In this document: positions 1-64,000 of the stretch, piece after piece
Layout of the letters: each line of letters starts with the position of its first letter
Position numbering within the stretch: the stretch's first letter is position 1
DNA from: Flavobacterium sp. GSB-24
GTDB lineage: Bacteria; Bacteroidota; Bacteroidia; Flavobacteriales; Flavobacteriaceae
Assembly: GCF_027924665.1 (NCBI RefSeq)
Contig: NZ_AP027043.1
Location: 1,426,001 to 1,490,000 of the forward strand
Direction: 5' to 3'
DNA: 64,000 bases
The notes under the pieces: generated by a model
What the model saw: the letters and a program-made list of their open reading frames with translations, nothing else
What the model was told of the DNA's origin: nothing
Database searches by the model: none
Program-made: the position numbers and the translations under genes

Positions 1-74
1 TCGTTTATGTTATTGGTTTCGCCGATGTAAAATTTTTGAGATGATTTTGAATAGAGAATATAGAGATAATGCAT
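1..74 (-). CDS. GIY-YIG family nuclease, N-terminal fragment (runs off window)
   Basis: Only the first 24 codons or so are inside the window. The reverse strand reads ATG at position 74 and encodes MHYLYILYSK followed by KFYIGETNN. This is the N-terminal signature of small UvrC-like GIY-YIG domain proteins, in which the first strand carries a Y-x-Y-I-L motif and the second carries YIG. The gene lies just beyond the tRNA-Phe terminator on the same strand. The family consists of single-domain putative endonucleases with poorly known roles in Bacteroidota. The assignment rests on the N-terminus alone. Confidence 0.8.
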   Translation of the reverse strand, partial: MHYLYILYSKSSQKFYIGETNNIN

Positions 75-96
75 TGAATGAGTATTAAAAAGCAAA

Positions 97-123
97 AAAC
101 CCGAATATTTCTATTCGGGTTTT
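97..123 (-). terminator. Intrinsic terminator after tRNA-Phe
   Basis: A 10-bp perfect stem (AACCCGAATA with TATTCGGGTT, 98-107 and 112-121) and a 4-nt loop are followed on the minus strand by a T-rich run. It sits directly downstream of the tRNA. Confidence 0.8.
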
Positions 124-124
124 G

Positions 125-197
125 TGGTACCTCCAGGGATCGAACCAGGGACACATGGATTTTCAGTCCATTGCTCTACCATCTGAGCTAAGGTACC
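125..197 (-). tRNA. tRNA-Phe (GAA)
   Basis: The reverse strand folds into a 73-nt cloverleaf with a 7-bp acceptor stem beginning GGTACCT, a D-loop with AGCTCAGATGGTAGAGC, an anticodon loop CTGAAAA (anticodon GAA) and a T-loop GGTTCGATCCC. The discriminator base is A, and the 3' CCA is not encoded. The gene is a single copy here, with its own promoter and terminator. Confidence 0.97.
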
Positions 198-218
198 GTT
201 GTGCGGTTAATGCGGGTG

Positions 219-249
219 CAAAGATAGAATCATTTTCCGTTTATCCAAA
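219..249 (-). promoter_or_regulatory. Bacteroidota-type promoter of tRNA-Phe
   Basis: On the minus strand TTTG (246-249) is followed after 19 nt by TATCTTTG (219-226). This matches the TTTG-N19-TAnnTTTG consensus of the Bacteroidota primary sigma factor. Transcription would start near 212, giving a leader of roughly 15 nt before the tRNA 5' end at 197. Confidence 0.75.
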
Positions 250-300
250 ACATTTTAAAAAAAAAATCAATTCGTATCTTCGCAGAAACAAAAAGTAAAA

Positions 301-1035
301 ATGATTTTAACTGTTGATGTCGGAAACACCAGAATTAAAGCATCTGTATTTGAGGGAAATACTGCTCTGGAGAATTTTATTTTTGAGAAAAATGAACTGG
401 AAGAAAAAATTGAAAAAATTTTAAAAAAATTTCCAAACTGCTCCGATTTGGTTGTTGCATCAGTAGGAAGTATCAAAAAACAATCCTTTTTAACTTTCGA
501 AAATCAATTAAAAGTTCATTTTTTTACACACGAAGATGTATTTCCTTTTCATAATAAATACGCAACACCAAAAACATTAGGAATAGATCGAATGATTTTG
601 GCTGCGGGAGCAACTTTAAAATTCCCCAAACAAAATAGATTGGTTATTGATGCGGGAACATGCATAACCTACGATTTTATCGACGAAAATGATAATTATT
701 TAGGAGGAGCCATTTCTCCGGGTCTTCGCCTGCGTTATGAATCACTGCATAATTTTACGGCCAGACTGCCGTTACTTACATTAGAAAACCCTGAATCATA
801 TATAGGAAACTCAACGGCACAAGCCATACATTCTGGTGTTGTCAATGGTTTCGTCTATGAGATTGACGGTTTTATCGATGATTATCGCAGAGAGTTTTCA
901 AATTTTATCATAATTTTAACGGGAGGCGATGCAGATTTTTTGGCTAAACGATTAAAAAATACCATATTTGCCAATTCAAATTTCCTTCTGGAGAGTTTGA
1001 ACCAAACATATCAATATAAAATCGACAATGATTAA
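301..1035 (+). CDS. coaX: Type III pantothenate kinase
   Basis: CoaX phosphorylates pantothenate in the first step of coenzyme A synthesis in the cytoplasm. The 244-residue length is typical. The N-terminal phosphate-binding strand reads VDVGNTRIK, followed by the pantothenate-pocket segment LGIDRMILAAGA, then the conserved IDAGTCITYDF and GGAISPGL. These are the hallmark motifs of the type III, ASKHA-fold family, which is unrelated to CoaA. The start ATG follows a -7 like TATCTTCG at 275-282. The stop overlaps the next gene by 8 bp, so translation of the pair is probably coupled. Confidence 0.95.
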   Translation: MILTVDVGNTRIKASVFEGNTALENFIFEKNELEEKIEKILKKFPNCSDLVVASVGSIKKQSFLTFENQLKVHFFTHEDVFPFHNKYATPKTLGIDRMILAAGATLKFPKQNRLVIDAGTCITYDFIDENDNYLGGAISPGLRLRYESLHNFTARLPLLTLENPESYIGNSTAQAIHSGVVNGFVYEIDGFIDDYRREFSNFIIILTGGDADFLAKRLKNTIFANSNFLLESLNQTYQYKIDND

Positions 1036-2254
1036 AAAAGTATTAATAAGCGCTTGTTTGCTTATATCGTTCGTTTCATTTGCTCAACAAGGTACTGCTT
1101 CGCCTTATTCTTTTTTCGGAATAGGAGATGTAAGATTCAAGGGAACTCTTGAAAATAGATCTATGGCTGGCGTTGCAGTGGAGCAAGATACGATTCACTT
1201 AAATTTAGATAATCCTGCAAGTTATGCCAGTTTAATACAAACTACGTTTACCGTTGGGGGAACTTTTGCGACTTCTAATTTAAAAACAAGTACGCAATCT
1301 GAAAAAGCACAACGTAGTACTTTTGATTATTTAGCATTAGGAATTCCTATGGGAAAATTTGGTGCTTCTTTTGGTTTGATCCCAGTAACTTCGGTAGGAT
1401 ATAAAATTTTGAATAGTTCTCCGACAGAAGGAGATGTTAATTCACAGCTTGACGGAAAAGGAGGGGTAAACAAAGTTTATTTCGGATTAGGATATAAAAT
1501 TATCCAAAATTGGAATATTGGTATAGATGCCCAATACAATTTTGGAAAAATTACAACAACAAGTGTAGAAGGTATTTCTGGTGTGCAAAATGGAACAGCA
1601 GAAGTAAATACATCTGAATTATCAGGTATGGCTTTTAGCTTAGGAACGATGTATCAAAGAAAAGTGTACAAAAAGGTTAGTATATTTTCTAGTTTGAGTT
1701 ATTCATTTGCCAGTAATCTAAGTTCAGATAATACAAGAGTAATTTCAGTACAAGGTGACCCTGATCCTTATATATATCCTGCAACTTCAACAAAATTAAA
1801 ACTTCCAAATAAATTAAGCATTGGTTTAGGAATCGGTGAAGCAAGAAAATGGCTTGTAGGTGCAAATATGACTTTTCAAGGAGATGGACAGTTAGCAAAT
1901 TATTACAATTCAGCTCAAAATGTAAGCTATGAAAGTTATTCTAAATATGCTCTAGGAGGATATTATCTTCCTAATTATAATTCGTTTACAAGTTATATGA
2001 GTAGAATTACCTATAGAGCTGGTTTGAAATATGAAAAAATTGGTTTGATTGTAAACAACGAATCAATTAAAGATGTCGGCATGACATTAGGAGCTGGAAT
2101 TCCGATTCCAGGATCTTATTCAAATTTGAATTTCGGAATTGAATTTGGTAAAAGAGGTACAGTTTCTTCTAATTTAGTTCAAGAAAATTACGTGAATTTT
2201 AGTTTAAGTTTCTCTTTCAACGACAAATGGTTCGTGAAGAGTAAATTCCAATAA
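1028..2254 (+). CDS. Putative outer-membrane beta-barrel protein
   Basis: The 408-residue protein begins with a signal peptide ending VSFAQ and continues with a Bacteroidota barrel opening (SPYSFFGIGD, then the NPASYA motif seen in FadL/PorV-like barrels). Alternating amphipathic strands run to a C-terminus ending in aromatic or hydrophobic residues. It resembles the Bacteroidota outer-membrane transport protein group usually found between coaX and lptC. No ligand can be inferred. The overlap with coaX suggests co-transcription, and the neighbours point to an envelope role. Confidence 0.75.
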   Translation: MIKKVLISACLLISFVSFAQQGTASPYSFFGIGDVRFKGTLENRSMAGVAVEQDTIHLNLDNPASYASLIQTTFTVGGTFATSNLKTSTQSEKAQRSTFDYLALGIPMGKFGASFGLIPVTSVGYKILNSSPTEGDVNSQLDGKGGVNKVYFGLGYKIIQNWNIGIDAQYNFGKITTTSVEGISGVQNGTAEVNTSELSGMAFSLGTMYQRKVYKKVSIFSSLSYSFASNLSSDNTRVISVQGDPDPYIYPATSTKLKLPNKLSIGLGIGEARKWLVGANMTFQGDGQLANYYNSAQNVSYESYSKYALGGYYLPNYNSFTSYMSRITYRAGLKYEKIGLIVNNESIKDVGMTLGAGIPIPGSYSNLNFGIEFGKRGTVSSNLVQENYVNFSLSFSFNDKWFVKSKFQ

Positions 2255-2292
2255 ACATAATATTTATCTTTTCTAAGCTCATTACAATTTAT

Positions 2293-2300
2293 TACATTTG
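2293..2300 (+). promoter_or_regulatory. -7 element abutting the lptC start codon
   Basis: TACATTTG is a perfect TAnnTTTG box that ends only 4 nt before the lptC ATG. If used, it would place the transcription start at or within a few bases of the start codon. Confidence 0.5.
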
Positions 2301-2304
2301 GCGA

Positions 2305-2856
2305 ATGAATTTACCAAAGAGATATAGTCTGCTAGTTGTCACAGTTTTTGCTGTGACACTATTTTTTGGGTGCGAAAGTAATTTTAAAGATGTTCAGAAA
2401 ATTAACTTCTCAGAGTTTGTTCCGGCAAGTGATGCAGATACAGTTAATATAAAATATACAGATTCTGGACGTATTTCAGGTATTTTAATAAGTCCTAAAA
2501 TGCTGGATTATTCGAATCTTGATTTTCCTTTCACAGAATTTCCTAAAGGATTAGATGTTACTTTATATGACAAAAAGCAAAAGCGTACCTTTATAAGAGG
2601 AAATTATGCGGTTTCGTATAAAAATACAGGGATTATTGATTTGATAGGAAAAGTAAAAATCACCTCTGAAGCTGGACAGGTTTTGGAAACGGAGCAATTG
2701 TACTTCGATCAGAAAAATGAATGGTTTTATACCGAAAGAAAATTTAAACTTACCGATAAAAAAGGAGTTTCTCACGGTCAGGGAATAGATTTTAGTAAAG
2801 ATTTTAAAGTGATTAATTCGCAGCGAATAAGCGGCGAAATTGAATCTGAAGAATAA
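2305..2856 (+). CDS. lptC: LPS export ABC transporter periplasmic protein LptC
   Basis: The 183-residue protein starts with a membrane or lipoprotein-type signal (LFFGCESNF, lipobox-like). It then carries the LptC/OstA-like beta-jellyroll: a strand containing YTDSGRISGIL, the segment FPKGLDVTLYD, YAVSYKNTGIIDLIGKVKI, and the late strand LETEQLYFDQKNEWFYTE. LptC passes lipopolysaccharide from the LptBFG pump to the periplasmic LptA bridge. In Bacteroidota it is often a predicted lipoprotein-like protein with low sequence identity. The neighbouring outer-membrane protein and membrane proteins fit an envelope operon. Confidence 0.88.
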   Translation: MNLPKRYSLLVVTVFAVTLFFGCESNFKDVQKINFSEFVPASDADTVNIKYTDSGRISGILISPKMLDYSNLDFPFTEFPKGLDVTLYDKKQKRTFIRGNYAVSYKNTGIIDLIGKVKITSEAGQVLETEQLYFDQKNEWFYTERKFKLTDKKGVSHGQGIDFSKDFKVINSQRISGEIESEE

Positions 2857-2865
2857 AAATATATC

Positions 2866-3060
2866 ATGGGTTATTTAAAATATACACAATTTATCTATAT
2901 CGCATTTGCACTTTTTTTTGCTTATGATGGTATAATGAAACTAAACGAAGGAGATGAAAGTTATCCCTTCTACTTTGTAATCGCAGGAATGGCTATTTTT
3001 ATGTTTTTCTTTAGAAGAAGGTTTCTTAATAAATACGATAACCGTAACAAAAAACAATAA
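2866..3060 (+). CDS. Small two-TM membrane protein, unknown function
   Basis: This 64-residue protein has two hydrophobic segments (around residues 6-22 and 35-50) separated by a short acidic loop, and a basic tail RRRFLNKYDNRNKK. The stop is 2 nt before the next start and the upstream gap from lptC is 9 nt, so it belongs to the same operon. I do not recognise a named family. The tight spacing supports a real gene rather than chance. Confidence 0.75.
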   Translation: MGYLKYTQFIYIAFALFFAYDGIMKLNEGDESYPFYFVIAGMAIFMFFFRRRFLNKYDNRNKKQ

Positions 3061-3062
3061 AA

Positions 3063-4319
3063 ATGGAAATTAGTATTATAATAATATGTTTAATACTAGC
3101 AGCCTTTTTCTCTGGAATGGAAATCGCGTTTATTTCCTCCAACAAAATTTACCTCGAAATAGAAAAGAAACAAGACGATTTCTTGTCTCGAATCTTAACT
3201 AAACTTACCGAAAATCCATCCAAATTTATTGCGGCCATGCTTATTGGCAACAATGTCGCTTTGGTTGTTTATGGCTTTTTTATGGGCGATCTGATTTTGA
3301 ATTGGATGGCGCATTTTGGTCTTGTTTTTTCGGATTGGTGGAATGTTCTTGTTCAAACTCTGCTTGCCACATTTGTGGTTCTGTTAACTTCAGAATTTTT
3401 CCCTAAAGTATTTTTTCAGATTTATGCGAATTCTTTAATTAAGATTCTCGCTCTTCCGGCCTATTTATTTTACCGATTATTTTATTACATTTCAACTTTC
3501 TTTATTTGGATTGCAGATTTTGTGCTGAGTAAATTTTTTAAAACAGAAGGAAATCAGATTCAATTATTTAGCAGGATTGAACTTGGAAATTATATTACAG
3601 AACAAATGAGCACGGTTGAAGAAGATGAAGAAGTAGATTCTGAAATTCAGATTTTTCAAAATGCTCTGGAGTTTTCAGGTGTAAAAGCACGCGATATAAT
3701 GACACCTAGAACAGAAATTGTAGACATAGATTTGTTTGATACAGTTGATGACCTTAAAGCGTTATTTGTCGAAACAGGATATTCTAAAATTATCATTAGC
3801 CAGAATTCTTTAGACGATATAGTGGGTTATGTGCATTCGTTTGATTTATTCAAAAAACCAGCGACAATAAAATCGGTTTTGATGACAGTTGAGTTTGTTC
3901 CTGAAACAATTTTAATAAAAGATGTTTTGACTTTATTGATTAAAAAACGTAAAAATGTCGCAGTTGTCTTAGATGAATATGGCGGAACTTCTGGAATAAT
4001 TACAATTGAAGATATTGTCGAAGAACTTTTTGGTGAAATTGAAGATGAACATGATTTAGATGAAGAATTAATTGAAGAAGAAATAGGCGAAGGCAAGTAT
4101 TTGTTTTCGACAAGATTAGATGTTGAATATTTAAATGAAACCTATAAATTGATGATTCCTGAGGAAGATTCTTATGGAACTTTAGGAGGTTTTATTGTAA
4201 ATCATACAAAAGAAATCCCACAAAAAGGAGATAAAATTGTAATAGATAAGTACCATTTTTTTATAAAAGAGGCGTCAAATAAGAAAATAGAACTAGTCAA
4301 ATTGACAATTAAAGATTGA
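3063..4319 (+). CDS. CNNM/CorC-HlyC family membrane protein (DUF21, CBS pair, transporter-associated domain)
   Basis: In order the 418-residue protein has an N-terminal DUF21 transmembrane domain with FFSGMEIAFISSNK and the AAMLIGNNVALVVYG motif, and further hydrophobic helices to about residue 155. A CBS pair follows (ARDIMTPRTEIV, then VAVVLDEYGGTSGIITIEDIVEELFGEI), and a C-terminal CorC_HlyC domain contains DSYGTLGGFIV. Such proteins are linked to Mg2+/Co2+ handling. The gliding protein GldE is a Flavobacterium relative, but the lptC neighbourhood differs from what I would expect for gldE, so I leave it unnamed. Confidence 0.88.
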   Translation: MEISIIIICLILAAFFSGMEIAFISSNKIYLEIEKKQDDFLSRILTKLTENPSKFIAAMLIGNNVALVVYGFFMGDLILNWMAHFGLVFSDWWNVLVQTLLATFVVLLTSEFFPKVFFQIYANSLIKILALPAYLFYRLFYYISTFFIWIADFVLSKFFKTEGNQIQLFSRIELGNYITEQMSTVEEDEEVDSEIQIFQNALEFSGVKARDIMTPRTEIVDIDLFDTVDDLKALFVETGYSKIIISQNSLDDIVGYVHSFDLFKKPATIKSVLMTVEFVPETILIKDVLTLLIKKRKNVAVVLDEYGGTSGIITIEDIVEELFGEIEDEHDLDEELIEEEIGEGKYLFSTRLDVEYLNETYKLMIPEEDSYGTLGGFIVNHTKEIPQKGDKIVIDKYHFFIKEASNKKIELVKLTIKD

Positions 4320-4388
4320 TTTTTTAAATTATTAAAAAAAAATGTGTAAAATAAAACGCTAGTTGTATTGTTATTAACTAGATAATTG

Positions 4389-4396
4389 TATTTTCG
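4389..4396 (+). promoter_or_regulatory. -7 element upstream of the PpiD-like gene
   Basis: TATTTTCG resembles TAnnTTTG with one change. An ATTG lies about 18 nt upstream, in the -33 position. The predicted leader to the ATG is about 25 nt. Confidence 0.5.
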
Positions 4397-4426
4397 CAAA
4401 CTGAATATAAAATTAACGATAATAAA

Positions 4427-6526
4427 ATGGCAGTTTTAGCAAAAATTAGACAGCGTTCCGCTTTATTGATAGGAGTTATTGCACTTGCATTATTTGCATT
4501 TATAATACAAGATCTATTTACAAGAGGAACATTTGGTCAAAGTTCAAAAGATGTAGGAAGCATCGACGGAAAAGATATTTCATTTGAAGACTTTAGAGTT
4601 AAAGTTAGTAATGTTGAAAAAAGTGGGCAAGGTATTACTTCCACTGAAGCTGCAAACAGAGTTTGGGATCAAGAAGTTTCAATCGCTTTATTGTCATCAC
4701 AATTTGATAAATTAGGATTGAGAGTAGGTGAAAAACACTTATTAGAAGTTTTAAAATCAGATCCAAACATTGGTAAAAACCCAATGTTCTTAAATGCAGC
4801 AGGAATTTTTGATGTAGTTAAATTTAAAGATTACTTCAAATCAAATCCAGAAGCAGCACAATACATCGCTCAAAAAGAGAAAGATGCAGAATTGAACGCA
4901 AAGTTTCAAATCTATAATACTTTAGTTAAATCAGGACTTTACACAACTGCTAGTGAAGGAAAGTTAAAGTATGAAATGGAAGCTAATAAAGTAAGCTTTG
5001 CTTATGCTGCAGCTCCTTACTCTTCTATTAAAGATAGTGAAGTAAAAATTTCTGATTCAGAAATTGTAGATTATATGAAGAAAAACGAGAAAAAATTCAA
5101 AGCGGATGCAACTCGTGAAATTCAATATGTTCTAGTAGAAGATAAAGCTTCTAAAGAAGATGAAGCTGAAATTAAATCAAAATTAAATGCATTATTGTCA
5201 GGAAGTGTTGTTTACAATGCTAAAACAGGTAAAAATGATACATTGCCAGGTTTTAGAACTGCAACAAATATCGCTGAATTTGTAAACGCAAATTCTGATG
5301 TTCCTTACGATTCTACTTATGTTCCTAAAAATGCTTTACCAGCTGTAGATGCTGATAAATTATTCAGTTTACCAGCTGGAGCAATTTACGGTCCATATGT
5401 TTACGGAAGATACTATGCAATTTCTAAATCTCAAGGATTTAAAGCTGGAGTTAACGCAAAAGCTAGTCATATTTTAATTGCATACGAAGGTTCTCAGACA
5501 CCATCACCAAAAGAAAAAAGAACTAAAGAAGAAGCAAAAGCTAAAGCTGAAGAAATCTTAGCTCAAGTTCAAGCTAATCCAGATAGTTTTATGATGTTGG
5601 CTTTTACAAGTTCTGATGATTCATCTGCACAACAAGGTGGTGATTTAGGATATTTTGGTCAAAACCAAATGGTAAAACCATTCAATGATTTTGTATTCAA
5701 TAACGGAATTGGTAAAGTTGGTTTAGTAGAAACTCCTTTCGGATTTCACATTATCAAAATTACAGACAAACAAGACGGAATTCGTTTAGCTACAATTGCT
5801 CAAAAAATTGAGCCTTCTGAAGCTACATCTGATAAAGTATTTACTTTGGCAACTAAATTCGAAATGGATGCTGCTGACAAAGATTTCAATGCTGCAGCAA
5901 AAGAATTAGGTTTAAAAGTTGCTCAGCCTGTAAATGCTAAAGCTATGGATGAAGCTTTTGGACCATTAGGAAACCAACGTAACATTGTAAGATGGGCTTT
6001 TGACAAAGAAACAAGCAAAGGAGACGTAAAACGTTTTGAAATTGCAAATATCGGACACGTTATCGCTCAATATAAAGGTGAAAACAAATCAGGTTTAGTT
6101 TCAGTTACAATGGCAAGACCTTACGTAGAGCCAATCTTGAAAAACAAGAAAAAAGCTGAATTATTAAAAGCAAAAATGACAGGTTCAAGTATTGAAGCTA
6201 TCGCTAAAGCAGCTGGAGTTGCTGTTCAACAAGCAACTGATGTAACTTTAGATAATCCAGTATTACCAGGTGGAGTTGGACAAGAGCCAAGAGTTGTTGG
6301 AAATGCATTTGCTTTAACTGCAAATAAAATTTCTGCTCCAATTGAAGGAAACACGGGAGTATATGTTGTTAAAAACATTAAAACGGTAAAAGCTCCTGCA
6401 ATTGCTAATCACGCTGCTTATGTAGAGAAAGTAAAAGCTCAAAGCGCAAATGATGCTAGCAGAGTATTACCAGCGTTGAAAAACAATGCAAAAATTGAAG
6501 ATAACAGATTACAATTCAATTACTAG
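4427..6526 (+). CDS. PpiD/SurA-like peptidyl-prolyl isomerase, membrane-anchored periplasmic chaperone
   Basis: The 699-residue protein has one N-terminal transmembrane helix (residues about 13-33), a SurA-N/PpiD-type chaperone region, and a parvulin rotamase domain near residues 340-450. The parvulin domain contains KASHILIAYEG and later GGDLGYFGQNQMVKPF and TPFGFHIIKI. An Ala/Lys-rich C-terminal chaperone region follows. The architecture matches PpiD-type proteins that help newly exported envelope proteins fold. It has its own promoter and a strong terminator, so it appears monocistronic. Confidence 0.9.
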   Translation: MAVLAKIRQRSALLIGVIALALFAFIIQDLFTRGTFGQSSKDVGSIDGKDISFEDFRVKVSNVEKSGQGITSTEAANRVWDQEVSIALLSSQFDKLGLRVGEKHLLEVLKSDPNIGKNPMFLNAAGIFDVVKFKDYFKSNPEAAQYIAQKEKDAELNAKFQIYNTLVKSGLYTTASEGKLKYEMEANKVSFAYAAAPYSSIKDSEVKISDSEIVDYMKKNEKKFKADATREIQYVLVEDKASKEDEAEIKSKLNALLSGSVVYNAKTGKNDTLPGFRTATNIAEFVNANSDVPYDSTYVPKNALPAVDADKLFSLPAGAIYGPYVYGRYYAISKSQGFKAGVNAKASHILIAYEGSQTPSPKEKRTKEEAKAKAEEILAQVQANPDSFMMLAFTSSDDSSAQQGGDLGYFGQNQMVKPFNDFVFNNGIGKVGLVETPFGFHIIKITDKQDGIRLATIAQKIEPSEATSDKVFTLATKFEMDAADKDFNAAAKELGLKVAQPVNAKAMDEAFGPLGNQRNIVRWAFDKETSKGDVKRFEIANIGHVIAQYKGENKSGLVSVTMARPYVEPILKNKKKAELLKAKMTGSSIEAIAKAAGVAVQQATDVTLDNPVLPGGVGQEPRVVGNAFALTANKISAPIEGNTGVYVVKNIKTVKAPAIANHAAYVEKVKAQSANDASRVLPALKNNAKIEDNRLQFNY

Positions 6527-6547
6527 TAAATAGTAACTAATACCATA

Positions 6548-6590
6548 AAAACCCGAAACGTCATTAAGATGTTTCGGGTTTTCTTTTTTT
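6548..6590 (+). terminator. Intrinsic terminator of the PpiD-like gene
   Basis: An 11-bp perfect stem (AAACCCGAAAC with GTTTCGGGTTT) and a 12-nt loop are followed by a T-rich run. Confidence 0.9.
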
Positions 6591-6805
6591 TATTGAAAAC
6601 TAAATAATTCTATTTTGTAATATTTTTTTGTTAATTATCTTATAGTATATAGGAATAATCGAAATTTAATTTAAAAAATTTGTGATATTCAAATTATTAC
6701 AGTTAATTTGTCCAGAATTTAAAATTTAACATATTTTTAGCGTTTAAATTACTGTTAGAAAGACAATTAAAACAAAAATTAAATATTTTACTAAATAAAC
6801 ATTTA

Positions 6806-7249
6806 ATGTTTTTTACTTTAAAAATTTTTAAAAAGAAGCCAAGAGTATATACCAAAATTGAGAGTCATATCTTTGGGATTATTACCGAGCTTTTAAAAGT
6901 TAGCAGTACCGACATCAATGTTGATGAATTGGGTGGAAAGTATTATTTGAGTAACGAAGAACAGCATTTTAAAGTTACAATCTTGAGTAACGATTATGTA
7001 ATAAGATTGACCAATACACATGATTCTGTAGCCGAAAAATATGATAAGATCTTTGTTGAAGATGTTTTAAAGGCAGTAAAAGAAGAAAAGCACCGTAGAA
7101 TGGAACTTGTTTATGATTCTATTACAAACAGTATCGAAAAAATGGCTGAGCGTTTGCACAACAGACTTATTGAATCAAATGAACAAGAAAGCCAGTCAGT
7201 TCGTCGTTTAGAAACAAAAGACGTTAAAAACAAGAAAGTTAACTATTAA
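6806..7249 (+). CDS. Hypothetical cytosolic protein, 147 aa
   Basis: I do not recognise a family. The protein is small and charged with no signal peptide. The N-terminus is basic (KIFKKKPRVYTKIE), the middle is mixed alpha/beta (YYLSNEEQHFKVTIL), and the second half is a predicted long helix rich in Lys and Glu (DVLKAVKEEKHRRMELVYD). A 220-bp AT-rich gap separates it from the previous terminator. It converges on the GHMP kinase, with only 20 bp between the stops. Confidence 0.65.
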   Translation: MFFTLKIFKKKPRVYTKIESHIFGIITELLKVSSTDINVDELGGKYYLSNEEQHFKVTILSNDYVIRLTNTHDSVAEKYDKIFVEDVLKAVKEEKHRRMELVYDSITNSIEKMAERLHNRLIESNEQESQSVRRLETKDVKNKKVNY

Positions 7250-7269
7250 ATACTTTGTAGAAAAGACTT

Positions 7270-8178
7270 CTACAAAATCATTTCTTCGTAAGTTAAAATC
7301 GTTTCGTACCCTTTATTGGAGAAATATTCTTTAGGGTTCTCTTTTGAAACTACCATAACAAAATCACCACCCCAAGCTCCAAGACTTTTTATTACACCCT
7401 TAAAATCTGAAAAAAGAGCTTCTTTTATAGTCTGCATTTCTAAAATATTACTTAGGTGAATCTCATGTTTTTGAACTGCTGAAGCAAATTCTTTTAGTGT
7501 TTTAGCATTCAGAATAGCGTGCGTGATTTTATTGTTTTCGGCAACACTTTGCGCTAAATGATGATTCTTATTATTGTTGTATGCATATATTGCAGACTTA
7601 CTATTTTGTTTTTTATTCAAATAAACAAAAAAGATATTTTCTTTATAGTCAGGGTTAAACTCAACTTGTTCAACAAAATTGTCTTTTACACGATATATGA
7701 CAGGTGTATTATTCTGAGCGCAGGCAATATCATACCCACTTCCGCCAAAACTATTATTTAATAATGTAAATGCATTAATATTTGCCCATTGCGCAATATT
7801 ATTTATGAGAGTTGAAGAAGTTCCTAATCCCCAGTTTCTTGGAAACGATAGATGAGTACTCACTTTAAAACCTTTGGCTGAATCTATAAATTTTGGATTT
7901 AAAGCATAAGCTTCGTGAAGAATATCAATCAAAGTAGATTTTACAGTTTCGATTTTTGCTTCTGGCCGATTTATGATTTCGTCAAATGAAATTGTTTCTT
8001 CAAACCATAAATGTTCATCATAGTCATAACTTTTCCATTCAATTTCTTTATTTTCGCCGCTTTCAATTACCAGATTTTGACCGAATTTTGCAGGCAGCGC
8101 AAAAGCTTCTGCTCCGTCTAATACTAGATATTCTCCAGCAATTAAAAGTTTTCCGTTACTGTAAAATGTTTTTTTCAT
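7270..8178 (-). CDS. GHMP-family kinase (GYDIA type), probable mevalonate-pathway kinase
   Basis: The 302-residue protein has GHMP features: an N-terminal substrate segment (NGKLLIAGEYLVLDGAEA), the glycine-rich ATP loop RNWGLGTSSTLIN, and a segment GGSGYDIACAQ that gives the GYDIA subgroup its name. A C-terminal GAWGGDFVMVV corresponds to GHMP motif 3. It lies immediately downstream of HMG-CoA reductase on the same strand. This supports a role in phosphorylating mevalonate or a derivative. The exact substrate cannot be read from sequence. Confidence 0.85.
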   Translation of the reverse strand: MKKTFYSNGKLLIAGEYLVLDGAEAFALPAKFGQNLVIESGENKEIEWKSYDYDEHLWFEETISFDEIINRPEAKIETVKSTLIDILHEAYALNPKFIDSAKGFKVSTHLSFPRNWGLGTSSTLINNIAQWANINAFTLLNNSFGGSGYDIACAQNNTPVIYRVKDNFVEQVEFNPDYKENIFFVYLNKKQNSKSAIYAYNNNKNHHLAQSVAENNKITHAILNAKTLKEFASAVQKHEIHLSNILEMQTIKEALFSDFKGVIKSLGAWGGDFVMVVSKENPKEYFSNKGYETILTYEEMIL

Positions 8179-8253
8179 TCTATATTTTTTAGCTGTTATA
8201 TCTCGCTTCGCGTTTTGAGCAAAGGCGAAGAGAAATTGAAAACAGCTTTTGAA

Positions 8254-9567
8254 TTATTTTCTCAAGTTTTCAATAAAATCTACCACAGCGCTATGAGTAA
8301 CGGCTGTTTTTTTAAAATGCGCCTTAATTAGACGGCGTTCTTCATCGGTAGCTTCAAATTGATTTATGATATTATTTAAGTGCATTTTCATGTGACCCTC
8401 TTGAATTCCAGTAGTTGTTAAAGACCGAAGAGCTGCGAAATTTTGTGCTAAACCAGCAACAGCAACAATTTCCATTAATTCCTGAGCAGAAGGATTTTCT
8501 AATATCTCTAAACATAACTTTACTAAAGGATGTAAAGAAGTTAATCCGCCAACTGTACCTACTGCAAGTGGAATTTCGAGCCAGAAAGTAAAAATTCCGT
8601 TTTCGATTTTTGCATGAGATAAACTAGCATATTGTCCATTTTTAGAGGCATAAGCGTGTACGCCGGCTTCTACAGCTCTAAAATCATTTCCAGTTGCTAG
8701 AATTACCGCATCGACACCATTCATTATACCTTTATTATGAGTCACTGCTCTAAAAGGTTCAACTTCTGCAATTTGAACAGCTTGTACAAAACGCTCAGCA
8801 AATTCTTTTGGGTTTGTAATATGTTTTTCTGCTAATTCTTCAATCGGACAAGAAACTTCAGCCCTAACCAAGCAATTTGGAACATAATTAGACAAAATAC
8901 TCATAATAACTTCTAATATTTCGCCATTTTCGCATAAGTCGCTATTTTGAGCTTCTTCTTTTAAAGTTGATGCAAATTGTTCTAAACAAGAATTGATAAA
9001 ATTAGCGCCCATGCTGTCTTTGGTCTCAAAAGTAGCGTGAAGCTGATAGTAGTTTTCTAGAAGACTTCTTTTGTCTTTTAGTTTAATATCTAAAATACCA
9101 CCGCCACGTTGCTGCATATTCTTAGTAATGGCTTGGGTTTCTGAGAAGAATTTCGGTTTTATTTGGTCAAAAAAGCTATTTAATTTTTCTGCATCACCAT
9201 TAAAAGTAAAATGAACCTGGCCAATTTTTTCTGTATTAATTATGGTTGCTTTGAAGCCGCCTCTTGTAGACCAATATTTCGCTGCTTTAGAGGCTGCTGC
9301 AACAACGGAACTCTCTTCAATAGCCATTGGGATGGTTTTGTATTTTCCGTTGATTAAAAAGTTTGGAGCAACTCCAAGTGGGATATAAAGGTTTGTAATG
9401 GTGTTTTCGATAAATTCATCATGAAGCTGCTGAAGCTTTTCGTCTGAATTCCAGTAATTTCTTATAATATTTTGCACCTCTTCAGGGTTTGAAAAATATT
9501 CATTTGCAATCCAGTCAATTTTTTCTTTTTTGGATAATTTAGAAAATCCAGCAACCGCGTTGTTCAT
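8254..9567 (-). CDS. mvaA: Hydroxymethylglutaryl-CoA reductase, class II type
   Basis: The enzyme interconverts HMG-CoA and mevalonate. The 437-residue length, the catalytic-domain motif NFLINGKYKTIPMAIEESSV with its Glu, the segment THNKGIMNGVDAV, and VGTVGGLTSLHP mark the soluble class II family. Annotation pipelines call this family degradative. Here it sits in an operon with a GHMP kinase in a lineage that makes isoprenoids by the mevalonate route, so a biosynthetic role is more likely. A TATATTTG -7 box lies 30 nt upstream of the start. Confidence 0.9.
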   Translation of the reverse strand: MNNAVAGFSKLSKKEKIDWIANEYFSNPEEVQNIIRNYWNSDEKLQQLHDEFIENTITNLYIPLGVAPNFLINGKYKTIPMAIEESSVVAAASKAAKYWSTRGGFKATIINTEKIGQVHFTFNGDAEKLNSFFDQIKPKFFSETQAITKNMQQRGGGILDIKLKDKRSLLENYYQLHATFETKDSMGANFINSCLEQFASTLKEEAQNSDLCENGEILEVIMSILSNYVPNCLVRAEVSCPIEELAEKHITNPKEFAERFVQAVQIAEVEPFRAVTHNKGIMNGVDAVILATGNDFRAVEAGVHAYASKNGQYASLSHAKIENGIFTFWLEIPLAVGTVGGLTSLHPLVKLCLEILENPSAQELMEIVAVAGLAQNFAALRSLTTTGIQEGHMKMHLNNIINQFEATDEERRLIKAHFKKTAVTHSAVVDFIENLRK

Positions 9568-9596
9568 TCTCAGTATATTAAATAATAATGTTGCGG

Positions 9597-9604
9597 CAAA
9601 TATA
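9597..9604 (-). promoter_or_regulatory. -7 element of the HMG-CoA reductase operon
   Basis: On the minus strand TATATTTG matches TAnnTTTG exactly. I see no clear -33 TTTG at the expected spacing. Confidence 0.45.
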
Positions 9605-9749
9605 CCATTTTAAGAGATTTGTTTAAAATGTATTTTAAAAATGGAAAGTACGCAATCGTTATTTTTTTTAACATTTAACACTTAAAATGTGTATTATGTT
9701 TATTTTTTTTACTAAAATTGGGCTCTTTTTTATATTTAAATTAATTGTA

Positions 9750-11918
9750 ATGAGTACAAGTAAAATTACTGTAATACTTTTATTTCTAGTTGCGACTGTT
9801 TTTGGCCAACAAAAAATCACTATCGAAAATATTTACGGCGGAGCATTTCGAGCAAAAGGAATGGCTGAATTGCAATCGCTAAAAAATACAGATCAATATA
9901 CTGTTTTAGATGTAGATCAAGCAAGCAGAAGTATGCAGATTGGCCTTTATGATTTTGGAACTTTGAAAAAAGTATCGAATTTAATTGATACTAAAGATCA
10001 TAAGGAACTTGCAAACGGAATTGACAGCTATACTTTTGATGCTTCAGAAAAAAAGATTTTAATTGCGTCTAATACCAATCAAATCTTTCGCCACTCGTTT
10101 ACAGCTGATTTCTACTTATATGATATAGCTTCAAAAACATTGACAAAACTTTTTGATCAAGTACAAGAACCAACTTTTTCTCCAGACGGAACTAAAATCG
10201 CTTATGCAAAAGAAAATAACCTATATGTATACGATGTTAATTCGAAAAAATCGACTCCAATTACAACAGATGGTAAAAAGAATGCTGTAATTAATGGTAT
10301 TACGGATTGGGTTTATGAAGAAGAATTTGCTTTTGTCCGTGCTTTTGACTGGAGCAAAGACAGTAAAAAAGTGGCTTACATTCGTTTTGACGAAAGCCAG
10401 GTTCCTGAGTTTTCAATGTCAATGTTTCACAAAGATTTATATCCTACAATTGAAACATTTAAATATCCAAAAGCTGGAGAGAAAAACTCAGAAGTTTCAT
10501 TACATATATACGATGTAGCTGCTGGAGCAACTAAAAAAGTGGATTTAGGAAATTACAATGATTTTTACATTGCAAGATTACAATGGACAAACGATGCAAA
10601 TGTACTTTCTGCTCAAGTTTTAAATCGTCACCAAGACAATCTTGATTTGTTATTTGTTGACGGAACTACCGCTGCTGCAAAAGTTGTCTTGAATGAAAAA
10701 GATAAAGCTTATGTAGATGTAACAGATAATTTGACTTTCTTAAAAGATAATAGTTTTATCTGGACAAGCGAAAAAGACGGTTTTAACCATATTTATTTAT
10801 ATGATAAAACAGGAAAACTTAAAAATCAAGTTACAAAAGGAAACTGGGAAGTAACTTCTTACTACGGTTTTGATGAAAAAACAAAAACTATTTTCTACCA
10901 ATCTACAGAAAATGGTTCAATTAATAGAGATCTTTACAGAATTGGATTAGACGGAAAAAATAAATTACGTTTATCTAAAAAAACAGGAACAAACGCTGCA
11001 ACCTTCAGTCCAAATTTCCAATACTTTATTACTACTTTCTCTAGTAATTTACAGCCTACGACTTATACTTTGAATGAGTCAAAAACTGGAAAAGAAATTC
11101 AGGTTATCGAAAACAACCAAGCTCTTTCAGATAAATTAAAATCTTATAATCTGCCTGCAAAAGAATTCTTCGTTTTAAAAACGGCTAAAGGAAATGAATT
11201 GAACGCTTGGATTTTAAAACCAAAAGATTTTGATCCTTCAAAAAAATATCCTGTTTTTATGTACCAATATTCTGGTCCAGGATCACAACAAGTAAATAAT
11301 GACTGGAATAATTCTGATGATTATTGGTTCTTATCATTAACACAGCAAGGTTATATTGTAGCTTGTGTTGACGGAAGAGGGACAGGTTTTAAAGGAGCTG
11401 ATTTCAAAAAAGTTACTCAAAAAGAATTAGGAAAATATGAGGTAGAAGATCAAATTGATGCAGCTAAAGTAATCGGTTCTTATCCTTATGTTGATCCTGC
11501 TAGAATTGGAATTTTTGGATGGAGTTACGGAGGCTTTATGGCTTCTAACTGTATTTTCCAAGGAAATGATGTTTTCAAAATGGCAATCGCTGTTGCTCCT
11601 GTAACAAACTGGAGATTTTATGACAGTGTTTACACAGAAAGATATATGCAGACGCCGCAGGAAAATGCAAGCGGATACGATCAAAACTCGCCAATTAATC
11701 ACGTTGACAAATTAAAAGGTAAATTTTTATTGATTCACGGTTCTGGAGATGATAATGTTCATGTTCAGAATTCAATGCAAATGATGGAAGCTTTAATTCA
11801 AGCTAACAAACAATTTGATTCTCAAATCTATCCAGATAAAAATCATGGTATTTACGGCGGAAAAACTAGAGTTCAGCTTTATAATAAAATGACTAATTTT
11901 ATCAAAGAAAATTTATAA
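9750..11918 (+). CDS. S9 family dipeptidyl peptidase IV-like protease
   Basis: The product has 722 residues from the ATG before SerThrSerLys. That start gives a clean signal peptide ending VATVFGQ, whereas an upstream in-frame ATG at 9687 adds a poor extension. The N-terminal half is a DPP-IV beta-propeller (DWVYEEEFAFVRAFDW contains the substrate-binding double Glu). The C-terminal alpha/beta hydrolase carries the nucleophile in GWSYGGFMA, Asp in GSGDDNVHVQN and His in KNHGIYGG. It cleaves X-Pro or X-Ala dipeptides from peptide N-termini in the periplasm. The two POT transporters directly downstream could import the products. Confidence 0.93.
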   Translation: MSTSKITVILLFLVATVFGQQKITIENIYGGAFRAKGMAELQSLKNTDQYTVLDVDQASRSMQIGLYDFGTLKKVSNLIDTKDHKELANGIDSYTFDASEKKILIASNTNQIFRHSFTADFYLYDIASKTLTKLFDQVQEPTFSPDGTKIAYAKENNLYVYDVNSKKSTPITTDGKKNAVINGITDWVYEEEFAFVRAFDWSKDSKKVAYIRFDESQVPEFSMSMFHKDLYPTIETFKYPKAGEKNSEVSLHIYDVAAGATKKVDLGNYNDFYIARLQWTNDANVLSAQVLNRHQDNLDLLFVDGTTAAAKVVLNEKDKAYVDVTDNLTFLKDNSFIWTSEKDGFNHIYLYDKTGKLKNQVTKGNWEVTSYYGFDEKTKTIFYQSTENGSINRDLYRIGLDGKNKLRLSKKTGTNAATFSPNFQYFITTFSSNLQPTTYTLNESKTGKEIQVIENNQALSDKLKSYNLPAKEFFVLKTAKGNELNAWILKPKDFDPSKKYPVFMYQYSGPGSQQVNNDWNNSDDYWFLSLTQQGYIVACVDGRGTGFKGADFKKVTQKELGKYEVEDQIDAAKVIGSYPYVDPARIGIFGWSYGGFMASNCIFQGNDVFKMAIAVAPVTNWRFYDSVYTERYMQTPQENASGYDQNSPINHVDKLKGKFLLIHGSGDDNVHVQNSMQMMEALIQANKQFDSQIYPDKNHGIYGGKTRVQLYNKMTNFIKENL

Positions 11919-11957
11919 TCTAAATCTTTTAAACTTAATTAAATAAGCGAATATAAT

Positions 11958-13634
11958 ATGGGAGAAAATCAAGTAAAAACTGCGCATCCAAAAGGACTTT
12001 GGGTATTGTTTGGAACGGAGATGTGGGAGCGGTTCAATTTTTATGGAATGCGGGCTTTATTGACTTTATTTCTTGTAAATTCATTATTAATGAAAGAAGA
12101 AGAAGCCTCATTAATTTATGGAGGTTTTCTTGGACTTTGTTATTTAACACCAATGCTTGGTGGTTTCGTAGCCGATCGTTTTTTAGGAAACAGAAACTGT
12201 ATCCTATTAGGAGGATTGCTGATGGCAATTGGACAAATGCTTTTATTTACAAGTGGAAGTATTTTTGAATCTAATTTGAGCTTAGCAAAAATTGTAATGT
12301 ATTCTGCACTTGGAGTTATCGTATTTGGTAATGGATTCTTCAAACCAAATATTTCAAGTATGGTGGGAAGTTTATACCCTAAGCAGGAAAAAACAAAATT
12401 AGATAGTGCTTTTACTATTTTCTATATGGGAATTAACATTGGTGCTTTTTTAGGCCAGTCCATTTGTCCTTTATTAGGAGATGTTAAAGATGCAGGAGGA
12501 ATTAGAGACATTCACGCTTTTAGATGGGGATTCATGGCAGCTTCTGTTGCGATGTTGTTAGGAACAATTCTTTTTTACTTCTTAAAAAATAAATATGTAG
12601 TTTCTCCAGAAGGAAAACCATTAGGAGGATTACCTTCTAAAAATGATGCTTCAGATTTTGAAGAAGGAGAGGCGCAAAAAGCTAATTTTTCGAATAAAGC
12701 TTTATTGATGGCTGGAGTTGCATTTATTGCTTTAGGATTCTTTTTCCATTATGCTGTAGGTCAAAATTTAATTTATACTTTGATTTATTCAAGTGGATTG
12801 GCATTGGCGGGATTAATTATATCTGATACTTCTTTAACTAAAGTTGAACGCGATAGAATTATCGTAATTTATATCGTATCATTTTTTATTATTTTCTTCT
12901 GGGCAGCTTTTGAGCAGGCAGGTTCATCTCTGACTTTTATTGCTGATAACCAAACAGACAGACATTTCTTTGGCTGGTTAATGCCGCCTTCGATGGTTCA
13001 GATTTTTAACGGATTGTTCGTTGTAGTTTTAGCAGTTCCATTTAGTATTTTGTGGGATACTTTAAGAGCTAAAGGCAAAGAACCAATTTCTCCAGTAAAA
13101 TTAGCTGTTGGTTTAGTGGTAATTTCTATCAGTTTCTTAATGATTGCAACTCAGGTTTCTTATATCGGAACTTCGGGATTATTACTGGTTAAATGGTTGA
13201 TTTTATTATATTTCTTAAATACTTGTGCAGAGTTATGTCTATCTCCAATTGGATTGTCATTGGTAGGTAAATTGTCTCCAAAACGTTTTGCTTCTTTGCT
13301 TTACGGAGTATTTTTCTTGTCTAATGCATCAGGTTATGCATTAGGAGGAACTTTAGGTTCTATTTTACCTGCAACTGGAGATAAATTTGCAAAAGCAAAA
13401 GAATTAGGAATCGATCTTCAAGCAGTTTTAGATAAAAAAATAATTCCAACAGCAGATCAGTTAGCATTGTTGGATCAGCATCAGATTAGTGCTTATAATC
13501 CAGTTTTCGCAGGATTTGAAATCCATAACTTATATGAATTCTTTATGGTTTTTGTGGTTCTAACAGGAATTGCAGCGATTTTATTATTTGCTTTAACGCC
13601 ATTATTGAAAAAATTAATGCACGGTGTTAGATAA
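11958..13634 (+). CDS. POT-family proton-dependent oligopeptide transporter (first copy)
   Basis: This 558-residue polytopic membrane protein has the POT signature EMWERFNFYGMRALL (the ExxERF motif for proton coupling), GGFVADRFLGNR, and GNGFFKPNISSMVGSLY. About 12-14 transmembrane helices are visible. POT carriers import di- and tripeptides with protons across the inner membrane. It begins 39 bp after the dipeptidyl peptidase and its end overlaps the region of the next gene's start, indicating one operon for peptide degradation and uptake. Confidence 0.93.
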   Translation: MGENQVKTAHPKGLWVLFGTEMWERFNFYGMRALLTLFLVNSLLMKEEEASLIYGGFLGLCYLTPMLGGFVADRFLGNRNCILLGGLLMAIGQMLLFTSGSIFESNLSLAKIVMYSALGVIVFGNGFFKPNISSMVGSLYPKQEKTKLDSAFTIFYMGINIGAFLGQSICPLLGDVKDAGGIRDIHAFRWGFMAASVAMLLGTILFYFLKNKYVVSPEGKPLGGLPSKNDASDFEEGEAQKANFSNKALLMAGVAFIALGFFFHYAVGQNLIYTLIYSSGLALAGLIISDTSLTKVERDRIIVIYIVSFFIIFFWAAFEQAGSSLTFIADNQTDRHFFGWLMPPSMVQIFNGLFVVVLAVPFSILWDTLRAKGKEPISPVKLAVGLVVISISFLMIATQVSYIGTSGLLLVKWLILLYFLNTCAELCLSPIGLSLVGKLSPKRFASLLYGVFFLSNASGYALGGTLGSILPATGDKFAKAKELGIDLQAVLDKKIIPTADQLALLDQHQISAYNPVFAGFEIHNLYEFFMVFVVLTGIAAILLFALTPLLKKLMHGVR

Positions 13635-13635
13635 A

Positions 13636-15120
13636 ATGGAAAAAAACATTACACTAGAAGAAATTCAAAATTTTGAAGGCAAGTACCCAAAGCAATTGTG
13701 GTACTTGTTTTTTGTTGAAATGTGGGAGCGTTTCTGTTTTTACGGAATGCGGGGCGTACTTACAATTTTTATGGTTGATCAGCTTTTCTTAAAAGAAGAT
13801 CATGCCAGTTTACAATATGGAGCCATTCAGGCTTTCGTTTATGCTTTTACATTTGTCGGAGGTATTTTTGCCGATAAAATATTAGGATTTAAAAAATCGC
13901 TTTTTTTTGGTGCAATCGTAATGATTCTAGGGAATCTTTTAATTGCGGTGTCGCCTCACGATTTATTCTATTACGGAATTGCTTTCTCAATTATTGGAAC
14001 AGGTTTTTTTAAGCCAAATGTTTCGTCAATGGTTGGTGAATTGTACAAAGAAGATGACGGCAGAAGAGATGCAGGTTACGGAATGTTTTATGCTGGGATA
14101 AATGTTGGAGGTCTTTTTGGAGGTGCTCTTTGTGTTTATTTAGGGAAATATTATTCTTGGCAGTTGTGTTTTTTATCGGCGGCTTTAGTAATGTTTTTAG
14201 GGTTGATGACATTTTTATTCACTAAAAAATATTTAGGGCCAATTGGAGATTCTCCATTATTGAATTTAAAACCTTCTGCAAGGAGAATTCGTGAAATTGC
14301 AGTTTACGTACTATCGCTTTTAAGTATTCCATTTATTTTTATAATGGTGAAGAATACTGATTATACAGATTATTTCATGTATACAATTGGTATAATTGCC
14401 GTATTATATTTTGCTTACGAATTAATGAAATTGGGAGACATTAAACTGCAGAAAAAGCTGTTTGCAGCATTTTTGTTTGTGTTTTTCTATCTTTTATTTA
14501 ATGCGATTTACGAACAGAGCGGAGGATCATTGTCGCTTTTTGCTAAAGATAATCTAGATGACAAACTTTTGTTTTTCAGCATTGATCCGAATATTATAAA
14601 CAACAGTTCTAATACTTTCTTTGTGGTTGTTTTAAGCCCGCTGATTGGTTTGTTGTGGATCTGGATGGGTAAAAGAAAAATTGAGCCTAATACATTGATT
14701 AAATTCGGAATTGGATTCTTGTTTTTAGCAGCTTCATTTTATATTTTTTATTTGACTAGATTTTTTGCTAATGCTAAAGGAATTGCATCTTTAAATGTTT
14801 TTACTTTTGCTTATTTAGTAACAACAATTGGTGAGCTTTGTTTAGGACCAATTGGAATGTCTATTATTACAAAACTTTCTCCAAAAAGATTGTTTGGAAT
14901 GATGATGGGATTATGGTTCTTGGCAAGTGCATTTGGGCAATTGGCAGCAGGAAAGTTAGGAGCAGAAATATCAAGATCTAATACTGGAGATACATTACTT
15001 TCTAAACTACAATCGTATACAGAAGGGTATTATCAATTAGCTATTTATTCTCTTGTGGCAGGAGTTGTTTTAATCGCAATTTCGCCATTGATTAAAAAAT
15101 TGATGCAGGAAGTAAAATAG
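13636..15120 (+). CDS. POT-family proton-dependent oligopeptide transporter (second copy)
   Basis: This is a 494-residue paralogue of the preceding gene, with EMWERFCFYGMRGVL, GGIFADKILG and GTGFFKPNVSSMVGELY. I take the ATG at 13636, since an alternative GTG 12 nt upstream would overlap the previous stop. The two copies differ in the central loop, where the first has a longer insert with GGLPSKNDASDFEEGE. Tandem POT paralogues suggest divergent substrate preference or affinity. That is inference. Confidence 0.92.
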   Translation: MEKNITLEEIQNFEGKYPKQLWYLFFVEMWERFCFYGMRGVLTIFMVDQLFLKEDHASLQYGAIQAFVYAFTFVGGIFADKILGFKKSLFFGAIVMILGNLLIAVSPHDLFYYGIAFSIIGTGFFKPNVSSMVGELYKEDDGRRDAGYGMFYAGINVGGLFGGALCVYLGKYYSWQLCFLSAALVMFLGLMTFLFTKKYLGPIGDSPLLNLKPSARRIREIAVYVLSLLSIPFIFIMVKNTDYTDYFMYTIGIIAVLYFAYELMKLGDIKLQKKLFAAFLFVFFYLLFNAIYEQSGGSLSLFAKDNLDDKLLFFSIDPNIINNSSNTFFVVVLSPLIGLLWIWMGKRKIEPNTLIKFGIGFLFLAASFYIFYLTRFFANAKGIASLNVFTFAYLVTTIGELCLGPIGMSIITKLSPKRLFGMMMGLWFLASAFGQLAAGKLGAEISRSNTGDTLLSKLQSYTEGYYQLAIYSLVAGVVLIAISPLIKKLMQEVK

Positions 15121-15144
15121 ATTTTATTGCAATCTGTTTTTGTG

Positions 15145-15152
15145 TAAATTTG
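15145..15152 (+). promoter_or_regulatory. -7 element of the first thioredoxin-fold gene
   Basis: TAAATTTG matches TAnnTTTG perfectly and lies 17 nt before the ATG. Confidence 0.5.
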
Positions 15153-15168
15153 TGAAAAATTTCTCATT

Positions 15169-15636
15169 ATGAAAAAAATAGTACTTATTGCTTTATTTTT
15201 AATTGGTGCTGCGAATGTTCAAGCACAAGAATTAAAATGGTACACAGACGTTAGAGAAGCGATTACTGTAAGTAATAAAGAACAAAAGCCTTTATTGATG
15301 TTTTTTACAGGCAGTGATTGGTGTGGATGGTGCATTCGTTTGCAGAATGAAGTTTTAAAAACAGACGAATTTAAAAAATGGGCATCAAGTAATGTAGTTC
15401 TGGTAGAATTAGATTATCCAAGAGGTGTTCCTCAAACTCCAGAGCTTAAGAATCAAAATAATGAATTGCAGCAAGCCTTCGGGATTCAAGGCTTTCCAAC
15501 AATTTTCTTCACCAGTGCAGAATCTAAAGATGGAAAAGTAAATTTTAAAGGTCTCGGTAAAACAGGATATGTTGCCGGCGGACCATCGGCTTGGCTGACT
15601 GTTGCAGAAGGAATTGTTCATCCAAAGAAATCATAA
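15169..15636 (+). CDS. Secreted thioredoxin-family protein with intact CGWC site
   Basis: The 155-residue protein has a signal peptide ending NVQAQ, then a thioredoxin fold of the Thioredoxin_7/DUF255-like type. The active site is FTGSDWCGWCIRLQ (Cys at residues 52 and 55) and the cis-proline loop is GFPTIFF. It is expected to act as a periplasmic thiol-disulfide oxidoreductase. It is the first of three tandem paralogues and the only one with redox cysteines. Each copy has its own promoter and terminator, so they are separate transcripts. Confidence 0.9.
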   Translation: MKKIVLIALFLIGAANVQAQELKWYTDVREAITVSNKEQKPLLMFFTGSDWCGWCIRLQNEVLKTDEFKKWASSNVVLVELDYPRGVPQTPELKNQNNELQQAFGIQGFPTIFFTSAESKDGKVNFKGLGKTGYVAGGPSAWLTVAEGIVHPKKS

Positions 15637-15657
15637 GTTTAAAACTAAAATAAATAT

Positions 15658-15688
15658 AAAGCTCCTTACATTGTAAGGGGCTTTTTTT
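15658..15688 (+). terminator. Terminator after the first thioredoxin-fold gene
   Basis: A 12-bp stem (AAAGCTCCTTAC with GTAAGGGGCTTT, one G-T wobble) and a 3-nt loop are followed by seven T. Confidence 0.9.
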
Positions 15689-15789
15689 GTTTAGTAAGAA
15701 AAATTTTTCAATCGCCTTTCGTTATTTTGAGTATTTGGTATTTTATTATAGATAAAAAAACATATAATGTATTTTTTGTGCTAATAAAA

Positions 15790-15820
15790 ATTGGAAAATT
15801 AAAATATTATGTTAATTTCG
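15790..15820 (+). promoter_or_regulatory. Promoter of the second thioredoxin-fold gene
   Basis: ATTG (15790-15793) is followed after 19 nt by TAATTTCG (15813-15820), close to the TTTG-N19-TAnnTTTG consensus. The short leader ends CTAACCAAAACCAATTAAT before the ATG. A near-identical leader precedes the third copy. Confidence 0.55.
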
Positions 15821-15849
15821 TCATGCTAATCTAACCAAAACCAATTAAT

Positions 15850-16302
15850 ATGACTAAAAAACTACTTATCCTACTGTTTTTTTTAGGTTCATTTATGATG
15901 CAAGCGCAAAATCTAGCATGGAGAACTAACATGACCGATGCTATTGCAATAAGTAATGACCAGAAAAAACCAATGCTGATTTTATTCACTGCCTCAGGTG
16001 TACCAGAAAATCTTCAAAATGAAATCTTTAAAACTCCTGATTTTGCCGTTTGGTCACGTGATAATGTGATTCTGGTAAAATTAGATTTATCAGACATGAA
16101 TGCTTCAGATAGTGATCGTGAACAAAATGTAAAATTGAAAAATGCATTTGGTGTTGAAGATCTTCCAGAAGTATGTTTCGCAATGGCATCAGTAAGAAAA
16201 AACAAAACTACATTCAGCGCTCTAGGAAAAATTGCCTATAAACCTGGAGGAGCAAAAGCTTGGATTGCAGAATCGAATTCGATTTTACATCCAGCTGAAT
16301 AA
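15850..16302 (+). CDS. Thioredoxin-fold paralogue lacking CxxC (second copy)
   Basis: The 150-residue protein has a signal peptide ending MMQAQ and aligns throughout with the first copy. The active-site loop is shortened: FTASG runs straight into VPENLQNEIF, so about four residues including both redox cysteines are gone. The cis-Pro loop is retained as LPEVCF, with one new Cys directly after it. It cannot do classical CxxC chemistry. A structural, binding or chaperone-like role is possible. The reading frame is intact and there is a dedicated promoter and terminator, so it does not look like a pseudogene. Confidence 0.85.
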   Translation: MTKKLLILLFFLGSFMMQAQNLAWRTNMTDAIAISNDQKKPMLILFTASGVPENLQNEIFKTPDFAVWSRDNVILVKLDLSDMNASDSDREQNVKLKNAFGVEDLPEVCFAMASVRKNKTTFSALGKIAYKPGGAKAWIAESNSILHPAE

Positions 16303-16336
16303 TACAATTACATTTAACTTTTATTTTAATTTTTTT

Positions 16337-16372
16337 AATCCCTTTTTGTTTTTACAGGAAGGGATTTTTTTT
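16337..16372 (+). terminator. Terminator after the second thioredoxin-fold gene
   Basis: An AATCCCTT and AAGGGATT stem with a 14-nt loop is followed by a T run. Confidence 0.8.
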
Positions 16373-16559
16373 GTTTCAAAAAACGTTATAACGATTTAAT
16401 TTTTTTTGCTAGTGTTTTTTTAACATTTATTAAAAAAATATCGGTTTATTATCAATTTGATTTTTATGCTTAAAACTTGGTTTTTAATTTATTAAATAAT
16501 TCTTTTGATTCTGTTTTTATATTATTTTAGTTTTAAATACATAACCAAAACCAAATTTT

Positions 16560-17009
16560 ATGCTTCAAAAACTACTTATTCTACTACTCTTTTTGGGTTC
16601 ATTTTTTGCCAATGCGCAAAATATAATTTGGAAAACAGACATTAATGATGCTGTTGCCACAAGTGCAGAAAAAAGAAAACCTTTAATGATTTTCTTTACA
16701 GGTCAAGGAGTAAATCCTCAGCTTCAAAATGAAATTTTTGCTACTCGCGATTTTGAAGATTGGTCTCGTAAAAACGTTATTTTAGTAAAACTAGATCTTT
16801 CAGATCCTTCGGTTCCTGATGCAGCTAAAGAACAAAACCTTAGATTAAAAAATGCTTTTGGTATTGAAGAAATTCCGCAAGTTTGTTTTACAGAAGTTAA
16901 CGTTAGAAAAGGCAAAACCAACTTCAACAAACTCGGTCTCATTTCATATATGTCGTCAGGCGTTAAGGCTTGGATTTCTGAGTCTAATTTGATTTTAAAC
17001 CCAGAATAA
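16560..17009 (+). CDS. Thioredoxin-fold paralogue lacking CxxC (third copy)
   Basis: The 149-residue protein is closest to the second copy, sharing a signal peptide ending FANAQ, FFTGQGVNPQLQNEIF without CxxC, and the cis-Pro loop IPQVCF with the same extra Cys. The duplication that gave copies two and three therefore came after loss of the active site. The 257-bp upstream gap holds a TTTG at 16504-16507 and TATTTTAG at 16523-16530, a weak promoter, and a leader resembling that of copy two. The stop lies 6 bp from the comEC stop. Confidence 0.85.
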   Translation: MLQKLLILLLFLGSFFANAQNIIWKTDINDAVATSAEKRKPLMIFFTGQGVNPQLQNEIFATRDFEDWSRKNVILVKLDLSDPSVPDAAKEQNLRLKNAFGIEEIPQVCFTEVNVRKGKTNFNKLGLISYMSSGVKAWISESNLILNPE

Positions 17010-17015
17010 AAAGAT

Positions 17016-19049
17016 TTATAATTTGTAATATCCCTTTTCGTTCGTTGGATGGAAAGGGATATTTTTTTTGAGACAGCTGTTCTTCCAAGATTTTTGGATA
17101 GTATTTGAATTCGAGCCATCGGCAATTATAAGTTTTGGCCGAATGCTTTTCAGTACTCTGTCTAGATTTATTTTAGGACTCTGAGTAAGAATCAAAATGT
17201 CTGGCGCTGCATTAGAAGGAAGAATTCCAGTGCTGTCAACGATTAGAATTTTAGTGTCTTTAAAGTAGAGTAAATTTTTAATCTTTTCTGTTTTGGTTAA
17301 AACAATTGAATTACCAACGAGATACATATTTAGGCTTCTGCTGTTTTTATTTTTTGCGAAAGTTGTATCTCTGGTAAAAAGAACAGTATTTTTTCCAATT
17401 CGTTCTGATATAAGAGTGCTATTTTTTTCATGATAAACAATCAATTCCTTTTCGCTTTCGGTTCTGAATTTAGTGAGAATAAAAGCAAGCTGAATTAAAA
17501 TTGTAGAACTAAAAACAAGTACGAGTTTAGTGTAATCTGGTTTCTTTAACCATAGAATTACATAAATAATGAAAAGGTAAAAGGTGAATAAATAATAAGG
17601 GTTAAAACTAATATCTCTTATAACAAACGAGTCAATAGAGGCAACGGCATGAATCATTAGATTTAAGAGATAAATGCTTTTTTCAAAAATGATTGTTACA
17701 AAGTAAGGCGGACTCGTAAAAATTGCAATTATCATTACCACAATTCCTGCAATCATTATAAATGACAGAACAGGAAGAATTATAATATTAGTGACAAAAA
17801 ATAAACCTGGAAATTGGTGAAAATAATACAAACATAAAGGTAAAGTACCAATTTGTGCAGCGAAAGAAACGGTTAAAGCTTCCCAGATATAAACCATCAA
17901 TTTATTCTTTGGTTTGTAGATGTTTTTTAATAGCGGCTGCAACCAAAGAATAAAAAACAAAGCCAAATAACTTAACTGAAAACCGACATCAAATAAAAAA
18001 TACGGTTCAAAAAGTAATATCAATAAAATTGACACTAGTAAAGTGTGGTAAATATTACCTGTTCTTCGCAAATGATTGGCAATTGCTACAAATGAAAACA
18101 TTACAACAGATCTCAAAACCGATGGTGATAGACCTGATATTATTGCAAATCCAGCCAGTGAAATTAAAATAGAAGCAAGTTTAATTAAAGAACCCTTTTT
18201 TGTGTTTGGAATTGGTTTTAAAATAAAGGTTATAAAAAGCATTATAAAACCTACATGTAAACCTGAAACAGATAAAATGTGTGTTGCTCCAGAATATTGA
18301 TAATCTTGAATAATGTCTTGTGAAATTTCTTGCTGCTGACCTAAAATCAAGGCAAGAGCGACATTCATTTCAGCTTTATTAAATTTTGCTTTTTCGAGGT
18401 TTAAAACTATTCTGGAGTGCAGTTTGGCACAATAATACCAAATGTCTTTTGTAATAGTTTTGCTGACTAGTATTTCTTTTTTTTGACAATAAATCTGTGC
18501 ATAAATTTGTTTGTCGGCTAGGTATCTGCCGTAGTCAAATTGATTCGGATTTTTATTTGATTTATTTGCCTGTAAAGCCGTTTGAATCTTAATAGTATTC
18601 CCGATTATCAATTGATTTTCAGTACTGTCCTTTTGAATGTTAATTATAATTTTTCCAGAATAAACCTTATCTGAAATACTTTTAATATGACCAACATAAC
18701 GATCGCTGTAATCGTTACTTTTGAGTTTTTCTCTAAGAATTATAGTTATTGACTGCGGTTTTTCGAATGCTGATTTGCAATGTGTATAGTTATTTTTTTG
18801 AAGTTTCTCGGTATGACTTAAAAGTGTTACAGCCCCAATAACGAAAGAGAAGATATACACAGAAACACCAAATATGATATACTTCTTGTTGTGTTTTAGA
18901 TTCCAGAAATAGCTGAAACAAAATAGTATCAAAGACAATGAAAGTGGAATCATCAGCATTGAAACAGAAAAATGAGAATAGTAGGAAGCAATAACTCCCA
19001 AAATAAAGGCAATTGTTATTTTAACTAACGGAAAATCTAATACTTTCAT
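17016..19049 (-). CDS. comEC: ComEC/Rec2-family DNA-uptake channel protein
   Basis: The 677-residue polytopic protein has an N-terminal DUF4131-type region with two to three helices and an OB-like segment (residues about 30-180). The competence domain contains the conserved HILSVSGLHVGFI and GLSPSVLRSVVMF motifs, followed by many transmembrane helices. ComEC forms the inner-membrane channel for single-stranded DNA in transformation. The C-terminal region after about residue 525 resembles the beta-lactamase-like domain of ComEC, but I find no HxHxDH metal motif. It is the last gene of the surE-lpxB run. A terminator for the opposite strand lies within its 3' coding end. Confidence 0.87.
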   Translation of the reverse strand: MKVLDFPLVKITIAFILGVIASYYSHFSVSMLMIPLSLSLILFCFSYFWNLKHNKKYIIFGVSVYIFSFVIGAVTLLSHTEKLQKNNYTHCKSAFEKPQSITIILREKLKSNDYSDRYVGHIKSISDKVYSGKIIINIQKDSTENQLIIGNTIKIQTALQANKSNKNPNQFDYGRYLADKQIYAQIYCQKKEILVSKTITKDIWYYCAKLHSRIVLNLEKAKFNKAEMNVALALILGQQQEISQDIIQDYQYSGATHILSVSGLHVGFIMLFITFILKPIPNTKKGSLIKLASILISLAGFAIISGLSPSVLRSVVMFSFVAIANHLRRTGNIYHTLLVSILLILLFEPYFLFDVGFQLSYLALFFILWLQPLLKNIYKPKNKLMVYIWEALTVSFAAQIGTLPLCLYYFHQFPGLFFVTNIIILPVLSFIMIAGIVVMIIAIFTSPPYFVTIIFEKSIYLLNLMIHAVASIDSFVIRDISFNPYYLFTFYLFIIYVILWLKKPDYTKLVLVFSSTILIQLAFILTKFRTESEKELIVYHEKNSTLISERIGKNTVLFTRDTTFAKNKNSRSLNMYLVGNSIVLTKTEKIKNLLYFKDTKILIVDSTGILPSNAAPDILILTQSPKINLDRVLKSIRPKLIIADGSNSNTIQKSWKNSCLKKNIPFHPTNEKGYYKL
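17027..17069 (+). terminator. Terminator of the third thioredoxin-fold gene, inside the comEC 3' coding end
   Basis: An 11-bp perfect stem (AATATCCCTTT with AAAGGGATATT) is followed by eight T on the plus strand. The same bases encode the last residues of ComEC (NEKGYYKL) on the other strand. Confidence 0.85.
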
Positions 19050-19101
19050 GCTCTAAAAGTATTAAATATTTGTAAGAAAAATAATAAAAAAAATGCTTTT
19101 T

Positions 19102-19587
19102 TTAAGGAAGTACTCTATTAACCTGCTCGAAAGAATTTTTATAATAAGGTTCTTTGGTAGAAGAAATAATTACACCTTTTGAAGTAGAAGAATGAACAAA
19201 TTTAACTTCATCTGAATTCGCTTCTGTAATTAATCCCACATGATTGATTTGTCTGCTTTTATTGGTTTTAAAGAAGATTAAATCACCTTTTTTGGCGTCA
19301 TTCAGCGGAATTACTTTTCCAATTTTAGCTTGGTCATAAGAGCTTCTTGGAAGTTTTATATTTTCACTTTCGAATGTCGTGTAAACTAATCCAGAGCAGT
19401 CGAAACCGCTTTTTGTAGTTCCGCCAGCTTTGTAACGAACGCCAATATTATCGGTTGCTTTTTCAATTAAATTGTTAACCAGAGTTCTATTTTCTCTTTT
19501 AGATTCATTTTTGCTCACGGCAGTAGAAGTCGATTTACAAGAAGTAAAAGCAACAGTCAAAAGCAGAAAAATTATAATTCTCTTCAA
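19102..19587 (-). CDS. NlpC/P60 (C40) family peptidase lipoprotein
   Basis: The 161-residue protein has a lipoprotein signal with lipobox AFTSCKS. A single NlpC/P60 domain follows: the nucleophile in SGFDCSGLVYTTF, His in RQINHVGLI, and a third polar residue region VHSSTSKGV. This family hydrolyses D-gamma-glutamyl-diaminopimelate bonds in peptidoglycan. It sits 10 bp after lpxB, so it is co-transcribed. There is no SH3 or LysM targeting domain. Confidence 0.92.
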   Translation of the reverse strand: MKRIIIFLLLTVAFTSCKSTSTAVSKNESKRENRTLVNNLIEKATDNIGVRYKAGGTTKSGFDCSGLVYTTFESENIKLPRSSYDQAKIGKVIPLNDAKKGDLIFFKTNKSRQINHVGLITEANSDEVKFVHSSTSKGVIISSTKEPYYKNSFEQVNRVLP

Positions 19588-19597
19588 AACGTGGTAA

Positions 19598-20716
19598 TTA
19601 ATTATTTTTTAAATCGGCAACTATAAGTTTGGCAGTTTTTTTACTCGCGCCAACTCCTCCAAGTTTTTGCTCTAAAATATCATAGTTTTGAAGCAGTTTA
19701 GAGCGATAATCCGGTTCTAATAATTTTTGAAGCTCTTCTTTAATTCGCTTTTTGTTGCAGTCAGCTTGAATCAATTCAGTTACAACTTCTTGATCCATAA
19801 TTAAATTAACCAGCGAAATGTACTTTAATGTAATAATACGTTTCGCGATTTGGTACGAAACTTCACTTCCTTTATAACAAACTACTTCGGGAACTTTAAA
19901 AAGTGCTGTTTCAAGAGTTGCTGTCCCAGAAGTTACCAAAGCAGCTGTTGAAGAGCGCAGTAAATCGTAGGTCTTGTTTGAAACAAACGCAATGTTTTTG
20001 TTCTTTAGAAACTGCTGATAGAATTCATATTCCTGACTTGGGGCGCCGGCAATTACAAATTCGTAATCTTGAAAATCATCAACAACACTTAACATTACAC
20101 TCAGCATTTTGGTAATTTCCTGTTTACGGCTTCCCGGTAAAACAGCAATAATTGGTTTTTCGCCCAAATTATTTTCTTTCCTAAACAGAGCTTCATCAAA
20201 TGCAGGCTGATTCTGAATAGCATCGATTAAAGGATGGCCGACAAAATCAACTGGAAACTGATGTTTATCTTCGTAAAAACTTTTTTCAAAAGGCAAAATA
20301 ACAAACATCTTATCGACGTCTTGTTTGATTGCTTTAATACGGTTTTCTTTCCAAGCCCAAATTTGAGGCGAAATATAATAGTGAGTTTTATAACCTAGCT
20401 CTTTTGCCCATTTAGCAATTCGCATATTAAAACCAGGATAATCTATAAAAATAATGACATCTGGTTTAAACTCAGTAATGTCTTTTTTGCAGATTTTTAT
20501 ATTGTTTAAAATGGTTTTTAAGTTGAAAACCACTTCTATAAAGCCCATAAAAGCTAGATCTCGGTAATGTTTTACAAGAGTTCCGCCTGCTTTCTGCATT
20601 AAGTCACCTCCCCAAAATCGAATGTCTGCTTGAGGATCTTCAGCATACAAAGCTTTCATTAAATTAGATCCGTGTAAATCTCCAGAGGCTTCACCTGCTA
20701 TTATGTAATACTTCAT
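19598..20716 (-). CDS. lpxB: Lipid-A-disaccharide synthase
   Basis: The 372-residue GT19 glycosyltransferase joins UDP-diacylglucosamine and lipid X to make the lipid A disaccharide on the cytoplasmic side of the inner membrane. The N-terminus AGEASGDLHGSNLM, the segment YISPQIWAWKENR, the VLPGSRKQEI motif and the C-terminal VTSGTATLETALF are diagnostic. The length is normal. A perfect -7 box TATCTTTG at 20771-20778 on the minus strand could give it a private promoter as well as read-through from surE. Confidence 0.96.
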   Translation of the reverse strand: MKYYIIAGEASGDLHGSNLMKALYAEDPQADIRFWGGDLMQKAGGTLVKHYRDLAFMGFIEVVFNLKTILNNIKICKKDITEFKPDVIIFIDYPGFNMRIAKWAKELGYKTHYYISPQIWAWKENRIKAIKQDVDKMFVILPFEKSFYEDKHQFPVDFVGHPLIDAIQNQPAFDEALFRKENNLGEKPIIAVLPGSRKQEITKMLSVMLSVVDDFQDYEFVIAGAPSQEYEFYQQFLKNKNIAFVSNKTYDLLRSSTAALVTSGTATLETALFKVPEVVCYKGSEVSYQIAKRIITLKYISLVNLIMDQEVVTELIQADCNKKRIKEELQKLLEPDYRSKLLQNYDILEQKLGGVGASKKTAKLIVADLKNN

Positions 20717-20770
20717 GATGGTTTTTTTGAAAAATGCTCAAATTATAATTCAGCAATTATTGTAACAAAG

Positions 20771-20778
20771 CAAAGATA
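20771..20778 (-). promoter_or_regulatory. Possible internal promoter -7 box for lpxB
   Basis: On the minus strand TATCTTTG matches TAnnTTTG and lies 55 nt upstream of the lpxB start, just after the preceding gene's stop. Confidence 0.4.
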
Positions 20779-20782
20779 AGAT

Positions 20783-21052
20783 TTAAATAACTAATGTAGA
20801 AATGGCCAACACAATCACGGCTAAAATTACGCCTCGAGCCATTAATTCTTTGTTTCTTTTTAAAAGAATGGCAAAAACGCCTAGGTCTAAAAGTGTTCCT
20901 AAAGTGATAATTTTTCCAAGATATCCCTGCTGTTTAATAATATGAATACCCGAAGAAATATCAAAATTTGTAAAGAATGTGATGAACAAATAACTTCCTA
21001 AAAGAGCGGTAAAAATTCCGATTATAAAACCGACAAGTATTTCTTTAATCAT
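20783..21052 (-). CDS. Small membrane protein, 89 aa, unknown function
   Basis: Three hydrophobic stretches are visible (residues about 4-26, 46-64 and 70-88), with short polar loops such as IHIIKQQGYLGK and KRNKELMARG. The start overlaps the surE stop by 8 bp, which indicates translational coupling. I do not recognise a characterised family. Its place between surE and lpxB suggests an envelope role. Confidence 0.75.
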   Translation of the reverse strand: MIKEILVGFIIGIFTALLGSYLFITFFTNFDISSGIHIIKQQGYLGKIITLGTLLDLGVFAILLKRNKELMARGVILAVIVLAISTLVI

Positions 21053-21824
21053 TTAATTTCCATGTATTAAGTTGTTGAATAGAGTGGTGGGCAGTCAAGT
21101 CAAATTGTACGGGAACTACAGAAATATATCCGTTTTCCAGCGCCCATTCATCTGTATCTTCGCCTTGATCTTCGTTTACAAATTTGCCGGCAAGCCAGTA
21201 ATAATCTTTACCAAAAGGAGTTTGTCTTTTATCAAATTTTTGGGCGTAGTATGCTTTCGCTTGACGGCAAACCTTAATTCCTTTAATTTCTGTTTCTTTC
21301 AATTTCGGAAAATTGACATTTAAAACTACACCTGGAGGCAGCTTATTAGCTAGTGTTTCTAAGGCAATTTTTTTGACAAAAGACTTAATAGGTTCAAAAT
21401 CGGCATTCCAATCAAAGTCTAAAAGTGAGAAACCAATGGCTTGAATTCCTTCTATTCCAGCTTCAACCGCAGCGCTCATAGTTCCCGAATAAATTACATT
21501 TATAGAAGAATTTGAACCATGGTTAATTCCCGAAACGCATAAATCTGGTTTGCGTTTTAAGATTTCATTAACTGCCAGCTTTACACAATCTACAGGGGTT
21601 CCAGAGCAGCTATATTCTGCAATTGTGTCATCATCTTTAGAAATCTTATCGAGAAACAAAGTGTTGTTAATCGTTATAGCGTGCCCCATTGCACTTTGGG
21701 GTTTGTCTGGAGCAACGACGATTACTTCGCCGATTGTTTCCATAACACTGATAAGAGTTCGTATTCCAGGAGCTAAGATGCCGTCATCATTAGTTACCAA
21801 TATTAAAGGTTTTTCGGCTTTCAT
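21045..21824 (-). CDS. surE: 5'/3'-nucleotidase SurE
   Basis: SurE dephosphorylates nucleoside monophosphates with a divalent metal. The metal site VTNDDGILAPGI sits at the N-terminus, followed by VVAPDKPQSAMGHAIT, the segment CSGTPVDCVKLA, and SGINHGSNSS. The length of 259 residues is typical. It heads the minus-strand surE, membrane protein, lpxB, NlpC/P60, comEC run. A TACATTTG -7 box lies 47 nt upstream. Confidence 0.95.
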   Translation of the reverse strand: MKAEKPLILVTNDDGILAPGIRTLISVMETIGEVIVVAPDKPQSAMGHAITINNTLFLDKISKDDDTIAEYSCSGTPVDCVKLAVNEILKRKPDLCVSGINHGSNSSINVIYSGTMSAAVEAGIEGIQAIGFSLLDFDWNADFEPIKSFVKKIALETLANKLPPGVVLNVNFPKLKETEIKGIKVCRQAKAYYAQKFDKRQTPFGKDYYWLAGKFVNEDQGEDTDEWALENGYISVVPVQFDLTAHHSIQQLNTWKLND

Positions 21825-21870
21825 TTTATGAATATTATGTGTAATTTTAACAATTGTAAGATTTTAAAAA

Positions 21871-21878
21871 CAAATGTA
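21871..21878 (-). promoter_or_regulatory. -7 element of the surE operon
   Basis: On the minus strand TACATTTG matches TAnnTTTG. The nearest TTTG is about 25 nt upstream, wider than usual. Confidence 0.45.
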
Positions 21879-22038
21879 ACCACAGATTTATCGGGATAAG
21901 TCACAAATAATGTAAAATTTGTCAACTAAGTTAAAGAACTTTTTTGCGAATTAAACATTTTTATATCTTTAACAAAAAATTATCGTGACGTTAGCTCTCG
22001 TGGCATAGTTTTTAACGTAACTTAGATAAAAAAAATTG

Positions 22039-24222
22039 ATGAATGCTATTATAAAGTTTATGAAAAGAAATTATAAGATACTCATAGCCGTATTGTGCTT
22101 ATCGCTTACATTATTTGCATTTAAGATGAATGCCGATAGAACAATCGACCCTGATCCGAATAGAGATAAAACACTTTTAGAGTTACTAGCATTTGTTATT
22201 GAAAAAGGACATTATAGTCCAGCAGAAATAAATGATGAATTCTCAAAAGGGATTTTTAAAGATTATATTGAAGCGTTAGACCCTTCAAAGAGATTTTTCC
22301 TGCAGTCGGATATTGATGAATTTAAGCAGTATGAATTAATGCTTGACGATCAGTTTTTGAATAAGGATATTACTTTTTTCAACCTAACTTACACAAGGTT
22401 GATGAAACGTATGGAAGAAAGTAAAAAACGTTACAAAACGATTTTAGCTCAGCCATTTAACTATAATGTTGATGAAACTTTTAATGCCGATTATGAGCAC
22501 ATTCCGTATGCGAAAAACTTAACTGAGATTAACGAAAGATGGAGAAAACAAATTAAATTATCGACTCTTTCTTCTCTTGTTACTAAACAAAAAATCGAAG
22601 AAGAAAAGAAGAAAAAAGATCCAGCTTATAAAGAAAAATCTTTTGAAACTTTAGAAAAAGAAACACGCGAAAGTTCTTTAAAATCTCTGGATGATAATTT
22701 TAGTGTTATTAAAGATTTGAATAGAGAGTACTGGTTTTCAGTTTATTTGAATTCTATTATGACTCGTTTTGATCCGCATACAAGTTATTTTGCACCTGAA
22801 GAAAAAGACCGTTTTGATGTAAACATCAGTGGTAAATTAGAAGGTATTGGAGCACGTTTGACTAAGAAAAATGATTTCACTCAAATTGATGAATTAATTT
22901 CTGGCGGACCTGCTTGGAAAGGAAAACAACTAGAAGCTGGTGATTTGATTTTAAAAGTTGCTCAAGGAAATGAGGAGCCTGTAGATGTTGTCGGAATGCG
23001 TTTGGATGATGTTGTGAAGAAAATTAAAGGCCACAAAGGAACTGAGGTTAAACTTACAGTTAAAAAAGTGGACGGAAGTATTAAAGTAATTTCGATTATC
23101 AGAGATGTAGTTGAAATTGAAGAAACTTATGCTAAGTCTAGTATTGTAGAGAAAAATGGTTTAAAATATGGAGTGATTTATCTTCCTAAGTTTTATATCG
23201 ATTTTGAAAACAAAGACGGACGTGATGCTGGAAAAGATATCGCTCTTGAAGTAGAGAGATTGAAAAAAGAAAACGTCAACGGAATTGTTTTAGACGTACG
23301 TGATGACGGTGGTGGATCTCTTTCGACAGTAGTTGATATTGCTGGTTTATTTATCGAAGAAGGACCAATTGTTCAAGTTAAATCTGCTGGTAAAAAGAAA
23401 GAAGTTCTATACGATAAAGACAAAAAAATCGAATGGGATGGTCCGTTAGTAATCATGGTGAACAGTTTTTCTGCTTCGGCTTCTGAGATTTTAGCTGCAG
23501 CGATTCAGGATTACAAACGTGGTGTAATTATCGGAAGTAAACAAACTTACGGTAAAGGAACGGTACAAAACGTATTAGATTTGAATCAATTTGTTCGTAA
23601 TGCAAATTATGGAGATCTTGGAGCTTTGAAAATTACAGGACAAAAATTCTACAGAATCAATGGTGGATCTACTCAACTAGAAGGTGTTCATAGTGATGTT
23701 GTTATGCCAGATCGTTACGCTTACCTAAAAATGGGTGAGAGAGATATTGACAATGCAATGCCATGGGATAAAATTGATCCAGCTGATTACAGCACTTGGA
23801 CTTCTAATGAGAATTTTAATAAAGCTATTATTAATAGTAAAAATAGAATTGCTCAAAATGCTCAATTCAAATTAATTGATGACAATGCAAAATGGATTGA
23901 CGTTAAGAATAAAGAGAATACTTATAGCTTAAACATTAACAGCTTTAAAGCAACTCAAGAACAGGTAGAAAATGAAGGTAAGAAATACAAACCAATTTTA
24001 GATTATAAAAATGATTTGGTTTTTAAATCACTGCCTTACGAAGAAGTTGAAATGAATGCTGATGCTACTTTAAAAGAAAAAAGAGATGCATGGCACCAAG
24101 CTTTAGCAAAAGATGTTTATGTAGAAGAAGCATTAAATGTTTTGGATGATTTACAAGGAAAAGGTTTAGTAAAAAATAATGTTTCTCCGAAAATGAAAAA
24201 GGATAAACTAGTGAAGTCTTAA
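22039..24222 (+). CDS. S41 family carboxy-terminal processing protease (Prc/Tsp-like)
   Basis: The product is 727 residues from the ATG at 22039; a TTG one codon upstream is less likely. An N-terminal membrane/signal segment (KILIAVLCLSLTLFAF) is followed by a helical Prc-type domain. A PDZ domain spans about 255-345 (GKLEGIGARLTKKND, ISGGPAWKGKQLEAGD). The S41 catalytic core has the Ser in NSFSASASEI and the Lys in YGKGTVQN. A C-terminal DUF3340-like helical region rich in Lys completes the Tsp architecture. It degrades or trims periplasmic proteins from their C-termini. Confidence 0.93.
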   Translation: MNAIIKFMKRNYKILIAVLCLSLTLFAFKMNADRTIDPDPNRDKTLLELLAFVIEKGHYSPAEINDEFSKGIFKDYIEALDPSKRFFLQSDIDEFKQYELMLDDQFLNKDITFFNLTYTRLMKRMEESKKRYKTILAQPFNYNVDETFNADYEHIPYAKNLTEINERWRKQIKLSTLSSLVTKQKIEEEKKKKDPAYKEKSFETLEKETRESSLKSLDDNFSVIKDLNREYWFSVYLNSIMTRFDPHTSYFAPEEKDRFDVNISGKLEGIGARLTKKNDFTQIDELISGGPAWKGKQLEAGDLILKVAQGNEEPVDVVGMRLDDVVKKIKGHKGTEVKLTVKKVDGSIKVISIIRDVVEIEETYAKSSIVEKNGLKYGVIYLPKFYIDFENKDGRDAGKDIALEVERLKKENVNGIVLDVRDDGGGSLSTVVDIAGLFIEEGPIVQVKSAGKKKEVLYDKDKKIEWDGPLVIMVNSFSASASEILAAAIQDYKRGVIIGSKQTYGKGTVQNVLDLNQFVRNANYGDLGALKITGQKFYRINGGSTQLEGVHSDVVMPDRYAYLKMGERDIDNAMPWDKIDPADYSTWTSNENFNKAIINSKNRIAQNAQFKLIDDNAKWIDVKNKENTYSLNINSFKATQEQVENEGKKYKPILDYKNDLVFKSLPYEEVEMNADATLKEKRDAWHQALAKDVYVEEALNVLDDLQGKGLVKNNVSPKMKKDKLVKS

Positions 24223-24245
24223 ATTCGGAAGAATTTAATTTGTTT

Positions 24246-24288
24246 AAAAACGCTCTATAAATGTTGAATTTATGGAGCGTTTTTTTTG
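24246..24288 (+). terminator. Terminator of the S41 protease gene
   Basis: A long stem (AACGCTCTATAAAT with ATTTATGGAGCGTT, one wobble) is followed by eight T. Confidence 0.88.
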
Positions 24289-24317
24289 TAAGTTTAGCCC
24301 TTAATAAAAATGGTTTT

Positions 24318-25103
24318 ATGAAAAGTTGTATAGTTTTAGTTTTGATGAGTTTTGCATTATTATCTTGTAAAAAAAACAATATAGAGATTAATGAAAGCAA
24401 GAATGATAATGAAATAGTTTCTTTTTCAGGAAACTCAAATAGTACAGATTCTTTATACACGTTTGCTTATCTGCCAACATCTACAACAAAACAAATTGTA
24501 AAACATCAATATTATACGCTTTCGTACAATGAAAAGTTTGAACAGGCAGAATGGGTGGCGTACGAACTAAAGAAAGAATACTTAAAAAACCATGACTATA
24601 AAAGACCTTATTTTATAGAAGATCCAAAAGTAACTACTGGTTCTGCAGATTGGAGGAATTATAAAAAATCAGGTTATGATAAAGGGCATCTTTGTCCTGC
24701 GGGAGATATGGAATTTAATAAGGATGCTTATAATGATACTTTTTACACTTCGAATATTTCTCCTCAGAAAAAAGAATTTAATGCTGGAATTTGGAATAGG
24801 CTAGAGCAGAAGACACGTTATTGGGCAGGAAAATACAATGATATTTATGTAGTAACGGGCGGAATTCCAAAAGATTCAGACAAAAAAATAGGAACAGAAA
24901 AAGTTGCTGTTCCTAAGTATTTTTATAAAATTATCTTAGCCAAATCTGGAAAAGAGCATAAAGCGATTGCTTTTCTAGTTCCAAACGAAGAAAATGATAA
25001 ATCTATCTATGATTTTATGGTTCCAATCGAGACATTAGAAAAAATGACTGGAATTAATTTCTTCCCGAATTTAAAAAACTTAAAAAGTAGTAAGGACTTT
25101 TAA
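24318..25103 (+). CDS. DNA/RNA non-specific endonuclease (NUC1-like) lipoprotein
   Basis: The 261-residue protein starts at the ATG that gives a lipoprotein signal (LMSFALLSCKKN); an upstream in-frame start would run through the preceding terminator. The beta-beta-alpha-metal nuclease motif is DKGHLCPAGDM with the catalytic His, and YTSNISPQKKEFNAGIW carries the metal-binding Asn. It probably degrades extracellular or periplasmic nucleic acid. Its 3' end overlaps the convergent rpe gene by 24 bp. Confidence 0.92.
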   Translation: MKSCIVLVLMSFALLSCKKNNIEINESKNDNEIVSFSGNSNSTDSLYTFAYLPTSTTKQIVKHQYYTLSYNEKFEQAEWVAYELKKEYLKNHDYKRPYFIEDPKVTTGSADWRNYKKSGYDKGHLCPAGDMEFNKDAYNDTFYTSNISPQKKEFNAGIWNRLEQKTRYWAGKYNDIYVVTGGIPKDSDKKIGTEKVAVPKYFYKIILAKSGKEHKAIAFLVPNEENDKSIYDFMVPIETLEKMTGINFFPNLKNLKSSKDF

Positions 25104-25742
25104 CTCGGCAATTGTTTCAATTTGATTTTCAGCTTTAAAAACAAAACTTCCAGCGACCAATACATCGGCTCCCGCTTCTACTAATTGTTTTGCATTTTTG
25201 TTGGTAACGCCGCCGTCAATTTCAATAAGAGTTGACGCATTTTTACGTGTAATTAATGCTTTTAACTTTTTGACTTTGTCATAAGTGTTCTCTATAAATG
25301 ATTGTCCTCCAAAACCAGGATTCACACTCATAATACAAACTACGTCAATATCGTTAATAACGTCTTCTAAGAGATCAATATTAGTATGAGGATTCATAGC
25401 TACTCCAGCTTTCATTCCTTCTGCTTTAATCGCCTGAAGCGTTCTGTGCAAGTGTGTACAGGCTTCGTAATGTACTGTTAATCCGTTAGCCCCTAAATCT
25501 GCAAAAGTTTTAATATAGCGATCAGGATCGATAATCATTAAATGCACATCGATATATTTTTTCGCATGTTTTGAAATAGCTTCTAAAACTGGCATTCCGA
25601 AAGAAATATTCGGAACAAAAACTCCATCCATAATATCAATATGAAACCAATCAGCCTGACTGTTGTTTATCATTTCAATATCGCGCTGTAAATTAGCAAA
25701 ATCTGCCGCAAGAACTGAAGGAGCAATAAATGTATTTTTCAT
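25080..25742 (-). CDS. rpe: Ribulose-phosphate 3-epimerase
   Basis: The 220-residue TIM barrel interconverts ribulose- and xylulose-5-phosphate in the pentose phosphate pathway. The start is the ATG giving MKNTFIAPSVLAADF, since upstream in-frame sequence is intergenic repeat. Catalytic and metal residues are seen in HIDIMDGVFVPNISFG, DVHLMI, the conserved MSVNPGFGGQSF and the phosphate loop EIDGGVTNKNA with AGSFVF. Confidence 0.96.
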   Translation of the reverse strand: MKNTFIAPSVLAADFANLQRDIEMINNSQADWFHIDIMDGVFVPNISFGMPVLEAISKHAKKYIDVHLMIIDPDRYIKTFADLGANGLTVHYEACTHLHRTLQAIKAEGMKAGVAMNPHTNIDLLEDVINDIDVVCIMSVNPGFGGQSFIENTYDKVKKLKALITRKNASTLIEIDGGVTNKNAKQLVEAGADVLVAGSFVFKAENQIETIAELKVLTTF

Positions 25743-25806
25743 TTTGTTGTAGTGTGTTGTTTTTTTTACAAAGATAAAATTTTTATGCTGTGCGTGGTAA
25801 TTTAAC

Positions 25807-25901
25807 CGCAGAGTGCGCGAAGAATTTACGCAAAGTCCGCGAAGAATTATAAAGTAATTTACTAACAGTTCAAAGTTTGCAAAGCTTAGCGGACTTTGCG
25901 T
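25807..25901. repeat. Intergenic repeat element: two 22-bp direct copies plus 13-bp inverted repeat
   Basis: Two adjacent 22-bp units (25807-25828 and 25829-25850) match at 18 of 22 positions and share CGCGAAGAATT. ACGCAAAGTCCGC at 25828-25840 recurs inverted and perfect at 25889-25901. The GC content is higher than the flanks. From memory, CGCAAAG-type repeats are dispersed in Flavobacterium intergenic DNA. Confidence 0.7.
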
Positions 25902-25909
25902 TAAAAAAA

Positions 25910-25943
25910 AGAAATAAAAAACTCCGGTAATCAGCCGGAGTTT
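25910..25943 (-). terminator. Terminator of rpoD
   Basis: A 9-bp perfect stem (AAACTCCGG with CCGGAGTTT) and a 7-nt loop are followed on the minus strand by a run of T. Confidence 0.85.
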
Positions 25944-26069
25944 CAATCATCAATCAAAAAACGAACAGTCAATCAAACTGTTGTTTGTGGTAAAATTCCA
26001 ATTTAAAATAACCAAATTCCAAGCCAATTGTAATTTGGGATTTAAAAAATATTGAAATTTAATATTGTT

Positions 26070-26933
26070 TTATCCTAAATAAGTTTTAAGGATTTTACTT
26101 CTTGAAGTGTGTTTCAATCTGCGGATTGCTTTTTCTTTAATTTGACGAACACGCTCACGAGTTAAGTCGAAAGTTTCTCCAATTTCTTCTAGCGTCATTG
26201 GGTGCTGGTCACCAAGTCCAAAATACAAACGAACAACATCAGCTTCTCTTGGAGTTAATGTTTCTAATGAACGTTCGATTTCAGTACGAAGAGATTCGTG
26301 AATTAATTCTCTATCTGGATTTGGAGATTCACCAGAACGTAACACGTCATAAAGGTTAGAATCTTCTCCTTCAACAAGAGGTGCATCCATTGATAAGTGA
26401 CGTCCAGAGTTTTTCATTGACTCTTTTACGTCATTTACAGTCATATCAAGTTCTTTTGCAATTTCTTCAGCAGAAGGCGGACGCTCGTTAGATTGCTCTA
26501 ATAAAGCATACATTTTGTTGATTTTATTGATAGAACCAATTTTGTTTAATGGCAAACGTACAATACGAGATTGTTCAGCCAAAGCTTGAAGAATCGATTG
26601 ACGAATCCACCATACGGCATAAGAAATGAATTTAAAACCACGAGTTTCATCAAAACGTTGAGCCGCTTTAATTAGACCTAAGTTTCCTTCATTAATTAAA
26701 TCTGGAAGAGTTAATCCTTGATTTTGATATTGTTTAGCCACAGATACTACGAAACGTAAGTTGGCTTTTGTAAGTTTTTCTAAAGCTCTTTGATCACCAG
26801 CCTTTATTCTTTGTGCTAATTCTACCTCTTCATCAGCGGTAATTAGGTCAACTTTTCCAATTTCTTGTAGATATTTATCTAACGACGCAGTTTCACGATT
26901 AGTTACCTGCTTGGTGATTTTAAGTTGTCTCAT
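26070..26933 (-). CDS. rpoD: Primary RNA polymerase sigma factor, Bacteroidota type
   Basis: The 287-residue sigma-70 protein has region 1.2 ([15 protein letters not shown]), region 2 with [20 protein letters not shown], region 3 and region 4 with the helix-turn-helix [19 protein letters not shown]. Region 1.1 and the non-conserved insert of E. coli RpoD are missing, which is normal for the Bacteroidota factor that reads TTTG/TAnnTTTG promoters. A GGGAGA sits upstream of the start, one of few Shine-Dalgarno-like sequences in the window. Confidence 0.95.
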
Positions 26934-27069
26934 GTGTTGTCTCCCTATTTTTTAAAGTGTACAAATGGTTATACGTAATGAGATACAAAAAAGTTACAAT
27001 ATTTATATTTTTTTTTAAAATTTATTGTTTAGCATTTAAAATCAGGATGTTGTTTTAAATAAAAATATA

Positions 27070-27109
27070 AAAAAAACCTTGGCAGAGTAAGTTTGTCAAG
27101 GTTTTTTTT
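27070..27109 (-). terminator. Terminator of the DUF4249/TonB-receptor operon
   Basis: An 11-bp stem (AAACCTTGGCA with TGTCAAGGTTT, one wobble) has T runs on both strands. It lies 14 bp after the operon's last gene. Confidence 0.85.
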
Positions 27110-27122
27110 ATCATAAATAAAA

Positions 27123-28913
27123 TTATTTTACTGTAATGCTTTTTGAAACATATATCGGCTGTCCGCTTTCGGTAAAGCCTTCTAAAACGACTTCAAAATC
27201 TCCTTTTATATCAGAAGTGTAAAATGATAAATTGTCTTCTTTGGTTTCTAATTTAATATTTGGTTTCCATAACAATTGATATCTGTAATCTGGAATTCTT
27301 TGTAATTTATTTCCAGCTGAGTAATCAGGATTATTGTAAACTTTTTCAGGATTTGGACGCTGAATTTCCATTGTCTTTAAATATTTCTTCGCATAGTTAA
27401 CGGAGAATTCGTTGTCTTTGGTTTCAAAACTAACCAAACCACCATACAAATTCGGACCATAAACGTAAGGTTCTGTAATTAAGCTTACTTTATTTACATT
27501 AGCCATATTGTAATCAAAAAGATCACTCGGATCTTGAATCAATAATCCATCAACAAGAACCAATGGCGGACCATAAATTTCTAAATCTTTTTGTAGATTT
27601 CTAACGTGAAGCTGATATTTGCCATTATTTCTTCTGTAATAAAGTTCTATAATAACTTCAACTATATTTTCTTTTAAAGTTGGAAATCTAGTATAATCAT
27701 CTAATACATATGTTTTTTCAACAGTACTAAAGAAAGGATTCATAACGGCTTCTGTAACTAAGCTGTCTTTTTTAATTTGATAATAAGCATTTTGAATTTG
27801 GCTTGCAGTAGATCTTTCTTCGATATCTTTTTTCAGATCTGGAGACAAATTAAGCTTAGATGTGAATTGCAAAGAAGAAGTATCAAACTTTGGAAATGCA
27901 TCTAAATTGATTACGAAATCATTTTGTTTATCATCCAATACCTGCAATATTGCATTTGGGAAATTCGGAAATTGATCTAATAAGAAAGCAAATTTTCCTT
28001 GAGCATTTGTTCTAACAATTTTTAATACATATTCTTTTCCAGGTAGAGATAAAGCAATCGATTTGTTGCTTACATCGCGATTTGTATTTGATGTAATGCT
28101 TCCAGTAATTAGCTCAGACCTAATTTCTGGAATATAATTAAAAGTGTTTGGCGTATTAACGTAGCTTTCGGCTGATTTTTTAGCAAATTCTGAAGCTGTA
28201 AGTTGTTTTATGGTCGGAATTTGATCTATTTTTCGAATTGAAACAGAATAGTTGCCTTTTTCAGTTGCTTCAGTTAAAGTTTTTAATTTTAAATTGACTT
28301 TATCTCTTGTGTAATAACTTTCTTTGTCAAACTCAAAATCAATTCTTTTGTCATTTCCTGAATTAGAATTTATGGTCTGAATTGCAGTAGTTTTTTTCGT
28401 TGGATCAGGAATATCAAATGTGATATTATCATTTGGTTCTTGAGTTTGAAAAGGATTTATGATGAAAATATCTATTTCATGTTTCTGAGAATTTACATTA
28501 TTCAACATCCATTTGGTGTAAGCGATAACTTTATAATTTCCAGTTTTTAAGGTTGTAGGGATGAAATATTCGCCATTTCCGATTCCGTTGTCCAGATATA
28601 TTTTATTTTTTTGAAGTGACTTTTTCTCGCTGTCAATAAGTTCAACATAAGCAATTTTACTTATTTGGCTCGTTTTATTATTCAGCGGATTCAGACAGTA
28701 TAATTTGAAGAAAAGTGTTTCTCCAGTCAAAAATGTTGTAGTGTTTGAGTGCAGAAAAATAGTTTCCTGATCTGAGATACTAGGTACGGCATTTTTGTTT
28801 TGCGAATTCTGAGCAAATACAAATGTGCCTTGAATTAACAAAGAGATCAAAAGTGTCAATTGTTTAATTCTGTCAAGAATATTAGTTTTATTATGTATAG
28901 AAAGGTGTTTCAT
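27123..28913 (-). CDS. Secreted protein with MG2-like and TonB-plug-like regions
   Basis: The 596-residue protein has a signal peptide ending GTFVFAQ. The N-terminal part resembles the macroglobulin MG2 fold (LHSNTTTFLTGETLFFKLY, then LKTGNYKVIAYTKWM). The middle has a carboxypeptidase-regulatory-like segment, and residues about 440-520 resemble a TonB receptor plug (PPLVLVDGLLIQDPSDLFDY, GPNLYGGLVSFETK). No membrane barrel follows. It is the last gene of a four-gene operon with a DUF4249 lipoprotein and a TonB receptor, so it probably works at the cell surface in the same uptake or assembly process. Confidence 0.7.
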   Translation of the reverse strand: MKHLSIHNKTNILDRIKQLTLLISLLIQGTFVFAQNSQNKNAVPSISDQETIFLHSNTTTFLTGETLFFKLYCLNPLNNKTSQISKIAYVELIDSEKKSLQKNKIYLDNGIGNGEYFIPTTLKTGNYKVIAYTKWMLNNVNSQKHEIDIFIINPFQTQEPNDNITFDIPDPTKKTTAIQTINSNSGNDKRIDFEFDKESYYTRDKVNLKLKTLTEATEKGNYSVSIRKIDQIPTIKQLTASEFAKKSAESYVNTPNTFNYIPEIRSELITGSITSNTNRDVSNKSIALSLPGKEYVLKIVRTNAQGKFAFLLDQFPNFPNAILQVLDDKQNDFVINLDAFPKFDTSSLQFTSKLNLSPDLKKDIEERSTASQIQNAYYQIKKDSLVTEAVMNPFFSTVEKTYVLDDYTRFPTLKENIVEVIIELYYRRNNGKYQLHVRNLQKDLEIYGPPLVLVDGLLIQDPSDLFDYNMANVNKVSLITEPYVYGPNLYGGLVSFETKDNEFSVNYAKKYLKTMEIQRPNPEKVYNNPDYSAGNKLQRIPDYRYQLLWKPNIKLETKEDNLSFYTSDIKGDFEVVLEGFTESGQPIYVSKSITVK

Positions 28914-28926
28914 GAATTTTATAAGA

Positions 28927-30153
28927 TTAATCTATCCAAAATGGAGGAACGATATTAGAAGAAAATGTAGTACAGTCACCACATGCTGCTTTAACCATAG
29001 AATATGATAAACCGCTAGAAGATAAATAAACTAAATAACGGCTTGAAATCGCAGAGCGTAATTGAGTTCCGTTGCAAGGAGGGTCTCCTAAACAATCTAC
29101 AAATTCTCTCACATTACAATCACTTTCATAGTAAGGAGGAAGAGGTTCTTTAGGAAATAAATCTGCGTAATTAAAGAAAATTCTTTCTGATGAAACTGAA
29201 GATACTTCAAAAAATCCAATCACTTTTTCTGTTGGATTCTCTACAGATTTTATATTTCCATAGAAAAAACCAGGTTGCTTTGGTGAAAGAACACTTCCTG
29301 AGCTGGATAGATCTCTTAAAGTTTTATAATAGGTATAAGCCGCTAAATTTTGAACATATTGTTTTACAAAAATACTATAACGATGAGTGATTATATAGTT
29401 TTGATTACTAATAAAGCGTACTGGAAAATTAACTCTATCTTCACTAAGACTATTTGTGTTGTTTAAAATTATATCATCTGACTTTTTTGTTGAGAAGCAA
29501 GTTCTAGTCTCTTTTGTTCGAAGGCTTACAAGAATATCTTCTCTTGCAGGCGAACCTGGAAAATCTTCATTTGGATTTGCAGGTACTGCGGGAACATTTA
29601 CTATCGATGTTTGAAACGGACTCCATAAAGGAGATTCAATTTTGTACGTTTCTACATATTCATACCTGTAATATTTTGAAGTATTACTAGGGTCATAGCT
29701 GTTTACATTAATTTGTACACCTCTTTCTCCTTTAACATTCTCGACAGTTGCAGTTAAATTATCAATTTTGGTTTCAGTTGTTAAAACTTGTTCGTCAGAA
29801 GTATAATTTTTTCCATCACTTGTTCTAATTTTCAATTGATATTTTCTTCCTGGCTCTGCTTTAAAAGGAGTAATAGATGCATATAATGTATCTTTTTCTT
29901 CAAATTGATACTCATTTCCTTGATCGTCAGAAACAGAAACATTGGCACCTTTTTCTAGTTTTGGACCAGTTTCTTCAAGCTCATATACTTGAGAAAGTCT
30001 TATAGTTTGATTTTTTAGTTCATTAGTAATAGTTCCTTCTACGACAAGAGCACTTTCAAAATCATTATTCTGAAAAACATATTGTTCAGTACAACTGCTG
30101 GCAGCAACCGCCAGAATTAAGAAAAGAGAGATTTTATATATGAAATTTTTCAT
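28927..30153 (-). CDS. DUF4249 family lipoprotein
   Basis: The product is 408 residues from the ATG that opens a lipoprotein signal with lipobox AASSCTE. The DUF4249 fold starts with ALVVEGTITNE, followed by an Ig-like strand set (GANVSVSDDQGNEYQF) and a beta-rich body. Cys-containing loops (YYESDCNVREFVDCLGDPPC) lie near the C-terminus and could form disulfides. DUF4249 genes typically pair with STN-type TonB receptors, as here, with 4 bp between them, resembling a SusD-like partner role. The ligand is unknown. Confidence 0.85.
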   Translation of the reverse strand: MKNFIYKISLFLILAVAASSCTEQYVFQNNDFESALVVEGTITNELKNQTIRLSQVYELEETGPKLEKGANVSVSDDQGNEYQFEEKDTLYASITPFKAEPGRKYQLKIRTSDGKNYTSDEQVLTTETKIDNLTATVENVKGERGVQINVNSYDPSNTSKYYRYEYVETYKIESPLWSPFQTSIVNVPAVPANPNEDFPGSPAREDILVSLRTKETRTCFSTKKSDDIILNNTNSLSEDRVNFPVRFISNQNYIITHRYSIFVKQYVQNLAAYTYYKTLRDLSSSGSVLSPKQPGFFYGNIKSVENPTEKVIGFFEVSSVSSERIFFNYADLFPKEPLPPYYESDCNVREFVDCLGDPPCNGTQLRSAISSRYLVYLSSSGLSYSMVKAACGDCTTFSSNIVPPFWID

Positions 30154-30157
30154 GATT

Positions 30158-32944
30158 TTAGAACTTGAAATTGTATGTAATACTTGGAATTGGAATAGAG
30201 AAAATAGATGTTTTATAAGCTTTAATTTGTCCTTCTTTTGTAACAAAGAATACTGAATAAGGATTATTGCGTCCCAATACATTATAAACAGATATATTCC
30301 AAAAGCTATGTGCTAACTTTTTGATTTTGTGATTTCCTTCGATGTTCAAACCAATGTCAAGTCTGAAATAATCTGGAATTCTAAATTTATTACGATCACT
30401 ATATACAGTGTATTGTTCATTACCATAATCATATCTTCCAATAGGATATGTAATTGGTCTTCCTGTTTGATAGATAAAGTTACTAGAAAAACTGTAACGT
30501 TTTGTAATTCTGTAGTTTAAAACAGCGCTAAAGTCATGCGGTTTATCAAAATTAGAAGCAAAATATTTTCCGTTATTTACTTTTTCTGACTGAAACTGAC
30601 TGTCTAGTTTTATTAAAGATCTCGAATAAGTATATCCAAGCCATCCGTTTAATTTGCCTACTTGTTTCTTTACTAAAACTTCTATGCCGTAAGCTTTCCC
30701 TTCTCCTTGTAAAAGTTCAGTTTCAATGTTTTCATTGAGTAACAATTCGGCACCAACTTTATAGTCTAAGATGTTTTTAGATTTTTTGTAATATCCTTCT
30801 AAGCTAAGTTCAACATCACCATCTTTTAAATTTTTATATAAACCTAAAGAAACTTGCTGTGCACTTTCGGGCTTAACATTCAAGTCAGATAGTTTCCAAA
30901 TATCGGTTGGAGACTGAGTTGTGTTATTAGAGAGTAAATGAATGTATTGATATGTTTTATCATAACTTGCTCTCACAGAAAAGTCATCCGTCAAGAAATA
31001 TCTAGCAGCAATTCTAGGCTCAAGTCCGCCATATCTTTTAATTACCTCATTGTTGCCGTATGTTTTGGTTTCAATTACTGTAGCATCGTTAAAAGGTGCA
31101 TTCGGTTCGTAAATTCTTTGAGTAGATTTTCCTAAGGCAGCAAAAGTCGAGTAACGTAAACCAAAATCAAGCAAGAACTTATCACTTATTTTAAAGTTGT
31201 CACCAATATATGCTGCAGATTCTAAACCTCTTTCTGTTTCAACATCAATTGGAATTAAAGTCGACTGCGGATTTGTTGGATTTAAATATCCCGGGTCAAC
31301 AGAGTACAATTTTGTTGAAAGACCATAGCTGAACTTATGTTTTTGATTGTATAAATAAGTCATTTTTAACATTGCCTGAGTTTCATCAATTTTATACCCA
31401 AAATCAAAATTATCTACTCCTTCAGATTGATAATCAATGTTGAATTTGTATTCACTATTAGTTACTATTAATGAACCTTTATTTTTCTCGTTAAAAGTAT
31501 GATTCCATTTTAATGTAGCTAATCTGTTGCTGTATTTGTATAATGAATCTGAAGATACGCTAAATTTATCATGGCTGTAATAAAGTGTAGATTCGATATC
31601 GTTGTTAGCATTTATTTTATGATTGTATTTTAAGATGAAATCATAGAATGATGCCTGGCTGTTTTTTAACTTCTCGTCATCTAAGCTTTTTAAAATCCAA
31701 TCAGAATAGGTAGCTCTTCCTCCGGCAACTAAACTTGATTTTCCTTTTACAATAGGTGTAGAAATCATTAAATTGCTGGTTACGGGACCAATGCCGCCTT
31801 CTCCCTGAAATTTGTCTACATTACCGCTTTTTGAAGTAATGTCAAAAACAGATGATAATCTTCCTCCAAATTCAGCAGGAATGCTTCCTTTATAAATATC
31901 TACTTTTTTGGTTGTGTATGGATTTAGCGCTGTAAAAAAGCCAAAGAAATGTGAGGGATTATAAAGAGTTGCATGATCCAGTAAGAATAAATTCTGATCT
32001 TCTTTACCACCTCTGACATTAAAACCAGAAGATCCTTCTCCAGCCGTTTTTATTCCAGGCATTGTTAAAGCAACTTTCAAAATATCGCGTTCACCAAGAA
32101 CCAAAGGTACATTTTTAATTCCTTCAGAATCAATTGTTGTTACACCAGTAATGGCAGATTTTGCGGCCTTACTTTTATTTGTTTTAATAAGGACTTCATC
32201 CAATTGGTTTACATTATCTGTCAACGAAAAGTTTAAAGATCCGTCATTATAAACCATTATATTTTTAGTGACTTTGTTATATGAAAAGCTATCGGTTTCA
32301 AGAACATTTAAACCTCCTGGAACTTGAAGGCTGTAATACCCTTTTTTATCGGTAGTAGCAGAAAATTCCGAATTAGGAACTTTTACCATAACGTTTGCAA
32401 GACCAGAATTGTTTTTTCCACCTTTTACAAATCCAGTAATAGTGTAAGTTGCTTTCTTTTTCTGATTTTTTACCTCTTTACCAATCAGAATAAGGTCTCT
32501 AACGTTTTTGTTAGGGTTTCTTGAATTTGTTTTCTTTATAGAATCATATTGCTGATAGAATATTGGGGTCGTCATCTGGCCATTTTCATCTCTTTCAAGA
32601 GGAATTCCAAAATAATCGTCAGGTAATTGACTATAAATGATACTGTTATTGGTTACGATAATTTTATTTTCAGAAATATAAAAGTTAAAGCTTGTATTCT
32701 GAAAAACATCTTCCAGAACTTCACCAACTCGAACTTCTTTATATTGCTTTGTTATTGAAACACTATCGTTTTCAAACCATTTTTCATCAAAATAGAATTT
32801 GTAATATGATACTTTCTCGATATCTTGTATAGCAGTTTTTATATTGGCATTCTTAAATTCAACGGTTATTTTGTCACTAATTACTTGAGAATAAATTATT
32901 TGTTGAAAGGCTATTAAAAATAATATAAGAGTAATTTTTTTCAT
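30158..32944 (-). CDS. STN-domain TonB-dependent outer-membrane receptor
   Basis: The 928-residue protein has a signal peptide ending IYSQ and an STN domain (residues about 22-100, VEFKNANIKTAIQDIE). A CarboxypepD_reg-like beta-sandwich follows (TITGFVKGGKNNSGLANVMVKV region), then a plug (GERDILKVALTMPGIKTAGE, GFNVRGGKEDQNLFLLDHA), and a beta-barrel ending in IPSITYNFKF. STN domains normally sense ligand and signal to a FecR/sigma pair, but no such genes lie here. The receptor imports an unknown ligand with TonB energy. It starts directly at the end of the upstream gene. Confidence 0.92.
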   Translation of the reverse strand: MKKITLILFLIAFQQIIYSQVISDKITVEFKNANIKTAIQDIEKVSYYKFYFDEKWFENDSVSITKQYKEVRVGEVLEDVFQNTSFNFYISENKIIVTNNSIIYSQLPDDYFGIPLERDENGQMTTPIFYQQYDSIKKTNSRNPNKNVRDLILIGKEVKNQKKKATYTITGFVKGGKNNSGLANVMVKVPNSEFSATTDKKGYYSLQVPGGLNVLETDSFSYNKVTKNIMVYNDGSLNFSLTDNVNQLDEVLIKTNKSKAAKSAITGVTTIDSEGIKNVPLVLGERDILKVALTMPGIKTAGEGSSGFNVRGGKEDQNLFLLDHATLYNPSHFFGFFTALNPYTTKKVDIYKGSIPAEFGGRLSSVFDITSKSGNVDKFQGEGGIGPVTSNLMISTPIVKGKSSLVAGGRATYSDWILKSLDDEKLKNSQASFYDFILKYNHKINANNDIESTLYYSHDKFSVSSDSLYKYSNRLATLKWNHTFNEKNKGSLIVTNSEYKFNIDYQSEGVDNFDFGYKIDETQAMLKMTYLYNQKHKFSYGLSTKLYSVDPGYLNPTNPQSTLIPIDVETERGLESAAYIGDNFKISDKFLLDFGLRYSTFAALGKSTQRIYEPNAPFNDATVIETKTYGNNEVIKRYGGLEPRIAARYFLTDDFSVRASYDKTYQYIHLLSNNTTQSPTDIWKLSDLNVKPESAQQVSLGLYKNLKDGDVELSLEGYYKKSKNILDYKVGAELLLNENIETELLQGEGKAYGIEVLVKKQVGKLNGWLGYTYSRSLIKLDSQFQSEKVNNGKYFASNFDKPHDFSAVLNYRITKRYSFSSNFIYQTGRPITYPIGRYDYGNEQYTVYSDRNKFRIPDYFRLDIGLNIEGNHKIKKLAHSFWNISVYNVLGRNNPYSVFFVTKEGQIKAYKTSIFSIPIPSITYNFKF

Positions 32945-33688
32945 TTAATTAGAACTTTTTTTTAAAAGACCATTGATTTGTTTCGTTAGATTTTCCATAA
33001 ATTGATTTTTATTGGAATCTTCTAATTTCTTGTCTGTTTTATAAATACCATTTATTTCCTTTTTATAATCTGGGAAGATTTTCTTAAAATCTTTTTCGGA
33101 TTCTACCTTATAGAAATAGTTTTTGTATTTTATAAAATAGTTGATTTTATAAATGTAATTGTAGTAAACAACATCGGCCTGAAGCGACTTTACCTTTTCT
33201 TTGAAATGTTTGGTATAAAGAGAAATATTATCGCCAACATATGTTTCTTCGTAAATACCTTTTATAAGTGAAGGGAATTTAATTGATTCTTCTTTTAAGT
33301 TGACAAATTTTTTATTTTTAATAAAGAAATAATCAACCTTTTGCGTGATCAAATTTATAGGTAAATTTTCTGAAGAACCATTCTGCTTGTAAATAACTTG
33401 ATCCAGCAGAATATCATATTTTAAGTTAACATTTGAGTAAATCTGACCTTCATAACTAATATCGCCCAGATTAAACTCTTCCGTATAATATCTATTTTTT
33501 CCAGCTAATGGACGAAAGGGCTCGCTATGAACAATTCCGTTATTGATATTTAAGTTATCTTTTCCGACTGCTTCATCGAAATAATCGTATAATGATGATT
33601 TTTCAACAGATTGTGAATGTAAATACGATATGTTTAAGAAGGTGCCAAATATCAAAAGATAAATAGCTTTTTTTTGATAATTTTTCAA
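32945..33688 (-). CDS. Secreted hypothetical protein, first gene of the TonB-receptor operon
   Basis: The 247-residue protein has a signal peptide (LIFGTFLNISYLHSQ) and a body rich in Tyr, Lys and beta-strand patterns (EEFNLGDISYEGQIYSNV, KVDYFFIKNKKFVNL). It resembles the Bacteroidota periplasmic proteins that often precede TonB receptors, but I cannot name a family. Its stop codon abuts the receptor start with no gap, so co-translation is likely. A TACTTTTG -7 box lies at 33726-33733 on the minus strand. Confidence 0.7.
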   Translation of the reverse strand: MKNYQKKAIYLLIFGTFLNISYLHSQSVEKSSLYDYFDEAVGKDNLNINNGIVHSEPFRPLAGKNRYYTEEFNLGDISYEGQIYSNVNLKYDILLDQVIYKQNGSSENLPINLITQKVDYFFIKNKKFVNLKEESIKFPSLIKGIYEETYVGDNISLYTKHFKEKVKSLQADVVYYNYIYKINYFIKYKNYFYKVESEKDFKKIFPDYKKEINGIYKTDKKLEDSNKNQFMENLTKQINGLLKKSSN

Positions 33689-33725
33689 AGGAAATGTGGT
33701 TTATTGTTTTTTGGATGATTGGCTT

Positions 33726-33733
33726 CAAAAGTA
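33726..33733 (-). promoter_or_regulatory. -7 element of the four-gene TonB-receptor operon
   Basis: On the minus strand TACTTTTG matches TAnnTTTG, and a TTTG lies 26 nt further upstream, wider than optimal. Confidence 0.45.
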
Positions 33734-33802
33734 TTAAAAAAAATGTTATAAAAATCACGCAAAAGTGTTAAAATGTAATAAAAACATTATATTATTAAAT
33801 CG

Positions 33803-33838
33803 AAAAACCCCAATTCAGTTAATGAATTGGGGTTTTCT
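33803..33838 (-). terminator. Terminator of pnp
   Basis: A 14-bp perfect stem (AAAACCCCAATTCA with TGAATTGGGGTTTT) and a 5-nt loop. It is the strongest hairpin of this kind in the window. Confidence 0.92.
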
Positions 33839-33869
33839 ATGAATAAACCTTTAGTAAACTAAGATCTGA

Positions 33870-36014
33870 TTACTCTTTTTTGTCCTCGCGTGGAGGTCTA
33901 GGAACAAGTGCTTTTTTAGACACTTTTTCTTTTTTAGTTTTTGGATCAACTCCTAAGTATTTTACTTGGAAAACATCTCCCATTTTAACTACGTCAGCAA
34001 CGTTTTCAGTGCGTTCCCAAGCAAGTTCAGATACGTGAAGCAATACTTCGTTTCCTGGTGCAGCAGTATATTCTACTACAGCTCCAAAGTCAAGCATTTT
34101 GATAACTTTTACTTCGTAAGCTTCTCCTAATTGTGGTTTGAAAGTAATAGAAGCAATTTTTGCTAATACAGTTTCGATACCAGCAGGATCTGTACCTAAG
34201 ATTTCGATAACACCTTGCTCATCAACCTCATTAATAACGATAGTTGTTCCAGTAGCTTTTTGTAATTCTTGAATTACTTTTCCACCAGGTCCAATTAATG
34301 CTCCAATAAAGTTTCCAGGAATAGTTCTTGTGATGATTTTTGGCGCATGTGCTTTAACGTCAGCTCTTGGAGTTGCAATAGTTTCAGTTAATTTACCTAA
34401 AATGTGCATACGTCCGTCACGAGCTTGGTTAAGAGCTTGTTCCATAATGTCATAACGTAATCCATCAATTTTGATGTCCATTTGACAAGCTGTAATACCA
34501 TCAGCAGTTCCAGTTACTTTAAAGTCCATATCTCCTAAGTGATCTTCATCACCTAAAATATCAGACAAAACAGCAAATTTCTCACCATCAGTAATCAATC
34601 CCATAGCAATTCCAGAAACTGGTTTTACCATTTGAACTCCAGCATCCATAAGAGCCATTGTTCCAGCACAAACTGTTGCCATAGAAGAAGAACCATTAGA
34701 TTCTAAAACTTCAGAAACAATACGAATTGTATAAGGACAATCTGCAGGAATCATGTTTTTTAATGCTCGTTGAGCTAAATTACCGTGACCAACTTCTCTT
34801 CTTGAAGTTCCTCTTAATGGTTTTGCTTCACCAGTAGAGAAAGGAGGGAAGTTATAGTGTAAATAGAATTTCTCTTCACCTTGTTCAGATGGAGAATCGA
34901 TTTGGTTTGCTTCTCTAGAAGTTCCTAAAGTTACAGTTGCCAAAGCTTGAGTTTCTCCACGTGTAAATAAAGAAGATCCGTGAACTCTTGGTAAATAATC
35001 AGTTTCACACCAGATTGGTCTGATTTCTGTAGTTTTTCTTCCGTCTAAACGAATTCCTTTTTCAAGGATAACATTACGAACAGCTTCTTTGTTTGTTTTG
35101 TAGAAATATTTCCCTACTAAACCAGCTAAATCTGGATTTTCAGCATATTCTTCTTCTGTAAACAAAGCTTTAGCTTCTTCTTTTACAGCTGCAAATTTCT
35201 CACCTCTTTCACTTTTTCCAGAAGCTTCTTGTGCAATTGTATAGCATTTATTGTAAGCAGCAGCTTTTACTTTTGCGTAAACAGCTTCGTCTTCGATTTC
35301 ACCTTCGTAAGTTCTGTATTCTGGAGAACCAACTGCAGCTCTTAATTTTTGTTGAGCAACAATTTGAACTTTAATAGCTTCGTGAGCAAATTTGATAGCT
35401 TCTACCATTTCTGCTTCTGAGATTTCTTTCATCTCACCTTCAACCATTGCAACAGAGTCCATAGAAGCTCCAATCATCATATCGATGTCAGATTTTTCTA
35501 ATTCTTCTCTACTAGGGTTGATAACGAATTTCCCGTCAATACGTGCAACACGTACTTCAGAAATTAAGTTATAAAAAGGAATATCTGAAACTGCTAATGC
35601 TGCAGATGCTGCTAAACCAGCTAATGCATCTGGCATAACTTCTTCGTCATGAGACATTAATTGAATCATAACTTGTGTTTCAGCGTGGTAGTCGTCTGGG
35701 AAAAGCGGACGTAAAACACGGTCAACTAATCTCATTGTTAATACTTCGCTGTCGCTTGGACGTGCTTCTCTTTTGAAGAAACCTCCTGGGAAACGACCTG
35801 CTGCAGCAAATTTTTCGCGGTAATCTACCGTTAATGGTAAAAAGTCAACGCCTGGGTTAGAAGTGCGAGCTGAAACTGCTGTTGCAAGAATCATTGTGTC
35901 GCCCATTCTTACTACTACAGAACCATCAGCTTGTTTAGCTAAACGTCCTGTCTCGATTGTGATGCTTCTGCCATCACCTAAATCGATTTTTTCTACAAAT
36001 AATTGTGGAATCAT
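33870..36014 (-). CDS. pnp: Polyribonucleotide nucleotidyltransferase (PNPase)
   Basis: The 714-residue protein starts at the ATG giving [15 protein letters not shown]; upstream in-frame sequence is the leader. In order it has RNase PH domain 1 ([15 protein letters not shown]), a helical linker, RNase PH domain 2 (THETL-type core: [19 protein letters not shown]-like [14 protein letters not shown], and the catalytic [14 protein letters not shown]), a KH domain ([16 protein letters not shown]) and an S1 domain ([14 protein letters not shown]). It degrades RNA phosphorolytically. It follows rpsO, as in many bacteria. Confidence 0.97.
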
Positions 36015-36036
36015 AAATTTTTTCCTTTTGATTATA

Positions 36037-36098
36037 CAATGGGTTTTAGTTGTGTTGTAGTGTTGTTGTGTGTAGTTGTTGTTATCTAAAACCCAATG
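36037..36098 (-). promoter_or_regulatory. Long-range hairpin in the pnp leader
   Basis: Arms TGGGTTTTAG (36040-36049) and CTAAAACCCA (36086-36095) are perfectly complementary, extendable to 12 of 13. They enclose a 36-nt loop that on the minus strand is made almost only of A and C (repeated ACAAC). It lies between the rpsO terminator and the pnp start. Confidence 0.6.
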
Positions 36099-36154
36099 AA
36101 AAACCAAACTTTTTTTCTTGTAATATGCTTGTAAGCAGTTGTAATTGTAAAAAC

Positions 36155-36184
36155 AAAAAGAGGCACTTTCGCACCTCTTTTATA
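36155..36184 (-). terminator. Terminator of rpsO
   Basis: An AAAAGAGG with CCTCTTTT 8-bp stem and a 10-nt loop has T on the minus-strand 3' side, just after the rpsO stop. Confidence 0.8.
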
Positions 36185-36190
36185 TATTGA

Positions 36191-36457
36191 TTATTTTCTG
36201 ATATTCAATACTTTGATAATCTCACGATATCTGTTGATCTCTTTCTTTTTCAAGTAATCCAACAAAGCTCTTCTTTTACCTACTAATAGTACAAGAGAAC
36301 GCTCAGTGTTGTAATCGTGACGATTTTTTTTCAAGTGTTCAGTTAAGTGAGCAATTCTGTAAGTGAACAATGCAATTTGACCTTCTGCGCTTCCAGTGTT
36401 TGTTGCACCACCGTGTTGTGCGAAAATCTCTTCTTTCTTTTCTTTAGTTAAATACAT
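36191..36457 (-). CDS. rpsO: 30S ribosomal protein S15
   Basis: The 88-residue protein is the standard length. It shows the S15 helices with TNTGSAEGQIALFTYRIAHL, the 16S rRNA-binding segment EHLKKNRHDYNTERSL, and LVGKRRALLDYLKKK. S15 is a primary binder of the 16S central domain. It has a well-formed promoter, a structured leader, and its own terminator ahead of pnp. Confidence 0.97.
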   Translation of the reverse strand: MYLTKEKKEEIFAQHGGATNTGSAEGQIALFTYRIAHLTEHLKKNRHDYNTERSLVLLVGKRRALLDYLKKKEINRYREIIKVLNIRK

Positions 36458-36480
36458 TCCAATATTATTTAATGATTTTT

Positions 36481-36495
36481 ATGTATGTCATACAT
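36481..36495 (-). promoter_or_regulatory. Dyad in the rpsO 5' leader
   Basis: ATGTATG and CATACAT form 7-bp inverted arms around one base, 24 nt upstream of the rpsO start and downstream of its promoter. Confidence 0.45.
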
Positions 36496-36511
36496 CTTTT
36501 GTAAGACGGTG

Positions 36512-36543
36512 CAAAATTAGATTAAAAAAACAGAAAAATCAAA
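36512..36543 (-). promoter_or_regulatory. Promoter of rpsO
   Basis: On the minus strand TTTG (36540-36543) is followed after 20 nt by TAATTTTG (36512-36519), an exact -7 match with near-optimal spacing. The leader to the ATG is about 48 nt. Confidence 0.7.
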
Positions 36544-36614
36544 AAAAAATACAAGAATCTAAAAATAGAATATTGATTTTTGTTTTTTGAGTAATTTGCT
36601 ACCTTGTCATTTTA

Positions 36615-37553
36615 CTAATTTGTTACTGTTATAGGTATCGAATACTGCACTCTAACGGGTACGCCTCTTTGTTGTCCTGAATTCCAGTTTTCATAGCTGG
36701 TAATAACTCTGACTAATTCTTCATCCAGTCCGTATCCTAATGATTTTAAGATTTTTGGCTCAACAATTTTTCCGTCTTTTGCAATTATAAATTGTACGAT
36801 TATTTTCCCAGCTACTTTATTATTTACAGCTTCTTTTGTTTTTACAAAATTATCCCCAATGAATTTATAAAAATCGTTGACTCCTTTTTTGGGTAATGGT
36901 CTTACCTCTAAAACATCGTATTTACGTTCAACTCCTAAAGAATCGGTGCTTTTACCAGAGATAAACCTTCCTTTCTTATAAATATCGATATAACTATAAT
37001 TTAGTTTTTTATTAGTTCCGGTCCAAATTTCATCTTTGTAGCCGTTTTTTATTTTTCCTTTGACAATAAGCTCTTTGTCATTTTCATCATAATTCCCATT
37101 TCCATTAACAACTAAATGCTCGTTTTTAGAATTCCAATAATTATCCATTCTAAAATCAGAGCTTAGTGTTTTTTCATCTTGAAAATATTCTCCTTCTAAC
37201 TTTGGATTTCCATTTTCGTACCATTCATTAAAGCGGCCTTTTAGTCTTCCTTTAAAATAATTTTCTTCTCTTTTTCTATTTCCATTATCATAGTAGTAGA
37301 CAAATTTACCTTCTTTGGAAAATCCATCTTTTGTCTTAGAATTCCCTTCCATTTTTAATACACCAGATTTATAATAATCTTTAATTTGATATAAATCTTT
37401 TTCTGTATGATAGTCTTTTATAATTCTGTAAGAACTGTGATTTTCTTTTGAAGCGTCTTTTCCAATCGAATCAAAATAGATGATTTTATCTGATGCGTTT
37501 TGCGAAAAAATAAGCATTGGAAGCAATCCTAGAAGATAAAAAATTTTTCTCAT
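36615..37553 (-). CDS. MORN-repeat (YwqK-like) protein with C-terminal TonB domain
   Basis: The 312-residue protein has a signal peptide ending LIFSQ. MORN/YwqK-type repeats follow (KDYYKSGVLKMEGN, KFVYYYDNGNRKREENYF, RFNEWYENGNPKLEGEYF). A TonB_C-like domain spans residues about 240-310 (GKIIVQFIIAKDGKIVEPKI, then YSIPITV). There is no N-terminal ExbBD-type anchor beyond the signal, so it is not a classic TonB. Such fusions are common in Bacteroidota and their role is not established. The neighbouring gene is a shortened paralogue. Confidence 0.85.
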   Translation of the reverse strand: MRKIFYLLGLLPMLIFSQNASDKIIYFDSIGKDASKENHSSYRIIKDYHTEKDLYQIKDYYKSGVLKMEGNSKTKDGFSKEGKFVYYYDNGNRKREENYFKGRLKGRFNEWYENGNPKLEGEYFQDEKTLSSDFRMDNYWNSKNEHLVVNGNGNYDENDKELIVKGKIKNGYKDEIWTGTNKKLNYSYIDIYKKGRFISGKSTDSLGVERKYDVLEVRPLPKKGVNDFYKFIGDNFVKTKEAVNNKVAGKIIVQFIIAKDGKIVEPKILKSLGYGLDEELVRVITSYENWNSGQQRGVPVRVQYSIPITVTN

Positions 37554-37605
37554 AAATATTTTTTGTAGTAAAAATAGTGTTTTGAGAATTACTCTATCAA
37601 GAAAA

Positions 37606-38301
37606 TTATTTTGATTTAAGATTTTTTTTCGGATTTTGTTTTTCAGTTAAAGATGAATAAGATGTTTTTACGTTGTTTTCATCAACACTTATTCCCGAAG
37701 TTAAAATCCCCTTATCATAATTGTCGACAAAAGTCTTTTTGTGCAATAGGTCGTTTCCTTGCCAAGAACCCTGTTTCAGTCCATCTTTAATCGTTCCTTT
37801 TTGTGATACAAACTTATCTGTTTCCTCATATTCTCCATTTCCGTCAGTCACGGTTTGGCTTTTATCTTCATCCCAGCAATTAAGAATTAAGGTTTGAGAT
37901 TTCTTTGTTTTTGGCTCCCAAATATTTTGTTTCTCAGATTTTTTACTTTGGTTTTCGTACCAATTAATTTCCTTGCCATTTTTGTGGTCGTCAGTATAAT
38001 TAACAACAGCTTCCTTGGCTCCGTTTTTGTAATAGTAAATAAACTCTCCGTCTTTTTTTAGAACATCACGGTCTAAAGTAGCGCCAGTCATCTTCTTTCG
38101 TCCATTTTTATAGAAATCAGTTACGACATATCGCATGCTTTTTTGCGAATAATTGGTAATTACTCTCGTATAGCTGTAATTGTCGGGTGTGCATTCCTGA
38201 TTTAACGAGTCTAAAAAGATTTTTTTTGAGACCATGCTAATTTGTGCAGACAGACTAACTGAAATTATCAGAAGCAAAAAAAGGAATATGTTTATTTTCA
38301 T
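37606..38301 (-). CDS. MORN-repeat protein, paralogue lacking the TonB domain
   Basis: The 231-residue protein has a signal peptide (FLLLIISVSLSAQ). The body parallels the neighbouring 312-residue protein: KKIFLDSLNQ, VTDFYKNGRKKMTGATL, EFIYYYKNGAKEAVVNY, ENQSKKSEKQ. It ends in NPKKNLKSK at the point where the paralogue continues into its TonB-like domain. This suggests a tandem duplication followed by loss, or gain, of the C-terminal module. The reading frame is intact. Confidence 0.8.
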   Translation of the reverse strand: MKINIFLFLLLIISVSLSAQISMVSKKIFLDSLNQECTPDNYSYTRVITNYSQKSMRYVVTDFYKNGRKKMTGATLDRDVLKKDGEFIYYYKNGAKEAVVNYTDDHKNGKEINWYENQSKKSEKQNIWEPKTKKSQTLILNCWDEDKSQTVTDGNGEYEETDKFVSQKGTIKDGLKQGSWQGNDLLHKKTFVDNYDKGILTSGISVDENNVKTSYSSLTEKQNPKKNLKSK

Positions 38302-38334
38302 TCAGTTCTATTTTTTATACTAAAAATAGTCCTT

Positions 38335-38790
38335 CTAGAATAGTTTAGCAACTTCCTGATTAACAAATTCTAAAAATCTTTCGTCAGCCTCTGTAAACGG
38401 ATCAATAACATGACTGTCAATATCAATTTGACCAATATTTACTCCATTCACAAATAACGGAACTACTATTTCAGATTTAACTGTAAAACTGCATGCAATA
38501 TAATTATCCTGTGCTTTAACGTCTGGCACTACAAAATTAGCATTACTTTCTGCTACTTGTCCGCAAATTCCTTTTCCAAAAGGTATAACAGTATGGTCTG
38601 TTTCTGCTCCAACATACGGACCTAGATGCAAAGTTTTCGCTTCGTGATTGGCAAAATAAAAACCAACCCAGTTGTAATATTCTATATTTTCATTTAAAAG
38701 CTTGCAGATTGCTAATAATTTCTCGTCTCTATTTGCTTCATTGCCAGTAACAATGGCGGTTATTTGTGGTTCTAATTCTTGAAATGTCAT
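38335..38790 (-). CDS. GAF-domain protein, free methionine-R-sulfoxide reductase-like
   Basis: The 151-residue protein is a single GAF domain of the fRMsr type: the NWVGFYF strand, GKGICGQVAESNANFVVPDV, NYIACSFTVKSEIVVPL, and IGQIDIDSHVIDPFTEADE. Free-Met-R-sulfoxide reductases use three cysteines. Here Cys76 and Cys100 match two of them, but the position 10 residues before Cys76 is His66. Reduction of free methionine sulfoxide is plausible but the resolving chemistry would differ. A perfect -7 box TACTTTTG lies upstream. Confidence 0.82.
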   Translation of the reverse strand: MTFQELEPQITAIVTGNEANRDEKLLAICKLLNENIEYYNWVGFYFANHEAKTLHLGPYVGAETDHTVIPFGKGICGQVAESNANFVVPDVKAQDNYIACSFTVKSEIVVPLFVNGVNIGQIDIDSHVIDPFTEADERFLEFVNQEVAKLF

Positions 38791-38806
38791 GATGTAAAAT
38801 TTTATA

Positions 38807-38814
38807 CAAAAGTA
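38807..38814 (-). promoter_or_regulatory. -7 element of the GAF/fRMsr-like gene
   Basis: On the minus strand TACTTTTG matches TAnnTTTG exactly, 17 nt upstream of the start. It is divergent from the xrtF promoter 26 bp away. Confidence 0.5.
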
Positions 38815-38839
38815 TTTAAAGCTGAACTCAAAAAATACA

Positions 38840-38847
38840 TAAATTTG
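38840..38847 (+). promoter_or_regulatory. -7 element of xrtF
   Basis: TAAATTTG matches TAnnTTTG exactly and lies 13 nt before the TTG start, giving a leader of only about 7 nt. Confidence 0.5.
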
Positions 38848-38860
38848 AAAAAAAAATCTC

Positions 38861-39397
38861 TTGAAAAAATATTTAGTTCAGTTTAAGCCTTTCTTGATTT
38901 TTGTAAGCATCTTTTTCTTGACATATATTGTCTTGACTTTGCTTTATAAATTTTATTTAAATAGTTATGAAGCAGACGATTTAGATGGTATTACTATAGT
39001 TACAGGTAAAAATGCAGAGTTGTTGTTAAAGCTTTTTAATTATGATGTAATAATTCAAAAAAGCTCTCAAAATCCTTGGCAGGAGATTATTATGAATGGT
39101 GCTTATTTAGCTCGTATAACCGAAGGCTGCAACGCGGTAAGTGTAATGATTCTTTTTGTTTCATTTGTCGCAGCTTTTTCTGGAAAGTTTAAAAAAACAT
39201 TCTTATTTATAATCTTAGGACTTATCTCTATTTATATTTTGAACGTAATTAGAATTGCTCTTTTAACGGTGCTGTTATTCTATTTCCCAAAACAAAACGC
39301 ATTTCTTCATGGAGTTTTGTTTCCGTTAATTATTTACGGATATGTTTTTATTTTATGGATTTTTTGGATTAATAGATTTTCAAAATATGCTAAATAA
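38861..39397 (+). CDS. xrtF: Exosortase family protein XrtF
   Basis: The 178-residue polytopic membrane protein belongs to the exosortase/archaeosortase family. The catalytic triad residues are visible: Cys in ITEGCNAVSV, Arg in NVIRIALL and His in AFLHGVLFP. Exosortases process C-terminally anchored surface proteins. XrtF is the Flavobacteria subtype. The start is TTG, because an in-frame stop lies 15 nt upstream and the first internal ATG would delete the N-terminal helix. The downstream partner gene overlaps by 11 bp. Confidence 0.92.
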   Translation: MKKYLVQFKPFLIFVSIFFLTYIVLTLLYKFYLNSYEADDLDGITIVTGKNAELLLKLFNYDVIIQKSSQNPWQEIIMNGAYLARITEGCNAVSVMILFVSFVAAFSGKFKKTFLFIILGLISIYILNVIRIALLTVLLFYFPKQNAFLHGVLFPLIIYGYVFILWIFWINRFSKYAK

Positions 39398-39833
39398 TTT
39401 AAAAGAAAATAAGTTTAAAATCTTCATAGCAATAGTTATTGTAGTATGCTTTGCATTAATAAGAGCATTTGAAACAAAATTGTTTTACGATCCGTTTTTG
39501 AACTATTTTAAAAATGACTTTCATAGTCAGCCTTATCCTCAAGTTGAAACTCCAAAGCTCTTTTTAGGACTTTTTTTTCGATATTTATTAAATGCAGTTT
39601 TGTCTTTGATCTTGATTTACGCATTATTTAAAGATCGTGATATTTTAAAATTTAGTTTATTAATATATACCTTGTTTCTAGTCGTACTATTGGGAATGTT
39701 TTATGTAATTCTAGAATATTTTCCAGATGCAAGCTGGCTTCTTTTCTATGTAAGAAGATTCATAATCCAGCCTATTTTAGTGTTATTGTTTATTCCAGGA
39801 TTCTATTATCAGCTTCAGAATTCAAAAAAATAA
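39387..39833 (+). CDS. Exosortase F system-associated membrane protein
   Basis: The 148-residue membrane protein starts at the ATG opening MLNNLKENKFK; an upstream in-frame start would lie deeper inside xrtF. About four transmembrane segments follow, with the conserved loop FYDPFLNYFKNDF near the start and YFPDASWLLFYVRRFIIQP near the end. It matches the small protein that co-occurs with XrtF in Flavobacteria. Its function is unknown, and the overlap with xrtF implies coupled translation. Confidence 0.85.
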   Translation: MLNNLKENKFKIFIAIVIVVCFALIRAFETKLFYDPFLNYFKNDFHSQPYPQVETPKLFLGLFFRYLLNAVLSLILIYALFKDRDILKFSLLIYTLFLVVLLGMFYVILEYFPDASWLLFYVRRFIIQPILVLLFIPGFYYQLQNSKK

Positions 39834-39880
39834 CATTTCTTTTTGTTTTTTATCGATTGTTTTTTGAATAGCTTTGCAGT

Positions 39881-40279
39881 ATGAATTTGAAAAAGTGTAC
39901 AGGTCTATTTTTGGCGTTCCTTTTATTGGTTTCCAATATTGGGTTTGCTTTTGATGTACATTATTGCGGAGGGAAAATTGCTTCCGTTTCATTAAACACA
40001 ACAGTACAGCCTGTTGTAGAAAAAAAATGCTGTGGTTCAAAAGAGAAAAAGAATTCTTGCTGCAAGGATAAACTGGTTCACTTTGAAAAAAAATCAGACA
40101 ATGCAACTTTCAAATTTTTCTTTTTCCAATTTGCATTTCCGGCTGTTATTCAAGACTATAAGCCTTTAGCCTTTTTAGCACTTCCAAATTTTAAAAAGAA
40201 AGAAGTCCTTTCGTATTATTCAGATGCGAATGCGCCCCCCTTATTCAAATTATATCATCAGTATATTTTCTATTCCTGA
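39881..40279 (+). CDS. HYC_CC_PP family protein
   Basis: The 132-residue protein has an N-terminal signal or membrane segment (FLAFLLLVSNIGFAF). The family-defining elements are VHYCGGKI (residues about 26-33), a KKCCGSK pair and a second NSCCKDK pair, and a C-terminal ANAPPLFKLY. The clustered cysteines suggest binding of a soft metal such as copper in the periplasm. It heads a cluster with a TonB receptor and a heavy-metal-associated domain protein. The metal is inferred, not shown. Confidence 0.87.
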   Translation: MNLKKCTGLFLAFLLLVSNIGFAFDVHYCGGKIASVSLNTTVQPVVEKKCCGSKEKKNSCCKDKLVHFEKKSDNATFKFFFFQFAFPAVIQDYKPLAFLALPNFKKKEVLSYYSDANAPPLFKLYHQYIFYS

Positions 40280-40390
40280 TTTTAATGTTAAGATGCACTG
40301 CAGGTCTTGATTAAGACTTTGCATTTACATTTTGATGGTTTTTGTTTTGAGCAAACATCAAACATGTAATTCTTTTCAACATTAAAATCA
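40277..40390 (+). ncRNA. Candidate structured RNA (three-way junction) upstream of TonB receptor
   Basis: Complementarity read by eye gives a closing helix of 13 bp (40277-40289 with 40378-40390, perfect). Inside are a second stem TGCAGGTCTT/AAGACTTTGCA with a GATT loop (40299-40323, one bulge and one wobble) and a third, 13-bp stem with a single bulged C (40325-40337 with 40356-40369). Six T follow the closing helix and then the receptor ATG at 40397. No known riboswitch consensus is recognised. A transcription attenuator, a translation switch, or a MITE-like inverted repeat are all possible. Confidence 0.5.
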
Positions 40391-40396
40391 TTTTTT

Positions 40397-42403
40397 ATGC
40401 AAAAAAATATAATGCTTTTTATGGCGTTTTTGCTTTCTGTTGCTGCTTTTTCGCAAGAAGATTTAGAGGAAGTAAAAATTAATAAAAAGCAAAAAGGAAT
40501 AAAAAAATCCTTCACAGTAACAGCCAATACATCTTTAATTACAAGTAAAGAGCTGCTTAAAGCCGCTTGTTGTAATCTGGCCGAAAGTTTCGAAACAAAT
40601 CCATCCATAGATGTCAATTTTTCGGATGCCTTAACAGGAACCAAGCAAATTAAAATGCTCGGTTTAACAAGTCCTTATTTAATGATTACCGAAGAAAATA
40701 TACCTTCTGTTAGGGGAGCTTCACAAGCATACGGTTTATCATTTACTCCAGGAACGTGGATCGAAAGCGTGCAAATCACTAAAGGAGCGGGGAGTGTTAT
40801 TAATGGCTACGAAAGTATTTCCGGTCAAATTAACACTGAGCTTTTAAAACCTTTAAACGATATTCCTTTTTTCCTAAATGCTTATGGTTCAACCGATTCT
40901 CGTTTTGAATTAAATACCCATTTCAACAAAAAACTTTCTGATAAATGGGCAACAAGTTTATTCGTTCACGGAAACACACGTGTAGCCAAAAACGACATGA
41001 ACAATGACGGATTTTTAGATAATCCTTTAGGCAAACAAATCAATGTTTTAAACCGTTACCAATATTATAATCCAGAAAGTGGTTTGGTTAGTTTTATCAA
41101 TTTCAGGTATATGAATGATAAAAAACAAACAGGAGAAGTTGATTTTGATAAAGATCGTGATCGTGGAACCACAAATTTTTGGGGATCTGAGATCAATACA
41201 GAACGCTTTGATGTATCAACAAAAATAGGTTATGTTTTTAAAGATATGCCTTATCAAAGTATTGGTTTTCAAAATGCATTCAACAGTCACAAACAAGATT
41301 CTTATTTTGGATTAAATCAATACGATATCAAACAGAATAGTTTTTATTCTAATTTGATTTTCAATTCCATCATAAACAATACAATGCACAAGTTTACGAC
41401 TGGTTTGAATTTTACATACGATCAATATCAGGAATTTGTAAATGTTACCGACTACAGCCGAATTGATAACTCGGTTGGAGCATTCTTTGAATATACTTAT
41501 GACAATACAGATAATTTTAGTTTGATTTTAGGAGGACGAGTAGATAATCATAATCGATTGGGATTTTTTGTTACTCCTAGATTACACATGCGATATAATC
41601 CTTGGAAAAATGGTGTTATTCGTTTTTCTGCAGGCAGAGGAAAACGTACAGCGAATATTTTTGCCGAAAACCAGCAGCTTTTTGCCAGCTCAAGAAATTT
41701 TTCGATCTTGGATTCAAGCGGAAAAGTATATGGACTAAACCCTGAAATTGCATGGAATTATGGTGTGAGTTTTTCGCAGAAATTCCGTCTTTTCAATAAA
41801 AATGCAGATGCCGGTTTTGACTTTTATAGAACCGATTTTCAAAATCAAGCTGTCGTAGATTTAATGCAAAGTCCGCAGCAAGTGTTGTTTTATGATTTGA
41901 AAGGAAGCTCATTTGCCAATAGTCTGCAAGTGGAATTTAATTATGAGCTCATTCATAATTTAAATTTAAGAACAGCCTATAAATATTATGACATCCAAAC
42001 CGATTATTTAAGGGGAACATTTCAGCGTCCGTTACAGGCAAAACATCGCTTCTTAGGAAATTTAGAGTATGAAACAACAATGGATGAAGACAAACAATGG
42101 AGGTTTGATTTTACCTGTAATTGGTCTGGAAAGCAGCAATTGCCTTATACGGCTTCCAATCCTGAGGCAGATCAATTTCCAGATTTTTCGCCTTCATATG
42201 CTGTAATGAATGCCCAAGTAACTCGTGTTTTTTCTTCTGTTTTTGAAGTATACATTGGAGGAGAAAATATTGGAAACTATAGACAAGAAAAAGCAATTCT
42301 AGGTGCAGAGAATCCTTTTGGACCAAATTTTGATGCCTCTGTAGCATATGCTCCAATTTTTGGGCAAATGTATTACGCGGGTTTAAGATTTAAGATTAAA
42401 TAA
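40397..42403 (+). CDS. TonB-dependent outer-membrane receptor, putative metal type
   Basis: The 668-residue protein has a signal peptide ending AAFSQ and a plug domain (residues about 40-170) with an unusual CysCys pair in LLKAACCNLAESFETNPS and the motif VQITKGAGSVINGYESISGQI. The beta-barrel ends in YYAGLRFKIK. There is no N-terminal carboxypeptidase-regulatory or STN domain. Its neighbours on both sides are Cys-rich (HYC_CC_PP and HMA proteins), so uptake of copper or another soft metal complex is the best guess. Confidence 0.9.
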   Translation: MQKNIMLFMAFLLSVAAFSQEDLEEVKINKKQKGIKKSFTVTANTSLITSKELLKAACCNLAESFETNPSIDVNFSDALTGTKQIKMLGLTSPYLMITEENIPSVRGASQAYGLSFTPGTWIESVQITKGAGSVINGYESISGQINTELLKPLNDIPFFLNAYGSTDSRFELNTHFNKKLSDKWATSLFVHGNTRVAKNDMNNDGFLDNPLGKQINVLNRYQYYNPESGLVSFINFRYMNDKKQTGEVDFDKDRDRGTTNFWGSEINTERFDVSTKIGYVFKDMPYQSIGFQNAFNSHKQDSYFGLNQYDIKQNSFYSNLIFNSIINNTMHKFTTGLNFTYDQYQEFVNVTDYSRIDNSVGAFFEYTYDNTDNFSLILGGRVDNHNRLGFFVTPRLHMRYNPWKNGVIRFSAGRGKRTANIFAENQQLFASSRNFSILDSSGKVYGLNPEIAWNYGVSFSQKFRLFNKNADAGFDFYRTDFQNQAVVDLMQSPQQVLFYDLKGSSFANSLQVEFNYELIHNLNLRTAYKYYDIQTDYLRGTFQRPLQAKHRFLGNLEYETTMDEDKQWRFDFTCNWSGKQQLPYTASNPEADQFPDFSPSYAVMNAQVTRVFSSVFEVYIGGENIGNYRQEKAILGAENPFGPNFDASVAYAPIFGQMYYAGLRFKIK

Positions 42404-42462
42404 AATTTTAATCGCAATAACAATTTCAAAAATCAATATAACAATAATAAATAGTAAACAAA

Positions 42463-42804
42463 ATGAATAAATTAGTTTTAATAGTAATGATATCTTTTTT
42501 AGGGTTTTCTGCGCAGGCACAAACTAAAAAGAATAAAAATTTAAAATACACCACAGAAGTAAACGGAAACTGTGAACAATGTAAGAAAAGAATAGAAAAA
42601 GCGGCTTATGGTGTTCCCGGAGTAAAAACTGCTAGCTGGGACATAAGTTCGCATCAGCTTTCAGTTATTTTAAACGAAGAAAAATCTTCTCCTTTAGATT
42701 TAAACAAGGCAGTCGCAAAAGCAGGTCATGATACTAAGGAGGTTAAAGCTGAAACAGCAGATTATGACAATTTACACACTTGCTGCAAGTACGTAAGAGA
42801 ATAA
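42463..42804 (+). CDS. Secreted heavy-metal-associated (HMA) domain protein
   Basis: The 113-residue protein has a signal peptide (FLGFSAQAQ) and an HMA-like ferredoxin fold. The metal-binding CxxC is in NGNCEQCKKRIEKAAYGVPGV, and a second Cys pair lies at the C-terminus (LHTCCKYVRE). In the standard family, GMxCxxC loops bind Cu(I). A periplasmic metallochaperone working with the upstream TonB receptor is a reasonable inference. A strong terminator follows directly. Confidence 0.88.
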   Translation: MNKLVLIVMISFLGFSAQAQTKKNKNLKYTTEVNGNCEQCKKRIEKAAYGVPGVKTASWDISSHQLSVILNEEKSSPLDLNKAVAKAGHDTKEVKAETADYDNLHTCCKYVRE

Positions 42805-42812
42805 TTATTTTT

Positions 42813-42842
42813 AAAGCCCAAGCGTTAGTTTGGGCTTTTTTT
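42813..42842 (+). terminator. Terminator of the metal-type cluster
   Basis: A 9-bp perfect stem (AAAGCCCAA with TTGGGCTTT) and an 8-nt loop are followed by a T run. Confidence 0.88.
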
Positions 42843-42937
42843 AATAGTTAATTTATGTTTAAAATACCGCATTTTATTGCGGTTACAGTAAATTATTGTT
42901 ACTTTCACACACTTATAAAGATAACCAACTTCGTTTT

Positions 42938-43618
42938 ATGAATAATTTTGATTGGACCCAGTTAATTAACCCTGAATTTTATATTACTTTAAGTGTCGGA
43001 GGTTTTCAGATTGGGTTGTTTATTGTGCTGTTTATAGTGTTTGCTGAAACAGGGCTTTTTGCAGGTTTTTTTCTGCCTGGAGATAGTTTACTTTTTTTAG
43101 CAGGTATTTATAGCCGTGACTTGATTGAAAATGTTATGTTTATTCCTAACGATTTTTTAAACGTACTACTACTTGCGACTTTAGTGGGAATAATGGGAGT
43201 TTTAGGAAATATGACAGGTTATTGGTTTGGAGCCAAAAGTGGTTATTATTTATTTAAAAAAGAAGATTCATTCTGGTTTAAGAAAAAATATCTGCTTCAA
43301 TCAAAAGATTTCTTCGAAAAGTATGGAGGAAAAGCCATTATCTATGCTAGATTTCTTCCTATTTTTAGAACGTTTGCCCCAATAGTTGCAGGAATTGTTT
43401 CGATGGATAAAAAGAAGTTTATGTTTTATAATATTTTGAGTTCTTTCCTTTGGTCTTTCATATTAATTTTTGCAGGACATTATTTGTACGGCATCTTTTT
43501 AAAACAAGGAATAGATTTGAAAAAACATATAGAATATATTATTATAATTATTGTAATCATATCAACATTCCCAGTGTTAATGAAGCTTTTGAAAAAGAGA
43601 CCAGCAGAAAAGATATAA
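42938..43618 (+). CDS. DedA-family membrane protein
   Basis: The 226-residue protein starts at the ATG giving MNNFDW. The DedA/SNARE-associated fold shows FAETGLFAGFFLPGDSLLF, the GNMTGYWFGAKSG segment, and ARFLPIFRTFAPIVAGI with the conserved Arg. Family members recycle undecaprenyl phosphate or phosphatidylethanolamine lipid carriers across the inner membrane. The gene is monocistronic, between two terminators. Confidence 0.93.
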   Translation: MNNFDWTQLINPEFYITLSVGGFQIGLFIVLFIVFAETGLFAGFFLPGDSLLFLAGIYSRDLIENVMFIPNDFLNVLLLATLVGIMGVLGNMTGYWFGAKSGYYLFKKEDSFWFKKKYLLQSKDFFEKYGGKAIIYARFLPIFRTFAPIVAGIVSMDKKKFMFYNILSSFLWSFILIFAGHYLYGIFLKQGIDLKKHIEYIIIIIVIISTFPVLMKLLKKRPAEKI

Positions 43619-43631
43619 TAAGAAATAAAAA

Positions 43632-43670
43632 TAAAAAAGTCCGAAGCTTCAAAACTTCGGACTTTTTTAT
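43632..43670 (+). terminator. Terminator of the DedA gene
   Basis: A 14-bp perfect stem (AAAAAAGTCCGAAG with CTTCGGACTTTTTT) and an 8-nt loop. Confidence 0.92.
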
Positions 43671-43845
43671 TTTCATATTTAATTTAGAAATAATTTCTAT
43701 TTATATAAATGATTCTCTCTAGTATTTACTATAGTGTGGTTTCAACCGGATATAAGAAAATAACAAACACTTTTGATTATTAGAACGAACTTGTAAGAGT
43801 TCTGTAAATGTTAGTGTTTCTTAAGAAGTTTTAAAATTTGTAGTT

Positions 43846-43894
43846 AACAATTAACAAATAACAATTAACAAATAACAATTAACAATTAACAATT
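43846..43894. repeat. Heptamer tandem array (AACAATT-type), seven copies
   Basis: Seven consecutive 7-bp units read AACAATT or AACAAAT, alternating at first and then AACAATT three times. The array ends 8 bp before the rodA stop. It contributes no coding sequence. Confidence 0.85.
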
Positions 43895-43901
43895 TTAAAA
43901 C

Positions 43902-45137
43902 CTACCATTCATTTACTTTGTTAGCGTCCATTTTAAGAAAAATAAACAACAAAATGGTAAAACCCCAGAGTCCAGAACCTCCGTATGAAAAGAAGGGTAG
44001 AGGAACCCCAATTGTAGGGAATATTCCAATTACCATCGCAATATTTACAAAAAAGTGTATAAAGAGAATACCTGCGACACAATATCCGTAGACTCGGCTG
44101 AATTTTGTTTTTTGTCTTTCAGCTAAATAAATTACTCTAAGCAATAATCCAACGAAAAGTGCAATTACGGTTAAAGAGCCTGCAAATCCCCATTCTTCAC
44201 CAACTGTTGTAAAGATATAATCGGTATGTTGTTCGGGTACAAATCCGCCTTTGGTTTGTGTTCCTTCCAAGAAACCTTTTCCAATCCATCCCCCAGATCC
44301 GATTGCAATTTCAGACTGATTGGTATTATATCCAATACCTTTCATATCGACGCTTTTACCTAATAAAATATTGAAACGGTCTCTATGGTGTTGTTTAAAA
44401 ACGTTATCAAAAACGTAATCAACAGAAAAGACAAAACCAGAGATTAAGGCTAATAATATAGCGCTCAAAATTATATTGCGGTCAACAGCCCTGCCTTTGA
44501 AATGGATAATAGCTAATACAACAAACGCAATTATGACAACTACATAAGGTTCTAGTACTAATGTAAGAACAAAGAGAACAATAGTAATAAAAGCGGTCCA
44601 GACATACCAAGAAGGTAGGCCTTCTCTATATAAAACAAGGATAAAAACACTGTAAATTAAAGCACTTCCAGGATCTGGCTGTGGTAAAATAAGTATTACA
44701 GGTAATAACATAATAGCTAATGCCTGAATCTGTCTGTTGGTTTCTTTTAAATTAATTTGAGTGTCACTCAGGTATTTAGCCAGCGCCAATGAAGTTGCGG
44801 CTTTTGCAAATTCTGAAGGCTGTAAAGTAAAACTTCCTATGGCATACCAGCATCGTTGACCTGCAATCGTTTTTCCGAAAAGAAATAGGCCTGCAAGAGA
44901 TAATAGAGAAACTCCAAAGATAATACTGGCATATTTTTCATAAAACTTACCATCAACAAAAAGAACTATAAATATCAAAGGAATAGTACAGCAGATAAAA
45001 ATAAGCTGTTTTTGATAAGTTCCGTCAGTTGACAATAATGAAGACGAATAAATATTCAGCCAACCTAAAGTTACCAGCGCAATATAGATAAAGACACTTA
45101 TCCAATCGATATTATTTTTTACACTTTGATTTTTCAT
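43902..45137 (-). CDS. rodA: Rod-shape SEDS glycosyltransferase RodA
   Basis: The 411-residue protein has about ten transmembrane helices and SEDS motifs: GSFTLQPSEFAKAATSLALA, then LLPVILILPQPDPGSALI, and the C-terminal PFFSYGGSG. RodA polymerises peptidoglycan glycan chains with PBP2 in the elongasome. It is the last gene of the mreBCD-mrdA-rodA series and lies 15 bp after mrdA. Confidence 0.96.
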   Translation of the reverse strand: MKNQSVKNNIDWISVFIYIALVTLGWLNIYSSSLLSTDGTYQKQLIFICCTIPLIFIVLFVDGKFYEKYASIIFGVSLLSLAGLFLFGKTIAGQRCWYAIGSFTLQPSEFAKAATSLALAKYLSDTQINLKETNRQIQALAIMLLPVILILPQPDPGSALIYSVFILVLYREGLPSWYVWTAFITIVLFVLTLVLEPYVVVIIAFVVLAIIHFKGRAVDRNIILSAILLALISGFVFSVDYVFDNVFKQHHRDRFNILLGKSVDMKGIGYNTNQSEIAIGSGGWIGKGFLEGTQTKGGFVPEQHTDYIFTTVGEEWGFAGSLTVIALFVGLLLRVIYLAERQKTKFSRVYGYCVAGILFIHFFVNIAMVIGIFPTIGVPLPFFSYGGSGLWGFTILLFIFLKMDANKVNEW

Positions 45138-45152
45138 TTGAAATAATCTTTC

Positions 45153-47126
45153 TTAGTTTTTCTTAGTAGTGTCTACTGCTGTTTTCTTAACTTCAGTGGT
45201 TGGTGCTGTTGTGACTGGTGCTTTTGGTTTTACAATTTTGGCTTGTAAAACAGAATCTTTTGGTACAGATTCTATTTTAAGAGCCTCTCCTAATCCGCCC
45301 AATTTCGCATATTCAGAAAGTAAGCTTTTGTTTAGTACTCTTACTTCCAAATCAGTTCTCGTGATTTTTTTTCTAAGATATTTTTCTATCATTAAACTCG
45401 CAATAGGTCCAGCTACAGTAGCTCCAAAACCTCCGTTTTCAATCATAACTGCAATTGCAATTTTCGGATTATCTTTTGGTGCGAAAGCGACAAATATCGA
45501 GTGATCTTTTAGTTTTTCTCTTTTACCGTTTATTTTAGCATAGTTTTCAGCTGTTCCTGTTTTTCCACAAATATCGATTCCTTCTACTCTAAGAGCATAT
45601 GCGGTACCTTTATTGTAAACATCAAATAATCCGCTGATAACTGGCGGAAAATATTTCTGATCAATAGTTGTAACATGCTTTGTGGTAAACTTTTCGTCAA
45701 TTTTTTCTCCTTCAATCTTTTTAATGATATGAGGAGTATAATAATAACCCTGATTTGCAACAGTTGCCATCATATTGGCTAATTGAATCGGAGTCATCAA
45801 AACTTCACCCTGACCAATTGCATTTGATACAATGGTGGAACTTCTCCATCCTCCGTTAGGGTAAATTCGTTTATATGTTTTAGAGGTCGGAATATTTCCT
45901 TTTTTGCCAGTTGGTAAATCATAACCCATAAATTGTCCTAAACCAAAACTTCTTACGTGATCACTCCAAACATCTACAGCCTTGCCAGGATCAGAATACT
46001 TGTTAATTGTTAACATGTATGCCTGGCCAAAATAAGTATTACAAGAATTGTAAATTCCATTATGCAGTTGATGAGGTCCAAAACCGTGACATTTCATGAA
46101 ACGGCCTCCACCATAACTAAATCCGTGATGACACATAAAAGTGGTTTGCTCATTAATTACACCTTCTTGAAGAGCAACTAATCCAGTAAGAATTTTAAAT
46201 GGAGAACCTGGCGGATATTCTGCTAAAAGTCCTCTGTCGTATAAAGGTTTCGCTATAGAGTCACGATACAAAAGCGTATAATTCTTAGATCTTTGGCGTC
46301 CTACCATGATACCAGGATCGTAAGAAGGCGCAGTAACTAATGCTAAGATTTCTCCTGTTTTAGGTTCAAGAGCTACTATCCCTCCTCTTTTATTGATCAT
46401 CAATTCTTCGCCGTACTTTTGAAGTTCGGCATCAATAGTTATATTGATGTCTTCTCCAGCTACAGCAATTGTGTCGTATTTTCCCTCTTTGTAAGGACCA
46501 ATTTCTCGGTTATATTTGTCTTTCTGAATGTATTTTACACCTTTTATTCCGCGCAAAATTTCCTCATAACTTTGCTCTACCCCCTGTTTTCCAATTAAAT
46601 CTCCACTGTTATAGTATGGATTTTTCTCAATTTGTTTTTCATTTACCTGAGTAATAAAACCAAAAATATTGGCTCCATAATCTACCTCATAATCACGAAG
46701 TGATCTTTTCTGGAAATAAAAACCATCATATTTTCTGATTTTTTCCTGAAAAGCAGCAAATTCATTTTTATTTAACTGCGAAAGAAAAACAGAAGGAAGT
46801 CTCGGGCTGTATACTTTTGCTTTTGCAATACGCTTATTGTATTCTTCTTGAGTAATATTTAGAAGTGAACAAAATTCAGCAATATTAAGGTCTTTCTTTA
46901 CTTCTCTAGGAATTACCATAATATCATACGAAGCCTGATTAGCCACAAGGAGTTTTCCATTTCGATCATAAATGTAACCTCGCTCAGGGTAATCATAAAC
47001 TTTTTTTATCGCATTATTTTCTGATTTCAATTTAAATGAATCATCAATAATCTGCAGATAAAATATCCTAATCACTAGCAAAGATGCTGCAATAATAATT
47101 ATAGTGGGCAGCAGAACTTTTCTCAT
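45153..47126 (-). CDS. mrdA: Penicillin-binding protein 2
   Basis: The 657-residue transpeptidase has an N-terminal transmembrane helix, a PBP dimer region with YPERGYIYDRNGKLL, and a transpeptidase domain. The catalytic motifs are SPFK (EYPPGSPFKILTGL), SxN (YNSCNTYFG) and KTGTAENY. The C-terminal tail is rich in Lys, Ala, Pro and Thr. PBP2 crosslinks peptidoglycan with RodA. The start overlaps mreD by 4 bp. Confidence 0.96.
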   Translation of the reverse strand: MRKVLLPTIIIIAASLLVIRIFYLQIIDDSFKLKSENNAIKKVYDYPERGYIYDRNGKLLVANQASYDIMVIPREVKKDLNIAEFCSLLNITQEEYNKRIAKAKVYSPRLPSVFLSQLNKNEFAAFQEKIRKYDGFYFQKRSLRDYEVDYGANIFGFITQVNEKQIEKNPYYNSGDLIGKQGVEQSYEEILRGIKGVKYIQKDKYNREIGPYKEGKYDTIAVAGEDINITIDAELQKYGEELMINKRGGIVALEPKTGEILALVTAPSYDPGIMVGRQRSKNYTLLYRDSIAKPLYDRGLLAEYPPGSPFKILTGLVALQEGVINEQTTFMCHHGFSYGGGRFMKCHGFGPHQLHNGIYNSCNTYFGQAYMLTINKYSDPGKAVDVWSDHVRSFGLGQFMGYDLPTGKKGNIPTSKTYKRIYPNGGWRSSTIVSNAIGQGEVLMTPIQLANMMATVANQGYYYTPHIIKKIEGEKIDEKFTTKHVTTIDQKYFPPVISGLFDVYNKGTAYALRVEGIDICGKTGTAENYAKINGKREKLKDHSIFVAFAPKDNPKIAIAVMIENGGFGATVAGPIASLMIEKYLRKKITRTDLEVRVLNKSLLSEYAKLGGLGEALKIESVPKDSVLQAKIVKPKAPVTTAPTTEVKKTAVDTTKKN

Positions 47127-47629
47127 CGTTTATTGGGCTTAATAAGATAAATTATTATTATTGAGGTGATTATAGTAAAGATAGAGCTGAATAAGGTTCG
47201 GAGTAAAATGTCCCAGATAAATTTAAACTGAAATGCCTCGAGAACAAATAATACAATATGGTGTATTAAAACCGATACCAATATAAATGAAAAACGCTCT
47301 GGAGTTAGAGATTCATTTAGTTTTATAGTTTGATATTCATAACTAAGTCCGAAAGAAAACTTAAAAATATAAGGCCTGTAGTAGGCTAGAATAACACAAG
47401 CAGTTGCATGTATTCCGCCAGAATTACAAAACATATCCATTGTTAATCCTAGTAAAAAACTAGAAAGAATTAAACCGGCTTTATTGCTGTTTACAGGATA
47501 TAAAATAATGTACAAGATATACGGAAAAGGACTTATGTATCCTAAGAAATTCATATTGTTGAATATAACAATCTGAATTGCCAGCAGCATAATAAATCGA
47601 AAAATATTTACCAACAAAGCGCTATTCAT
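47123..47629 (-). CDS. mreD: Rod shape-determining protein MreD
   Basis: The 168-residue polytopic protein has about five hydrophobic helices and the MreD-type motif YPVNSNKAGLILSSFLLGLTMDMF. It overlaps mreC by 8 bp and mrdA by 4 bp. MreD is an inner-membrane subunit of the elongasome. The family is poorly conserved, so position in the operon is the main support. Confidence 0.88.
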   Translation of the reverse strand: MNSALLVNIFRFIMLLAIQIVIFNNMNFLGYISPFPYILYIILYPVNSNKAGLILSSFLLGLTMDMFCNSGGIHATACVILAYYRPYIFKFSFGLSYEYQTIKLNESLTPERFSFILVSVLIHHIVLFVLEAFQFKFIWDILLRTLFSSIFTIITSIIIIYLIKPNKR

Positions 47630-48452
47630 CTTTTTCTTTGCTTTTGTTTTCTAAATTAATAAGTTCTTCTCTGTCCTTACTCTTGATAATATAAACGTGT
47701 CCAAGATTTGTCATGTCATTAAATAGCTTAACATTTATGACATAATAACTTGTATTCTTTTTGATGTATATTTTATCTACCGTACCAATATTGATTCCTT
47801 CTGGGAAAATCACAGATTGACCTCCAGTTACAATAGTATCGCCTTTTCTAATAGAAGCTAATCTAGGAACATCTTCTAATTGCACAAATCCTGTACTTTT
47901 TCCATCCCAAGTTAATGAACCAAAATGATTTGATTTTTTGATTTTAGCATTAATCTGCGATTTCATGTTTAAAATACTCACAACAGTAGAATATCTTGGC
48001 GAAGTATTATCAACAACCCCAATAATTCCTAAGCTGTTAATAACACCCATATCTTGTTTAATCCCTTCATTGCTTCCAGCATTCAAGGTGATGTAATTTT
48101 CATGTGTATTATAAGAGTTGTGAATTACTTTTGATACGATTATGTCAGCAGGTTTTACACCTTTTATACTGTCAGGTAAAGGTAATTTTGTAGTGTCTTC
48201 CTTGTTGAATAAAAGACTTTTTAATCTTGCGTTCTCAAGTACAAGTTCGTCGTTTTCAGCTCTTAAATTCAAATATTCATTTACACGATTTATTTTTTCA
48301 TAAACACCGCCGCTTAAAAAATTAGCAGAACTGATTACCTTGCTTCTGTGATAAGAATGAGATTGAATTGTGAGTCCTAACGAAATACCTAAAAGCAGCA
48401 AAAACAGCAATCGATTACTGTTTCTTATAATGAAATTAAAAATTTGCTGCAT
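47622..48452 (-). CDS. mreC: Rod shape-determining protein MreC
   Basis: The 276-residue protein has one N-terminal transmembrane helix, then a coiled coil (YEKINRVNEYLNLRAENDEL) and two beta domains (NYITLNAGSNEGIKQDMGVI, GDTIVTGGQSVIFPEGINIG). MreC links MreB in the cytoplasm to PBP2 in the periplasm. It is separated from mreB by a 111-bp gap that contains a hairpin. Confidence 0.94.
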   Translation of the reverse strand: MQQIFNFIIRNSNRLLFLLLLGISLGLTIQSHSYHRSKVISSANFLSGGVYEKINRVNEYLNLRAENDELVLENARLKSLLFNKEDTTKLPLPDSIKGVKPADIIVSKVIHNSYNTHENYITLNAGSNEGIKQDMGVINSLGIIGVVDNTSPRYSTVVSILNMKSQINAKIKKSNHFGSLTWDGKSTGFVQLEDVPRLASIRKGDTIVTGGQSVIFPEGINIGTVDKIYIKKNTSYYVINVKLFNDMTNLGHVYIIKSKDREELINLENKSKEKDE

Positions 48453-48498
48453 TTCTTGTTTGGTTATTTTGTTTCAGGATATGCTTTATGGTTTCAGA

Positions 48499-48539
48499 TT
48501 TTATAAGGATCAAATATTAAAAATTTGACCCTTATAAAA
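48499..48539 (-). promoter_or_regulatory. Strong hairpin between mreB and mreC
   Basis: Arms TTTTATAAGG and CCTTATAAAA pair over 10 bp. A 1x1 mismatch and a further 6 bp (TCAAAT/ATTTGA) follow, with a 7-nt loop. No T run follows on the minus strand, so it is not a classic terminator. Confidence 0.6.
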
Positions 48540-48563
48540 GTAAATTGATTGTTATTTTGAATC

Positions 48564-49592
48564 TTATTTGATTAAGATACTTTTAAATTTTGCAATATTT
48601 TTAAGTGCCATTCCTGTACCGCGAACAACAGCTCTTAAAGGATCTTCTGCAATGTAAACAGGTAAATCTGTTTTTTGAGAAATACGTTTGTCAAGACCTC
48701 TCAACATAGATCCACCACCCGCTAAATAGATACCAGTATTATAAATATCGGCAGCTAACTCAGGAGGAGTTTGAGATAATGTTTCCATTACTGCATCCTC
48801 GATACGTTGAATAGATTTGTCTAAAGCTTTTGCAATTTCACGGTAAGAAACATCTACTTGTTTCGGTTTACCAGTAAGTAAATCTCTACCTTGAACAGAC
48901 ATGTCTTCTGGCGGACCATCTAAATCTTCGATTGCAGCTCCAATTTGAATTTTTATTTTTTCAGCAGTACTTTCTCCAACAAAAAGGTTATGTTGTGTAC
49001 GCATATAATAAACAATATCATTTGTGAAAACGTCACCGGCAATTTTTACAGATTTATCACATACAATACCACCTAAAGCAATTACAGCGATTTCTGTTGT
49101 ACCACCTCCAATGTCAACAATCATGTTTCCTTTTGGCTGCATGATGTCAATTCCAATACCGATTGCAGCGGCCATTGGTTCGTGAATCAAGTAAACTTCT
49201 TTTCCATTTACGCGCTCACAAGATTCTTTTACTGCACGCATTTCAACCTCAGTAATTCCAGAAGGAATACAAACTACCATTCTTAATGCTGGTGTAAACA
49301 TTCGCTTTTTTAACGCAGGAATACTTTTAATGAACATATTGATCATTTTTTCTGACGCGTCAAAATCTGCAATTACACCATCTTTTAAAGGCCTTATGGT
49401 CTTGATGTTTTCATGCGTTTTACCTTGCATCATGTTGGCTTCTTTACCAACAGCGATGATTTTGCCTGATACTCTATCACGTGCTACGATAGAGGGGCTG
49501 TCAATAACAACTTTATCATTATGAATGATTAAAGTGTTTGCGGTACCAAGGTCTATTGCAATATCCTCAGTCATGAAATCAAAAAATCCCAT
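48564..49592 (-). CDS. mreB: Rod shape-determining protein MreB
   Basis: The 342-residue bacterial actin has the phosphate-1 loop IDLGTANTLI, the phosphate-2 loop MIVDIGGGTTEIAV and the adenosine motif GIYLAGGGSMLRGLD. MreB filaments guide the elongasome. It lies 54 bp after purH and has its own -7 box. Confidence 0.97.
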   Translation of the reverse strand: MGFFDFMTEDIAIDLGTANTLIIHNDKVVIDSPSIVARDRVSGKIIAVGKEANMMQGKTHENIKTIRPLKDGVIADFDASEKMINMFIKSIPALKKRMFTPALRMVVCIPSGITEVEMRAVKESCERVNGKEVYLIHEPMAAAIGIGIDIMQPKGNMIVDIGGGTTEIAVIALGGIVCDKSVKIAGDVFTNDIVYYMRTQHNLFVGESTAEKIKIQIGAAIEDLDGPPEDMSVQGRDLLTGKPKQVDVSYREIAKALDKSIQRIEDAVMETLSQTPPELAADIYNTGIYLAGGGSMLRGLDKRISQKTDLPVYIAEDPLRAVVRGTGMALKNIAKFKSILIK

Positions 49593-49632
49593 AAGTTTTT
49601 TAGGGGTTTAAAATGTTATAAATTATTTTGAA

Positions 49633-49640
49633 CAAAGTTA
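49633..49640 (-). promoter_or_regulatory. -7 element of the mre operon
   Basis: On the minus strand TAACTTTG matches TAnnTTTG exactly, 41 nt upstream of mreB and just after the purH stop. Confidence 0.45.
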
Positions 49641-49646
49641 AACAAA

Positions 49647-51173
49647 TTAATGTTTAAAATGACGAGTTCCTGTAAATACCATTGCAAGATTATTTTCGTT
49701 GCAATAATTTATGCTTAATTCGTCTTTTATCGAACCTCCTGGCTGAATTACTGCTGTAATTCCTGCTTTTTTGGCTAATTCTACACAATCCGGAAATGGG
49801 AAAAATGCATCACTCGCCATCGAAGCTCCATTTAAATCAAATCCAAAAGCTTTTGCTTTATCAACAGCTTGTATTAAGGCATCAACTCTTGAAGTCTGAC
49901 CTGTACCTGATGAAATCAATGTTCCATTCTTAGCAAAAACAATTGTGTTTGATTTTGTATTCTTGCAGATTTTAGAAGCAAAGATCAAATCTTCGATCTC
50001 CTGAGCAGTAGGTTCTGTTATAGTAACGGTTTTTAAATGCTCTTTATTATCCGTAATATTATTTCTATCCTGAATTAACAATCCATTAAGACAAGTTCTT
50101 ACTTGGCGAGATGGTAATTCAACATCATTTTGAACTAATATAATTCTGTTTTTCTTTTCTTGTAAAACAGCAACAGCTTCATCATCATACGCTGGAGCAA
50201 TAACTACCTCGCAGAATAATTTGTTGATTTCCTGAGCTGTAGCTAAGTCAATTTTAGTATTTGAGATTAATACACCTCCAAAAGCAGATGTAGGATCGCA
50301 AGCTAAAGCTGCCAAATAAGCTTCGCTGATTGTTTTTCTTGATGCTAAACCACAAGCATTGTTATGTTTTAAAATTGCGAACGTTGGTCCGTCAGTTTTA
50401 AATTCAGCAATTAAATTTACTGCAGCATCAACATCAAGTAAGTTGTTGTATGATAATTCTTTTCCGTGAAGTTTGCTGAACATTGCGTCAAAATCTCCAA
50501 AGAAAAATCCTTTTTGGTGAGGGTTTTCACCATATCTTAAAACTTGACCGTTTGCAATACTTTCTTTGTAAATAGTCTCGTCTGTGTTGAAATAATTGAA
50601 AATAGCTCCGTCATAATGAGAAGAAACGTGGAACGCTTTAGTGGCAAACAATCTTCTGTTTTCAAGAGTTGTTGCTCCGTCTTGTTCTGTAATTAAATCT
50701 AAAAGCAAACTGTATTCATTCACAGAAGCTACAATTACAGTGTCTTTGAAATTTTTTGCACCAGCACGAATTAATGAAATTCCGCCAATATCAATTTTTT
50801 CAATAATATCTTGTTCGCTTGCACCAGAAGCAACTGTTTTTTCAAAAGGATACAAATCAACGATAACTAAATCGATTTGAGGAATATCAAATTCCTTCAT
50901 TTGTTGTACATCACTTTCATTATCCTGACGATTCAATATACCACCGAAAATTTTTGGATGTAAGGTTTTAACCCTTCCTCCAAGAATTTCAGGAAAAGAT
51001 GTAATGTCTTCAACAGGAACTACAGGAATTCCAAGGTTTTTGATAAAATCTTCAGTTCCTCCAGTAGAATAAAGTGTAACATTTTGTTCGTGTAATTTTC
51101 TAACGATTGGTTCTAATCCATCTTTCGAAAAAACAGAAATTAATGCCGATTGTATTTTTTTAGTTGTGCTCAT
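49647..51173 (-). CDS. purH: Bifunctional AICAR transformylase / IMP cyclohydrolase
   Basis: The 508-residue enzyme makes the last two steps of IMP synthesis. The start ATG gives MSTTKKIQSALISVFSKDGL. The N-terminal IMP-cyclohydrolase (MGS-like) domain has LYSTGGTEDF and GGRVKTLHPKIFGGIL. The C-terminal transformylase has RYGENPHQKG, LKHNNACGLA and SDAFFPFPD. The TACTTTTG -7 box is 25 nt upstream. Confidence 0.97.
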   Translation of the reverse strand: MSTTKKIQSALISVFSKDGLEPIVRKLHEQNVTLYSTGGTEDFIKNLGIPVVPVEDITSFPEILGGRVKTLHPKIFGGILNRQDNESDVQQMKEFDIPQIDLVIVDLYPFEKTVASGASEQDIIEKIDIGGISLIRAGAKNFKDTVIVASVNEYSLLLDLITEQDGATTLENRRLFATKAFHVSSHYDGAIFNYFNTDETIYKESIANGQVLRYGENPHQKGFFFGDFDAMFSKLHGKELSYNNLLDVDAAVNLIAEFKTDGPTFAILKHNNACGLASRKTISEAYLAALACDPTSAFGGVLISNTKIDLATAQEINKLFCEVVIAPAYDDEAVAVLQEKKNRIILVQNDVELPSRQVRTCLNGLLIQDRNNITDNKEHLKTVTITEPTAQEIEDLIFASKICKNTKSNTIVFAKNGTLISSGTGQTSRVDALIQAVDKAKAFGFDLNGASMASDAFFPFPDCVELAKKAGITAVIQPGGSIKDELSINYCNENNLAMVFTGTRHFKH

Positions 51174-51197
51174 TTTGTAGTTATGATTTTGAGACTG

Positions 51198-51205
51198 CAA
51201 AAGTA
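51198..51205 (-). promoter_or_regulatory. -7 element of purH
   Basis: On the minus strand TACTTTTG matches TAnnTTTG exactly. There is no -33 TTTG at usual spacing. Confidence 0.45.
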
Positions 51206-51338
51206 GTTTTTTTATATATTATATTAAAAAAAATTAGTGTAACAAAATGCTAAAAAAATCTACTGATGAGTAAGTTAACTTTTATTAGGTTTTTGATTTT
51301 AAATTATTGAATTTTACTTTATTGAAAAATACTAAAAT

Positions 51339-52586
51339 ATGCTTGTTTATTTAAGATTATTAAAAGAAAGTCTGAGCTTTGCTATCAACGCTTTGCGAAA
51401 TAATAAATTACGTACTTTGTTGTCGCTCTTAGGTGTTACAATTGGTATTTTTTCAATTATTGCTGTTTTGGCTGCCGTTGACTCTTTAGATAAAAAAATC
51501 TCTAAAGATTTGAGCAGCTTAGATAAAAATACGATTTATTTAATGAAATTCTGCTTTGGACCATCTGAAATTCCACAATGGAAAAGAGAACAGTTTCCAA
51601 ATGTAAAGTATGATGAGTATATAGGGTTGAAAAATTCAATGAACGATACTGATCAAGTAGGATATCAGCTTTTTGTAAATAGAGAAAGTTTAAAATACGA
51701 TTCTAAAACGGTTAGTGATGTAAATATTGTTCCATCGTCAAGCGAAATGGTTAACATTGATGGATTAAGTTTCGATAAAGGTAGATTTTATAACGAATCT
51801 GAATCTAATTCTGGAACAGCAGTTATTGTTCTTGGATATGATATTGCTGAAGGACTTTTTGGTTCAAGTGATCCAATTGGAAAAAATATCCGTTTGTACG
51901 GACAGCGATTTACCGTCATTGGTGTAATGGCAAAACAAGGTGCAGGTTTTTTTGGAGATAGTAATGATACTTCGGTTTATCTTCCAGCCAATTTTTTACG
52001 AAGAATGTACGGGGACACTGATGCCATGACACCTGTGATTATTTTAAAACCAGTTAAAGGAGTAGACATGGAAGCTTATAAAGCTCAAATAGCTCAAAAA
52101 CTCCGAGCTATTCGCGGAATGAAAGCGGGAGAAATGGATAATTTCTTTATTAATGTACTTTCTGGATTTACTGATTTTATTGATGGGATTCTAGGACAAA
52201 TGAATGTTGTTGGATGGATAATCAGTGGATTTTCGCTTTTGGTCGGTGGTTTCGGAATCGCTAATATTATGTTTGTTTCTGTTAAAGAAAGGACAAACCT
52301 TATCGGAATTCAGAAATCATTAGGAGCAAAAAATAAATTTATCTTATTCCAGTTTTTATTTGAAGCTGTAATTTTATCAGTTATAGGCGGAATCATTGGA
52401 CTTCTTATGGTTTGGGGAATTGCTTTAGTTTTAACTAAATTACTTGATTTTGAATTTGTTTTGAGTTTAGGAAATATTCTTCTAGGAACTGGTTTAGCGG
52501 CATTTATCGGTTTAGTTTCGGGAATTTTACCTGCTATTTCTGCAGCAAATCTAGATCCCGTAGAAGCTATTCGAACTGGAATGTAG
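51339..52586 (+). CDS. MacB/FtsX-type ABC transporter permease
   Basis: The 415-residue protein has the MacB_PCD architecture: an N-terminal transmembrane helix after the motif NALRNNKLRTLLSLLGVTIGI, a large periplasmic domain, and three C-terminal helices with GFGIANIMFVSVKERTNLIGIQKSLGA. The end SAANLDPVEAIRTGM matches MacB permeases. No ATPase is adjacent, so the partner lies elsewhere. The class commonly exports lipoproteins or peptides, but the substrate is unknown. Confidence 0.92.
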   Translation: MLVYLRLLKESLSFAINALRNNKLRTLLSLLGVTIGIFSIIAVLAAVDSLDKKISKDLSSLDKNTIYLMKFCFGPSEIPQWKREQFPNVKYDEYIGLKNSMNDTDQVGYQLFVNRESLKYDSKTVSDVNIVPSSSEMVNIDGLSFDKGRFYNESESNSGTAVIVLGYDIAEGLFGSSDPIGKNIRLYGQRFTVIGVMAKQGAGFFGDSNDTSVYLPANFLRRMYGDTDAMTPVIILKPVKGVDMEAYKAQIAQKLRAIRGMKAGEMDNFFINVLSGFTDFIDGILGQMNVVGWIISGFSLLVGGFGIANIMFVSVKERTNLIGIQKSLGAKNKFILFQFLFEAVILSVIGGIIGLLMVWGIALVLTKLLDFEFVLSLGNILLGTGLAAFIGLVSGILPAISAANLDPVEAIRTGM

Positions 52587-52665
52587 TTATTGTGTGTATT
52601 TGCTTCTGAAATTTTAAAACTAGAATAATTGTTGTGGTGGTGTAGATAATTTAAATCGGAAAACA

Positions 52666-53553
52666 ATGAGCTTTATCCTAAAAAATGTTGATACAGTTGA
52701 ATCTATTTCTAGAGAAGATTTTAAAAAGAATTATCTAGATAAAAGAAAGCCTCTTATAATAAAAGGATTAACCAAAGATTGGCCTGCACGAGAAAAATGG
52801 TCTACGGATTATTTTAAAGAAATTGCAGGAGATATTGAAGTAAAGCTAGTTGATAATTCTAAGGCAGATCCCGCAAAAGTAATTAATGCTTCTATTGCCA
52901 GTATGAAATTTGGTGAATATCTCGATTTAATAAAAAGAGAGCCGACTCAATTACGTATTTTTTTCTTTAATCTTTTTAAACACAGGCCTGAATTAATTAA
53001 TGATGTAAAAATCCCCAAAGAATTAATGGGTGGTTTTATAGAAAGTATGCCTGCTATGTTTTTTGGAGGCTCAAAGGCGATTACTTTCCTGCATTACGAT
53101 ATTGATCTACCACATCTCTTTCACACACATTTTGGTGGCAGAAAACATATAATCTTGTTCGATAATAAATGGAAAAAGAGGCTCTATTGTGTGCCAAATA
53201 CTACTTACGCTTTAGAAGATTATGATGTTGCCAATCCAGATTTTGAAAAATTTCCGGCACTAAAAGGAGTAGAAGGCTATGAGGTTTTCCTAGAACACGG
53301 AGACACTCTATTCATGCCTACCGGAATGTGGCACTGGATGCGCTACATAGACGGCTCTTTCTCGCTAAGTCTTCGTGCGTGGGATAGATCAATAACTCGA
53401 AAAATGGGAAGCGTTTGGAGCTTATTTATGCATGGTGCAGTCGATAGCGCCATAAAAGTAGTTTTTAGAGAACGCTATGCAATTTGGCGTGAGAAACTAG
53501 CTTTTAAAATAGCTGAAAAAGAATTGAAAAAGGATTTGAAAAAAGCGAGTTGA
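52666..53553 (+). CDS. Cupin-like (JmjC/Cupin_8) Fe(II)/2-oxoglutarate hydroxylase
   Basis: The 295-residue protein has the N-terminal KPLIIKGLTKDWPA, which is typical of cupin_8 proteins. The metal triad is His-x-Asp in TFLHYDIDLPH with a distal His in GMWHWMRYI, and GGRKHIILFD follows. Relatives hydroxylate proteins or small molecules with iron and 2-oxoglutarate. The gene follows the orphan ABC permease at 79 bp, which may or may not be functional linkage. Confidence 0.85.
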   Translation: MSFILKNVDTVESISREDFKKNYLDKRKPLIIKGLTKDWPAREKWSTDYFKEIAGDIEVKLVDNSKADPAKVINASIASMKFGEYLDLIKREPTQLRIFFFNLFKHRPELINDVKIPKELMGGFIESMPAMFFGGSKAITFLHYDIDLPHLFHTHFGGRKHIILFDNKWKKRLYCVPNTTYALEDYDVANPDFEKFPALKGVEGYEVFLEHGDTLFMPTGMWHWMRYIDGSFSLSLRAWDRSITRKMGSVWSLFMHGAVDSAIKVVFRERYAIWREKLAFKIAEKELKKDLKKAS

Positions 53554-53554
53554 T

Positions 53555-54175
53555 TTATTCTTTTGTTTTTTCTAGCTTCGGTTTTATAAAAGGAAATGTA
53601 ATTCTATTTTTGTCCCATTTGATCTCTTCTGAATTATAATACTCATTGTTTTTCTTGTATTTTAAAACTGTGTCTTCTTCTTGCGTCGTTCTTCTTATAA
53701 AATGACTAATATTCTTTTTATTCAAATAATCAAAAAGCAAGTTGTTTTTAATGGTGTCATTTTGAGAAGCAATGATTAAAATTTTTTTATGTTCTTCTTT
53801 TGTTGGAATATTTTTCGAAAGAAAATCAATGATTCTTGCTTGCGGGACTTTCATTATCCTATTTGGTTTTAAATCTATAAAATGTGGCACAGTGTCACTT
53901 GCAGGGATTGTTCCACATCCATATCTCATAAATTCTTTTTGATAGTAATAGTAATCTCTTTTTTTATCAATAATAAGCTGGTTTTCTGAATAGAAACCTC
54001 TAGGAGGTGGCGGACTTTTTGGATTCCTTTTTTCTAATGAATCATAATATTTTTGAAGTTTTCTATCTTCATAGGATATAATATACAATTTGTTTTCCTC
54101 AACAATCTTTTCTTCTTTATTATTGCAATTCAAAAGAAGAAAACAGATCATAAACCCAATAAAAATTCTCGCCAT
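53555..54175 (-). CDS. Hypothetical lipoprotein
   Basis: The 206-residue protein starts MARIFIGFMICFLLLNCNN with a lipobox-like LLNC. The body is charged and Lys-rich with no recognised domain. Its stop is 1 bp from the convergent cupin gene's stop, and it starts upstream of the accD terminator. I cannot infer a role. Confidence 0.65.
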   Translation of the reverse strand: MARIFIGFMICFLLLNCNNKEEKIVEENKLYIISYEDRKLQKYYDSLEKRNPKSPPPPRGFYSENQLIIDKKRDYYYYQKEFMRYGCGTIPASDTVPHFIDLKPNRIMKVPQARIIDFLSKNIPTKEEHKKILIIASQNDTIKNNLLFDYLNKKNISHFIRRTTQEEDTVLKYKKNNEYYNSEEIKWDKNRITFPFIKPKLEKTKE

Positions 54176-54204
54176 AAAAAATAAGATTTAAAATAAAGAT
54201 ATAA

Positions 54205-54238
54205 AAAAATCCCAAGAAGCAATTTCTTGGGATTTTTC
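54205..54238 (-). terminator. Terminator of accD
   Basis: A 14-bp stem (AAAAATCCCAAGAA region with its complement) and a 5-nt loop, placed after accD on the minus strand. Confidence 0.88.
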
Positions 54239-54258
54239 TATTTTGAATAGTTTAAAAA

Positions 54259-55113
54259 CTATCTAATATCATTGTTTTGAATCAAATCGATATATAAATT
54301 GATCTTATCTTTCAATTCTTTTCTTGGCGTGATAAAGTCTAAGAAACCGTGCTCTAAAAGAAACTCAGCAGTTTGGAAACCTTCTGGTAAATCTTTTCCA
54401 GTAGTATCACGAACAACACGTGGGCCAGCGAAACCAATCAAAGCGCCTGGCTCAGAGATATTAATGTCTCCTAACATAGCGTAAGATGCAGTTGTTCCTC
54501 CAGTTGTTGGATCTGTACAAAGAGAGATATAAGGTAATTTAGCTTCAGCTAATTGAGCCAGTTTTACAGAAGTTTTTGCTAATTGCATTAAAGAATAAGC
54601 AGCTTCCATCATACGAGCTCCACCAGATTTAGAAATCATAACAAAAGGCAGTTTGTTTTTGATCGCGTGATCGATACCTCTTGCGATTTTTTCACCTACA
54701 ACTGCTCCCATAGATCCGCCAATAAAGGCAAAATCCATGCAGCAGATTACAAGTTCTCTTCCTTTAGATTTTCCTACTCCCGTACGTACAGCGTCTTTAA
54801 GATGAGTTTTTTCCATTACATCTTTTAATCTCTCTGCATATTTTTTTGTATCCACAAAATGCAAAGGATCTTTTGATGTCATGTTTTTATCTAACTCAAC
54901 AAATTCGTTGTTGTCGAATAAAATTTCAAAATAGGTTGCGCTTCCAATTCGAACGTGAAAATCATCTTCAGGGCTTACGAATAAGTTACGAGCTAATTCG
55001 TCAGCATCAATAATTTTTCCAGTAGGAGATTTGTACCACAATCCTTTCGGAACGTCCATCTTATCTTCTGTAGCGGTCGTAATCCCTTTTTCTTGTCTTT
55101 TAAACCAAGCCAT
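54259..55113 (-). CDS. accD: Acetyl-CoA carboxylase carboxyltransferase subunit beta, without zinc-ribbon cysteines
   Basis: The 284-residue protein catalyses malonyl-CoA formation with AccA. Carboxyltransferase motifs are present ([46 protein letters not shown]). The N-terminal domain keeps the usual frame ([13 protein letters not shown]), but the four zinc-binding Cys of E. coli AccD align with Ser29, Gly32, Ser47 and Asp50. This lineage appears to have lost the zinc ribbon. Confidence 0.95.
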
Positions 55114-55122
55114 TTTTTAAAA

Positions 55123-55199
55123 TTTAAGATTTAAGATTTTAGACTTTAGATTTTAGATTCCAAAAAAGAAATCTAAAATCTAAAATCAGATATCTAAAA
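55123..55199. repeat. Inverted heptamer arrays between accD and fbaA
   Basis: One arm repeats TTTAGAT/TTAAGAT-like units with G every 7 bp (55128, 55135, 55142, 55149, 55156). The other repeats ATCTAAA with C every 7 bp (55173, 55180, 55187, 55194). The inner 15-bp arms (55145-55159, 55170-55184) are perfectly complementary around a 10-nt loop. Confidence 0.8.
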
Positions 55200-56267
55200 T
55201 TATAGTGTATTCACATTATTTAAATCAGCAAAAGCTTGTTCAAGTCTTGCGTTGAATGTTACTTCGCTTTCACGAACCCATCTTCTTGGGTCATAATATT
55301 TTTTGTTAGGAGCATCAGCACCTTCTGGGTTTCCAATTTGAGATTTTAAATAGTCAAGGTTTTTAACCATATAATCACGGATTCCTTCAGTGTATGCAAA
55401 CTGTAAATCTGTATCGATGTTCATTTTGATAACTCCGTAGCTAATTCCTTCTCTGATTTCTTCAAGTGTAGAACCTGAACCTCCGTGGAAAACGAAATCT
55501 ACTGGGTTATGTCCAGTGTTGAATTTCTTTTGTACGAAATCTTGAGAATTTTTTAAGATTTTTGGAGTTAATTTTACGTTTCCTGGTTTGTAAACACCGT
55601 GAACGTTTCCAAAAGCAGCAGCAATTGTAAATTTAGGACTTACTTTAGATAATTCTTCGTAAGCATAAGCTACTTCTTCTGGTTGTGTATATAATTTTGA
55701 GCTGTCAACATCAGAGTTGTCTACACCATCTTCTTCACCGCCTGTTATACCAAGTTCGATTTCCAATGTCATGCCCATTTTGCTCATTCTAGCTAAATAT
55801 TCTTTACAGATCTCAATATTTTCTTCGATTGGCTCCTCAGACAAATCGATCATATGAGAACTGAATAATGGTTTTCCTGTTTCTGCAAAGTGTTTTTCAG
55901 AAGCATCTAATAAACCATCGATCCAAGGCAATAATTTTTTTGCACAGTGGTCAGTATGTAAAATTACAGTTGCACCATAAGCTTCTGCTAAAGTGTGAAT
56001 GTGTTTTGCTCCAGCGATACCACCAGCGATTGCTGCTTTTTCGCCTGCATTTGATAATCCTTTTCCAGCGTTGAATTGTGCTCCTCCGTTAGAAAATTGA
56101 ATGATAACCGGTGCATTTAATTTTGCTGCAGTTTCTAGAACTCCATTAATTGTACTAGATCCTGTAACGTTTACTGCAGGTAAAGCAAATCCTTTTTCTT
56201 TCGCATAATTAAAAATCTCCTGAACTTGATCTCCTGTAGCTACTCCGGGTTTAATATTGTGTGCCAT
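55200..56267 (-). CDS. fbaA: Class II fructose-bisphosphate aldolase
   Basis: The 355-residue zinc aldolase of the long (FbaA) subtype has the metal site ILHTDHCAKKLLPW, SSHMIDLSEEPIEENI, and C-terminal GNVHGVYKPGNVKL and FHGGSGST motifs with INIDTD-like NMNIDTDLQFA. It acts in glycolysis and gluconeogenesis. A TATTTTTG -7 box lies 39 nt upstream. Confidence 0.96.
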   Translation of the reverse strand: MAHNIKPGVATGDQVQEIFNYAKEKGFALPAVNVTGSSTINGVLETAAKLNAPVIIQFSNGGAQFNAGKGLSNAGEKAAIAGGIAGAKHIHTLAEAYGATVILHTDHCAKKLLPWIDGLLDASEKHFAETGKPLFSSHMIDLSEEPIEENIEICKEYLARMSKMGMTLEIELGITGGEEDGVDNSDVDSSKLYTQPEEVAYAYEELSKVSPKFTIAAAFGNVHGVYKPGNVKLTPKILKNSQDFVQKKFNTGHNPVDFVFHGGSGSTLEEIREGISYGVIKMNIDTDLQFAYTEGIRDYMVKNLDYLKSQIGNPEGADAPNKKYYDPRRWVRESEVTFNARLEQAFADLNNVNTL

Positions 56268-56305
56268 TGTAATTTTTTTTATAGTTGTTTTTAGTTTTTA
56301 GGTTG

Positions 56306-56313
56306 CAAAAATA
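56306..56313 (-). promoter_or_regulatory. -7 element of fbaA
   Basis: On the minus strand TATTTTTG matches TAnnTTTG exactly. Confidence 0.45.
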
Positions 56314-56327
56314 AGAATTAATTAGCA

Positions 56328-58901
56328 TTAGAACGGATAATTTATACCAAAATTTAAAACCGAGTGTCCAAAATTATATTCTTTAAACCATCGATCTCCC
56401 TTCTCATGTGCCGGATTATAAGTCTTAAAGCCTAAATCTAAACGAATAACAAAAAAGCTTAAATCGTATCTTAAACCAAATCCTGTACCTAAAGCAATTT
56501 CTTCTAAATCGTTTAAGTTGTCAAATTTTGCTTTCTCATCAGTAACATTATCGAGCACATTCCAGATATTTCCGGCATCTGCAAAGATCGCTCCCTTTAC
56601 ATCACCCGCAATTTTGAAACGAAATTCTGCACTCATTGCAATTTTCATATTTGCCTCATTAAAGTCGTTTACGGCATTTGTACTTCCAGGCCCTAAAGCA
56701 TAAGGCTGCCATGCACGGTTGTCATTTGAACCTCCGCCATAATAACTTCGTGAAAATGGAATATAATTTGAATTTCCAAACGGAATGGCAATTCCGAAAA
56801 AGCTTCTTACAGCAAGCACTTTTTCTTTTCCAAAATCCCAGTGTTTAATGTAGTCAAATTCGGTTTTGATATACTCTGAGTATTCTAAGTTGAATATCTC
56901 ATAATTACCTCTTGCATTTTTAGGTAGATTTCCTATGCTTGAAATCGCAGATAATAATGTTCCTGCCGATTCTATTTTTGTTCTAAATTGATAGAAGTTA
57001 TTATCTGCTAAATCTTTTTTGGTTGTTTTAGTGAAAGAATAACTTGTAGCCAAAATAAAATCATTTTCTGTCAGCCTAATGCGGCGCTCTTCAATACTTT
57101 GTACCTCTTTATATTCTGGATTTCCAGGCAGCAAAGCTGTTTGATTGGTTAAAACGTCATTGGTAAAACCTGTAGTTCCATTAGGTATAGTAAGGTCTTT
57201 TCTATTTTGCTCTTCTGTGGTTTCTCCCCAGTTAAGAGGGTTAATATTGTAATCTTTTCCAATATTATTCAAATCATTATAAGAAGATGTATAGACATTA
57301 AAATAATTGCCAGGATTTAAATTACGAACAAACTGTGCATTCAATAATTCTAATTTTGCAGTATTATGACGTTTTGGCGACCAGTTATAAGCAATACCTC
57401 CAGTAAAATTCTCTTTATCTAAACCAATATTCCGCTGTTTTGAAAAACCAGAAGTAATAGAGGTCGACGGAATCATACTTTTAGGAATGATTTTTTCAGT
57501 TCCAAAAGGCAGTAAAATTCTCGGAAAGTTCAATTTAAGATCCAAACCATATTCGGAAACATTGAAGAAATTGTTATTTGGATTTGCCATATCTCTTGAA
57601 GAACCAATATTTAAACGGGCAGAAATTTCTAAGGTTTCGGCACGATTAAATACATTTCGTATGGTTTCAGAAACACTTGCTCCAATTCCAAAATCTTGAA
57701 TGTTAGAATGTGTTACGTCGAAGGTTGCTCCAAAACTATATTTTTTTCTAGGCGTTAAATAAACATTAGCAATAAGAGATTGAGCAGTAGAATCTCTTTT
57801 GTCTACTTCATATTGTATGGAAGGATAATTAAAGATCTTTAAATTGTTTAAATAACGAGAAGAAAGGGTAGTTCTAAAATCTGCGAAAGTACTTCCTTTG
57901 GTTATAAAAATAGCATCAGTTATGGCACGAGGCTTGTACTTAAGTTTGTTGTAACTGTAAAGATTGAAATTATTGTATGTTGTGCTGTCGGTTGGTTTTT
58001 TCTTTGAATTTGCGGCAGAATAATCGGTGTAAATATTAACGTCGCTAATAGTGTATAGTTTGAAAGGTTCAGTACGGCTTGAATCTCTTCCTTGAATAAC
58101 ATTATTAGTAATATTTAAAGTAACATCAGCTTTATTCTTTTTACCAATGGTATCAATATCAAAAGTTACGTAAGTGGGCTGAAAGTAATATGCACCATGA
58201 TTCCTGAAATATGTTGTAATACGATTTTTTTCATCTTCAAAATCTGTAGTTTTGTATTGATTGCCAGATTTTAACAAAGAAGGTTCATTATTTGTTTTGT
58301 ATAATGAATCTAGTGCAGGTGTCAATATATTACTTTTGATTGTATCCAGCTTATAAGCAGGACCAGTAGTGATGTTATAATTAATTGCGGCTCTTTTTCG
58401 TCCAACTGTATCAATAGTATAATCAGTCTTCACATTAAAATAACCATTATTGAAATAATAGAATTTCAAACGAAGCAATGATTTTTTAGTTTTAGAAGTA
58501 TCAATAATTACAGGAGGCTCGCCAGTATTTTTTAAAAACTCATGAATTCCTTTGTAATAAAAAGACTGTCCCAGACGATCTACTTGTTTTGCAGATAATA
58601 TTTTAGACATACGCTCATATTTGCCAGGATTGTTTTTGAATTTTGCCTGGTAAGTTGAGTCTGGATTTAAATTGGCTAAATTGTATAAATTCAATCGAAG
58701 TTTGTAACCCAATAGTTTACCATTAGGCTTTTGATACATTTGATTTGTGGCAATTTCGTCGTTTGAAGATTTGCCATTTACTATAATATTGTTTTTTACA
58801 AGAAGGTTTTTTCCATCGGGAACTCTTTTTACGGCATTACAAGCGCAAATAAGTATTGCAATTAGAAGAAATGCTATTATTTTTGTGGAATTATTTTTCA
58901 A
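56328..58901 (-). CDS. tamL: Translocation and assembly module lipoprotein TamL
   Basis: The 857-residue BamA/TamA-superfamily protein is unusual in carrying a lipoprotein signal (IAILICACNAVKRVPDGKNLL). POTRA-like repeats follow (FYYFNNGYFNVKTDYTID, RITTYFRNHGAYYFQPTY). The 16-strand barrel includes a RSFFGIAIPFGNSNYIPFSRSYYGGG lid-loop-like segment and ends in FGINYPF. TamL of Bacteroidota helps build the outer membrane with TamB. No tamB gene is in the window. Confidence 0.9.
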   Translation of the reverse strand: MKNNSTKIIAFLLIAILICACNAVKRVPDGKNLLVKNNIIVNGKSSNDEIATNQMYQKPNGKLLGYKLRLNLYNLANLNPDSTYQAKFKNNPGKYERMSKILSAKQVDRLGQSFYYKGIHEFLKNTGEPPVIIDTSKTKKSLLRLKFYYFNNGYFNVKTDYTIDTVGRKRAAINYNITTGPAYKLDTIKSNILTPALDSLYKTNNEPSLLKSGNQYKTTDFEDEKNRITTYFRNHGAYYFQPTYVTFDIDTIGKKNKADVTLNITNNVIQGRDSSRTEPFKLYTISDVNIYTDYSAANSKKKPTDSTTYNNFNLYSYNKLKYKPRAITDAIFITKGSTFADFRTTLSSRYLNNLKIFNYPSIQYEVDKRDSTAQSLIANVYLTPRKKYSFGATFDVTHSNIQDFGIGASVSETIRNVFNRAETLEISARLNIGSSRDMANPNNNFFNVSEYGLDLKLNFPRILLPFGTEKIIPKSMIPSTSITSGFSKQRNIGLDKENFTGGIAYNWSPKRHNTAKLELLNAQFVRNLNPGNYFNVYTSSYNDLNNIGKDYNINPLNWGETTEEQNRKDLTIPNGTTGFTNDVLTNQTALLPGNPEYKEVQSIEERRIRLTENDFILATSYSFTKTTKKDLADNNFYQFRTKIESAGTLLSAISSIGNLPKNARGNYEIFNLEYSEYIKTEFDYIKHWDFGKEKVLAVRSFFGIAIPFGNSNYIPFSRSYYGGGSNDNRAWQPYALGPGSTNAVNDFNEANMKIAMSAEFRFKIAGDVKGAIFADAGNIWNVLDNVTDEKAKFDNLNDLEEIALGTGFGLRYDLSFFVIRLDLGFKTYNPAHEKGDRWFKEYNFGHSVLNFGINYPF

Positions 58902-58921
58902 GTGTTTTTTAATATTTAATT

Positions 58922-58929
58922 CAAAAGTA
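58922..58929 (-). promoter_or_regulatory. -7 element of tamL
   Basis: On the minus strand TACTTTTG matches TAnnTTTG exactly, in the 37-bp divergent gap. Confidence 0.45.
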
Positions 58930-58938
58930 CATTATTTT

Positions 58939-59667
58939 ATGGTTAGTAAAAACCAAATAAAGCTTATCTCAAGTTTACATCAAAAAAAGCAGCGTTTTGC
59001 TAATCAATTATTTTTTGCCGAAGGAGTAAAAGTAATTCAAGAATTGCTGCAATCCAATTTTGAATTAGAACATTTATACACAACATTAAATGATTTTGAA
59101 GAGGTTCAATCTTCTAAACGAACTCTTATTAATGAACAAGAACTAAAAAAAATAAGTGCTTTAGCAACTCCAAATTCTTGTCTGGCTGTTTTTAAAATTC
59201 CTGCCGAAAAGAAAATAATCGATTCGGGTTTAATTTTAGCCTTAGACGACATTAGAGATCCTGGAAATTTAGGAACTATTTTACGTCTCTGCGATTGGTT
59301 TGGTATTAAACAAGTAATCTGTTCTAAAGAAACGGTAGATATTTATAATCCAAAAGTAGTGCAAGCAACAATGGGCTCCATTACTAGGGTAAATATAAAT
59401 TACGTTGATTTAAAATCTTTCCTTGCTCAAACTAAACTGCCAGTTTTTGGAACTTTTATGGACGGCGCAAATATCTATCAATCAGAATTACCTCAAGACG
59501 GCATCATTATTATGGGTAACGAAGCTAACGGTATTTCAGAAGAGATTGAGAAAGTAGTTACAACTCGTCTAACAATTCCTAGATTTGGAGAGCTGCAAAA
59601 AACCGAAAGTTTAAATGTAGCTACTGCAACAGCAATTATTCTTAGTGAATTTAAACGAAATAGTTAG
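58939..59667 (+). CDS. TrmH/SpoU-family RNA methyltransferase
   Basis: The 242-residue protein starts at the ATG giving MVSKNQIKLISSL, since upstream in-frame sequence is tamL in antisense. The SpoU/TrmH fold shows motif 1 in DDIRDPGNLGTILRL, motif 2 in IIIMGNEANGISEEI and motif 3 in ESLNVATATAIIL. It makes 2'-O-methyl nucleosides in rRNA or tRNA. The target is not determined here. It is divergent from tamL with 37 bp between the starts; its promoter probably lies inside tamL (TATTTTTG at 58878-58885). Confidence 0.92.
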   Translation: MVSKNQIKLISSLHQKKQRFANQLFFAEGVKVIQELLQSNFELEHLYTTLNDFEEVQSSKRTLINEQELKKISALATPNSCLAVFKIPAEKKIIDSGLILALDDIRDPGNLGTILRLCDWFGIKQVICSKETVDIYNPKVVQATMGSITRVNINYVDLKSFLAQTKLPVFGTFMDGANIYQSELPQDGIIIMGNEANGISEEIEKVVTTRLTIPRFGELQKTESLNVATATAIILSEFKRNS

Positions 59668-59676
59668 ATTTTTGTT

Positions 59677-60387
59677 TTAATGAAAAGTGAAATTTATTAA
59701 AATCGCTCTAGATTTCATTGAATCAATATTTCCAGTCCACGGACTATCTGCAGTATTATCTCTGATAAGTTCGTCGGTTATACCAAACATTCCTCTTACA
59801 GAAGGCGAGAAAATGAAGTATTCAGTAAAAATATCAATTCCTACACCTAATTCATAAGCAGCGGTCCATTGTTTAACTCTAAATTTCTGCTGAAAGTTAT
59901 CGTCTTTAGATTTAGAATTGCTCGATAAATTTAAAGTTGTAGACATACCGCCAACTAAGTAAGGACGAATGTTTCCTGTACGCAAAGCAGAGAATTTTAA
60001 TAATAAAGGAAAGTGAATATAAGTACTATTTACTTCTCTCAAATAATCATTTTCTGAAGTTCCTACGCCAGGAAAATATAAATCACGTTTTGTATAATAC
60101 AATCCTGGTTCAAAACGCAGATTAATATATTCCTGTAATCTTAAATCGGCAACAACACCCACATTAAAACCAGTAGTTTTTTTTACCTGAATATCAGCTT
60201 GTACAGGAGTTTTGTAATCAAATTTAAAGTCAAAACTATTAAAACCTAAATAATAGCCAAAGTAGACACGCTGCTTTTGCCAGTTTTCAAGATTAATAAT
60301 AGGGTCTTTGCTAAACATGTTTTTAGCAAATTGAGAATACCCATTTGTCGCGAAGACCAATAAAAATAAGATTACAGCTTTTTTCAT
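59677..60387 (-). CDS. porT: Type IX secretion/gliding protein PorT (SprT)
   Basis: The 236-residue outer-membrane beta-barrel has a signal peptide ending TNGYSQFAKNMF. Strands containing NLENWQKQRVYFGYYLGFNSF, LRFEPGLYYTKRDLYF and ENSTYIHFPLL-like REVNSTYIHFPLLLKFS follow, and the protein ends in RAILINFTFH. Length and sequence match PorT of P. gingivalis and SprT of F. johnsoniae, needed for type IX secretion. It is coupled to ubiE with 1 bp between the stop and start. Confidence 0.85.
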   Translation of the reverse strand: MKKAVILFLLVFATNGYSQFAKNMFSKDPIINLENWQKQRVYFGYYLGFNSFDFKFDYKTPVQADIQVKKTTGFNVGVVADLRLQEYINLRFEPGLYYTKRDLYFPGVGTSENDYLREVNSTYIHFPLLLKFSALRTGNIRPYLVGGMSTTLNLSSNSKSKDDNFQQKFRVKQWTAAYELGVGIDIFTEYFIFSPSVRGMFGITDELIRDNTADSPWTGNIDSMKSRAILINFTFH

Positions 60388-60388
60388 A

Positions 60389-61120
60389 CTATTTTTTAGA
60401 TGCAGAATAAATCGTTGCGACACCAAAAGTTTGAGGCATTGCCACAACATCTATAAACCCAGTTTTTCTCAAAATATTGTTTAAGGCTTCTCCATAAGGA
60501 AAAGCAGCAGCAGATTCAGATAAATAACCATAGGCATCATTGTCTTTAGAAAATAATTTCCCGATCAAAGGAAGTATATTTTTACTATAAAAATTATAAC
60601 CTTGTTTATAAGGGAACTTATCTGGAACAGAAGTTTCTAATATAACAAAAACACCATTTGGTTTTAGAACTCTTAAGATTTCTCCAAAACCTTTTTCAAG
60701 GTTTTCAAAATTTCTAACACCAAAACTTACCGTAATAGCGTCAAAATAATTATCCTCAAAAGGCATGTTTTCAGAATCGCCTAAAACTAATTCAATAATA
60801 TTAGAAAGATTTTTTTCTGCAACTTTCTTTTTTCCAACTTCCAGCATTCCTTCAGAAATGTCTAAACCAATAATTTTATCAGCATTAGTCTGTGCAAGTA
60901 AAATAGCCAAATCGCCAGTTCCTGTTGCAATGTCCAGAATAACTTTTGGTTTTTTGTCTGAGACTATTTTCAATACTTTTTTACGCCATTTTACATCAAT
61001 TCCAAATGAAATGACACGGTTTAAATTGTCGTAATTCCCAGAAATGGTGTCAAACATTTGGGTTACTTGCTCTTTTTTACCTAAAGAAGAGTCTTTATAC
61101 GGAGTTATTTTTTCAGACAT
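60389..61120 (-). CDS. ubiE: Demethylmenaquinone (ubiquinone/menaquinone) methyltransferase
   Basis: The 243-residue SAM-dependent methyltransferase has the UbiE signature [20 protein letters not shown], the SAM loop [15 protein letters not shown], and the second conserved block [14 protein letters not shown]. In a Bacteroidota host it methylates demethylmenaquinone in the last step of menaquinone synthesis. A TATATTTG -7 box is at 61135-61142. Confidence 0.95.
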
Positions 61121-61134
61121 TTTTTTTATTTAGG

Positions 61135-61142
61135 CAAATATA
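61135..61142 (-). promoter_or_regulatory. -7 element of the ubiE-porT operon
   Basis: On the minus strand TATATTTG matches TAnnTTTG exactly, 15 nt before the ubiE start. Confidence 0.5.
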
Positions 61143-61236
61143 AACAATCTAGTTTAACTGTAATTGAGTTTTTTAATTTGTAAAATAAATGTTTTGAATG
61201 ATTTATTTTAAAGTTAATTCCAGTTGTATTCTTGGC

Positions 61237-61254
61237 ATCCCTAAATTTAGGGAT
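61237..61254. promoter_or_regulatory. 18-bp perfect palindrome, possible operator
   Basis: ATCCCTAAATTTAGGGAT is identical to its reverse complement. It lies about 117 bp upstream of ubiE, on the non-coding side. Confidence 0.45.
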
Positions 61255-61506
61255 TTTGATAAAATCACCAAATCACGGTATTGTCCAATCGCTCCATTAT
61301 GAGCAACTTTGTAGAAGTAAAAATGATTAAAGTTTTAATGATTGGTAGTACCGCAAAGACTTAAGCAGATGGTTACTTTTTTTGCACTTGTAATTTCATT
61401 TGTTCTTGAAAAAGTTTTGTAAGTATTGTTCTTGGGGGGAAATACTATTTTATAGTGCAAAATACGTTCTTAGGATTAAATTTGTTTTTGGAAATTTTAA
61501 TTTTCT

Positions 61507-61548
61507 GCCTTTAATATCTTAGTGGTATTTGTTATTAAAGGCGTTTTT
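61507..61548 (+). terminator. Orphan terminator-like hairpin
   Basis: GCCTTTAATA (61507-61516) and TATTAAAGGC (61533-61542) pair perfectly over 10 bp with a 16-nt loop, followed by GTTTTT on the plus strand. No plus-strand gene precedes it. Confidence 0.5.
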
Positions 61549-61667
61549 GAGATTTATATCTCAAATAACATTAAATGTTATTCAGTTATTTCAAATGCTT
61601 TTTGAGTATTTGTGATTTTAAACAAAACTATTCTTGAGTAAGTCAGGTCTAAAAAATCAATCGTTTT

Positions 61668-61700
61668 AAAAACATCCTCCCAAAAGAGGATGTTTTTTTA
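61668..61700 (-). terminator. Terminator of folA
   Basis: A 12-bp perfect stem (AAAAACATCCTC with GAGGATGTTTTT) and a 6-nt loop lie directly after folA. Confidence 0.9.
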
Positions 61701-61701
61701 T

Positions 61702-62184
61702 TTATTTTCTAATGTAAGTTTCATAAGTATAATCATAAAGATGCTTTTCATCTTTGTAATTTTCTTCAGATTCTACCAAAATCCATTCACTTCTGCTAAT
61801 TTTTGGAAAAAAAGCATCTGCTTCAAAAGTATGGTGAACTCTAGTAAGTTCTATTATATCGGTAAATGGAAGTGCCAGATTGTAAATTTCACCGCCTCCT
61901 ATAATATAACTGTCATCATTTTCAGGACAAACAGCAATTGCTTTTTCAATACTGTCTACAACAATACATCCTTCTGGCTGGTAATTTTCCTGACGTGTAA
62001 TTACAACATGAACTCGGTCTGGTAATGGTTTTGGAAAACTCTCAAAAGTTTTTCTTCCCATAATAATATGATGCCCTGTCGTAAGCGATTTAAAACGTTT
62101 AAAATCATTTGGCAGATGCCATACTAATTCATTGTTTTTTCCAAGCGCATTGTTTTCGGCTGCTGCCGCTATCATTATAATCAT
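61702..62184 (-). CDS. folA: Dihydrofolate reductase
   Basis: The 160-residue enzyme regenerates tetrahydrofolate from dihydrofolate with NADPH. Motifs seen are IAAAAENNALGKNNELVWHLPNDFKRF (substrate and Met20-type loop), IIMGRKTFESFPKPLP, and SYIIGGGEIYNLAL. It sits with thyA, whose reaction makes the dihydrofolate, but is not adjacent to it. Confidence 0.97.
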   Translation of the reverse strand: MIIMIAAAAENNALGKNNELVWHLPNDFKRFKSLTTGHHIIMGRKTFESFPKPLPDRVHVVITRQENYQPEGCIVVDSIEKAIAVCPENDDSYIIGGGEIYNLALPFTDIIELTRVHHTFEADAFFPKISRSEWILVESEENYKDEKHLYDYTYETYIRK

Positions 62185-62196
62185 GGTATGCTGAAA

Positions 62197-62541
62197 CTAA
62201 ATTTTATTTTCATTCTCTTCATTAATAGAGGATTCAAGCTGCGTGATTCTTTTTTGTTGTAAAGCCACTAATCTGTCAATTTGCTCTCTTTCCCATTTTT
62301 TATTCATAAAGCGGTCGGTAATGTAAACTTTTATAAAATGTAAAATAAAAATAAAAAGCCAGATCGTAATACCCCAAATACACCAGTTTTGAGTTGTCCC
62401 TTCTCCAAAACCAAAAAATCTATTAGCAATAAATAAAAATAAACTTCCTAAAAGGAAAAGAACAAAATGAAAATATAGTATTTTTTTTTGTCTTAATCGT
62501 CGTCTAGCGTATTCGTATTGTTCGTGCACTTCTTTTTCCAT
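62197..62541 (-). CDS. 2TM domain-containing protein
   Basis: The 114-residue protein has a basic N-terminal helix (YEYARRRLRQKK), two transmembrane helices separated by a short loop (FFGFGEGTTQNW), and a basic coiled-coil-like tail (NKKWEREQIDRLVALQQKR). This matches the 2TM family, which in some Bacteroidota proteins is fused to LytTR regulators. The free form has no known function. It lies 12 bp upstream of folA. Confidence 0.85.
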   Translation of the reverse strand: MEKEVHEQYEYARRRLRQKKILYFHFVLFLLGSLFLFIANRFFGFGEGTTQNWCIWGITIWLFIFILHFIKVYITDRFMNKKWEREQIDRLVALQQKRITQLESSINEENENKI

Positions 62542-62780
62542 AAGATAAATATGAGATTATAAAGTTAAAATTTATTTTTGAAAGTCAATATTTTGGAGAT
62601 ACAATATTTGTTTTAAATCGATATAAGAATTTGAAAAACAAAATTTTATGTCTTTAAAATTATAGATAAATCTAAAATGACATCCTGTTTTTAGCATTAT
62701 CATAAATCGATTGCCGTAGTGGTGAGTGTTTGGTTGATTTTAATTAATTTTAGATGTATAAAACTAAAAACTAAATAGTT

Positions 62781-63077
62781 ATGTCTTTAAAAAAACAATT
62801 TATCAAAACGAAGCCAGTTTGTAAAGTAACATTTTCTATAGATGCCAAAGACGCTGATTCGGCAGCGGTCGTAGGGGACTTTAACAACTGGAATGTTGAA
62901 GAAGGAACTTTAAGTAAGTTGAAAAATGGAACTTTTAAAGCGACTTATGATTTGGTGAAAGATGCGATTTACGAATTTAAGTATGTTATCGACGGGATTT
63001 ATGTAAATGATCCAGAAGCAGATTTCTACAAATGGAATGATTATGCTGGAAGTGAGAATAGTGTTTTAGTTGTATAA
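62781..63077 (+). CDS. Isoamylase early-set (CBM48-like) domain protein
   Basis: The 98-residue protein is one CBM48/isoamylase N-terminal domain: VTFSIDAKDADSAAVVGDFNNWNVEEGTL and YEFKYVIDGIYVNDPEADF match the glycogen-binding fold seen in AMPK beta and branching enzymes. It has no catalytic domain. It may bind glycogen or act as a regulatory adaptor. It is a standalone gene after a 239-bp AT-rich gap. Confidence 0.88.
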   Translation: MSLKKQFIKTKPVCKVTFSIDAKDADSAAVVGDFNNWNVEEGTLSKLKNGTFKATYDLVKDAIYEFKYVIDGIYVNDPEADFYKWNDYAGSENSVLVV

Positions 63078-63110
63078 AAAAATCCGCTTAAAATTCAAGC
63101 GGATTTTTTT
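63076..63110. terminator. Bidirectional terminator between CBM48 gene and thyA
   Basis: A 14-bp perfect stem (ending AATCCGCTT and AAGCGGATT) and a 7-nt loop has A/T runs on both sides, serving convergent genes. Confidence 0.9.
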
Positions 63111-63115
63111 TATAA

Positions 63116-63967
63116 TTATACTGCAACACTTCCTTTTATAGCAGGATGCGGATCGTAATCTACTAGTGTAAAATCATTAAAATCAAAATCAAAAATGTTT
63201 TTAATCTCTGGATTTAAAATCATTTTTGGTAATGGTTTTGGTTCGCGAGTCAATTGTAATTCCAATTGCTCAAAATGATTGTTGTAAATATGTGCGTCAC
63301 CAAAAGTGTGAATAAAATCGCCTGGTTCTAAATCGCAAACCTGAGCAATCATCATGGTCAATAATGCGTAAGAAGCAATATTAAAAGGAACTCCCAGAAA
63401 TATATCTGCGCTTCTTTGGTATAACTGACAAGATAATTTTCCTTTAGTTTCTCCTTTTTCTAAATCTGGTGTTGCCACATAAAATTGAAAAAATGCATGA
63501 CATGGAGGCAAAGCCGCTTTATTGTTAGCTACATTTTCTTCAAATGATTTTTTAGTGTCTGGCAAAACCGAAGGATTCCAAGCAGAAACCAGCATTCTGC
63601 GACTGTTCGGATTTGTTTTTAATTCAGTAATTAATTCAGTAATCTGATCAATTTCTTCACTGTTCCAGTTTCTCCATTGATGTCCGTAAACAGGTCCTAA
63701 ATCACCATTAGAATCTGCCCATTCATCCCAGATTTTCACTCCGTTTTCCTGAAGATATTTTACGTTTGTATCGCCTTTTAAAAACCAGAGCAATTCGTAA
63801 ATGATCGATTTTAAATGTAATTTTTTGGTCGTAACCATTGGGAAACCTTCACTTAAATCAAAACGCATTTGGTAACCAAAAACACTTTTTGTTCCAGTTC
63901 CAGTTCGGTCTCCTTTTTGACAGCCGTTTTCTAAAACGTGTTTTACTAAATCTAAGTATTGCTTCAT
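63116..63967 (-). CDS. thyA: Thymidylate synthase
   Basis: The 283-residue enzyme methylates dUMP to dTMP using methylenetetrahydrofolate. The folate and substrate motifs are [16 protein letters not shown], the catalytic Cys in [32 protein letters not shown] and HIYNNH. It is slightly longer than E. coli ThyA (264), from an insert around residues 150-180 ([19 protein letters not shown]). Confidence 0.97.
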
Positions 63968-63971
63968 AGAT

Positions 63972-64000
63972 GCTTTAAGCTTTATGCTATAGGCTTTAGG
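63972..64000. repeat. GCTTTAN heptamer array upstream of thyA
   Basis: Four consecutive 7-bp units (GCTTTAA, GCTTTAT, GCTATAG, GCTTTAG) begin 5 bp upstream of the thyA start and run out of the window. Confidence 0.7.

Follow-up and report, generated by a model that had tools for sequence, protein, structure and literature searches.

In Flavobacterium sp. GSB-24, the gene for a small Cys-rich protein of the HYC_CC_PP type is followed by a gap of 117 nt, and this gap, together with the stop codon that precedes it, folds as a three-way junction ending just short of the start codon of a TonB-dependent receptor gene. The locus raises the question of what a branched RNA does in this position, and of what would open it. 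We analyzed it within a window of 64,000 nt (the whole stretch of DNA considered here, positions 1,426,001 to 1,490,000 of contig NZ_AP027043.1), the relevant features of which are listed in Table 1.

The HYC_CC_PP, receptor, and HMA-domain protein genes all lie on one strand, and we infer that they form one operon. The metal-gene context that a preliminary description of this DNA had read from the Cys-rich HYC_CC_PP protein and its HMA neighbor is matched by the profiles NF047658 and PF00403. The receptor shares 97% identity with its counterpart in Flavobacterium sp. ACN6, and relatives of it at E <= 1e-60 occur in 94 of 149 Flavobacteriaceae genomes. Just upstream of HYC_CC_PP, at 38861-39833, lie an XrtF exosortase-family gene and its partner TIGR04127.

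Table 1. Features of the HYC_CC_PP to receptor locus, in window coordinates.
Feature	Position	Strand	Details
Predicted sigma-A −7 box TAnnTTTG of the HYC_CC_PP transcript	39869..39876	+	TAGCTTTG; first T 12 nt before ATG
HYC_CC_PP leader protein gene	39881..40279	+	132 aa, TGA stop; NCBIfam NF047658, 154.1 bits (cut-off 28)
HYC motif	39959-39967	+	Residues 27-29
CC...CC motif	40028-40063	+	Residues 50-61
N-A-P-P motif	40229..40240	+	AAT GCG CCC CCC; then 12 codons and stop
Conserved C-terminal tail and UGA stop codon	40241..40279	+	LFKLYHQYIFYS
Closing helix, 5′ arm	40277..40289	+	TGATTTTAATGTT; starts on the HYC_CC_PP stop codon
Stem-loop 2 of three-way junction	40299..40323	+	5+5 bp, GATT loop, one bulge at 40318
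Stem-loop 3 of three-way junction	40325..40369	+	6+7 bp around a single bulged C (40363), then 6-bp tip
Closing helix, 3′ arm	40378..40390	+	AACATTAAAATCA; holds A-rich stretch at −10 to −13 of receptor start
TonB-dependent receptor, first gene after the lock	40397..42403	+	PF00593, PF07715
HMA-domain protein (CopZ-like), next gene	42463..42804	+	PF00403; CopZ-type models below cut-offs

A branched RNA from stop codon to start codon

The closing helix of the junction is perfect over 13 bp, with the TGA of HYC_CC_PP (40277-40279) inside its 5′ arm, and 4 more base pairs prolong it in the minimum free energy (MFE) structure (40290-40293 with 40371-40374). Its 3′ end is separated from the receptor ATG at 40397 by 6 nt, all of them T (40391-40396). 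Apart from the prolongation, these features had been described from the sequence beforehand, as had a 10-bp stem with a GATT loop and a 13-bp stem with one bulged C, and all were borne out when coordinates and pairing were re-derived, the latter two being recovered as stems 2 and 3. What matters most is the stop codon within the helix: the models described below point to the ribosome that ends HYC_CC_PP as the likely key to the lock. The window element has an MFE of −33 kcal/mol and a z of −4.1 (200 dinucleotide shuffles, 1 of which folds as well), and its two ends share 15.6 expected pairs, a value matched by 2 of 93 control intergenic regions from the same genome.

A DNA similarity search found a single copy of the element in its own genome, and it sits at the same place in the 80 relatives described below, so that a MITE or other scattered repeat, which the preliminary description had named as the competing case, is ruled out. 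Rfam returned no match over the element at gathering scores, in keeping with the earlier statement that no known riboswitch was recognizable; up to E = 10 there were nine matches, all far below cut-off and mostly to eukaryotic families. The S15-Flavobacteria ribosomal protein leader (RF03161), found at 36455-36519 on the minus strand of the same window, is likewise a cis-acting RNA of Flavobacteria, with an Rfam entry that the HYC_CC_PP element lacks. A long hairpin followed by six T could also be taken for an intrinsic terminator, or the structure for a stabilizer of the HYC_CC_PP mRNA 3′ end. We regard this as very unlikely: a G+C-rich hairpin is not what is seen, as 11 of the 13 closing pairs in the window are A-U, five T occur within 12 nt before the start in only 13 of 153 HYC_CC_PP loci from across the phylum, and placement from stop codon to start is needless for either role.

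For comparison with close relatives, loci were fetched via the receptor and the best 80 of 425 were kept (76 of the 80 records are named Flavobacterium), giving with the window a set of 81 loci whose counts concern the closest relatives only. In all 80 relatives the receptor is preceded by an HYC_CC_PP tail that includes Pro-Pro and ends on TGA, the distance from stop codon to ATG inclusive being 76 to 126 nt. The three-way junction first drawn for the window is the MFE structure in 77 of 81 loci (the window and 76 of 80 relatives), and z lies below −2 in all 81, with a mean of −5.25 (30 shuffles each). The other 4 loci (L097, L106, L109, and L110) fold as one long single hairpin in place of the junction. 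The hairpins differ in sequence and length among relatives; used as a DNA query, the element gave matches in 59 of 199 genomes of the genus, most of them only arm-length pieces.

Covariation was counted in an alignment of 45 of the 81 sequences (A1), which we chose and which includes none of the 4 junction-less loci. A first RNAalifold run on the MAFFT alignment returned the closing helix, one isolated pair, and stem 2 only, and was incomplete because MAFFT had aligned stem 3 poorly; RIBOSUM scoring of the same alignment gave the 25-pair structure used for the A1 count, which is therefore not independent of the alignment. Standard pairs occupy 93.6% of the pair cells in A1, cells changed on both sides number 31 versus 12.1 in shuffles, and the covariation score of 0.150 (0.107 in shuffles) was reached by 0 of 500 shuffles, while the number of pairs with both-side changes is unremarkable (6 versus 4.9; 146 of 500 shuffles reach it). 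The support comes mostly from stem 2, with both-side changes in 3 of 6 pairs, and from a single G-C to A-U change among the 12 aligned pairs of the closing helix, the rest of which hardly varies within the genus and therefore says little there. For stem 3, a swap test on 77 sequences, uncorrected for relatedness, favored cognate over swapped partners (means of −4.98 and −1.99 kcal/mol). A conserved, covarying three-way-junction RNA stands behind HYC_CC_PP in close relatives.

A three-way junction adjoining metal genes might suggest a riboswitch that itself binds metal or another ligand, which is near the idea of the preliminary description. A conserved ligand-binding core is not apparent: the hairpins vary in sequence and length, the junction is missing in 4 of 81 loci, dissimilar arms serve in other genera, and no Rfam family matches. 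Because it is the architecture and not a core that is conserved, we reject a riboswitch as the best reading and consider it very unlikely.

Stop-to-start complementarity across Bacteroidota

With the NF047658 profile, HYC_CC_PP was detected in 135 of the 149 Flavobacteriaceae genomes sampled and, among 198 genomes taken from across the phylum, in 59 (56 over the cut-off); the genome of strain GSB-24 gave one match. From 57 loci obtained in these searches and 100 that were fetched, 157 in total, removal of 4 duplicate intergenic regions left 153 different ones (the phylum set); pairing tests used the 145 with 40 to 160 nt, the 8 outside this range being left out. A stop-to-start helix was scored when at least 8 pairs were expected between two stretches, the 25 nt running from the stop codon onward and the 32 nt leading up to the next start. 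By this measure 122 of 145 HYC_CC_PP loci (84%, a count lowered by some wrong automatic start calls, as in L197 and L208) have the helix, versus 23% of 93 co-directional intergenic regions from the strain's own genome (G+C 0.23, compared with 0.29 for the HYC_CC_PP loci) and 21% of 1450 shuffles of matching composition. Anchoring of the helix in the first 8 nt, by at least 3 pairs, is seen in 79% of the loci versus 8% of controls and 16% of shuffles; HYC_CC_PP loci share kinship, and the P-values of both comparisons therefore overstate independence. The 23 loci below 8 pairs belong chiefly to the HMA class outside Flavobacteriaceae and to the CarboxypepD-domain receptors.

When arms were exchanged among 63 dissimilar loci, cognate arms had a median of −9.9 kcal/mol versus −4.6 kcal/mol for swapped ones. 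The cognate pairing beat at least 95% of swaps in 33 of 63 loci, and all 62 others in 20 of 63, with 30 of 63 failing to beat 95%; over all 145 loci, 45% beat 95% of swaps. The gap between HYC_CC_PP and a CusA/CzcA-type pump gene also forms a three-way junction, of other sequence, and in an alignment of such loci (A2, 38 of 42 eligible CusA loci of our choosing, with a structure derived from the first 26 rows) there are 19 pairs with both-side changes versus 11.5 in shuffles (0 of 500 as high), with a covariation score of 0.221 versus 0.141. Judging from these comparisons, the arm sequences diverge yet keep their complementarity across genera, and what is kept is stop-to-start complementarity downstream of HYC_CC_PP.

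Within the phylum set, CusA-type pumps, HMA proteins, and TonB receptors account for most of the genes downstream of HYC_CC_PP. These classes were assigned by short motifs, and single members were confirmed with Pfam and NCBIfam as CusA/CzcA family, HMA plus MauE, and TonB plug, the CusA/CzcA member falling below the whole-protein cut-off because the loci end early. In Flavobacteriaceae, a helix of at least 8 pairs precedes 71 of 76 RND pumps, 18 of 20 HMA proteins, 8 of 8 window-type receptors, 6 of 11 CarboxypepD-domain receptors, and 4 of 5 other genes. The corresponding counts in other families are 10 of 12 for RND pumps, 2 of 8 for HMA proteins, 1 of 1 for the window-type receptor, and 2 of 4 for others.

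As a control on the upstream gene, 30 Flavobacteriaceae receptor relatives, including the window's own locus, were sorted by a crude motif test for HYC_CC_PP. The protein is encoded directly upstream in 9 of them, 5 of which reach 8 pairs, and 2 could not be parsed. Another gene, by eye mostly an HMA protein gene or the end of a metal-ATPase gene, precedes the receptor in 19, and 1 of these 19 has the helix, a weak control because 16 of the 19 gaps are shorter than 25 nt and cannot hold the element; among the 3 longer gaps, 1 has the helix. The one of the 19 with a helix is L308, where a stop-to-start helix of 15.1 pairs follows an HMA protein gene. It can be said that gap and helix sit behind HYC_CC_PP whichever gene comes next. 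The structure, the covariation, and the stop-to-start placement behind HYC_CC_PP are what comparison of the loci shows.

Modeled opening of the receptor start by a ribosome at the stop codon

The sequence TAnnTTTG occurs within 60 nt of the HYC_CC_PP ATG in 81 of 81 close loci, with its first T at −12 in 77 of them, and is found in 4.2% of random 60-nt stretches of the strain's own genome. In a wider set the box lies within 40 nt in 29 of 45 loci and at a distance of 12 in 5. The sigma-A box is placed at −12 to −5 (PMC9723704); a first T 12 nt before the ATG therefore puts the predicted transcription start on the ATG itself, and the HYC_CC_PP mRNA should be leaderless in Flavobacterium, as are 5.5% of the mRNAs examined in F. 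psychrophilum (PMC9723704).

Translation initiation in F. johnsoniae depends on little structure around the start and on A residues at −12 and −13, as well as at −3 and −6 (PMC6847099). Positions −12 and −13 of the receptor fall in the 3′ arm of the closing helix, and the folding models predict that the intergenic structure hides the receptor initiation region, in the style of the CutF system discussed below. Ribosomes were modeled with a footprint of assumed size. With one placed at the HYC_CC_PP stop, the mean probability that positions −14 to −11 are unpaired rises over the 81 close loci from 0.013 in free RNA to 0.52 (from 0.003 to 0.34 in the window alone), and the mean cost of opening −18 to +6 drops from 9.0 to 2.6 kcal/mol, by at least 3 kcal in 78 of 81. 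The 145 phylum-set loci behave similarly in the model (9.8 to 4.5, with a drop of at least 3 kcal in 109), whereas control intergenic regions change from 5.1 to 4.7 and show such a drop in 3 of 79. The footprint was also slid along every third locus (27 of 81 close and 49 of 145 HYC_CC_PP loci). In these models, the lock opens once the leading edge lies 3 to 9 nt past the first nucleotide of the stop codon in the window and the 27 close loci, and up to 12 nt past it in the 49 others. A footprint ending 26 nt before the stop, which we take to be about the leading edge of a ribosome stalled at NAPP, has no effect and leaves the lock shut. A ribosome at the HYC_CC_PP stop is modeled to unlock the receptor start, and one further upstream is not.

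The nascent HYC_CC_PP chain as a probable metal sensor

The N terminus of HYC_CC_PP (MNLKKCTGLFLAFLLLVSNIGFA) resembles a signal peptide by eye, and its Pro-Pro falls at residues 119-120 of 132. Twelve residues follow in the window type; in the commonest class, 103 of 153 HYC_CC_PP proteins, 15 do. The motif reads NAPP in 78 and HAPP in 3 of 81 close loci. At its first and second Pro the rare CCC codon is used in 50 and 46 of 81 loci, respectively; the background is 252 of 3855 Pro codons (6.5%), counted in unfiltered ORFs of 150 codons or more from 20 stretches of the strain's own genome. The 12-codon tail after Pro-Pro has 55 nucleotide variants in the 81 loci but only 15 amino-acid variants, from which it follows that selection is at the protein level. 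HYC_CC_PP ends on TGA in all 81 close loci and in 128 of the 153 loci of the phylum set (114 of 121 from Flavobacteriaceae and 14 of 32 from other families), compared with 32 of 371 ORFs of the strain's own genome. This bias is not explained by the helix, because UAA would presumably pair as well. The last sense codon (40274-40279 in the window with the stop) is TCC in 71 and GCC in 10 of 81 loci, no other Ser or Ala codon being used. The HYC_CC_PP protein of L290 extends three residues past FYS and its gene ends on TAA; no helix is counted from that stop.

The modeled unlocking geometry needs no arrest, and the locus could be one of plain translational coupling without sensing, in which the helix ties receptor synthesis to HYC_CC_PP translation and any metal control is transcriptional. 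The promoter box at HYC_CC_PP and the three genes on one strand would suit this arrangement. It would leave the Cys motifs, NAPP, the protein-level conservation of the tail, the rare CCC codons, and the UGA bias unexplained, and comparably built leader proteins in the literature do respond to copper; we find it unlikely.

Another arrangement would make arrest at Pro-Pro alone the switch, with ribosomes held at NAPP keeping the lock shut, or shielding the RNA from Rho (a role proposed for CruR), until metal relieves them. The modeled footprint 26 nt before the stop, presumably that of the NAPP-stalled ribosome, is consistent with this, and metal induction would result here as well. NAPP and HAPP resemble the arrest motifs RAPP and HAPP (PMC10987492), which by analogy makes an arrest in HYC_CC_PP putative. 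Residues after Pro-Pro would then be untranslated during the arrest, yet both their sequence and the spacing up to the stop are strongly conserved (15 residues in 103 of 153 proteins; 15 variants among 81 loci), and 9 of 153 HYC_CC_PP proteins have no Pro-Pro at all, with sequences such as YPRP, AVP, or KTP in its place, 6 of the 9 keeping a helix of at least 8 pairs. A switch that is Pro-Pro arrest alone seems doubtful to us, and since the tail is conserved as protein and would be untranslated during such an arrest, control at or near the stop codon is favored, with Pro-Pro as part of the nascent-chain signal. The proteins without Pro-Pro (L140, L149, L151, L167, L197, L205, L208, L226, and L229) offer a natural test of its role.

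The explanation that we hold to be fairly probable is that the HYC_CC_PP leader protein works a stop-to-start translation lock, its nascent chain sensing metal. HYC_CC_PP would head the transcript, and the mRNA from its stop codon on would pair with the 13 bases just upstream of the receptor start, closing the three-way junction and hiding the A-rich initiation region. Only a ribosome reaching the HYC_CC_PP stop codon would cover the 5′ arm and free that region; as only the terminating ribosome is predicted to open the lock, the small protein is probably the metal sensor. The nascent chain, with its HYC, CC...CC, and xAPP motifs and its conserved tail, would sense metal during export, and this would set the frequency or duration of ribosome occupancy at the stop codon, which in turn would decide translation of the receptor and HMA genes. 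In Flavobacteriaceae, HYC_CC_PP genes that precede CusA-type pumps and HMA-MauE proteins would use the same device. Sensing of metal by the nascent chain is most likely, the metal is probably Cu(I), and we infer that the chain acts through arrest or slow termination. More tentatively, it is possible that the conserved tail and UGA make termination itself metal-dependent, so that the time a ribosome spends at the stop gates the next gene in receptor, export, and chaperone operons alike, through dissimilar arms. The preliminary suggestion of a metal- or ligand-responsive attenuator or translation switch holds in its last part: the unlocking models make a translation switch probable, while the variable hairpins and the 4 of 81 junction-less loci speak against an RNA sensor, and the five-T runs confined to 13 of 153 loci against an attenuator.

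One of the closest published parallels is CutF of Rhodobacter capsulatus, where copper causes a delay in the leader protein and the opening of a stem-loop upstream of cutO (PMC9973294). Both systems have a Cys-containing leader with a Pro-rich C terminus that is exported (predicted for HYC_CC_PP), a short intergenic stem-loop that hides the next initiation site, and a metal-homeostasis gene downstream (PMC9973294). The HYC_CC_PP RNA differs in being branched and in spanning from the stop codon itself to the start region, in being common to pumps, chaperones, and TonB receptors, and in belonging to a phylum without Shine-Dalgarno sequences (PMC6847099). CutF-like proteins were placed in Bacteroidota in 19% of cases (40% after normalizing), and the excerpts of that paper describe no such branched RNA for this phylum (PMC9973294). 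By the CutF-like definition given there, HYC_CC_PP at 132 aa is below the limit of 150 aa, and its same-strand next gene, 117 nt away, is within 1,000 nt. The 12 residues after Pro-Pro in the window protein also fit, whereas the commonest HYC_CC_PP class, with 15, would be missed by a strict limit of 15 (PMC9973294).

In the CruR system of Bordetella pertussis, copper relieves an arrest and represses a TonB transporter, and the authors state that a long gap excludes translational coupling (PMC9426467). CruR-bfrG and the HYC_CC_PP locus share a Cys leader at the head of an operon (a probable one here) whose second gene encodes a TonB-dependent transporter (PMC9426467). CruR is a DUF2946 protein that acts through Rho and has a C-terminal RAPP, where HYC_CC_PP has the related NAPP or HAPP in the proportions given above (PMC9426467). 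The window protein gave no match to any Pfam family, DUF2946 included, up to E = 10, a range in which HMMER filters drop most weak matches, and homology to DUF2946 was not seen. SecM, TnaC, and RAPP-type arrest peptides have in common with the proposed mechanism that a nascent chain controls a ribosome masking or freeing the RNA of the next gene (PMC10987492, PMC10951233, PMC9973294). For HYC_CC_PP the arrest is putative and metal would be the signal; the place of action suggested by its conserved tail is the stop codon.

Since CutF and CruR differ in sign, the sign of the response cannot be read off them; our guess is that metal raises expression, as in CutF, and induction is the more likely because most genes behind HYC_CC_PP locks are pumps or chaperones. 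Literature searches returned no paper on the element among the matches listed (titles and abstract starts), the nearest being those on CutF and CruR, and no paper naming HYC_CC_PP or experiment on it was found in the literature searched. The RNA element, without a match in Rfam, would be an addition to the leader-protein-coupled translation switches. With it, HYC_CC_PP, a protein present in most sampled Flavobacteriaceae genomes, gains a testable function and mechanism, including the precise prediction that the lock opens only with a ribosome at the stop codon. For bacteria that lack Shine-Dalgarno sequences, the arrangement illustrates a possible way for a lock to be opened by ribosomes, and in Flavobacteriaceae it suggests post-transcriptional control of part of metal homeostasis.
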